A DNA stretch of 35,293 nt from Desulfurivibrio sp. (GTDB lineage: Bacteria > Desulfobacterota > Desulfobulbia > Desulfobulbales > Desulfurivibrionaceae): assembly GCA_013791995.1 (NCBI GenBank), contig VMSS01000244.1, forward strand, positions 1 to 35,293. Reading direction: 5' to 3'. Both the position numbers and the translations under genes were made by a program. The first letter of the stretch is position 1, and each line of letters begins with the position of its first letter. Below are positions 1-35,293 of the stretch, piece by piece. The notes under the pieces were generated by a model, which did not search any database, had not been told where the DNA came from, and saw only the letters and a list, made by a program, of their open reading frames with translations.

Positions 1-41
1 CCACAAAGACTGAATCATTTCCAGGAGAAACCAAAAAACCC

Positions 42-89
42 TTGACGCAATAAAGCAGATAAGTCAAATATGCATTTAACTTATCTGCT
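42..89 (+). promoter_or_regulatory. Palindromic operator-like element with candidate promoter, upstream of the RND operon
   Basis: AGCAGATAAGT (54-64) is repeated as its exact inverse ACTTATCTGCT (79-89). Between them lie AAAT (66-69) and ATTT (74-77) around ATGC, so 36 bp form one nearly perfect palindrome with a single C/A mismatch pair at 65/78. A -35-like TTGACG sits at 42-47, and an AT-rich stretch about 18 bp later falls inside the palindrome, so a bound repressor would cover the -10 region. No T-run follows, so a terminator is unlikely. The palindrome is directly seen. A role as binding site for a TetR/MarR-type repressor of the efflux genes is inference; no regulator gene is in the window. 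Confidence 0.55.
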
Positions 90-191
90 GGTCAATAATT
101 GACTTTTCACTGAAACACTATTACCCATCAACACCACACAGTCCCACACTGTTAATCCGGGAACCCAGTTGCTCCCCTATCCTTAAGACTA

Positions 192-1328
192 ATGACCATG
201 AAAAAACGCATCTTATTCTCCATCTTCGGCCTGGTGCTGGTGCTCGGCCTCCTTGCCACCATCAAAGGCTTGCAGATATCCACGATGATGGGCAAAAAAA
301 GCAGCTTCAGCCCGCCGCCGGAAACGATAACTGCAGCCCAAGCCCGCCATGAGTCCTGGGAGGCCACCCTGCCCGCGGTGGGTTCCCTTGAAGCAGTGCA
401 AGGAGTCACCGTTGCTGCGGAACTGCCGGGCAAAGTGACACGAATTGATTTTACCCCTGGTGCCTGGATACAGGAGGGAGACCTCATTCTCCAGCAGGAC
501 ATTTCTTCGGAAGAGGCGCAGCTCCATGCGGCTGAAGCCTCCGCCGCTTTAACCAAGATAAACTTCGAAAGACTTCGCCTACTCATTGAAACGAACGCCG
601 TTTCCCGGGCGGCCTATGATGATGGAGAGGCGCAATACAAGCAGGCGGTTGCCCAAGCGAATACAATCCGGGCGACCATAGCTAAAAAAACAATTCGAGC
701 CCCATTTTCCGGTCGTCTCGGCATTCGCCTGGTCAACCTCGGCCAGATTCTCGACGAAGGCGCACCCATTGTTTCCCTCCAGGCCCTGGACCCTATTTTC
801 ATCAATTTCATGCTGCCCCAACAGGACTTGGCCCGAATCAAGCCGGGCCTTCCGGTGCGGATAACCACCGATGCCATGCCGGGCAAGACTGTTACCGGCA
901 AGGTCACTGCCATCAATCCGCAGGCCGACACCGACACCCGCAACGTCCGAGTACAGGCCACTGCCACCAACAAGGAAGAGCGGTTGCATCCCGGCATGTT
1001 CGCCACGGTGTCCGTGGTCCTCCCCGCCCAAAGCAAGGTGCTGGTCATCCCTGCCACCGCCGTGCTGTACGCCCCCTACGGTGATTCGGTCTTTGTGGTT
1101 GAAGAACAGAAAAACAAAAAAACAGGCGAGGCCGGACTGGTGATACGCCAACAGTTTGTCCGCCTCGGAGAAAAGCGTGGCGATTTTGTCGCTATATCCT
1201 CGGGTCTTGATGCGGGGACTACAGTGGCCAGCTCCGGAGTATTCAAGCTGCGCAACGGCCAAGGGGTCGTGGTGGACAACGCCCTGAGCCCGGAATTCAG
1301 CTTGAATCCCAAGCCAAACAACAGTTAA
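192..1328 (+). CDS. RND efflux periplasmic adaptor (membrane fusion protein)
   Basis: A 378-residue membrane fusion protein of the AcrA/MexH class that would link an inner-membrane RND pump to an outer-membrane channel. It has an N-terminal hydrophobic anchor or signal (about residues 5-25). The first lipoyl half follows (VAAELPGKVTRIDFTPGAWI, about 75-95), then a short helical hairpin rich in Ala/Gln/Glu (about 107-160). The second lipoyl half contains TIRAPFSGRLGIR (about 168-180), and beta-barrel and membrane-proximal domains follow with HPGMFATVSVVLP and VLVIPATAVLY. The short hairpin matches the MexH/VexE-like subgroup rather than the longer AcrA. The start is ATG 192; ATG 198 (MKKR) is equally plausible because neither has a strong Shine-Dalgarno. 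The pump gene begins 19 nt downstream, so the two are almost certainly cotranscribed. No outer-membrane factor gene is present in the window. Confidence 0.93.
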   Translation: MTMKKRILFSIFGLVLVLGLLATIKGLQISTMMGKKSSFSPPPETITAAQARHESWEATLPAVGSLEAVQGVTVAAELPGKVTRIDFTPGAWIQEGDLILQQDISSEEAQLHAAEASAALTKINFERLRLLIETNAVSRAAYDDGEAQYKQAVAQANTIRATIAKKTIRAPFSGRLGIRLVNLGQILDEGAPIVSLQALDPIFINFMLPQQDLARIKPGLPVRITTDAMPGKTVTGKVTAINPQADTDTRNVRVQATATNKEERLHPGMFATVSVVLPAQSKVLVIPATAVLYAPYGDSVFVVEEQKNKKTGEAGLVIRQQFVRLGEKRGDFVAISSGLDAGTTVASSGVFKLRNGQGVVVDNALSPEFSLNPKPNNS

Positions 1329-1347
1329 GCCACTCACGTCGAGACCC

Positions 1348-4300
1348 ATGAAATTCACCGACCTTTTCATCCGCCGTCCCGTCCTCGCTCTGGTGATCAG
1401 CCTGCTCATCATCATTGCCGGATTGCAGGCCATGCGCAGCCTGAATGTTCGCCAATTCCCCAAAAGCGAAAATTCGGCGGTTACCGTTACCACCGTTTAT
1501 GTCGGAGCCAATGCCGAGTTGGTGCGGGGGTTTATTACCACTCCGCTGGAACGGGCCATTGCTGCGGCGGACGGCATTGATTACCTGGAATCCCAAAGCG
1601 CCCAAGGCGTCTCCACCATTACCGTCCGGTTGAAAATCAACTATGACGCCACCAAGGCCCTGGCCGAGATCGGCTCCAAGGTCGATCAGGTCCGCCGGGA
1701 TCTGCCGCCCGAAGCCGAGGTGCCGGTAATCAACATCGAATCGGCGGACTCCAGGTTTGCCGCAGCCTATCTCAGTTTCACCTCCGATGTTCTGACCCAG
1801 AACGAAATCACCGATTACCTGACCCGGATCGTACAGCCGCGCCTTTCCGCCATCGAAGGCGTACAGCGCGCCGATGTGCTCGGCGCCCGCACCTTTGCCA
1901 TGCGGATCTGGCTTAAGCCCGAGCGCATGGCCGCCTACAACGTCAGTCCGGCCCAGGTGCGCACGGCCCTGGCTGCCAACAACTATCTGTCGGCCATCGG
2001 CAGCACCAAGGGTTCGCTCATTCAGGTCAACCTCACCGCCAACACCAACTTGCGTTCGGCGGCGGAATTCAAGCGGTTGGTGATCCGTGAACAGGACGGC
2101 GCCACTGTCCGTCTGGAAGATATCAGCGAAGTATCGCTCGGCGCGGAAAACTATGACTCGGAAGTACGTTTCTCCGGCCAGACCGCAACCTTCATGGGTA
2201 TCTGGCCCCTGCCCAACGCCAACTCCCTGGACGTGATCAAACTGGTCCGCTCCGAAATGGTGTCCATCCAAAAGGATCTCCCCACCGGCCTCAAAGGCCG
2301 CATCGCCTACGACGCCACTGCCTACATCGATAATGCCATTAACGAGGTAATGAAGACTCTGGGCGATACCCTGCTCATCGTGATGGTGGTCATCTTTCTC
2401 TTTCTCGGCTCGTTCCGCTCGGTGCTGATCCCGATTGTGGCCATTCCCCTGTCCCTCATCGGCGGCCTCTTCCTGATGCAGGTCTTCGGTTTTTCCATCA
2501 ATCTGCTTACCCTGCTCGCCATCGTCCTTTCCGTGGGTCTGGTGGTTGATGACGCCATCGTGGTAGTGGAAAACGTCGAACGCCATCTCCGCGAAGGCAA
2601 ATCCCCGCTGGATGCCGCCCTGCTCGGAGCCCGCGAACTTGTGGGGCCGATTATCGCCATGACCATCACTTTGGCCGCAGTCTATGCGCCCATCGGCTTC
2701 CAAGGCGGCCTCACCGGCTCACTCTTCCGTGAATTCGCCTTTACCCTGGCCGGAGCGGTGACCATCTCCGGAGTGGTGGCCTTGACCCTGTCGCCGATGA
2801 TGTCGGCCAAACTGCTCAAGCCTGGGATCGAAGAGCATGGCTTTGCGGGAAGAATCGCCCGCGATTTTTCCCGGTTGCGCAACGCCTATGGCCGCTGGCT
2901 CGACACCACTCTTGCCGCCAGACCTGCGGTCTACACGATCTGGATCGTCATCGGCCTACTTTGTTTCCCCATGTTCACCATGTCGGCTAAGGAACTCGCC
3001 CCCAACGAGGATCAGGGAGTCATCTTCGGCATTGTGGACGCGGCGGCCAACTCCACCCTGGATCAAACCAGCATCTATACAGCCGCCGCCAACAAGATCT
3101 TTCTCGATTTCCCGGAAACGGACTTTACCTTCCAGGTCACCCAGCCCACCTCAGGGTTCAGCGGTATGGTCACCAAGCCCTGGGATCAACGTGACCGTTC
3201 GGTGTTCGAAATCATGCCCGAGGTTCAGCAGAAACTCCAGGCATTGCCCGGCATCCGGATCTTCCCTGTATTGCGGCCATCGCTCCCCGGCGGCGGACAG
3301 TTCCCCGTGGAGTTCATCCTGGCTTCCACAGCGGAAACTCCGCAGATCCTGGAATTTGCCCAAAAGATCCAGATGAAGGCCATGCAGAGCGGGATGTTCG
3401 CTTTTCCGCCGATCATCGACGTGAAGATCGATCAACCCCAAGCGGAGTTCGTTATTGATCGCGACAAGGTGGCGGACTTGGGACTCAGCCTGGAACAGGT
3501 TGGTGCGGATATCGGCGCCATGGTGGGAGGGAACTTCGTCAACCGCTTCGATATCGCCGGACGCAGTTACAAGGTTATCCCTCAGATTGCCCGCGCCGAT
3601 CGACTCAATCCTGAACAGCTAAAAAATATCTACATCACCGGGCCAAACGGCCAGATGGTGCCGCTTTCCACTGTGGCCACCATCAATAATTCCACAGTGC
3701 CCCGTTCCCTGAACCGCTTCCAGCAGTTGAATGCCGTTAAGATCAGCGGCGTTTCGGTCCGCCCCCTGGACGAGGCCCTGCGCTATCTGGAGACCGAAGC
3801 CGCACAGATTCTGCCCAAAGGCTATGTGCTTGATTACACCGGCGAGTCACGTCAGTTGCGCAGCGAGGGCAACAAGTTTCTGCCCGCCTTCGGTCTGGCG
3901 GTGATCCTGATTTTTCTGGTTCTGTCCGCGCAGTTCAACAGCTTCCGCGATCCCTTTGTCATCCTGGCCGGTTCGGTTCCCCTGGCCATGTTCGGGGCGC
4001 TGATCTTCACCTTTCTCAAAATGCCCGACCCAAACGTCCCATTCTGGACCCATGGCTGGACCACCACCCTTAACATCTATTCCCAGGTGGGACTTGTGAC
4101 CCTCGTCGGCCTGGTAGCGAAAAACGGCATTCTCATTGTCGAGTTCGCCAACACTCTCCAGGAACAGGGGCTTCCCAAACTGGCCGCCATTCGGGAAGCA
4201 TCCATGACCCGGTTACGTCCCATTCTGATGACAAGCACCGCCACAGTGGCTGGCCATTTCCCCTTGACCCTGGTCACCGGAGCCGGAGCCGCAGCGAGAA

Positions 4301-4455
4301 ACTCCATCGGTCTCGTGCTGGTGGGTGGCATGGCCATAGGCACTCTGTTCACCCTTTTTGTGCTGCCTTCGATATACATGCTGATCGCCCGGGACCATGG
4401 GCGGGACAGCCTGGTTGAGTCCAATCCCAAAGAACAGGAAATCGCCAGCCAATGA
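1348..4455 (+). CDS. RND family efflux transporter permease (HAE1/AcrB-type)
   Basis: A 1035-residue inner-membrane proton/drug antiporter of the RND superfamily, full length for the family. It starts FTDLFIRRPVLALVISLL, the typical TM1 of AcrB-like pumps, and shows two repeats of one TM plus a large periplasmic loop plus five TMs. The proton-relay residues are present: Asp401-Asp402 in TM4 (GLVVDDAIVVVEN, equivalent to AcrB D407/D408) and Lys925 in TM10 (GLVAKNGILIVEF, equivalent to K940). These residues make it a drug-type rather than a SecDF or heavy-metal CusA-type pump. Substrates cannot be read from sequence; resemblance to the MexI/VexF group is a family-level impression. It lies 19 nt behind the adaptor gene, and its stop overlaps the next ATG (ATGA). 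Confidence 0.95.
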   Translation: MKFTDLFIRRPVLALVISLLIIIAGLQAMRSLNVRQFPKSENSAVTVTTVYVGANAELVRGFITTPLERAIAAADGIDYLESQSAQGVSTITVRLKINYDATKALAEIGSKVDQVRRDLPPEAEVPVINIESADSRFAAAYLSFTSDVLTQNEITDYLTRIVQPRLSAIEGVQRADVLGARTFAMRIWLKPERMAAYNVSPAQVRTALAANNYLSAIGSTKGSLIQVNLTANTNLRSAAEFKRLVIREQDGATVRLEDISEVSLGAENYDSEVRFSGQTATFMGIWPLPNANSLDVIKLVRSEMVSIQKDLPTGLKGRIAYDATAYIDNAINEVMKTLGDTLLIVMVVIFLFLGSFRSVLIPIVAIPLSLIGGLFLMQVFGFSINLLTLLAIVLSVGLVVDDAIVVVENVERHLREGKSPLDAALLGARELVGPIIAMTITLAAVYAPIGFQGGLTGSLFREFAFTLAGAVTISGVVALTLSPMMSAKLLKPGIEEHGFAGRIARDFSRLRNAYGRWLDTTLAARPAVYTIWIVIGLLCFPMFTMSAKELAPNEDQGVIFGIVDAAANSTLDQTSIYTAAANKIFLDFPETDFTFQVTQPTSGFSGMVTKPWDQRDRSVFEIMPEVQQKLQALPGIRIFPVLRPSLPGGGQFPVEFILASTAETPQILEFAQKIQMKAMQSGMFAFPPIIDVKIDQPQAEFVIDRDKVADLGLSLEQVGADIGAMVGGNFVNRFDIAGRSYKVIPQIARADRLNPEQLKNIYITGPNGQMVPLSTVATINNSTVPRSLNRFQQLNAVKISGVSVRPLDEALRYLETEAAQILPKGYVLDYTGESRQLRSEGNKFLPAFGLAVILIFLVLSAQFNSFRDPFVILAGSVPLAMFGALIFTFLKMPDPNVPFWTHGWTTTLNIYSQVGLVTLVGLVAKNGILIVEFANTLQEQGLPKLAAIREASMTRLRPILMTSTATVAGHFPLTLVTGAGAAARNSIGLVLVGGMAIGTLFTLFVLPSIYMLIARDHGRDSLVESNPKEQEIASQ

Positions 4456-4646
4456 ATACCTCTGATCTGTGGTCCATTCTGGGCTCCCTGCCGGAAGAAG
4501 AGACTCCCCATGTGCTCACCCGGCTTTTTGCCCTGTACGAGGCCCGGCTGGCACAAAACCCCGAAGACCCGGAGGCCTTGGATTTTTTCCACAACCTCGA
4601 TCTCGTGATTACCCAGACCTGCCAATGCAACAGCAACCGACGATAA
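4452..4646 (+). CDS. Small conserved-looking hypothetical protein (64 aa) in the RND operon
   Basis: A 64-residue acidic, helical protein that I do not recognise. Its ATG overlaps the pump stop codon as ATGA, a classic translational-coupling arrangement, and its end overlaps the start of the CAP-domain gene at 4625. It contains a predicted amphipathic helix (VLTRLFALYEARLAQ), a TPR-like acidic NPEDPEAL turn, a second helix and a Cys-x-Cys near the C terminus (TCQCNSNRR). There is no signal peptide or membrane segment, so it should be cytoplasmic. Coupling to the pump suggests an accessory role, but no function can be assigned. The overlap on both sides is the main argument that it is a real gene. 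Confidence 0.6.
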   Translation: MNTSDLWSILGSLPEEETPHVLTRLFALYEARLAQNPEDPEALDFFHNLDLVITQTCQCNSNRR

Positions 4647-5227
4647 CCCGCTGCCGTAACCAGGCGGTTTCTTCCGTGGCGAGCGCATCCTTGCTGGTTC
4701 TCCTCTGCCTTGTTTCCGCCAGCCCAAGCTCGGCGCAGGACAACAAGGTTGACGCGATGTGCATGGTGCAAGAGCACAATATCCTGCGCAGTGCCGTGAG
4801 CGCCCCGGAATTACGCTGGTCCGACGCTCTCGCCCGACGAGCAACAGCCTGGGCCGACAAACTTAAAAAAGCAGGCTGTGACATGCAACACAGCCGTGGC
4901 AAGCTTGGCGAAAATCTCTATTGGGCCAGCCCCCTGAAAACAACCAACAAGAGTAAGGGCAGCACCACTTGGAAGTCGCGCCTGACCCTGCAACCCATCA
5001 AGGAAAAAGACGTGGTCGCCAGCTGGGCCACTGAAAAGCCGTGGTACTCCCATCTCACCAACACCTGCAACGCGCCTCCGGGAAAAAGCTGCGGCCATTA
5101 CACCCAGATCGTTTGGCAGAACACCAAGGAAGTCGGCTGCGCCAAAGCCGTGTGCGACGACAACTCACAGGTCTGGGTCTGCAACTATGGGCCAGCCGGG
5201 AATGTGGTCGGTCAAAAACCTTACTGA
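4625..5227 (+). CDS. Secreted CAP-domain (SCP/PR-1-like) protein
   Basis: A 200-residue secreted protein of the CAP superfamily. The chosen start, ATG 4625, gives a clean signal peptide: a basic N-region with Arg, a hydrophobic core SLLVLLCLVSA, and a cleavage region ending SSAQ. The frame stays open further upstream (to 4469), but that part lacks a signal and overlaps the preceding gene. The CAP core is clear: EHNILRSAV near the N terminus, GENLYWAS, then GHYTQIVWQNTKEVGCA and VCNYGPAGNVVGQ, which match the two CRISP/PR-1 signature motifs. Cys residues near 5070-5190 fit the usual disulfides. CAP proteins often bind sterols, lipids or other ligands; the function of bacterial members is mostly unknown. 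It overlaps the 64-aa gene by 22 nt and closes the RND cluster. Confidence 0.88.
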   Translation: MQQQPTITRCRNQAVSSVASASLLVLLCLVSASPSSAQDNKVDAMCMVQEHNILRSAVSAPELRWSDALARRATAWADKLKKAGCDMQHSRGKLGENLYWASPLKTTNKSKGSTTWKSRLTLQPIKEKDVVASWATEKPWYSHLTNTCNAPPGKSCGHYTQIVWQNTKEVGCAKAVCDDNSQVWVCNYGPAGNVVGQKPY

Positions 5228-5281
5228 CCGCACCACCTCCTTGCCGGACAACCGCAATCTTGCCGCATCTTCGTGAACCCC

Positions 5282-5310
5282 TCGACAGGAATCTCCAATC
5301 CCGCTATGAT
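5282..5310 (+). promoter_or_regulatory. Candidate sigma70 promoter for mscS-CDF pair
   Basis: TCGACA (5282-5287) and TATGAT (5305-5310) are separated by exactly 17 bp, each one mismatch from consensus, in the 119-bp gap after the CAP gene. A second perfect TATAAT occurs at 5318-5323 without a good -35. Transcription would begin around 5317, about 30 nt before the preferred ATG 5347. This is pattern evidence only. Confidence 0.45.
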
Positions 5311-5346
5311 GAACCAATATAATTCAACCGGGAGATGAGGCCGTCC

Positions 5347-6180
5347 ATGGACCAGCAGTTTGAAGCACTGCACACCATCGCCACCAGAGCCACCGCCTTT
5401 CTGGTAGACTACAGCTTTCAGGTGGTCGGGGCCATCATCATCCTCATTGGCGGCTTCCTGCTTGGCAGTTGGGTCTCCACCGCCGTGACCAAGCTCTGTG
5501 AAAAGCGGGGGGTCGATGTCACCCTGGGACATTTTCTCTCTTCCCTGGCCAAGATCGTGGTCATCACTTTTGCGGTGATCATTGCCCTCAGCAAGTTCGG
5601 AATCACCATTGCCCCATTCATCGCCGCCATCGGCGCTGCAGCCTTCGGAGCCACCTACGCCCTCCAAGGGCCGCTCTCCAACTACGGGGCCGGACTGGCC
5701 ATCATCCTAGGCCGCACCTTTCTCGTAGGCGACACGATCACGGTGGCCGGAGTCTTCGGGGTGGTGAATGCGATTACCCTGGCCCACACCACCCTGCTCA
5801 CCGAGGATGGGGTCAGGATCACCGTGCCCAACAAGCATATTGTCGGAGAGATCCTCCATAATTCCGGGGAATTCCGCATTGTGGAAAGCTCGGTGGGCAT
5901 CAGCTACACTGCTGACCCCGCCAAAGCCATCGGGGTAATCACCCAGGCCCTTGCCATCTTTCCCCAACTCCAAAACGGACCTGCGCCGCAGATCGGCATC
6001 GAAAATTTCCAGGATTCCTCGGTGGCCATCGGCTATCGCTACTGGGCGCCCACCCAGCGATACATCGAAACCATGCACGGGGTGAACCTCGCGGTGTATC
6101 AAGCGCTTGGCCAAGCCGGGATCAGTATCCCCTTCCCGCAACGGGTGATTACCATGATGAAGGACCAGAACCCTTCATGA
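5347..6180 (+). CDS. mscS: Small-conductance mechanosensitive channel, MscS family
   Basis: A 277-residue inner-membrane MscS-type channel, expected to open under hypo-osmotic membrane tension. Three N-terminal TM helices are visible: about residues 18-43, 60-80 and the pore helix. The pore-lining TM3 has the Gly/Ala-rich pattern FIAAIGAAAFGATYALQGPLSNYGAG, quoted here in part because it is the family hallmark. The beta domain follows with FLVGDTITVAGVFGVVNAI and VPNKHIVGEILHN. Length is close to E. coli MscS (286). I prefer ATG 5347 over ATG 5335 because GAGG lies six bases upstream of it. The stop overlaps the next gene as ATGA, so it is cotranscribed with the CDF transporter. Confidence 0.93.
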   Translation: MDQQFEALHTIATRATAFLVDYSFQVVGAIIILIGGFLLGSWVSTAVTKLCEKRGVDVTLGHFLSSLAKIVVITFAVIIALSKFGITIAPFIAAIGAAAFGATYALQGPLSNYGAGLAIILGRTFLVGDTITVAGVFGVVNAITLAHTTLLTEDGVRITVPNKHIVGEILHNSGEFRIVESSVGISYTADPAKAIGVITQALAIFPQLQNGPAPQIGIENFQDSSVAIGYRYWAPTQRYIETMHGVNLAVYQALGQAGISIPFPQRVITMMKDQNPS

Positions 6181-7115
6181 GACTAACCCCCCCGCGCGAC
6201 ACCGACACCTTGCTCAAACTGGCGACCTATGCTTCCACCGCCACGGCATTTGTGCTCATCGGTGTCAAAGGTGCGGCTTGGCTCATGACCGGGTCCTTGA
6301 GCGTCATGGCCTCCCTGGTTGACTCGCTTATGGACGCGGCCGCCTCGCTGATCAATCTGCTGGCGGTGCGGTATTCACTGAAATCCCCGGACGAGGACCA
6401 CCAGTTCGGCCACGGAAAAGCGGAATCCCTGGCCGGCCTCGGCCAAGCCTGCTTTATTGCCGGCTCGGCAATCTTTCTGCTCATCCATGCGGCCGAACGG
6501 TTGAACCACCCGCAACCCCTGCAAGAAATCAATATCGGTCTGTGGGTCATGGCCTTTGCCATGGCTGCCACCCTGGCGCTTCTGGCCTTTCAGGGCTATG
6601 TCATCAAGCGAACCAATTCTTCCGCCATCCGCGCCGATGCTCTGCACTATAAAACCGACCTGCTCACCAACGCGGCCGGCATCGCCGCCCTCTATTTTGC
6701 CGCTGCGGGCTGGCCCATACTTGACACACTCGGCGCCTTCGTCATTGCCTGCTATATCCTATACAGCGCCTGGCAAATCGGCCGGGAAGCCATGCAGGTT
6801 CTCATGGACCGGGAACTTCCCGAGGAAACCCGCCAGCGCATCTGCGATATTGCCCTGGCCCATGCGACCGTGCTCGGTCTCCACGATTTGCGAACCCGGC
6901 AATCCGGGCAGACCATGCTTATTCAGCTCCATCTTGACCTTGACCAGAACTTGCCCCTTTCCGAAGCCCACCGGGTTACAAAAGAGGTGGAGCGCGCCAT
7001 CATGGACTCCTTTCCCCAAGCCGATCTCATCATTCACCAGGACCCCCGCAATCCGACAGGATACAGCCGTAATCCCGATGAATGCCGGGACCTTCCCGAA
7101 ATTCGTCCAAGTTGA
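6177..7115 (+). CDS. Cation diffusion facilitator (FieF-type divalent metal/H+ antiporter)
   Basis: A 312-residue CDF inner-membrane exporter of divalent cations such as Zn2+ or Fe2+. Six TM helices are recognisable. The metal-site sequences are DSLMDAAAS in TM2 (DxxxD type), DEDHQFGHGKAESL just before TM3, and DALHYKTDLLTN in TM5 (HxxxD), which together match the FieF/ZitB family. The cytoplasmic ferredoxin-like C-terminal domain is present (LHDLRTRQSGQTMLIQLHLD and ending DLIIHQDP). Length is right for FieF (about 300). ATG 6177 overlaps the MscS stop codon. Substrate metal is not determinable by eye, though the Asp/His pattern favours Zn/Fe over Mn. Confidence 0.93.
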   Translation: MRLTPPRDTDTLLKLATYASTATAFVLIGVKGAAWLMTGSLSVMASLVDSLMDAAASLINLLAVRYSLKSPDEDHQFGHGKAESLAGLGQACFIAGSAIFLLIHAAERLNHPQPLQEINIGLWVMAFAMAATLALLAFQGYVIKRTNSSAIRADALHYKTDLLTNAAGIAALYFAAAGWPILDTLGAFVIACYILYSAWQIGREAMQVLMDRELPEETRQRICDIALAHATVLGLHDLRTRQSGQTMLIQLHLDLDQNLPLSEAHRVTKEVERAIMDSFPQADLIIHQDPRNPTGYSRNPDECRDLPEIRPS

Positions 7116-7158
7116 TCTTTCGTTCCAATACCCCCAGACAAGCAGCCATTCTTTGCCG

Positions 7159-7187
7159 TTGACCTTGACACAAACGCAGGGTACAAG
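7159..7187 (+). promoter_or_regulatory. Weak candidate promoter for the GH17 gene
   Basis: TTGACC (7159-7164) and TACAAG (7182-7187) are 17 bp apart. Transcription would start near 7194, giving a leader of about 23 nt. A strong Shine-Dalgarno-like AAGGAGG (7185-7191) lies 25 nt before the first ATG (7217). That is too far for it to act on that start, and it overlaps the proposed -10. An in-frame TGA at 7166 rules out a much longer N terminus. Confidence 0.25.
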
Positions 7188-7216
7188 GAGGAAATTCTCA
7201 CGCTCTACCACTCTCA

Positions 7217-9202
7217 ATGGTGATTATTTTGAATAAATGTATGCGAATTGTGTTTGTCTATGGCCTGATCATTTCCTCGATTTTCACCTTCTGGTACGTA
7301 GTCGGCCAGCCGCGCCCGATCCCGGAACCTGAAGTGGCTCCCGGCCACACCCTGCAATGCGTGTCCTACGCACCCTTTGAAAAAGACCAGTCCCCTTTTG
7401 ATTTTGCCAAAGGCATGACCATCTCCAATGCCCGGATAGATGCAGACCTGGCTATTTTGTCCCGCAGTTTTTCCTGCATCCGCACCTATTCGGTCGCTGG
7501 GCTTGAAGCCCTGCCGGAGTATGCCGAGAAATACGGAATGAAGGTGCTCCTGGGCGCCTGGGTAACGTCGGACCCAAAAATCACCGAACAGGAACTGCAA
7601 AAGGTTGTTGCGCTTGCCAAACAGCACCCGGAAAGCGTCCGGGCGGTGGTGGTCGGCAACGAAGCGCTGCTCCGCAGGGAAGTTACCGGACAACAGCTCG
7701 CCGGCTATATCAACCAGGTCAAGGCTGCCCTGCCCGGGGTGCCGGTTACCTACGCCGATGTCTGGGAATTCTGGCTCAAACACCCGGAGGTGGGTGAGGT
7801 CACTGATTTTGTCATGATCCACATCCTGCCGTACTGGGAGGATGACCCGGTTGCAATCACCGCGGCCATGGCGCACGTGAAAAAGATCAGGGAAGAAATC
7901 GGGGAGAAAATTCCCGGCAAGGAGATCGTCATCGGAGAAACCGGCTGGCCCTCCGAGGGACGCATGCGGGAAGGGGCGCTACCCAGCCTGGAAAACCAGG
8001 CCCGTTTCATCCGCGGTTTCGTTGCCCTGGCCGAGCAGGAGCACTGGCAATATAATCTTATCGAGGCCTTTGACCAGCCTTGGAAACGCAGCAAGGAAGG
8101 GGCGGTGGGCGGCTACTGGGGGTTGTACAGTTCCGACCGGACCGACAAACATATTCTTTCCGGGCCGGTTTCGAATTTTCCCAACTGGCTGAGCCTGTTT
8201 GCGCAATCCGTAGCCATTGCCTTGGCAAGCCTGATTCCCTTGTGTATCGGGCGGCACCATCCCGAGATGTCCGCAAGGCGCTGGTTGAAATTTTCAACAA
8301 CCGCAACCGGCGGCGCAATCCTTATCGTGCTGCAAGGACATCAGTTTGCAATCATTTCCACCAATACCGTTGAATACATATGGGCTTTCATCGTCCTCTC
8401 GCTTGCAGCCGGGGTTTACCTGCTGGCGCTGAAAGCCGTCGCGTCAAAAACCACGCCCATGCATCTGAGTCTGGATACTGCCATGGATTTCCTTCGAGGC
8501 AAGTCCCGTCTCTGCCCCGAAGCCGTGAATGGCACCCTGCGACTGGGAGTGATAACCTGCGCCCTGATCGGTGTACTTGGCCTGGTCCTTGATGCCCGGT
8601 ACCGAAGTTTCAATAATTTCGGTTTTGCCATTCCCGCTCTTGCTTATCTTTGGTTTTTCCAAAGACAAGGACTCCCCAATGCCCAGGGCATGCTCGAACG
8701 ACTCAGCGCCCTGTTGTTGACCTCCGGGGCCGTGGCAATCATGATTAATGAAACTCCGCTGAACTGGCAGGCCGATATCTGGGTGATTATCTGCCTGCTG
8801 CTGGCCTACCCTCTCTGGCGGGAAAGCAGAGGTGTTTCGCTGCGCCCCCTGCTGCCTTTTGCATTTCTGGTGCTTGTTGCCTTTGGTGTTTTTACCGCTC
8901 TGCGCAATGGCATTTTTATTTCGGAAAGGCTGGTGGAGGTATGCGCTGACACGCCGGACACGGCCATCTGCCTGGTCCGCGCAATGATAGGCCGGTTGAT
9001 GTACAATCAGATTTTTGCCTGGACGAGCTTGATTCTTGCTGCGCTCGCGGTCTGGCGCAACTCGGTATGGCTGTGCTCCCTGGCTCTGGTAGCAAGCCTG
9101 GCCGGACTGTGCTTCTACAATGTCAATCTGGCGGCCATTGCCTTTGTTTTGGCCGGACTCACCTTAGTCCACAAAAAGCGCACCGAGACAATTTCCGCAT
9201 GA
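7217..9202 (+). CDS. Membrane-anchored GH17-family beta-glucan hydrolase/transglycosylase
   Basis: A 661-residue protein with an N-terminal TM anchor (about residues 11-29), an extracytoplasmic glycoside hydrolase family 17 domain (about 45-310) and about eight further TM helices (about 325-655). Both GH17 catalytic glutamates are present: Glu149 in VVVGNEALLRR (acid/base) and Glu241 in VIGETGWPSEG (nucleophile). Bacterial membrane GH17 proteins are known as beta-1,3-glucan transglycosylases, which elongate or branch glucans, and resemble the NdvC-type proteins of cyclic or branched beta-glucan synthesis. Which linkage is made here cannot be read. No GT2 glucan synthase is adjacent, so it stands alone between a CDF gene and a convergent cytochrome gene. 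The start is ATG 7217, or the in-frame ATG 7241 (MRIVFVYG). Confidence 0.85.
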   Translation: MVIILNKCMRIVFVYGLIISSIFTFWYVVGQPRPIPEPEVAPGHTLQCVSYAPFEKDQSPFDFAKGMTISNARIDADLAILSRSFSCIRTYSVAGLEALPEYAEKYGMKVLLGAWVTSDPKITEQELQKVVALAKQHPESVRAVVVGNEALLRREVTGQQLAGYINQVKAALPGVPVTYADVWEFWLKHPEVGEVTDFVMIHILPYWEDDPVAITAAMAHVKKIREEIGEKIPGKEIVIGETGWPSEGRMREGALPSLENQARFIRGFVALAEQEHWQYNLIEAFDQPWKRSKEGAVGGYWGLYSSDRTDKHILSGPVSNFPNWLSLFAQSVAIALASLIPLCIGRHHPEMSARRWLKFSTTATGGAILIVLQGHQFAIISTNTVEYIWAFIVLSLAAGVYLLALKAVASKTTPMHLSLDTAMDFLRGKSRLCPEAVNGTLRLGVITCALIGVLGLVLDARYRSFNNFGFAIPALAYLWFFQRQGLPNAQGMLERLSALLLTSGAVAIMINETPLNWQADIWVIICLLLAYPLWRESRGVSLRPLLPFAFLVLVAFGVFTALRNGIFISERLVEVCADTPDTAICLVRAMIGRLMYNQIFAWTSLILAALAVWRNSVWLCSLALVASLAGLCFYNVNLAAIAFVLAGLTLVHKKRTETISA

Positions 9203-9210
9203 CCTCCGTA

Positions 9211-9252
9211 CCGGCAGGGGCCTGGCCATACTATCCGCCAGGCCCCTGCCGG
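9211..9252. terminator. Very strong inverted repeat between convergent genes
   Basis: CCGGCAGGGGCCTGGC (9211-9226) is followed after a 10-nt loop by its perfect 16-bp inverse (9237-9252). It lies nine bases after the GH17 stop and 25 bases before the end of the convergent cytochrome gene. No T-run flanks it on either strand, so it is not a canonical intrinsic terminator. It may act as a mRNA 3'-end stabiliser, a pause or bidirectional terminator, or a repeat element. Confidence 0.6.
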
Positions 9253-9277
9253 GCACAACACAACGTTTACACGAATT

Positions 9278-9619
9278 TCATGGCTGCACCGATGTGCGGG
9301 CGCTGGCCTGAATGACATAATCGGACAATTGCTGAAATTGGGCTCCGGTCAGGGACACCTTGTTTTTTTTCTTTGCCAGAATGGTCTGCCATTGAGCAAC
9401 AGATCTTTCTTGCGGCCAAAAATGCCGGTGGCACGCTCCGCATTCACGCAGGAAATATCCCCGCCCTTTTTCCTGACCTTCAATGGCGACAGCGGTCTGC
9501 CGTGTCGCTGTGGACTGCGGCTGAACCCCCGACTCAGACCCGAGCGAACACCCGGACAACAGGCCGGAACCGACAACACACAGCAGAGCTAAACTCCAAA
9601 ACGTTCTACGACGCTCCAT
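9278..9619 (-). CDS. Mono-heme c-type cytochrome lipoprotein
   Basis: A 113-residue probable lipoprotein with one covalent heme site. A basic start (MERRR), hydrophobic core and lipobox LSGC with Cys24 indicate lipidation. Cys60-Gly-Ala-Cys63-His64 is a c-type heme motif (FLRECGACHRHFWP), followed by VSLTGAQFQQLSDYVIQ, a typical cytochrome c C-terminal helix. There is no Met anywhere after the heme motif, so the usual distal Met ligand is missing; His66 or a pentacoordinate heme are alternatives. A near-perfect Shine-Dalgarno (AGGAGGAGGA) precedes the ATG. It starts nine bases after the porin stop on the same strand, so both are one transcript. The partner or substrate is unknown; electron transfer or sensing at an outer or inner membrane surface is inference. 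Confidence 0.85.
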   Translation of the reverse strand: MERRRTFWSLALLCVVGSGLLSGCSLGSESGVQPQSTATRQTAVAIEGQEKGRGYFLRECGACHRHFWPQERSVAQWQTILAKKKNKVSLTGAQFQQLSDYVIQASARTSVQP

Positions 9620-9628
9620 GTCCTCCTC

Positions 9629-11029
9629 CTAAAACTGCCAGCCAACGCCGAAATTAATGGCATTGTCCGGATCAGTGGCACCATCTGCTTCCAGCACTTG
9701 ATAGTCAGCCTTCAGCACCAGATTGGGCACCGGGTAAAAGGCCAGGCCGAAGGTCCAGTCGTAGCGGTCCTTGCCTGTGGCAGCCGTGACCCCGGCCGGC
9801 ATTTTGTGCTGGGTGTTGTACTCATCGTAACGAACAAAGGCCACCAGGTCGGAATTGGCCAGTTTTCCGCTTTTCCAGGACGCGGGCATAATATGGTACC
9901 CGGCCTCAACAAAATAACCGTACATTTCCTCAGCCACCTTGTTGGCGCTCAGATTTTCAGCCCCGTCGATCTCCTCGAAAGCGACCACGCCCCTTACATC
10001 CAGATCACCGAATTTTGCCGAAAAATCTCCCGAGTAGATGGTGATATCGCCATTTTTACCCGAATCAGCTCCTTTGGGACGGTTGTTGATTCCGCCGTGA
10101 TACAAGGACGCTCCGAGTCGCAGATTCTGGCCCCAGGTGGTGGTGGAATCCATGAAGGGGTAATAGTCGAACCGAAAGGTGAGCGCCAGATCGTTCAGGC
10201 TGGGCTCATCCTTAATGCGGCCGTTGCGAATACCGTCGCTGCTGAATTTTGACCCGTCAAGACCGCCTACCACATACGCCTCGTAGCTTAAATTAGTCGC
10301 CAGATTGCCAAAAAGGCCGATGCCGTCCGACGACCAAGTGCTGGGAACCATCAACCGGTCAAAATTCGGTCGTTCGACGCTGTAAAAGGTGGTGGGCTCA
10401 TGATGTTGGTTGGTGATACCGACCGGCGTAAGAACGCGGCCGAAGCGGACATTGGCCTGATCGGAAAGAAGAAAATCCACATAGGCCTGCTCCAGCATCA
10501 AGTACCCGCCTGCCTTGTCACCGGACTGGGTGTCTTCCACAAAGGCATGCTCCAGTTCGATTTCAGATTGAAACTTGATCCAGTCGTTGAATTGGTACCC
10601 GACCAAAGCTACCATGCGATGAATATCGAGCTTGTCATTGGATTTACCGTCGGTAGCACCCTCGCTGAAATTGGCATGGATCTCTCCGTATCCGCCGAAA
10701 GTGAACGGAGACAACGGGCTTTCCTTCTCCCGCTCCAGGACCGCCTGCTCAATCATGCCCTTCAGTTCCGTTTTGTCTTGATTGCTGCTTAATCCGACTC
10801 CTTGCGAAGCAGCATTGGCAGACATCCTGCTTTCCAGACTGACAACCTGTTTGGTCAAGGTCTCGATGCTGCTCTGTCTGCTTTTCAATTCGGACAAAAG
10901 CCCCTGCATCTGTCGCTCAAGCTCCTGAATCCTCACCTCCTCGCCTGTGGAGGCCAACACAACCCCAGGCTGCATCGCCACCAGGGCTATGCAGCATCCC
11001 AAAACAACACTGTGTATCCTCTTCCTCAT
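9629..11029 (-). CDS. LbtU-like outer-membrane porin with N-terminal coiled coil
   Basis: A 466-residue outer-membrane beta-barrel. The start ATG 11029 is chosen over an upstream in-frame codon at 11053 because GGAGG lies seven bases before it and it gives a clean signal peptide (MRKRIHSVVLGCCIALVAMQ, cleavage near VLAS). A coiled coil follows (about residues 28-67, QELERQMQGLLSEL onward), then a barrel beginning FTFGGYGEIHANFSEG. Alternating aromatic/polar strands run to the end, NFGVGWQF, with a terminal Phe as in OMPs. The pattern (coiled coil plus porin with RFGRVLTPVGITNQHHEP) resembles the LbtU family named for a Legionella siderophore receptor, also similar to phosphate-selective porins. 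Substrate is unproven; no Fur-box-like sequence was found upstream. It is followed by the cytochrome lipoprotein gene. Confidence 0.85.
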   Translation of the reverse strand: MRKRIHSVVLGCCIALVAMQPGVVLASTGEEVRIQELERQMQGLLSELKSRQSSIETLTKQVVSLESRMSANAASQGVGLSSNQDKTELKGMIEQAVLEREKESPLSPFTFGGYGEIHANFSEGATDGKSNDKLDIHRMVALVGYQFNDWIKFQSEIELEHAFVEDTQSGDKAGGYLMLEQAYVDFLLSDQANVRFGRVLTPVGITNQHHEPTTFYSVERPNFDRLMVPSTWSSDGIGLFGNLATNLSYEAYVVGGLDGSKFSSDGIRNGRIKDEPSLNDLALTFRFDYYPFMDSTTTWGQNLRLGASLYHGGINNRPKGADSGKNGDITIYSGDFSAKFGDLDVRGVVAFEEIDGAENLSANKVAEEMYGYFVEAGYHIMPASWKSGKLANSDLVAFVRYDEYNTQHKMPAGVTAATGKDRYDWTFGLAFYPVPNLVLKADYQVLEADGATDPDNAINFGVGWQF

Positions 11030-11093
11030 TTCTTTTCCTCCGTAAAAGTTCAAGTACCACCATAAAGTTACACATGCCTAACATATGGGCGGC

Positions 11094-11136
11094 AAAAAAA
11101 CGCCTGTTGGCGCGTTTCGGCCAAGAGTCAGGCGTT
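11094..11136 (-). terminator. Intrinsic terminator/attenuator in the porin leader
   Basis: On the minus strand AACGCCTG (11136-11129) pairs with CAGGCGTT (11106-11099), with an inner TTGGC/GCCAA stem (11124-11120 with 11111-11107). The four bases 11125-11128 bulge on one side and the loop is 8 nt. The right arm runs directly into seven T residues (minus strand of 11100-11094). This is a textbook Rho-independent terminator lying between the promoter (11176-11204) and the porin ATG (11029). It would yield a short RNA of roughly 75 nt or act as an attenuator for the porin-cytochrome transcript. Confidence 0.7.
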
Positions 11137-11175
11137 ACCAATAAAGTTATTAATGCACAACAATCTCGTCGGTCA

Positions 11176-11204
11176 CTTATACAAGCCAGTTCACCACCGG
11201 TCAA
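11176..11204 (-). promoter_or_regulatory. Strong sigma70 promoter of the porin-cytochrome leader
   Basis: On the minus strand TTGACC (11204-11199) and TATAAG (11181-11176) are spaced by exactly 17 bp. The predicted transcription start is near 11169, giving a 5' leader of about 140 nt before the porin ATG at 11029. The match and spacing are directly visible; activity is inferred. Confidence 0.65.
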
Positions 11205-11272
11205 GTATTTTTTTTAGGCACCATGAACTTTATTGATTGAGTGCAACCTTCAGCCTTGTCTCCCCCCATTTC

Positions 11273-11301
11273 TTGCAAAGTGTGCCGAAGCGGTGTAAGA
11301 A
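11273..11301 (+). promoter_or_regulatory. Candidate sigma70 promoter of rsmG-cobQ-cbiB
   Basis: TTGCAA (11273-11278) and TAAGAA (11296-11301) are spaced by 17 bp, placing the transcription start near 11308 and leaving about 47 nt of leader before ATG 11355. Each box has two mismatches to consensus. If real, it supports ATG 11355 as the rsmG start. Confidence 0.4.
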
Positions 11302-11354
11302 ATATTCGCCTTTCAACGTATGGGAGAGCACAACCAACAACAGTACAACCGACC

Positions 11355-12038
11355 ATGGCAGACACTCAGAGCAAAGAGATTTTACAAGAAGGCCTCACAG
11401 CCATGGGCATCTCCCTTGACGGGCAGGCGCAGCAGCGGCTTGTGCGCTACTGCGCCGAACTGGTCCGCTGGAGCGCCAAAATCAATCTGGTTGCCAAAGC
11501 GCCCCTTCGCGAAATCTGGGAAACCCATTTCCTCGACTCCCTGACCCTGTTGCGCGTTCTTCCGCCGCCGGAGAGCACGCAGCTGCCGCTTCTGGACATC
11601 GGCGCAGGAGCCGGTTTTCCCGGTTTGGCACTCAAGGCGGCCCGGCCGGAACTGCCGCTCATCCTGGTGGAGCCGCGCCAGAAACGGGTTTCCTTTTTGC
11701 GGCATGTCATCAGAACCTTGGAGTTGAAAAATATCGAGGTGCTGTGCGGGCGGTTGGAAAAAGATTCCGCCGAAGTTGAGGGACACCCCCTTGCCGTGCC
11801 TATCGTCACCAGCCGCGCCTTTACCAATATTGCAGAGTTTCTGCTGCATACCGCGGCAATCAACCCCGCAGGCGGCAAGGTCATCTGCATGAAGGGCCCC
11901 CGGGCCGAGCAGGAAATCACGGCCTGGCGAACGGCACAACCGGACAGCCCATACCGGTTGCAAGAAATTATCGAACTGACCCTGCCGTTTTCCGGCAATG
12001 TCCGCAACCTTGTCATCTTCCGCAAAGAAGGCGTTTAA
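11355..12038 (+). CDS. rsmG: 16S rRNA (guanine527-N7)-methyltransferase RsmG
   Basis: A 227-residue SAM-dependent methyltransferase (GidB/RsmG) that makes m7G527 in 16S rRNA, near the streptomycin-sensitive region of the 30S subunit. Family hallmarks are [12 protein letters not shown] (about residues 38-49), [10 protein letters not shown], the SAM-binding loop [15 protein letters not shown] (about 79-93), [15 protein letters not shown], and [13 protein letters not shown] near the C terminus. Length fits the family (about 205-240). ATG 11355 is preferred over in-frame ATG 11241. No strong Shine-Dalgarno is visible. The next gene, cobQ, starts five bases after the stop, so the pair is very likely cotranscribed. 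rsmG is commonly beside mnmG or parA in other bacteria; neither is here. Confidence 0.94.
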
Positions 12039-12043
12039 GCATT

Positions 12044-13534
12044 ATGTCCACACGCAAAACTCCCGCCATCATGTTCCAGGGCACCTGCTCCAACGCGGGC
12101 AAATCCGTGCTCACCGCCGCCTTGTGCCGCATCCTTTTGCAGGATGGGCTGCGGGTCGCCCCGTTCAAGGCCCAGAATATGTCGCTCAATTCTTTTGTCA
12201 CCAGGGATGGTGGCGAGATGGGGCGGGCGCAAGTAGTGCAGGCCCAGGCTGCCCTCCTTGATCCGGATGTCCGCATGAATCCGGTCCTGCTCAAGCCTTC
12301 AAGTGACACGGGCAGCCAGGTCATCCTCCTGGGCAAGCCGGTGGGAAACATGACGGTGAACGACTATCTGGCCTACAAACCCCAGGCTTTTCTCGCGGTG
12401 CAGGCAGCGTATGATTCCTTGGCCTCCGAATACGAAGTCATGGTGCTTGAGGGCGCGGGCAGCCCGGCCGAAGTGAACCTCAAAGCCCACGACATCGTCA
12501 ACATGCCCATGGCCCGCTATGCCGAGGCCAAGGTCTTGCTGGTAGGGGATATCGACCGGGGCGGGGTGTTCGCCTCTTTTGTCGGAACCATGGAAATTTT
12601 GGACGATTGGGAACGGGAGTTGATAGCCGGATACGTGGTGAACCGCTTTCGTGGACAGAAATCGCTGCTCACCGAAGCGCTCGATTACATGGAAAAAAGG
12701 ACCAACAAACCGGTGCTGGGCGTGGTGGACTACCTGGCCAACCTGGGGTTGCCCGAGGAAGATTCGGTGAACTTCAAGGCCGGGCTTTTCAGCCCACATC
12801 GGCCTGCGGGAGAGCATGTCACCCTGGCACTCATCGACCTGCCGCACATCTCGAACTTCACCGATTTCGAGCCGTTTCTGACCGAACCGGACCTGTTTGT
12901 CAAAATCGCCAAAACCCCGGCCGACATTGAAGGCGCTGACGCCATAATCCTGCCTGGCAGCAAAAACGTTATCGGGGATCTCAAATGGCTGTTCAACTCA
13001 GGCCTGGCTGCAACTTTAAAAAAATACGGCGAGGAAGGGGGGGAGATCATCGGCATCTGCGGCGGCTTCCAAATGCTGGGCCACAGCATCGATGACCCCT
13101 ACCATATCGAATCTACCGGTGAAACACTCTCCGGCCTTGGGTTGCTTGACCTTGCCACCGTACTCGAAAAAGACAAAACCCTGATCCGGCAAAGCGGCAC
13201 CCATCTCGCTTCCGGCTTAGGGGTGCACGGCTATGAGATCCACCACGGCCAGAGCCGGTCAGGCGAGACCTGCAACACGCTCACCTTCAGCAACGGGGAG
13301 AGCGGCGGGGTCGGCAACCAGGCTCAGACAATATGGGGCACCTATTTGCACGGCATCTTTGACGCCGATCCCTTCCGGCGCTGGTGCATCGACCGGTTGC
13401 GGAAAAGACGCGGGCTTGCCCCGCTCAACCGGGTGCAGGCAGCCTACGACCTGGAACCGGCTTTTGACCGGCTGGCGGAAGCGGTTCGCAGCCAGATCGA
13501 CATGAACGCGATCTACAGGCTTCTGGGAAAATGA
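12044..13534 (+). CDS. cobQ: Cobyric acid synthase
   Basis: A 496-residue amidotransferase that amidates adenosylcobyrinic acid a,c-diamide at positions b, d, e and g to give adenosylcobyric acid, using glutamine and ATP. The N-terminal dethiobiotin synthetase-like ATP domain begins with [19 protein letters not shown] (P-loop-like, residues 11-29) followed by [16 protein letters not shown]. The C-terminal class-I-like glutaminase domain has Cys339 in [15 protein letters not shown] and His436 in GTYLHGIFD. Length is typical (about 480-510). Its stop overlaps the cbiB start by four bases. This organism makes, or at least finishes, cobalamin; the other pathway genes are elsewhere. Confidence 0.96.
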
Positions 13535-14499
13535 TCGGCCTCGAATACCAGATTCTCATTGCCATTCTTCTGGATCAGTTATTCGGCGACCCCCGCTGGC
13601 TGCCGCATCCGGTGCGGATCATCGGCGCGACCTGCGCCGGGCTCGAAAAAGTGACCCGAACCCTCTTGCCGCCCTTTGCCGCCGGAATCTGCACCGTCAC
13701 CCTGATTCTGGGTTTGACTGGCCTCACAACCTGGGGACTGATTGAGGGTGGTGCCCTGATACACCCCTGGCTGGCCGACCTGACCTCCATCATCCTGCTC
13801 TACACCACCATTGCCGCCGGCGACCTGGCCGGTCACAGCAGACAGGTGTATGCACCTCTCGCCACAGGCGATCTGACTGAAGCCCGAAAACGGGTGGGGA
13901 TGATCGTTGGCCGGGACACGGCCAATCTTGACGAAGAAGGGGTGACGAGGGCTGCTGTGGAATCGGTGGCGGAAAGCATGGTGGACGGAGTAACAGCCCC
14001 GCTTTTTTTCGCGGTGCTGGGTGGACCCGTGGCTGCCATGCTCTACAAGGCGGTCAATACCATGGACTCCATGTTCGGCTATAAAAACGAACACAATCTT
14101 CAATTCGGCTGGGGCGCGGCCCGGCTGGATGATCTGGCCAATTTCATCCCGGCCCGCATCACCGCCCTGATGATTCCGGCCGCAGCGTTCCTGCTGCGCC
14201 TTGACCAGAAAACCTCCCTGTTCATCCTCATGAGGGACCGGCTCAAACACGCCAGCCCAAATTCCGGCCATACCGAAGCGGCGGTGGCAGGAGCTCTGGG
14301 TGTGCAACTCGGCGGGTCAAACCGTTACTTCGGCAATATCCTGGAAAAACCGACCATAGGCGACGCTACCCGGCCCATCGAACCACGGGACATACTCCGC
14401 GCCAACCGACTCATGCAGCTTTCCTCTGCCCTGACCCTCCTGGCGTTTTTCGTCCTGCGCCAGCAAAGCCTTGCCCTGCAGAACTACTTCACCCCGTAA
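13531..14499 (+). CDS. cbiB: Adenosylcobinamide-phosphate synthase (CbiB/CobD)
   Basis: A 322-residue integral membrane protein that attaches the aminopropanol (phosphate) arm to adenosylcobyric acid, the step directly after CobQ. The family signature [20 protein letters not shown] is at residues 11-30. Others are [27 protein letters not shown] in the middle, quoted only in part of the family block, [14 protein letters not shown], and [20 protein letters not shown]. Several TM helices are visible (about residues 48-70, 80-95, 205-222, 295-310). ATG 13531 overlaps the cobQ stop as ATGA. Its 3' end overlaps the convergent gene at 14484 by 16 nt. Confidence 0.95.
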
Positions 14500-15272
14500 T
14501 TGCCCAGAGCTTCCAGATATGGCCCGAACAGGTCGTTATAGTCGTTCATTCCCCTCTTCAGAATAATAGGGAAATGGCCGGCGTCGCTGTCATTCACCAC
14601 CAGATTGGCGCTGTTTGCCAAGGCTTCGAGATCGTACAGCGTACGGAATTCCGGGCCGACCAGAACGTAGAAGATATAACGCCTGCGGGCCATGCCCATT
14701 TCCTGTAAATACTTATGGACAGTGGAACTCTCCAACGCTTCCCCTTCAAACCTGCTGTGCAGCACCACCGCCTCAAAATTCATGAATTGCATCTTGTCGA
14801 TGGCCTCTTCCGCCGACTGGACATAGGTCGGCTGGTAGCCCATCTCGCCGAAAGCCATGGTCACCTGGGTATTTATGTCCTCGTCCCCGATCATGATCAG
14901 GGCATGGGGCACGTTTTCAATGGCTTCCTTTTCGTTGTATACTCCGCTGTTCAACCAGCCAAGATCCGGAGGTTTGGGAGCAGCAGGAGGCAGACGCACC
15001 GGCTGGGGTCTTTTCTGGACAGCCGCCACAATCCCCGCTGCGGCCTGATCCTCGTTGCCGGTGTGCTCGGCATAGAGCACGTCCTTCAAAGCGCTCGCCC
15101 CCTGGCCGGACACGGAGCCGTCAGAGTTCAGCTCAATGGGCTGTTTGCATTTCGGACAGCCAATTTTCAGGGTTCTGCCCACGGACAGCGTGGCAAGAGC
15201 AGCCTTGATCTTTTCAAGCTGGGCTTCGCTCAGCATGAGGGACTGTTGGCAATGGGGGCACTGGGCTAGCAT
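14484..15272 (-). CDS. Zinc-ribbon protein with degenerate receiver-like domain
   Basis: A 262-residue protein of unknown function. The N terminus is a zinc ribbon of the MJ0042 type with Cys5/Cys8 (CPHC) and Cys39/Cys42 (CPKC). A Pro-rich linker follows (about residues 88-106, RPQPVRLPPAAPKPP). The C-terminal alpha/beta domain starts HALIMIGDEDINTQVTMAFG and continues with AEEAIDKMQFMNFEAVVLHS, the layout of a response-regulator receiver. The phospho-acceptor Asp expected in the VVLxD position is replaced by His (about residue 173), so it is probably a pseudo-receiver. There is no signal or TM segment. CGGAG six bases upstream supports the ATG. It lies 71 bp downstream of the pilT-like gene on the same strand, so a role in pilus or surface signalling is suggested by context only. 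Confidence 0.8.
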   Translation of the reverse strand: MLAQCPHCQQSLMLSEAQLEKIKAALATLSVGRTLKIGCPKCKQPIELNSDGSVSGQGASALKDVLYAEHTGNEDQAAAGIVAAVQKRPQPVRLPPAAPKPPDLGWLNSGVYNEKEAIENVPHALIMIGDEDINTQVTMAFGEMGYQPTYVQSAEEAIDKMQFMNFEAVVLHSRFEGEALESSTVHKYLQEMGMARRRYIFYVLVGPEFRTLYDLEALANSANLVVNDSDAGHFPIILKRGMNDYNDLFGPYLEALGNYGVK

Positions 15273-15343
15273 ATTTTTCTCCGAAAAGTGGTACGTGCCG
15301 TAACGAACTGGTCAAGTCCGCAGAGGTTCTTTCCTGGCCGCTT

Positions 15344-16522
15344 CTAAAAACCCGAGCGCCGCTTCTCTTCCTGTTTCATATCCATGGCCAGACCGGTGAT
15401 CCCGGTGGTGGACTCGCCCCGAGCGGATTTGATACTGTCCAGCCCACGGTTGACCGCGGTTTTCCGGGTGCAGTAGCTGGCAGCGGTATCCTCGGTGATC
15501 AGTCCGTCTTCGTACAATTCAAGGATATGCTGGTCAAAGGTCTGCCAGCCAAGGGCCTTAGCATCGGCGATAATGTCATAAAAGGTCTTGTCTTCGGTTT
15601 CTCCGGTCATGATCAGCTCGCGAACCCGCAGACTCATGCCCATGATCTCGAAGGCAGCCACCCGCCCCCCGCCGACCTTGGGCAGAAGCCGCTGACAAAC
15701 AATCCAGCGGATGGTATCCACCAGTCGGTTTCGCACCTGGGCCTGCTCCTCCTGGTCGAACATGCCCAGAATACGGTTGATGGTCTGGCCCGCGTCCACG
15801 GTATGCAGGGTGGAAAGCACAAGATGTCCGGTTTCCGCGGCGGACAAACCTATCTCCATGGTCTCGCGGTCACGCATCTCGCCGACCAGAATTACCTTGG
15901 GAGCCTGCCGCAAAGCAGCCCGCAACCCGGAAGCAAAGGAGTCGAAATCGTTACCCAGCTCCCGCTGGTTAAACGTCGCCATCTTGTGCTGATGCACATA
16001 CTCGATGGGATCTTCCAGGGTGACGATATGCACCGGTTTTTCATCATTGATCTTGTCCAGTAGCGCGGCCAGACTGGTGGACTTACCGGAACCGGTGGCG
16101 CCGGTAACGAGAATGATGCCGTTGCGCTCCTCGGCCATACTGTTGAAGAGCTTGGGGAGGTTCAATTGATTGATGGTCGGAATCTTCATCTCCAACTTCC
16201 GCAGCACCGTGGAGAGATTGGCTTTCTGCGAGAATACGTTCACCCGAAACCGGGCTTTCTGTCCCAGCCAGTAGGAGAGATCGCAGGAACCGTGCCGGAC
16301 CAGATCATCAAGCAATCTTTTATTGCCCCCGATAAGGTTGAGGGCAAAGACCTCAGACTGAAATGGGGTAAGCGACTCCACTGGCGGCTCCACCGACACC
16401 GGCACCAACTGCCCGGAGGTCTCCACCTGCAGTGGCTTGCCCACCGTGATATTGAGGTCGGAAACATTGCCGTAGGTTTCCAACATGCTGGTAATCCAAT
16501 AGTCTATTTCCGTCTGTTTCAT
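15344..16522 (-). CDS. pilT: Type IV pilus retraction-type ATPase (PilT/PilU family)
   Basis: A 392-residue GspE/PilT-superfamily hexameric ATPase that powers pilus retraction at the inner-membrane base of type IV pili. The N-terminal PAS-like domain starts with SDLNITVGKPLQVETSG. The ATPase domain has Walker A GATGSGKST (141-149), the Asp box LEDPIEYVH (169-177), Walker B-like VILVGEMRDRE (210-220) and the His box AETGHLVLSTLHT (229-241). A motif VRELIMTGE corresponds to the AIRNLIRE region of PilT. It is longer than classical PilT (about 345) and closer to PilU (about 380), so PilU is a real alternative. The paralog question cannot be settled without a tree. It follows mltA and has its own candidate promoter; the zinc-ribbon gene is downstream. 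Confidence 0.9.
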   Translation of the reverse strand: MKQTEIDYWITSMLETYGNVSDLNITVGKPLQVETSGQLVPVSVEPPVESLTPFQSEVFALNLIGGNKRLLDDLVRHGSCDLSYWLGQKARFRVNVFSQKANLSTVLRKLEMKIPTINQLNLPKLFNSMAEERNGIILVTGATGSGKSTSLAALLDKINDEKPVHIVTLEDPIEYVHQHKMATFNQRELGNDFDSFASGLRAALRQAPKVILVGEMRDRETMEIGLSAAETGHLVLSTLHTVDAGQTINRILGMFDQEEQAQVRNRLVDTIRWIVCQRLLPKVGGGRVAAFEIMGMSLRVRELIMTGETEDKTFYDIIADAKALGWQTFDQHILELYEDGLITEDTAASYCTRKTAVNRGLDSIKSARGESTTGITGLAMDMKQEEKRRSGF

Positions 16523-16585
16523 GCCCGCACCCTCGTCACCTTCGCCATGTTCCGTCGCCTGACCACTCCGATGTCCTCATAGAAT

Positions 16586-16613
16586 TGTATAAGAACGGGC
16601 CAAATTCTGACAA
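16586..16613 (-). promoter_or_regulatory. Candidate sigma70 promoter of the pilT-like gene
   Basis: On the minus strand TTGTCA (16613-16608) and TATACA (16591-16586) are separated by 16 bp, starting immediately after the mltA stop. The predicted start is near 16580, about 58 nt before the pilT-like ATG. A nine-codon ORF (16548-16519) overlaps the ATG as ATGA but is probably accidental. Confidence 0.45.
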
Positions 16614-17807
16614 CTATTTCTTTTTCACCAGAAAATACAGAACCCCTGGATGCTTCATGTGCCCAGCCGCAACTTCGGCATAACGCCCGCTTCCCCAAAA
16701 GAGGTCAAGGCGCCCGGGCCCGGTGATAGCGGAACCGGAATCCTGATTCACCACGAAACGGCTTAAAGGCTCCCAGCCGATAATCTCACCGGTCGGATTG
16801 ACTATTGGCTTGCGGGTGGTCAAAAAAGCAAGGCTCCCCGGCGGGAAACAGTCCTGATCAAGAGCCACCGAACGACCGGGAGTAAGGGGTTCACCCAGAC
16901 ACCCCAAAGGCCCGACCGCGGATTCATCTCCCCACCGGAAAAACACAAAAGAATCATTATGGTGCAGGATAGCCTCCTGCTCCTCAGGGTGCTTCTTGAG
17001 ATAATTGACGATCTTCGGCAGGGTTACCTCTTCGCGGCGCATGACCCCTTTATCCACCAGCAATTTCCCGATGCTCCGGTACTCATGCCCGTTTTTCGCG
17101 GCAAACTGCACCCGGTGCCGCGAGCCGTCGTCAAACTGCACCTGACCAGATCCTTGGATATGCAGGATAAAAACATCCACCGGGTCAGCCAGGTAGACCA
17201 ACTCCCGCCCGGCCAACAATTGACCTTTCTCTATCTCTGATCGGGTAAAATAGGGGACAAGGCTGCCGTCCTCCATCCTCCCTGTTATTTTCTTCTTCCC
17301 TTTCCCGCCGGAAGTGGAAACCAGATCAGAGGGTTTGACATATAAGGGATAACGGTAGGTGGTTGTCCGTGTCCGGCTGGCCTTGAAAAGCGGCTCAAAA
17401 TACCCGGTGAGAAGAACTTTATGATCAGATCCCCTACCCGCTGCCTGGCACAGGGTGAACTGTTTGTTAAGGATAGCGGTCAAGGCCTGGGGTGAGGGTT
17501 TTTGCTCAATGATCCGCTTGAAGGAGAGAAGAGATTCGATGAGCCGGCCGACGGAATATTCCTCCCCGCAGAGGACAAAGGTTTTCCCCTGCGGAAGCCG
17601 CTCCAAATAATGTACGCTCCGGTCGATGGCCGGGGCGAGGGATTCATAGGCCAGATCATCCTGAAGCTGCGGCAATTCCGCCACAAGGGGAACGGTTGCT
17701 GCCGGACCGCATTGGGCGGCCACAGGCTGAAACTCGAAAAGGACCAACCCGCAAACCAGGATAATCCCCCCACATACAACACCTATTGTTTTCGACAAGG
17801 TCCGCAT
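16614..17807 (-). CDS. mltA: Membrane-bound lytic murein transglycosylase A family protein
   Basis: A 397-residue lytic transglycosylase of the MltA family that cleaves peptidoglycan glycan strands, forming 1,6-anhydro-MurNAc ends. The N-terminal signal or anchor is SKTIGVVCGGIILVCGLVLF (about residues 5-24), with cleavage likely near VAAQ. No lipobox is evident, unlike E. coli MltA. The MltA domain includes LLTGYFEPLFKASRTRT and VFILHIQGSGQVQFDDGS. The C-terminal 3D domain carries the catalytic-Asp motif NQDSGSAITGPGRLDLFWGSG, with Asp356 matching E. coli Asp308 by motif. The length (397 against 365) reflects a longer N-terminal part. It is divergent from acs. An extended -10 (TGCTATGGT) is present about 40 bp upstream. 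Confidence 0.93.
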   Translation of the reverse strand: MRTLSKTIGVVCGGIILVCGLVLFEFQPVAAQCGPAATVPLVAELPQLQDDLAYESLAPAIDRSVHYLERLPQGKTFVLCGEEYSVGRLIESLLSFKRIIEQKPSPQALTAILNKQFTLCQAAGRGSDHKVLLTGYFEPLFKASRTRTTTYRYPLYVKPSDLVSTSGGKGKKKITGRMEDGSLVPYFTRSEIEKGQLLAGRELVYLADPVDVFILHIQGSGQVQFDDGSRHRVQFAAKNGHEYRSIGKLLVDKGVMRREEVTLPKIVNYLKKHPEEQEAILHHNDSFVFFRWGDESAVGPLGCLGEPLTPGRSVALDQDCFPPGSLAFLTTRKPIVNPTGEIIGWEPLSRFVVNQDSGSAITGPGRLDLFWGSGRYAEVAAGHMKHPGVLYFLVKKK

Positions 17808-17844
17808 CCGCGCCGCGCCTCCTCATGATATCTGAACGCGTTGC

Positions 17845-17850
17845 ACCATA
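17845..17850 (-). promoter_or_regulatory. Possible extended -10 of mltA
   Basis: On the minus strand TGC-TATGGT places an extended -10 hexamer at 17850-17845, with transcription predicted near 17838, about 31 nt before the mltA ATG. No good -35 is seen at the right distance. Confidence 0.25.
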
Positions 17851-17960
17851 GCAGGAAATTTACGAAAATGCACTCCGCGAAGCACGATCCGCAATGCCTG
17901 TTATTCCCTCACCTGCCAAGCCTTGCACGGAAAGGCCCGAAGACAAAGTTGACAAAAAAA

Positions 17961-17976
17961 TGTGGCAATTGTCACA
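17961..17976. promoter_or_regulatory. CRP/FNR-type palindrome upstream of acs
   Basis: TGTGGCAATTGTCACA (17961-17976) matches the CRP consensus TGTGA-N6-TCACA with a single mismatch, and is itself a palindrome apart from that position. It lies about 76 bp before the acs ATG in the divergent mltA/acs region, followed by AT-rich -10-like stretches (17986-17991, 18007-18014). CRP activates acs in E. coli; a CRP/FNR-family regulator acting here is inferred by analogy. A TTGACA at 17949-17954 is also present but has no -10 at a standard distance. Confidence 0.5.
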
Positions 17977-18051
17977 CACTCCCGTTATATATTTCTATTT
18001 CATAGGTATATATTCCCATATGTGCGGCTAATAAAATTTTTGGAGGTAATA

Positions 18052-20043
18052 ATGAGCGAAGATAAGAAAATCGAGAGCATGATGCAGGAGAATCGCCTTT
18101 TCGCCCCGCCGGGCGCTGGCCAGGCCCAGGCCCATGTAAAGAGCATGGCCGAATACGAGGCGCATTATAAGCGCTCGATGGAAGATCCGGAAGGCTTCTG
18201 GGGTGATCGCACCAAAGAACTCCTCACCTGGGAAAAGCCTTGGGATAAAGTGCTCGAAGCCGACATGCACAAGCCCGAAATCAAATGGTTTCAGGGCGGC
18301 AGACTGAACGTCTCCTATAACTGCCTTGACCGCCATCTGGAAAACGGCCGTCGCAACAAAGCCGCCATCATCTTCCAGGGCGAACCCGAGGGAGATGTCC
18401 GGGTCTATACCTACCAGATGCTGCACACCGAAGTCTGCCGTTTCGCCAACGTGCTCAAAAAAATGGGCGTAAAAAAAGGCGACCGGGTTGCCGTATATCT
18501 GCCCATGGTCCCCGAGCTTGCCATCACCCTGCTGGCCTGCACCCGGATCGGCGCCATCCACAGCGTAGTTTTCGCTGGTTTTTCCGCCCAGAGCCTCAAG
18601 AGCCGGATTCAAGACTGCGAAGCCAAGGTACTGGTCACCGCCGATGCCGTTCTGAGGGCCGGCAAGGTCATCCCCTTGAAACCCGCGGCCGACGATGCCC
18701 TCCAGGACTGTGACTCCGTCAAACACTGTATTGTGGTCAAACGGGCCGGCAACGAGATTGCCATGCAGGAAGGTCGTGATCTCTGGTGGCAAAAGGAAAT
18801 GGCAGCCGACGACATCTCCGGCCAGTGCGCCCCGGAAAGCATGGAAGCGGAGGACAACCTGTTCATCCTTTACACCTCCGGCTCCACAGGCAAACCCAAA
18901 GGCGTAGTCCACACAACCGGCGGCTATTTGACCTATGTCGCGCATACCACCCAATGGGTATTCGACATCAAAGACGACGATGTACACTGGTGTACCGCCG
19001 ATATCGGTTGGATCACCGGCCACAGCTACATCCTCTACGGGCCTTTGGCCCTTGGTGCCACCACCCTTATGTTCGAAGGTGTGCCTTCCTGGCCCGCGCC
19101 CGATCGTTTCTGGCATATCTGCGAGAAATTCAAGGTCAATATCTTCTACACCGCCCCCACCGTTATCCGTTCCCTGATGCGCGAAGGAGTCAAGTGGACC
19201 GAAAAATACGATCTCTCCTCCCTGCGTGTCCTTGGTTCGGTGGGTGAGCCTATCAATCCGGAAGCCTGGATGTGGTATCACGAACACATCGGCAAGAGCA
19301 AACTGCCCATTGTTGATACCTGGTGGCAGACCGAGACAGGCGGAATCATGATCTCCGGCCTGCCCTTTGCCACCTCGCTCAAGCCCGGTTCGGCCACCAT
19401 GCCCCTGCCCGGCATCGACGCGGCCATTCTCCGCGAAGACGGCTCCGAAGCGGCCCCCAACGAAGGCGGTCACCTGGTGATCCGCAAACCCTGGCCCGGC
19501 ATGCTCCGCGGCGTGTTCGGAGATCCGGCCCGCTACAAAAAAACCTACTTCAGCCGCTACGAAGGGATTTACGATCCAGAAGATGGGGCAAGAAAGGACG
19601 AGGACGGCTATTTCTGGATCATGGGGAGGCTGGATGACGTGATCAACGTTTCCGGCCACCGTCTGGGCACCGCCGAGATCGAATCCGCGCTGGTGGCGCA
19701 TCCGCAGGTGGCGGAGGCCGCAGTTGTCGGCGCACCCCACGAGATCAAGGGCCAGACCATTTACGCCTATGTCTCCCTGAAATCAGGCATCGAACCGAGC
19801 GATGAGCTACGGGCCGCGCTGCGAACCCATGTGCGCAAGGAAATCGGCCCCATCGCCACCCCGGAGTTTATCCAGTTTGCCGATGGGCTGCCCAAAACCA
19901 GAAGCGGCAAGATCATGCGCCGTATTCTGCGGAAAATCTCGGCGGGTGAGACCGAAGCCCATGACTTCGGCGACATCTCCACCCTGGCAGACCCTTCCGT
20001 GGTTTCCACCCTGGTTGACGGCAGCAAGGGTTTCGTCAAGTAA
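18052..20043 (+). CDS. acs: Acetyl-CoA synthetase (AMP-forming)
   Basis: A 663-residue ANL-superfamily enzyme that converts acetate, ATP and CoA to acetyl-CoA, AMP and PPi via acetyl-adenylate. The start is ATG 18052, five bases after GGAGG; the frame is open to 17962, but the extra part has no family character. Motifs are the P-loop-like [15 protein letters not shown] (about residues 281-295), [31 protein letters not shown], and the C-terminal catalytic lysine in [15 protein letters not shown] (Lys620, equivalent to the acetylation-regulated Lys609 of Salmonella Acs). Length fits Acs (about 650). A CRP/FNR-type site lies upstream and a strong terminator follows, so it is probably a single-gene transcription unit. 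Confidence 0.96.
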
Positions 20044-20066
20044 CCCATTGCCAAGCCAGACCGCAT

Positions 20067-20104
20067 AAAAAAAGGAGACGGGATAAATCCCGTCTCCTTT
20101 TTTT
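20067..20104. terminator. Intrinsic terminator after acs
   Basis: AAAGGAGACGGGA (20071-20083) pairs with TCCCGTCTCCTTT (20088-20100) across a 4-nt TAAA loop. An A-run before and a T-run after extend the pairing to about 17 bp. The T-run (20098-20105) makes this a canonical Rho-independent terminator 24 bases after the acs stop. The symmetric A/T flanks allow it to work on both strands. Confidence 0.93.
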
Positions 20105-20241
20105 TATTCCCTTTCTCCTGACAAAATCCCGTTGCACCATAAAAAACAGAGTCCCCCCTTTGCTTCAATCACCTTTTCAGGTATTTTGACCGGAGCAATT
20201 CTCTTTTTTCCGCCAACAGTCTGCTAACAAGGCGCACACCT

Positions 20242-21564
20242 ATGGATTCCATCGAGCTATTGATTTCCACCCTATCCGGCTGGATTTGGGGGCCACCCAT
20301 GCTGGCGTTGCTGGTGGGGACCGGCCTGTACCTGACCGTAATTCTGCGCGGCATGCAGTTTCGCGTCCTTCCTCACGCCCTGCGGTTGATCTGGCAGAAA
20401 GAACACGCCGGCGACGGCGACATCAGCCATTTTGCCGCGCTGATGACGGCGCTCGCCGCGACGGTGGGAATCGGCAACATTGTCGGCGTGGCCACCGCCA
20501 TTACGCTTGGCGGCCCCGGCGCAGTGTTCTGGATGTGGATGACAGGGCTGGTCGGAATGGCCACCAAATACGCGGAAGCAGTACTGGCAGTGAAGTACCG
20601 GGAAAAGGGCGAGCATGGCATGCGCGGCGGCCCCATGTATTATCTGGCCAATGGTGCAGGGTTGCCCAAGCTGGCCTGGCTCTTTGCTCTGTTCACCGCC
20701 CTGGCGACCTTCGGCATCGGCAATATGACCCAGGCAAATGCGGTCGCCACCATCTTTCAATCAACCTTCAACATCGAGCCATGGCTTACCGGCACCATCC
20801 TGATGCTGCTGACCGGCCTGGTGATCCTGGGCGGCATCAAATCCATCGGCCGGTTCACCTCGCTGCTGGTGCCGTTTATGATCGTCATTTACGTGGGCGC
20901 TTCCCTTCTGGTTCTTGCGCTCAATGCCGGTGAAATCCCTCACGCCTTCGCTTTAATTTTTTACCACGCCTTCAATCCAGCCGCTGCCACCGGCGGATTT
21001 GCCGGTTCGATGGTGGCAGCCTCCATGCGCTACGGCATCGCCCGCGGCGTTTTCTCCAATGAGTCGGGATTGGGCTCAGCTCCCATTGCCGCTGCCGCTG
21101 CCCGGACCCGAGATCCGGTCAGACAGGCGCTGGTGAGCATGACCCAAACCTTCATCGACACCCTGGTGGTCTGCACCATGACCGCTTTGGTCATCCTGAC
21201 CAGCCCCGCCTGGCTGCAGGGGGTTGCCCCAGGGGAATTGACCAGTGCCAGCTTCGGCGAGACTCTGGGCCATGGAGGAGTGGTGATTGTCGCTGTAGCC
21301 ACGGCCCTCTTCGCCTATTCCACCCTGATCGGCTGGAATTATTATGGCGAAAAAGCCATCGAATACCTGGCAGGCCGTAGAGCCATTGCCCCTTACAGGG
21401 TGGTTTTCGTAGTGGTGGTGATTGTCGGGGCGATGATGAAACTCGAATTCGTCTGGAATTTCTCCGATCTCATGAACGGGATGATGGCCATCCCCAACAT
21501 TATCGGATTGCTTCTGCTGGCACAGGTGGTCAAAACGGAAACCGACCGGTATTTCAAAAAGTAA
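20242..21564 (+). CDS. Sodium:alanine/glycine symporter (AGCS family)
   Basis: A 440-residue inner-membrane Na+-coupled amino-acid importer of the AGCS (alanine or glycine:cation symporter) family. About ten to eleven TM helices are visible. Family sequences are LVGTGLYLTVILRGMQFR near the N terminus, LAATVGIGNIVGVATAI, the signature region GAVFWMWMTGLVGMATKYAE (about residues 93-112), MRGGPMYYL, and ARGVFSNESGLGSAPIAAAAA. The ligand (Ala versus Gly) cannot be told. Length is slightly short of the usual 450-490 residues but both ends look intact. It begins 138 bp after the acs terminator and is thus a separate transcription unit. A weak CTGACA-16-TAAAAA pair is in that gap. No glycine riboswitch was recognised upstream. 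Confidence 0.93.
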   Translation: MDSIELLISTLSGWIWGPPMLALLVGTGLYLTVILRGMQFRVLPHALRLIWQKEHAGDGDISHFAALMTALAATVGIGNIVGVATAITLGGPGAVFWMWMTGLVGMATKYAEAVLAVKYREKGEHGMRGGPMYYLANGAGLPKLAWLFALFTALATFGIGNMTQANAVATIFQSTFNIEPWLTGTILMLLTGLVILGGIKSIGRFTSLLVPFMIVIYVGASLLVLALNAGEIPHAFALIFYHAFNPAAATGGFAGSMVAASMRYGIARGVFSNESGLGSAPIAAAAARTRDPVRQALVSMTQTFIDTLVVCTMTALVILTSPAWLQGVAPGELTSASFGETLGHGGVVIVAVATALFAYSTLIGWNYYGEKAIEYLAGRRAIAPYRVVFVVVVIVGAMMKLEFVWNFSDLMNGMMAIPNIIGLLLLAQVVKTETDRYFKK

Positions 21565-21597
21565 GCCCAGGGCAACAGAGGAGCGAAAGCAGCACTG

Positions 21598-22653
21598 CTA
21601 CTCCCTTATTTTTTCCGCCAATTCGGCAACGGCCATGGCGTAGCGGTTGGAATTGTTCCATTTGGTGATGGCCTGGAAGTTCGGGTACCCGGCGACGTAG
21701 CGCATCCCGCCATCCCTCAGCTCCAGGCCGACTATGGTGAGATTCTTGTTCTCCGGGGACTTGGGCAGATCCACATCCTGGATCTTTTTCACCTCCGCGC
21801 AGGAAACAAAGCCTTTTCGCCCTTTAGCGTAGGCTTTTTCCAGCTTCTCCCCTTTCAACTCCTTGCCGATTTCCTGGTACACCGGCGCTTTGAAGGCCCA
21901 GCCGAACCGAGAGAGATAATTGGCAATACTTGCCAGGACATCGGGCACGGACTCCCAGACATCACGGCGGCCATCGCCGTCAAAATCCACGGCATAAAGA
22001 CGGAAACTTGAGGGGATGAACTGGGTCTGACCAAAGGCTCCGCCATAGGACCCGGTGATTACCAGCGGATCAACCCCGTTCTCCCGGCAGAGCAGGAGGT
22101 ATTCGATCAGCTGCTCTCGATAAAACTTACTGCGGCGGGGGTAGGCGTCAAACATGGTGTTGAGGGTCTGAAACATGCTGAAGGCTCCCTTGTGGTCGCC
22201 AAACTTGCTTTCAATACCCCAGATGGCCACAACAATCTCCCTCTCGACCCCAAGCTCTTTTTCAATCCGCTCCAGAACTTCACGGTGTTGAACCAACAGC
22301 CTCTTGCCCTCTTCGATCATCTGCGGGGTTACAAAACGGGGGAAATACTCAAAATAGGGCTTGGCCTCCCATTGAGTGTCCATGAGCTCCAGCACCCTTT
22401 TTTTGATGGTGACCCCGGCAAAAATCCGGTCCAGCTCCTCACGGCTGAACCCGTGCCGCGTCTCCAGCTCCCGCAAAAGCCCTTGATAGCGCTGACTTGT
22501 CAAATCAATAGCCTGTCCGTCCTCAACCAGCTCGGCGGCAAGCGGTTCCGGCGGGGTGGCCCCGGCAAGACTCACCGGGCAATCAAAGATTGCGACGCAA
22601 GACAACAGGATAAACAGACTGACAACGGTTCTATGCAACACGGAATACCTCAT
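21598..22653 (-). CDS. mltB: Lytic murein transglycosylase B family protein
   Basis: A 351-residue lytic transglycosylase of the MltB family (GH103). After a signal sequence (RTVVSLFILLSCVAIFDC) the mature part includes FVTPQMIEEGKRLL and the catalytic block VVAIWGIESKFGDHKGAF with Glu148 as the acid/base. GSYGGAFGQTQFIPSSF, VDFDGDGRRDVWESVPDVLASIANYL (partly quoted) and GWAFKAPVY follow, all MltB hallmarks. LLSC at 16-19 could be a lipobox, but the hydrophobic stretch continues past it, so lipidation is uncertain. The ATG overlaps the stop of the upstream DHH gene as ATGA, making it the last gene of the lptD cluster. It is convergent with the AGCS gene, 33 bp apart. Confidence 0.94.
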   Translation of the reverse strand: MRYSVLHRTVVSLFILLSCVAIFDCPVSLAGATPPEPLAAELVEDGQAIDLTSQRYQGLLRELETRHGFSREELDRIFAGVTIKKRVLELMDTQWEAKPYFEYFPRFVTPQMIEEGKRLLVQHREVLERIEKELGVEREIVVAIWGIESKFGDHKGAFSMFQTLNTMFDAYPRRSKFYREQLIEYLLLCRENGVDPLVITGSYGGAFGQTQFIPSSFRLYAVDFDGDGRRDVWESVPDVLASIANYLSRFGWAFKAPVYQEIGKELKGEKLEKAYAKGRKGFVSCAEVKKIQDVDLPKSPENKNLTIVGLELRDGGMRYVAGYPNFQAITKWNNSNRYAMAVAELAEKIRE

Positions 22654-23615
22654 GGAGAAAATACCTCGAAAAATTTCTGAAAAAACTCCTCAACCAGCTC
22701 GCCCGGCAGGGCATTGATCCCGGCCGCCGCCGCCCTGCCGCCTCCGGTAGGGAAAGCCCGACACAGATTATCAGCCCCGGTACGCCGAGCAAGAGGCGCA
22801 CGCACGCTGACCATAAAGGTCCCGTCGCCATTATCCACCAGCAGGGCATGGGCCATTTCCTGCTTTTCCCTGGCCTTTTCGTTACTGAAAACTCCGGCGA
22901 TCCGGCTGGCCCATTTTTCCGCGGGAAAGGAAAAAATCCGCCCGCTGGCAGTTTTCCGCAAAGCCGACATCGCCCTGGCCCGCCGCAGATCATCGGCAAA
23001 TCCTTGACGCAACAGGGCCAGAACGTCACCCTCTTCACAAAAAATCAGGGGGTCGGGATACGGTTTTACCGCCTCATACAGCGCCTGGGGCGAAATATGC
23101 AGATCCGCCACCGTATGGCCGTAGCCATTGTAGTTCATCAGCTCACCCAACTCCCGCAGCCGCTCTATCTGGGTCTCGCCCAAAGGCAGAGTGGTTGCTG
23201 CCTTGCGGGCCGAATCGTGCAGATTGTCGCCAAAAGCGGCAGCCACAGCCCAAGCCCGAAAACGACCCTCCAACAGGGCATCGACCATGAGGGAAGTACA
23301 GACCTCGGGGTTGGGATCAAGATGGGCAATCAGATTGGGGCTGTGCGGAAGATCGCCGGCGTAATGGTGATCCACATAGAAAACCCGGCAGGACTCAAGC
23401 AGCTGCAGCAAAAATGCCCTGTTGCTGTCCAGGGAAATATCCAACACGGTGAGTTCGGCATCCCGCACCGTGGCGACCCGGTCGAGAAGCCGGATGTCCC
23501 GCTTGACTCCGGTCACCAGCGTGGCCTCGCGAGGCTCTGCCAGGCGAAGCTGGTGCAGGGCGCAGATACCATCCGCATCGCCGTTAAAAATGTCGTAATA
23601 CGACGCCTGCGTCAT
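22650..23615 (-). CDS. DHH-family phosphoesterase-like protein
   Basis: A 321-residue cytoplasmic protein of the DHH phosphoesterase superfamily (the group that includes RecJ, NrnA and GdpP-type enzymes). Metal-site motifs are visible: NGDADGICALHQL near the N terminus (DxD), LTVLDISLDSN, VFYVDHHYAGD (the DHH triad), and VAAAFGDNL. The C terminus has FPTGGGRAAAAGIN, resembling the substrate-binding GGGH loop of DHHA1 domains but with Arg in place of His. Substrate is not known: nanoRNA, cyclic dinucleotides and single-stranded DNA are options in the superfamily. A GTG at 23630 is an alternative start, but ATG 23615 has better spacing from the upstream GAG. It lies 26 bp after lptD and overlaps mltB by four bases. 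Confidence 0.82.
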   Translation of the reverse strand: MTQASYYDIFNGDADGICALHQLRLAEPREATLVTGVKRDIRLLDRVATVRDAELTVLDISLDSNRAFLLQLLESCRVFYVDHHYAGDLPHSPNLIAHLDPNPEVCTSLMVDALLEGRFRAWAVAAAFGDNLHDSARKAATTLPLGETQIERLRELGELMNYNGYGHTVADLHISPQALYEAVKPYPDPLIFCEEGDVLALLRQGFADDLRRARAMSALRKTASGRIFSFPAEKWASRIAGVFSNEKAREKQEMAHALLVDNGDGTFMVSVRAPLARRTGADNLCRAFPTGGGRAAAAGINALPGELVEEFFQKFFEVFSP

Positions 23616-23641
23616 GGTCTCAACGCTCACTCCGGGATAGA

Positions 23642-25999
23642 TTAGAGATCTCGACCGAAACGGAAAGCCCGACCAACGCCATCAAGGGAGAAGATGAGCA
23701 TTACCCGCTGGTCATCGGCGGTTTTGCTGGTCTCCAGCTCCATCATCCAGCAGGCGGGCTGATAGATCAGACGAAGACGGGACTCAACCGTATGATCCTC
23801 GGTAAATGACTTGACCAGATAGTATGAAGCGGTGAGGTTTTCGGTAAGCCGCGCCCCGACCGAGCCGATCAGATCATGGGATGACTCACCAAGATCGGTA
23901 TAGAAATAGGGGGCAACCATGCCGCTGTCCTCGAGATACCGGTAATTGAGGCCAATCGAATGCCCTCCGGCAAAACTGTATTGATTGAGCAATTCATACC
24001 GGGTCACGCCTTTCCCGTACATGCTCAGGTTGGTCTGATAGCCCAACGTCCAGTTTGCCACCGGAGACACTGCCGTTTCAAATCGGAGATCAGACCAGTC
24101 ATACCGCTGTTCGTTGAGGTCATGCCCCAGGGACTCGGGGTTTTCCTTCCGCAGATCATAGGTCTGCAGGACCTTGAACAAGCCGAGATTGCGGTTCCAG
24201 AAATCACCCTTCTTGTTGGTGCCGCCGAGGGTGAAATAATTGTTGAGTTGCCAGGTCAGCCAGTTTTTTCTCTCCAGCCGGTCCACGCTGTCAAAATAAC
24301 CGGGAGTGCTATCAGCGGTTATATTTTCAGTAAAACTTGGCAGTTCCTCGGTCCTGGTCAGGTATTCATAGAGGAGATTGGGCCGCACCAGGTGTTCCAG
24401 CCAGTCGGTATTGCCCAGGTCAAAATCGCGCAAAAGGATGGTTGCCATATTCCCGGTAAAATCATAGGCCTGTCTGTCCTGAAAACGATCCTTATCCCAG
24501 GATGAATCTCCGTAGGATTCAAGCTGGTAGGCGGTTTCCCTCGCCCCGCCGCTGAGCTTGCCCTCAATCCACCCGCCCCGGGGCAAAAAAGTGATCAGCT
24601 TGGGGTGCAGGTCCAAACGCTGGGTTCCCACCCCGTCTTCCCGCCAGTAATTGACGTATTCCGAATCCCAGGCCGTACTCATCCGTGTCCCGCTGATGGG
24701 CACTCGCCCGGTGAAATCAAGCCTGGGCAATGCCTGCAGGGGGCTGTTTCTCCGCGAAATGAATACTGCCTCGCCCGCCTCAAGGATTCCATCCCCGTCA
24801 TCGGCGACAAGTTGCAGATCATGGGCCGTATTCTGCCTGGTTCGCAGTTCACCGCTGGCAACCATGTTCGACCACACCTTAACCAGTTGCAGGGAAGACT
24901 CCCGCTCAAAAATGGTTTCCTCCCGCAGGTCACGGCCGAACTCGTCGAGAAAGAGAAGATTGCTCGAGGTAAAACCCATGGAACCATCTTTGAATTCCTG
25001 CAGGTAATCCTGGTCGGAAACAAGATCAAGGTCAAGCCGGGCGGTCAGGTTGGCACCGAAATCATGGTTGGCCTTGCCCCGAAGCCAGTAACGGTTGTCC
25101 TCTCTCCGGATAAGTCCGTCATTTTTGTATTCATCCGTGAGATCCGCGCCGTCATTGAGGTCATCGCGCATATAGCTGAGCATGAAGGTTCCACGGGATT
25201 CAGGCCCTTTCACATACCGGAATTCGCCGCCGTACTGAACGCCCCTTTCGGAGAGGTATCCGGGATACAGGGTGATATCCGTGCTGGGGGAAACATTGAG
25301 AAAAACAGGAACCATCAACCCGAAACCGCTCCGACTGGAGTGAGACCATTCCGGAAAAAGCACCCCGGTTTCCCGTTTTGTCTTAGCTGGGAAAGCCAGA
25401 TACGGCGTGTAGGCCAGGGGTGTATCCTTCACATGAAAAACGGCATTGCTCATCTGGGCCATGCCGTCCACCGTGAGTTTGGTCGTGCTGCTTGTAAACG
25501 ACCAGGGCGGGCTTTTCCCCTCCTCGGGCTTGCAGGCGGTGGCCCATCCCTTTTTCAGGGTGTAGCTGAAGGTCCCTGTTTTCACCACCTCTTCACCGGT
25601 GACGAACATATGGGTTTCGGCCATAAAAATGGTGGCTTCCGTAAAGGTGCCGGTCTCAGCCTCAAGATCCAAGTCCGCACTGGTGGCGGTGATCTCGTCC
25701 CGACCCGACAGGATATACACATTGCCGCGGGCCTTGACCGTGCCGCGCTCCACATCATAACGGGCCCAGTCCGCTCTGATAAACATACCGCCGGGCCCAA
25801 GACTCTTGGGCCGAACGACAATAACGTTTCCCTCGGCCAGAATACTGTCCGGGTCATTGAGATGAACAAGACTGTCCGCCGTTATCTCCCAGGGAACAGG
25901 CTTGGCCGATGCCGGAACGGGGGCCAAGCCGACAAGGGCGGTCAACGCCACCGCGATGCTGCACAGGACGCCGCCTGAAATTATACGTCTGTCTGCCAT
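23642..25999 (-). CDS. lptD: LPS-assembly protein LptD
   Basis: A 785-residue outer-membrane protein that inserts lipopolysaccharide into the outer leaflet together with LptE. The start ATG 25999 is preceded by GGGGAAGA and gives a signal peptide (SIAVALTALVGLAPVPASA). The mature N-terminal OstA/LptA-like domain (about residues 36-150) has ITADSLVHLNDPDSILAEG and VKARGNVYILSGRDEITA, then the jelly-roll joins the C-terminal barrel beginning PYLAFPAKTKRETGVLFP. Only two Cys remain in the mature chain, Cys156 and Cys750, one per domain. E. coli has four forming two disulfides, so a single interdomain disulfide is likely here. The length is near the family's 780. It is the first gene of an apparent lptD-DHH-mltB operon. 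Confidence 0.95.
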   Translation of the reverse strand: MADRRIISGGVLCSIAVALTALVGLAPVPASAKPVPWEITADSLVHLNDPDSILAEGNVIVVRPKSLGPGGMFIRADWARYDVERGTVKARGNVYILSGRDEITATSADLDLEAETGTFTEATIFMAETHMFVTGEEVVKTGTFSYTLKKGWATACKPEEGKSPPWSFTSSTTKLTVDGMAQMSNAVFHVKDTPLAYTPYLAFPAKTKRETGVLFPEWSHSSRSGFGLMVPVFLNVSPSTDITLYPGYLSERGVQYGGEFRYVKGPESRGTFMLSYMRDDLNDGADLTDEYKNDGLIRREDNRYWLRGKANHDFGANLTARLDLDLVSDQDYLQEFKDGSMGFTSSNLLFLDEFGRDLREETIFERESSLQLVKVWSNMVASGELRTRQNTAHDLQLVADDGDGILEAGEAVFISRRNSPLQALPRLDFTGRVPISGTRMSTAWDSEYVNYWREDGVGTQRLDLHPKLITFLPRGGWIEGKLSGGARETAYQLESYGDSSWDKDRFQDRQAYDFTGNMATILLRDFDLGNTDWLEHLVRPNLLYEYLTRTEELPSFTENITADSTPGYFDSVDRLERKNWLTWQLNNYFTLGGTNKKGDFWNRNLGLFKVLQTYDLRKENPESLGHDLNEQRYDWSDLRFETAVSPVANWTLGYQTNLSMYGKGVTRYELLNQYSFAGGHSIGLNYRYLEDSGMVAPYFYTDLGESSHDLIGSVGARLTENLTASYYLVKSFTEDHTVESRLRLIYQPACWMMELETSKTADDQRVMLIFSLDGVGRAFRFGRDL

Positions 26000-26125
26000 G
26001 TCTTCCCCATCAAGCAAGATGAAAAACGGAGGCGAAAATACCACCCCGCGCGCCGCCCTTGCCCTCAGCCGTTGATACACAATAATCGACAAGATACCAC
26101 TTAGTTCGTAACGATCTCAATCCGC

Positions 26126-27814
26126 CTACCGGTTGCAGGCATCGTCTTTCAAAACAGCTCCGGTGCTACCGGAGGTCACCAGTCTGGCATAACGGGCCAC
26201 ATAGCCGGTGGTGATTTTTGGAGCGGGAGGCTGCCAGTTGTTCTGCCGCTGGGCCAGGACCCCCTCCGCCACATCAAGCTCAATCGATTTGTGCCGGATA
26301 TCAATGTTGATCCGATCCCCTTCTTCGATTAAGGCAATGGGGCCGCCGTCGGCAGCTTCCGGCGAAACATGGCCGATACAGGCGCCTTGGGTTCCGCCGC
26401 TGAAACGCCCGTCGGTTATCAGGGCCACGCTCTTGCCAAGACCCATACCGACAATGGCCGAGGTCGGGGAAAGCATTTCCGGCATGCCCGGACCGCCTTT
26501 GGGGCCGCAGTAGCGGATAACCACAACGTCACCGGCTTTGATCTTGCCGCCTAAGATGGCGGCCTGAGCCTCGTCTTCGGATTCGAACACCCGGGCCGGG
26601 CCGCTGTGTTTGAGCATCTCTTCGGCCACCGCCGATTGTTTGACCACGCAGCCGTCCGGGGCCAGATTTCCGTAGAGCACGGCAATACCGCCGTATTTGT
26701 GATATGGCTCATCCACAGACCGGATGATGTCGGCATCCCGCACCCGAACCTTTTCCAGATTCTCGCACAGGGTCTTGCCGGTAACGGTCATGACCTCCAG
26801 ATTAAGTCCTACCTCGGTGTTGGTCAGTTCGCGCATCACCGCAGGCACTCCGCCAGCCTCGTCCAACTGTTGCAGGCTGTGGGGCCCGCCGGGGATCAGG
26901 CTGCACAGGTGGGGTACGCGCTCGCTCACCTCGTTAAACAAGGCCAGGGGCAGATCCACCCCGGCCTCCCTGGCGATGGCGGGAACATGGAGAACGGTGT
27001 TGGTGGAACAGCCCAGAGCCATGTCAATGGCCATGGCGTTTTCAAAGGCCGCACGGGTGGCGATATCCCGCGGCCGGATATCTTCGGCCAGAAGATGCAT
27101 CACCGCCATGCCGGCCTCCTTGGCCAGCCTGATCCGGGCGGCGGCCACAGCCGGAATGGTACCGTTGCCCGGCAGCCCCAGGCCAATGGCCTCAGTGAGG
27201 CAGTTCATCGAATTGGCAGTGAACATCCCGGCACAGGAACCGCAGCCGGGACAGGCATTATCTTCGAGTTCGTCCAGTTCTTCCACGCTCATGGTCTCGG
27301 CCTTGACCCGGCCGACCCCTTCGAACACGCTGACCAGATGCACGTCCTTGCCGCGAAAACGCCCGGTGAGCATGGGACCGCCGCTCACCATGACGGCCGG
27401 GATATTGACCCGCAGCATGGCCATGAGCATGCCGGGCGTCGCCTTGTCGCAGTTGGGAATCAACACCATGGCGTCAAAGGGATGGGCCATGGCCATGATC
27501 TCCACCGAGTCGGCAATGATCTCGCGGCTGGCCAGGGAATACTTCATGCCCTTGTGATTCATGGCCAAGCCATCGCAGACCCCGATGGTTCCGAAGGCGA
27601 TGGGGGTGCCCCCGGCAATACGGACCCCGGTTTTCACCGCTTCCAAAATCTTATCAAGATGCATGTGGCCGGGAACAATCTCGCTGTGCGCATGCGCAAT
27701 CCCGATCAGAGGCCGCCTGATCTCCTCGTTGGTATAGCCCATGGCCTTGAGCAAGGAACGATGCGGCGCCCGCTCCACCCCTTTACGTAATGCATCACTG
27801 CGCATCATTTTCAT
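26126..27814 (-). CDS. ilvD: Dihydroxy-acid dehydratase
   Basis: A 562-residue Fe-S enzyme that dehydrates 2,3-dihydroxy-isovalerate and -3-methylvalerate to the keto acids of valine/leucine and isoleucine synthesis. Family motifs are [19 protein letters not shown] (about residues 35-53), [15 protein letters not shown] with Cys122, and [19 protein letters not shown] with Cys188, Cys191 and Cys194. The first cluster position reads VPGHMHL rather than the TPCNxHL seen in plant-type [2Fe-2S] enzymes, so the cluster type is uncertain. Length is normal. The start could be ATG 27814 or the in-frame ATG 27808 or 27805; ACGGGA upstream favours 27814. A good promoter lies about 48 nt upstream. lptD starts 126 bp downstream. 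Confidence 0.96.
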
Positions 27815-27868
27815 AAGTCGATTCCCGTCAATTGTCCTGAGTTTTTCATGATTTCATCAGAATAGAGA

Positions 27869-27896
27869 ATACTAGCAGGACGCCGCCTGCTGTCAA
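27869..27896 (-). promoter_or_regulatory. Sigma70 promoter of ilvD with palindromic spacer
   Basis: On the minus strand TTGACA (27896-27891) and TAGTAT (27874-27869) are 16 bp apart, and the whole spacer (27890-27875) is an inverted repeat, GCAGG-cggcgt-CCTGC. The predicted start is near 27862, about 48 nt before the ilvD ATG. The boxes are close to consensus; an operator role for the spacer is inference. Confidence 0.6.
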
Positions 27897-28081
27897 GGCA
27901 AAAGTCTCCTGCCGCCTAATTTTGGCGCGCGGAGCGCAGTAAAGCGACCACTGGTCAGTTTATTTTTCTTTTGACTTTCCATATTCTATCACATAGGATC
28001 GTAATATCTGGATATCAATCAGAAAAAAACAACAAGCGAACCAATTTTCACTTATTGTTTTGCCCAAAAACTGGAGTCATC

Positions 28082-28888
28082 TTGGCATCCCTACGACTAA
28101 CCACAAAAACTGAGACCGAAGATCCAACCCTTAGACTGGCAGTTTTAATTGACGCTGACAACGCTCAAGCTGCCATTATCGAAGGTCTTCTCGCAGAAAT
28201 CGCAAGATTTGGAGAAGCTACCGTAAGGCGCATATACGGCGATTTCACTGCAACAACAAGTTCCTCTTGGAAGAAAGTACTTCAGCGATACGCTATCAAG
28301 CCGGTTCAACAATTTGCGTACACGACAGGAAAGAACGCCACGGACAGCTCGCTGATTATCGATGCGATGGATTTGCTGTACACGCGAAAATTCGATGGCT
28401 TTTGCCTGATCACAAGCGACAGTGATTTCACCGGCCTTGCGATGCGATTGCGGGAGGAGGGTCTCACGGTTCTCGGATTTGGCGAAAAGAAAACACCAGA
28501 AGCATTCCGCAATGCCTGCCACAAATTTGTGTTCACCGAAGTCCTTCGTCCAAGCTCGGTAGCTGAACCAATCAGTCTGTCACCAAAAACTAAGAGTAAG
28601 CAAAAGGCTGTTTCACCCCTGACACCTCCCGAAGCAATAGAACCAAAGCTTGAATTCCCCAAGAAATTCGTCCTACGTGCACTTGAGCAATCAATTGACG
28701 ACGCAGGCTGGGCACATCTTAGTACCTTCGGGAGCTATCTTACCAAACTACAACCCGACTTTGACTCTCGACTATACGGCTACAAAAAGCTCTCTGATCT
28801 TGTCAAAGCAAAGAAAGAGATTTTCGAGATAGAAGAACGGCAAGCACCTGGGTCAACTCAAAAAGTTTTGTACCTTCGAGCGAAGTAG
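28082..28888 (+). CDS. NYN-domain (LabA/limkain-like) protein with LOTUS/OST-HTH-like C terminus
   Basis: A 268-residue predicted RNA-processing protein. The N-terminal NYN (PIN-like nuclease) domain begins LRLAVLIDADNAQAAIIEG and includes KNATDSSLIIDAMDLLY and FCLITSDSDFTGLAMRLRE; the Asp residues in these blocks are the expected metal ligands. A basic linker (KTKSKQKAVSP) precedes a C-terminal LOTUS/OST-HTH-like domain (about FVLRALEQSIDDAG to GYKKLSDLVKAKKEIFEI). The probable start is TTG 28082, with GGAG five bases upstream; the frame is open further back to 27971, but that stretch is not family-like. Base composition is noticeably more AT-rich than neighbouring genes, which suggests acquisition by transfer. 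Its RNA target is unknown. Confidence 0.8.
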   Translation: MASLRLTTKTETEDPTLRLAVLIDADNAQAAIIEGLLAEIARFGEATVRRIYGDFTATTSSSWKKVLQRYAIKPVQQFAYTTGKNATDSSLIIDAMDLLYTRKFDGFCLITSDSDFTGLAMRLREEGLTVLGFGEKKTPEAFRNACHKFVFTEVLRPSSVAEPISLSPKTKSKQKAVSPLTPPEAIEPKLEFPKKFVLRALEQSIDDAGWAHLSTFGSYLTKLQPDFDSRLYGYKKLSDLVKAKKEIFEIEERQAPGSTQKVLYLRAK

Positions 28889-29078
28889 TTCTTCTAACCC
28901 GGCAGTCATGCGACCGCATCCATATTCCTGGCTATCAAATTTGCCTTGCCAAGAGCCCCGGATTGTTATACCTTGCCAAACAAGAAAAAATCCCCTACCA
29001 GCGGAGGGAAATACTCCTGCGACCCTTGACGCTCAGACCTTTATCCTCAGCCGTTTCCTCGCGGACCCGTAAAACCCC

Positions 29079-30011
29079 ATGAAATATGTATTTGGCCCGG
29101 TCAATTCCCGCCGTCTGGGAATTTCACAAGGCATTGATCTCGTTCCCCCCAAGATATGCAACTTCAACTGCATTTATTGCGAGATCGGTGCCACCACCAC
29201 CCATACCTGTACCCGCAAGGAGTATATTCCGCTGCCCGAGCTGCTGGCGGAGATCGACACCGTGCTGGCCGACCGAGAACTCCTGGCCCACCTTGATGTT
29301 TTCACCATCACCGCCAGCGGGGAGCCCACCCTGCACAGCGGCATCGGCCAGGTAATCCGCTATCTCAAGGAAAAGTCCGACAAGCCGGTGGTGATCCTGA
29401 CCAACGGCTCCCTGCTTTTTCTCCCGGAAGTGCGCCAGGACCTGATGGCAGCGGATATCGTCATTCCCTCCCTGGATTCGGCCAGGGAGGAAAGTTATCG
29501 CCGCATCAACCGGCCAGCGGCCTGCTCGCCCCTGTCCGAGTTGATTGAAGGGCTCATCACTTTCCGAAAAGAATTTTCCGGAAAATTCTGGCTGGAAATC
29601 CTCCTGGCCAGTAAGATCAACGACAGTCCCGAGGACATCGCCGCCCTCGTTGCAGCGGTGGAAAAAATTCAGCCGGACAAGGTGCAGCTCAACACCGTGG
29701 CCCGGCCACCCCTGGAAAGCTTTGCCAAGCCCCTGACCCAAGCGGAACTGGAAGATGTTGCCCGCCAGATTCCAGGTGTGGTGGAGATTCTGGTTGACTT
29801 CACCACCCGGGATCGGGAAAAATTCCGCAACCTTTCCGAAAACGAAATTATTGAAATGTTAAAAAGACGCCCCTGCACTGCCAACGATGTCAGCGAGGCC
29901 CTCAATCTGGACCCGGACACCACGCAGTTCATGCTACAACAAATGGCCGCCAGCGGCCGCATCATAGAGACGACACACGATGACAAACGATACTACCAAA
30001 CCAACAGATGA
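29079..30011 (+). CDS. Radical SAM protein with C-terminal helix-turn-helix-like domain
   Basis: A 310-residue radical SAM enzyme. The [4Fe-4S] motif is Cys27-x3-Cys31-x2-Cys34 (ICNFNCIYCEIG), preceded by FGPVNSRRLGISQGIDL, a start found in a widespread uncharacterised radical SAM group. The SAM-binding GEPT motif is present (TASGEPTLHSGI), as are VVILTNGSLL and DKVQLNTVARPP. The last 60 residues (EMLKRRPCTANDVSEALNL to KRYYQTN) look like a winged-helix domain, unusual enough to note. The reaction is unknown; RNA or peptide modification is possible. No clear Shine-Dalgarno precedes ATG 29079. The gene overlaps the RNase E/G start by 32 nt, so the two are likely translationally linked. Confidence 0.88.
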   Translation: MKYVFGPVNSRRLGISQGIDLVPPKICNFNCIYCEIGATTTHTCTRKEYIPLPELLAEIDTVLADRELLAHLDVFTITASGEPTLHSGIGQVIRYLKEKSDKPVVILTNGSLLFLPEVRQDLMAADIVIPSLDSAREESYRRINRPAACSPLSELIEGLITFRKEFSGKFWLEILLASKINDSPEDIAALVAAVEKIQPDKVQLNTVARPPLESFAKPLTQAELEDVARQIPGVVEILVDFTTRDREKFRNLSENEIIEMLKRRPCTANDVSEALNLDPDTTQFMLQQMAASGRIIETTHDDKRYYQTNR

Positions 30012-31962
30012 ACGGCCAAACGGCCAGGGCCCCGAAAACAACGGGGAAGAACGCTCTATTCTCTCCCGGGTGAGCAAGTGGTTGAAGAAACCGGGCAAAC
30101 CTGGCGAAGAAGAAGGCCAGTCCGCTGGCCAGGGTTCCCGCCCGGCAGCCCCGGCTTCAGACCGGACAGCTTCCGTTCCGGCCTCCGGCGGACCCTCTCA
30201 ACCCGAGGGCGAGACCACCTCCCCCACGGGCTCTAAACCCCGCCGCCGGAAACGCCCCCCCCGGAGACGGTCGAAATCCGCCAAACCGGAAGGGCAGCAA
30301 ACGGAGCCGAGCGGGGAGGAAGGGCAAACCCTCCCTGCCCCGGCTGAAGCGAAGAGGCAGACCGCCACTCCAGCCAGGCCGCCGCGCCAGCGCCAGCCCC
30401 GGGCCAGGAAAGACGCGGGATCTGGCAAGGAAGCCGCCAAGCCCTCCGAGAGCAAACCGGTGACCAAGGGCGATTCCACTCTAAAACTGCTGATCAACAC
30501 CGATGAGCCGGAAGAATGCCGTCTTGTCCTCCTGGAAGGCGGCAGGGTGGAATCCTTTTACGTGGAAACCGTCAGCCAGGCGCAGACCAAGGGCAACATC
30601 TACAAGGGGAGGGTCACCGCAGTGGAGGCCAACCTGCAGGCCGCCTTTATCGATTACGGCACGGAAAAAAACGGCTTTCTGCCCTTCGGCGACATCCATC
30701 CGGAATATTACGCCAATGAAGTTGCGGCAGACACCCATTGGAAAGACCTGCCCATTCAGGATGTCTTGAGCAAGGGACAAGAGGTGCTGGTTGAGGTGGT
30801 CAAGGAGGCCAGCGGCAACAAGGGCGCGACCCTTACCACCTATCTCTCCCTGCCGGGGCGGTACCTGGTGCTCATGCCCGGCAGCGACAGCGCCGGGATT
30901 TCCAGAAAGATCGAGTCCGAGGAAGAACGCAACAAGCTACGGGAAATGATAGAGAGCGTCAACATCCCCGAGGGTATCGGCTACATCATCCGCACCGCCA
31001 GCCAGGAGATCACCAAAACTGCGCTGGCGCAGGATGTCCGCTACCTGCTCAATCTCTGGAATGAAATCAAAAAAAGGGGCCAGATCGAGAAGGCCCCGGC
31101 CCTCTTGCACAAGGAGCAGAACATCGTCTCCCGCTTCCTGCGCGACCATTTCACCTCCGAGATCGCAGAGATCCTGGTGGACGCTGACGAGGCCCTGGAA
31201 CAGGTCAATAATTTCCTCGAACTGCTCCCCGCTGCCCAGCGCAAATCGACCGTCGCCAAGCTGCACAAGGGGATCCAGCCCCTGTTCCACCAATACCATG
31301 TGGAAAAACAGATCGAGCAGATATACCAGCCCACTGTGCCTCTGCACTCCGGCGGCTCCATTGTCATCAATCCCACCGAGGCCCTGGTGGCCATTGATGT
31401 CAATTCCGGCCGCACCGGCAAGGACAAGAGCTTTGAAGACGCCATCTTTCTCGCCAACATGGAGGCAGCCGAGGAATTGTCCCGCCAACTCAGACTCCGC
31501 GACCTGGGCGGCCTCATTGTCGTTGATTTCATCGACATGCGGGATTCCAAGCACATCCGCGAGGTGGAAAAAAAGGTGCGCGACTGCATGAAACGCGACA
31601 AAGCCAAGGTGGATTTCTCCAAAATCTCCAAATTCGGCCTCATGCAGATTTCCCGGCAAAAGATGGCCGCCCCGGTCGCGGTGGGCAGCTACCGAGTTTG
31701 TCCGCACTGCGAGGGGCGCGGCATGGTCCGCTCCGTGGAAACCCAGGCCCTGGTGCATTTCCGGCATATCCAGACCGGAGTTACGAGAAAGGAAATCAAG
31801 CGGGTGGTTTGCCGTCTGCCCATGGAGGTTGCCCAGTACATCCTGAACAAAAAACGGGCTGATCTGATCGAACTGGAACAGGAACATCAGGTCGAGATCA
31901 ACATTATCCCTGAGGCGACCATGCCGCCCAATGAAAGCAAGATCGATTTCCTGAAGGAATAA
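29980..31962 (+). CDS. Ribonuclease E/G family endoribonuclease
   Basis: A 660-residue endoribonuclease of the RNase E/G family, acting in rRNA processing and mRNA decay. The first 165 residues are a low-complexity Pro/Arg/Gly/Glu-rich region including KPRRRKRPPRRRSKSAK (87-102) and a short amphipathic segment SILSRVSKWLKK (26-37). An S1 domain follows (GNIYKGRVTAVEANLQAAFID and GFLPFGDIH), then the 5' sensor region. The DNase I-like catalytic site has DVNSGRTG and VVDFIDMRD (Mg-binding Asp residues as in E. coli D303/D346), and the Zn-link is CPHC (VCPHCEGRGMVRS). In E. coli RNase E the disordered part is C-terminal; here it is N-terminal. The C terminus is short, as in RNase G, so rng versus rne is undecided. 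Confidence 0.93.
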   Translation: MTNDTTKPTDERPNGQGPENNGEERSILSRVSKWLKKPGKPGEEEGQSAGQGSRPAAPASDRTASVPASGGPSQPEGETTSPTGSKPRRRKRPPRRRSKSAKPEGQQTEPSGEEGQTLPAPAEAKRQTATPARPPRQRQPRARKDAGSGKEAAKPSESKPVTKGDSTLKLLINTDEPEECRLVLLEGGRVESFYVETVSQAQTKGNIYKGRVTAVEANLQAAFIDYGTEKNGFLPFGDIHPEYYANEVAADTHWKDLPIQDVLSKGQEVLVEVVKEASGNKGATLTTYLSLPGRYLVLMPGSDSAGISRKIESEEERNKLREMIESVNIPEGIGYIIRTASQEITKTALAQDVRYLLNLWNEIKKRGQIEKAPALLHKEQNIVSRFLRDHFTSEIAEILVDADEALEQVNNFLELLPAAQRKSTVAKLHKGIQPLFHQYHVEKQIEQIYQPTVPLHSGGSIVINPTEALVAIDVNSGRTGKDKSFEDAIFLANMEAAEELSRQLRLRDLGGLIVVDFIDMRDSKHIREVEKKVRDCMKRDKAKVDFSKISKFGLMQISRQKMAAPVAVGSYRVCPHCEGRGMVRSVETQALVHFRHIQTGVTRKEIKRVVCRLPMEVAQYILNKKRADLIELEQEHQVEINIIPEATMPPNESKIDFLKE

Positions 31963-31971
31963 TCTCCACAG

Positions 31972-32002
31972 CCGATGCGCATGCAACCGGCATGCGCATC
32001 GG
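31972..32002. terminator. Strong hairpin after the RNase E/G gene
   Basis: CCGATGCGCATGC (31972-31984) and its perfect inverse (31990-32002) flank a 5-nt loop, with G-T and A-T pairs extending the stem. It begins nine bases after the RNase E/G stop. No T-run follows, so termination may be Rho-assisted, or the hairpin may stabilise the mRNA 3' end. Confidence 0.6.
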
Positions 32003-32194
32003 TTCCGCAACACCCTCGCTTCCCACCTGCAGTCACCCCCTCTCACGCGCCTAAGCTGAAACCCCGGGTTGCCAGTTCTACAGCGCCCTACACCATGTAG
32101 GGCAATGAAGAGCTTGGCATAATAACGCCGTAGCCATGGATCATGAGCTGCGGTTTTCGACCGGCGTTTCCACCTGCACTTCAACGAGGCGAAA
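32003..32194. other. Non-coding stretch between convergent RNase E/G and mltG genes
   Basis: About 190 bp with no convincing gene. It contains a second small hairpin, GCCCTACA (32085-32092) and its inverse (32096-32103) around a 3-nt loop. The minus strand stays open across much of the region without recognisable protein character. It could be a mltG terminator region, a dispersed repeat or a gene remnant. Confidence 0.4.
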
Positions 32195-33253
32195 TCAGCG
32201 TTTGTTTTTGCTCTTCTGATATTTGACCACAGCCCGGTTATGCTCGGACAGATCACGGGAAAAATAATGGGTTCCGTCGTTTTTCGAAACGAAATAGAGA
32301 TAGGACTCAGAGGCGGGATGCAGCACGGCGACAATAGCAGCGCGGCCCGGATTGGCGATGGGGCCTGGAGGCAGACCATTGATCAGATATGTGTTGTATG
32401 GGCTTGGCGTTACAAGGTCTTTTCGGGTGAGATTGCCGTTAAAATCGGCAATCCCGTAGATCACGGTGGGATCAGTCTGCAGCCGCATGCTCTGCCGCAG
32501 GCGGTTTAAAAAAACACCGGCGATGAGGGGCCGCTCTTCCGGGGCGGCGGTTTCCTTTTCCACGATGGATGCCAGAGTAAGCACCTCGTGGGGAGAAAGA
32601 CCCAGCGGGTTGTCGTGTAAATCTCCCAATTCCTGCCGCACCTTTTTGCCCCGCTCAACCATCAGATTGACAATCTGCCTCGGGTGCTGGCCGCGTATCA
32701 GCTGATAGGTATCAGGAAACAGATACCCCTCCAGGCTTGCACCCCGCACCCCATGCTTGGCAAGAATGTCCGGATCACGCACCAGTTCGAGAAAATGATC
32801 GCGTTCTCCCCAGCCGCCCTGGGCCAAGATGTCGGCAAGCTGATAAATGTTGGTGCCTTCGGGAATGGTGACCGACCACCGCACGGTGGAGCCGACCGCG
32901 AGGATGCGGAGGATTTGATACGGGGTTTGTCCGGGAGTGAAGAGGTATTCACCGGCTTGCAACCGCTGGCTGAGCCTGGAGATTCTGGCGAGATAATAAA
33001 ATTCCCGCCCCGGCGGGATCACCCCGTTTTCGGCAAGAATATCTCTTATACCGGCAAGACTTGTCTTGGGAGGTATCAGGATATGGAGATTAGCCCCTTC
33101 CCGCACAGGGATGGGGGTTATCGCGTAAGACCAGATCCAGATCCCGATCCCGGCCAAGACCAGAAAAACAATAGCACACAGCCAGACTACCACACGCCGG
33201 ATGATGCCAAACTGGTTTTGGTCTTTTTTCCAGACCGCCATTTTTTGCCCCAA
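32195..33253 (-). CDS. mltG: Endolytic transglycosylase MltG
   Basis: A 352-residue inner-membrane YceG/MltG-family enzyme that cuts nascent glycan strands and so limits their length during synthesis. One TM anchor is at about residues 20-42 (VVVWLCAIVFLVLAGIGIWI). A LysM-like subdomain follows (GREFYYLARISRLSQRLQAGEY), and the catalytic domain has LEGYLFPDTYQL, LTLASIVEKETAAPEERP with Glu232 as the probable catalytic residue (E. coli Glu218 by motif), and RLQTDPTVIYG. The C terminus ends NPGRAAIVAVLHPASESYLYFV, typical for the family. The start is TTG 33253, with AGGAG about ten bases upstream; ATG 33241 (MAVWKK) is the alternative. It follows lon by about 80 nt on the same strand. Confidence 0.95.
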   Translation of the reverse strand: MGQKMAVWKKDQNQFGIIRRVVVWLCAIVFLVLAGIGIWIWSYAITPIPVREGANLHILIPPKTSLAGIRDILAENGVIPPGREFYYLARISRLSQRLQAGEYLFTPGQTPYQILRILAVGSTVRWSVTIPEGTNIYQLADILAQGGWGERDHFLELVRDPDILAKHGVRGASLEGYLFPDTYQLIRGQHPRQIVNLMVERGKKVRQELGDLHDNPLGLSPHEVLTLASIVEKETAAPEERPLIAGVFLNRLRQSMRLQTDPTVIYGIADFNGNLTRKDLVTPSPYNTYLINGLPPGPIANPGRAAIVAVLHPASESYLYFVSKNDGTHYFSRDLSEHNRAVVKYQKSKNKR

Positions 33254-33336
33254 CGACGCGCTCTCCTGGGATTTTCACAGTGAAGCCAGGCACAAGTCCT
33301 GCCAAAAAGAGACCGGATTATGCCTGCACCTCAACC

Positions 33337-35293
33337 TTAATCCTCAAAAACAATAGAAAGGATCCGGTCCATGTTCTTCACCGGAATGAATTTGATCTTC
33401 TTGCGGAGATCCTCGGGAATCTCCACCAGATCCTTCTTGTTTTGCTCAGGAATAATAACCGTGCCAATCCCGGCCCGGAGAGCCGCCAGAGCCTTCTCCT
33501 TGAGCCCGCCGATGGGCAGCACCCGTCCTCGCAAGGTAATCTCCCCGGTCATGGCCACATCCTGGCGCACCTTTCTCCGGGAAAGCGCGGAATACATGGC
33601 CGTGGCGATGGTCACCCCGGCGGACGGCCCGTCTTTGGGAATGGCGCCGGCCGGCACATGCACATGGATATCGATTTCCTCGAAATAATTATCGGCCAGT
33701 TTCAGTTTCTTCAGACGTGAGCGACAAAAACTCAGGGCTGCCTGGGCCGATTCCTTCATCACATCGCCCAACTGGCCGGTCATGGTCAGATTGCCGCGGC
33801 CCTTCAAGATGGAAATCTCAATATAGAGAATCTCCCCACCCACCTCGGTCCAGGCAAGGCCGGTGGCCATGCCCGGTTGGTCGATGATCTCGGTTTCCGA
33901 CTCGGGCGTGTACTTGGGCGGACCAAGATATTTGCTTAAGGTCCGGTCGGTAAGGGGAAACGGCCCCTTGTTGCCTTCCGCGACCCGGCGCGCGTTTTTC
34001 CGACAGATGGTGCCGATCTCCCGCTCCAGATTCCGCACTCCCGCTTCCCTGGTATAGTTGCTGATGATTTTGGCCAGCACACCATCGTCAAAATGAACAT
34101 GCTTAACGGTGATACCGTTTTCTTCAATCTGGCGGGGCACCAGATAGCGACGGGCAATCTCGATCTTTTCCTCAAGGGTGTAGCCAGCCAGACGGATCAC
34201 CTCCATCCGGTCATAGAGCGGAGCCGGAATGGTGTCCGCCATGTTGGCGGTGGTGATGAACATAACCTTGGAGAGATCAAAGGGCATATTGAGGTAATGG
34301 TCGGTGAAATCGGTGTTCTGGGCCGGATCCAACACCTCCAGCAGAGCGGAGGATGGGTCGCCCCGGTAGTCGGCGCCGACCTTGTCGATCTCGTCGAACA
34401 TGAACACCGGGTTGTTTGCCCCAGCCGTTTTTAGCCCCTGGATAATCCGGCCCGGCATGGCGCCGATATAGGTGCGGCGATGGCCGCGAATCTCGGCCTC
34501 GTCGTGCATGCCGCCCAGGGAAAGGCGGTGGAACTTGCGCCCCATGGCCCGGGCAATGGATTGGCCCAGCGAGGTCTTGCCCACGCCTGGGGGTCCGACA
34601 AAACAGAGGATCGGCCCCTTAGTCGTCTTGTTGAGCGAGCGCACGGCCAGGTATTCGAGGATACGCTCCTTGACCTTCTCCAGCCCGTAGTGATCCTCGT
34701 CCAGCACCGCCTTGGCGAGTTTGAGATCAATCCGGTCCTTGGTGCCCTTACGCCAGGGCAGGTCGAGGATCCAATCGATATAGGTCCGGACAATGGAGGC
34801 CTCAGATGCATCGGGATGCATGGTCTCCAGCCGTTTCAGCTGCTTGACCGCTTCCTTCTTGACCTCAGGCGGCATCCGGCATTTGATCAGCCTGTCCCGC
34901 AACTCATCCATCTCCTGGGAGCGGTCATCGATGTCGCCCAGCTCTTTTTTCAGGGCCTGCAACTGCTCGCGCAGGTAATACTCACGCTGGGTACGGCTCA
35001 TCTCCTCCTTGGCCTCGGACTGGATCTTGGCCTGCATGGTGGAGACTTCCAGCTCTTTCTGCAGATAGTCGGCCACCTTTTTCAAGCGCAGGGCCGGATC
35101 AAAAGTTTCCAGCACCGCCTGGGATTCAGAAACCTTGAGTTGCAGATTAGAAACCACCAGATCGGCGAGTCGTCCCGGTTCCTCCACGTTGTTCAGGATA
35201 ACCATGAGATCGGAAGACATGATTCCCTTGAGCGAGAGGATCTTTTCCGTCTGCTCGCGGACATTGCGCATGAGCGCCTCCATCTCGACGGAG
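33337..35293 (-). CDS. lon: ATP-dependent Lon protease (3' part; N terminus beyond the window)
   Basis: The C-terminal 650 or so residues of the cytoplasmic AAA+ protease Lon, which degrades misfolded and regulatory proteins; the gene runs off the right edge, so most of the N-terminal substrate-binding domain is missing here. Visible parts are the end of the N domain and coiled coil ([18 protein letters not shown]), Walker [17 protein letters not shown], Walker [12 protein letters not shown], sensor-type [19 protein letters not shown], and the Ser-Lys protease dyad, with Ser in [13 protein letters not shown] and Lys in [14 protein letters not shown]. The stop is at 33337-33339, after LSIVFED. 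The arrangement is a normal bacterial LonA. mltG follows on the same strand. No heat-shock promoter can be judged, as the 5' end is outside. Confidence 0.97.

Follow-up and report, generated by a model that had tools for sequence, protein, structure and literature searches.

A predicted metal-responsive control region with a candidate repressor-gated terminator upstream of a porin gene in Desulfurivibrio

The window analyzed here, the whole 35,293-nucleotide stretch of Desulfurivibrio sp. DNA, carries an outer-membrane porin gene preceded by the control features collected in Table 1. The encoded protein matches PF07396 (Porin_O_P) weakly, with a Pfam E-value of 3e-9, above the cut-off; by sequence we found no relatives of it in the PDB, and no NCBIfam family for it. 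Orthologs of the porin are present in six other genomes of the order, four of which belong to the same genus (97%, 69%, 69% and 67% protein identity), one to another genus of the family and one to another family. In one of these genomes (G015, contig C13, locus L005), the porin match carries a single in-frame TAA.

Table 1. Features of the porin gene and its upstream region (window coordinates)
Feature	Position	Strand	Basis
Outer-membrane porin gene, 466 aa, regulated gene	9629..11029	-	Weak PF07396 Porin_O_P match; orthologs
Shine-Dalgarno GGAGG, 7 nt 5' of the ATG at 11029	11037..11041	-	Sequence
Box 3, predicted DtxR/IdeR-type site TTAGGCATGTGTAACTTTATG, 12 nt behind the U-tract	11061..11081	-	1 mismatch
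12-nt spacer, U-tract to box 3	11082..11093	-	12 nt in all five genus porin leaders; 10-13 nt recurs before other genes
Intrinsic terminator, stem-loop plus seven U	11094..11136	-	-18.5 kcal/mol, z -3.7 against dinucleotide shuffles; compensatory changes
Box 2, predicted DtxR/IdeR-type site TTGTGCATTAATAACTTTATT, weaker, ~10 nt behind the presumed start	11140..11160	-	2 mismatches
-10 element of P1, TATAAG	11176..11181	-	Sequence, promoter score; kept in genus
-35 element of P1, TTGACC	11199..11204	-	Sequence, promoter score; kept in genus and in L016
CCTAAAAAAAA, half-site of box 1 plus A-tract, directly 5' of the -35	11208..11218	-	Common to feoAB promoters (CCTAAAAAAGATATTGAC)
Box 1, predicted DtxR/IdeR-type site TTAGGCACCATGAACTTTATT, 5' of P1, opposite orientation	11214..11234	+	0 mismatches

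A first-pass annotation of this DNA had described a promoter at 11176-11204 with a 17-bp spacer, a leader of about 140 nt and, within that leader, a stem followed by seven U residues that ends 65 nt before the porin ATG. These observations are confirmed, and the reading placed upon them is partly supported, as set out below. The promoter, which we call P1, lies on the minus strand with a presumed start at ~11169, as read from the positions of its -35 and -10 elements; the leader is ~140 nt long and the U-tract ends 65 nt from the ATG at 11029, both as annotated. P1 scores higher than 99.6% of shuffled sequences (p 0.004), and p values of 0-0.004 against shuffles were obtained for P1 in the five terminator-bearing porin leaders and for the three feo promoters that were scored. 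An automated promoter scan had passed over P1 solely because its rule requires a T at the last position of the -10 element.

The hairpin in the leader consists of a 7-8 bp stem and an inner stem (11136-11101) followed directly by U7 (11100-11094), and it therefore presents the stable hairpin and U-run of an intrinsic (Rho-independent) terminator. The ~75-nt RNA that ends here folds with a z score of -3.2, and none of 200 shuffles was as stable. A comparison of homologous leaders, which had been proposed as a check, found P1 and the terminator in front of each of the four congeneric orthologs. Among the genus leaders the stem core CCTG/CAGG is invariant, two stem positions are altered on both sides (C-G/U-A/A-U and G-C/A-U) and three inner pairs take the place of the bulge in three genomes. 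In the ortholog from another genus of the family (g5, L006), the equivalent position is occupied by a less stable hairpin (-10.9 kcal/mol, z -1.5) and a T8 tract. The ortholog from another family (L016) has the promoter and lacks the terminator; control therefore does not depend on a terminator.

Three predicted DtxR-type boxes surround the promoter and the terminator, a feature that the first-pass annotation had overlooked. The motif TTAGG-N7-AACTTTATT, with up to three mismatches allowed, has only three matches in the window, all of them within a 175-bp region; since a shuffled whole window yields 1.2 matches on average, the weight rests on clustering and conservation and not on number. Compared with the published IdeR/DtxR iron-box consensus TTAGGTTAGSCTAACCTAA (PMC8464063), 23 boxes agree at a mean of 11.5 of 19 positions, against 5.3 (maximum 9.7) for shuffled 19-mers, and their right half is degenerate. 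The TTAGG and AACTT of box 3 are invariant across six genomes, and the counterparts of box 2 in two congeners (G006 and G009) match the motif better, as TAAGG-N7-AACTTTATT. Two RNA structures that include box letters were considered and rejected. The first, a hairpin with a UUAGG loop behind the terminator (seen by eye in G000 and G006), owes its conserved letters to the DNA box, which is found also in reversed orientation upstream of the promoter; the second, a 5' hairpin containing box 2, has z scores of -0.3 to -2.3, a covariation near zero and a register that is not kept.

Genomic context links this motif to iron uptake. In the genome under study, a relaxed form of the motif has four matches, namely the three porin boxes and the feoAB promoter. 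A scan covering 258 genomes of the order placed several of the top matches ahead of feoB or feoA (families f3, f4 and f12), and some of these feoB genes are followed by a gene for a Fe_dep_repr_C protein; within the genus (g1), the box precedes feoB or feoA in most genomes. Those feoAB promoters of the genus that have a readable upstream region follow the pattern TTnGG-N6-TAATTTTATT, then (C)CTAAAAAAGATATTGAC, which closely resembles the CCTAAAAAAAATACTTGACC of P1. The single DtxR-family (PF02742) gene of the genome, located on contig C198 at locus L091, is itself preceded by TTAGGTTGGGCTAAC, a site of the pattern TTAGG-N5-CTAAC that is kept in several congeners and is a close variant of the porin/feoAB motif. 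As is characteristic of a metal box, the motif is thus common to metal-uptake genes and to the regulator's own gene (feoAB and the dtxR-family gene in the genus; feoB in f3, f4 and f12). Metal control of the porin region has a strong comparative basis, the metal would most likely be Fe2+, and the porin is very probably metal-repressed. We infer the regulator to be the DtxR-family protein, whose ortholog in G007 is short (162 aa) and MntR-like; three Fur-family proteins are also encoded.

Several further loci came to light in the scan. In three f4 genomes (G041, G047 and G048; L049, L051 and L055), feoB-like genes with an exact or one-mismatch promoter box are followed by a small Fe_dep_repr_C (DtxR-like) gene, and three genomes (G015, G016 and G012; L127, L164 and L166) carry separate boxed feo-type promoters ahead of feoA and of feoB, and lbtU lies between the two promoters. 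In G239 (L047, contig C118, 18-107), two inverted boxes 48 bp apart precede a DUF2325 gene and feoAB in a layout that resembles porin boxes 1 and 2. Another candidate iron-regulated porin, of the Opr family, has a one-mismatch box directly 5' of its gene and a DUF4198 gene behind it (L061, G017 contig C76, 1805-3904). A cytochrome c3-like gene (L011, G018 contig C16) has AATAAAGTT about 20 nt before a promoter-like TTGACA, possibly by chance. Repeats of the CACTTTAGGCACTTnnAACTTTAG type, some in tandem, stand before unrelated genes at five loci in f4 and f7 (L052, L053, L057, L058 and L059); these fit the box pattern yet resemble a dispersed repeat and not an iron box.

The arrangement of terminator, 10-13 nt and box in the sense orientation recurs before the porin (g1 and g5), before lbtU (three times in g1 and once in g5), before cysteine-rich genes and before a DUF2325-like gene; it was found in three families, and the hairpin sequences are unrelated. 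In G015, feoA is followed by the siderophore-porin gene lbtU (NF033652), which is preceded by a terminator, 12 nt, a box, a Shine-Dalgarno sequence and the ATG; the corresponding lbtU spacing is 11 nt in G012, 12 nt in G016 and 11 nt in the genus-5 genome G020. At two f12 loci, feoA (named by eye from sequence) is followed by a terminator, a spacer of 12 nt (L064) or 13 nt (L148), a box and a small cysteine-rich gene, and in f11 (L146) lbtU is followed by a terminator, 12 nt, a box and a short ORF that, by eye, looks like the beginning of the L047 DUF2325 protein. Among all loci examined, 18 sense boxes are accompanied by a T-run and a hairpin at least as stable as -9 kcal/mol; the gap is 12 nt in 9 of these 18 and 9-13 nt in 13. 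Some of the loci had been retrieved by a pattern requiring a T-run 3-20 nt before the box, and the five g1 porin leaders represent one lineage and are not independent. The six antisense sites have scattered gaps with no peak at 12. Among the sites that fit a stricter motif, a gap of 12 occurs in porin and lbtU sites only.

Behind the terminator, none of the ten modules (porin and lbtU) has a sigma-70 promoter that scores above chance (p 0.14-0.90 against shuffles), so the porin and lbtU genes most likely depend on readthrough past the terminator. A sigma-54 promoter was also considered and rejected by eye, its spacing being wrong.

We propose that this is a metal-responsive control region in which terminator plus box 3 would work as a single attenuator gated by the repressor, reused before lbtU and other feo-linked genes, and we regard this reading as close to an even call. 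When metal is plentiful, a DtxR-family repressor is predicted to bind boxes 1 and 2, which flank P1, and to switch initiation off, a step that is well supported by comparison. Transcripts that do leave P1 would, as the sequence and its conservation indicate, reach the intrinsic terminator ~75 nt in, before the gene. There, metal-bound repressor on box 3 may act as a roadblock that holds the active site of the polymerase on the U-tract, so that leaky transcripts end there. Under metal scarcity no box would be occupied, P1 would fire and part of the polymerases would read into the porin gene. For the tight roadblock EcoRI Gln111, E. coli polymerase is known to halt 14 nt upstream of the site (PMC5499547), and in each of the ten porin and lbtU modules (gaps of 10-12 nt) position -14 from the box falls within the U-tract, from which we infer stalling at the point where termination happens. 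As in roadblock-coupled termination of the YtgR kind, the predicted operator lies downstream of the promoter and before the gene, with the expected polymerase stop position at the terminator, a likeness of geometry only. The terminator looks strong by itself, and the level of readthrough predicted at low iron is not accounted for by the roadblock model.

The layout can also be read as plain repression. Boxes 1 and 2 already flank P1, and the L016 ortholog has boxes on either side of its promoter and no terminator, both of which speak for boxes that act on initiation only, through occlusion or looping among boxes 1, 2 and 3, with a terminator that just lowers output or trims leaky transcripts and is uncoupled from box 3. 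We give this plain repression an appreciable but clearly minority chance; it leaves unexplained the recurrent 12-nt spacing and the sense orientation of the box before unrelated genes.

Rather doubtful, in our judgment, is a second promoter (P2) overlapping box 3 from which the porin would be transcribed, in which case the terminator would end a separate short P1 RNA. The sequence TTGSCG-N17-nnTAAC can be read at the equivalent place in the five g1 porin leaders, where box 3 would cover P2, and the spacing would then, with similarly slight probability, be set by the distance between a -35 at the end of the U-tract (TTGGCG or TTGCCG) and a -10 (CATAAC, TATAAC or TGTAAC). However, in all ten porin and lbtU modules the scores of P2 are not above those of shuffles, whereas P1 and the feo promoters reach p 0-0.004, and the lbtU modules contain no consistent -35 and -10. 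A promoter of unusual type may nevertheless overlap box 3.

From the terminator's position between promoter and gene, the first-pass annotation had drawn two options, namely conditional readthrough and a free-standing RNA of about 75 nt. Conditional readthrough is still the best reading, given a conserved terminator and an undetectable promoter behind it, but the RNA-based sensors suggested for it find no support. As for the free-standing RNA, a complete ~75-nt transcription unit with metal-type boxes at its promoter is present and could take a stable form, so an iron-regulated small RNA that is RyhB-like in logic, with the porin expressed through readthrough, can be envisaged. We consider this improbable: apart from box 2, the sequence 5' of the hairpin shows little conservation between this genome and its congeners, the leader RNA has no Rfam match and no copy of the unit was seen away from the porin. 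Classical RNA attenuation, in which a riboswitch, leader peptide or RNA-binding protein would act by alternative pairing with the left arm, is the weakest rival and very improbable, for although a 5' hairpin in G006 and G009 is able to extend into the left arm CCUGC, the pairing of upstream sequence with the left arm does not exceed that of shuffles (0.16-0.93) and is not kept in G000, G002 or G015, the covariation term is near zero, transcript-prefix folding and left-arm duplexes gave no antiterminator that is conserved or above shuffles, no leader ORF or peptide is conserved by eye in the orthologous leaders, and the Rfam 15 covariance models have no match in the leader at gathering score or at E<=5, in agreement with the earlier failure to recognize a common riboswitch core.

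If the repressor-gated attenuator is correct, one regulator and a fixed spacing would unite repression of initiation and intrinsic termination, which are usually separate layers, and the model supplies a directly testable geometry for roadblock-assisted termination. We also consider it possible, though with the balance tilted somewhat against it, that these loci represent a class of attenuator which senses metal through a DNA-bound repressor of the DtxR family. With its box at a constant 12 bp behind an intrinsic terminator, this repressor would hold RNA polymerase on the U-tract and so control termination as well as initiation, and Desulfobulbaceae-related bacteria would employ the device repeatedly in their iron regulons (porin, lbtU and feo-linked small genes). 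The predicted regulon in these bacteria comprises feoAB, the regulator gene, the porin and lbtU, and a partial literature search found no description of a DtxR-type regulon in the group. We take D. psychrophila to be a relative of the group. In a 2004 comparison of delta-proteobacteria, this species stood out by the absence of Fur and Fur boxes (PMC545781).

Like IdeR/DtxR boxes, the sites described here combine a TTAGG half-site with an AAC-TWA half-site, keep the 7-nt spacing between them and occur at feo genes and at the regulator's own gene; they differ in that the right half is AACTTTATT or AATTTTATT and not AACCTAA, and in that the presumed regulator is short and MntR-like. DNA-bound regulators are known to act as transcriptional roadblocks in the cases of LacI, CcpA, CodY, PurR and C.Kpn2I (PMC10310618, PMC6237814), with which the present model shares a regulator site downstream of the promoter and a proposed block to elongation; the roadblock papers examined gave no example of such a block being coupled, with fixed spacing, to an intrinsic terminator. 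The closest precedent for roadblock-assisted termination here would be YtgR, a DtxR-like protein of Chlamydia trachomatis that promotes iron-dependent termination at its operator in the trpRBA intergenic region (PMC6504234). In both systems an iron-repressor operator, here a predicted one, lies between an upstream promoter and downstream genes, and in the YtgR system the upstream transcripts terminate in iron-replete cells. The YtgR operator, however, lies inside an operon with an alternative promoter, whereas the porin leader, known from sequence alone, has a conserved hairpin terminator at a fixed 12 nt before the box and an undetectable second promoter. Finally, the metal boxes suggest that this porin, otherwise without a name, has a role related to iron, and the psp porin of the Geobacter/Desulfuromonas Fur regulon is likewise weakly PF07396-like, has two tandem Fur boxes and was proposed to function in iron transport (Rodionov 2004, PMC545781). 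The psp boxes are of the Fur type (WTGAAAATNATTTTCAW) with no terminator described, and the porin studied here looks like a counterpart of psp under a DtxR-type box.
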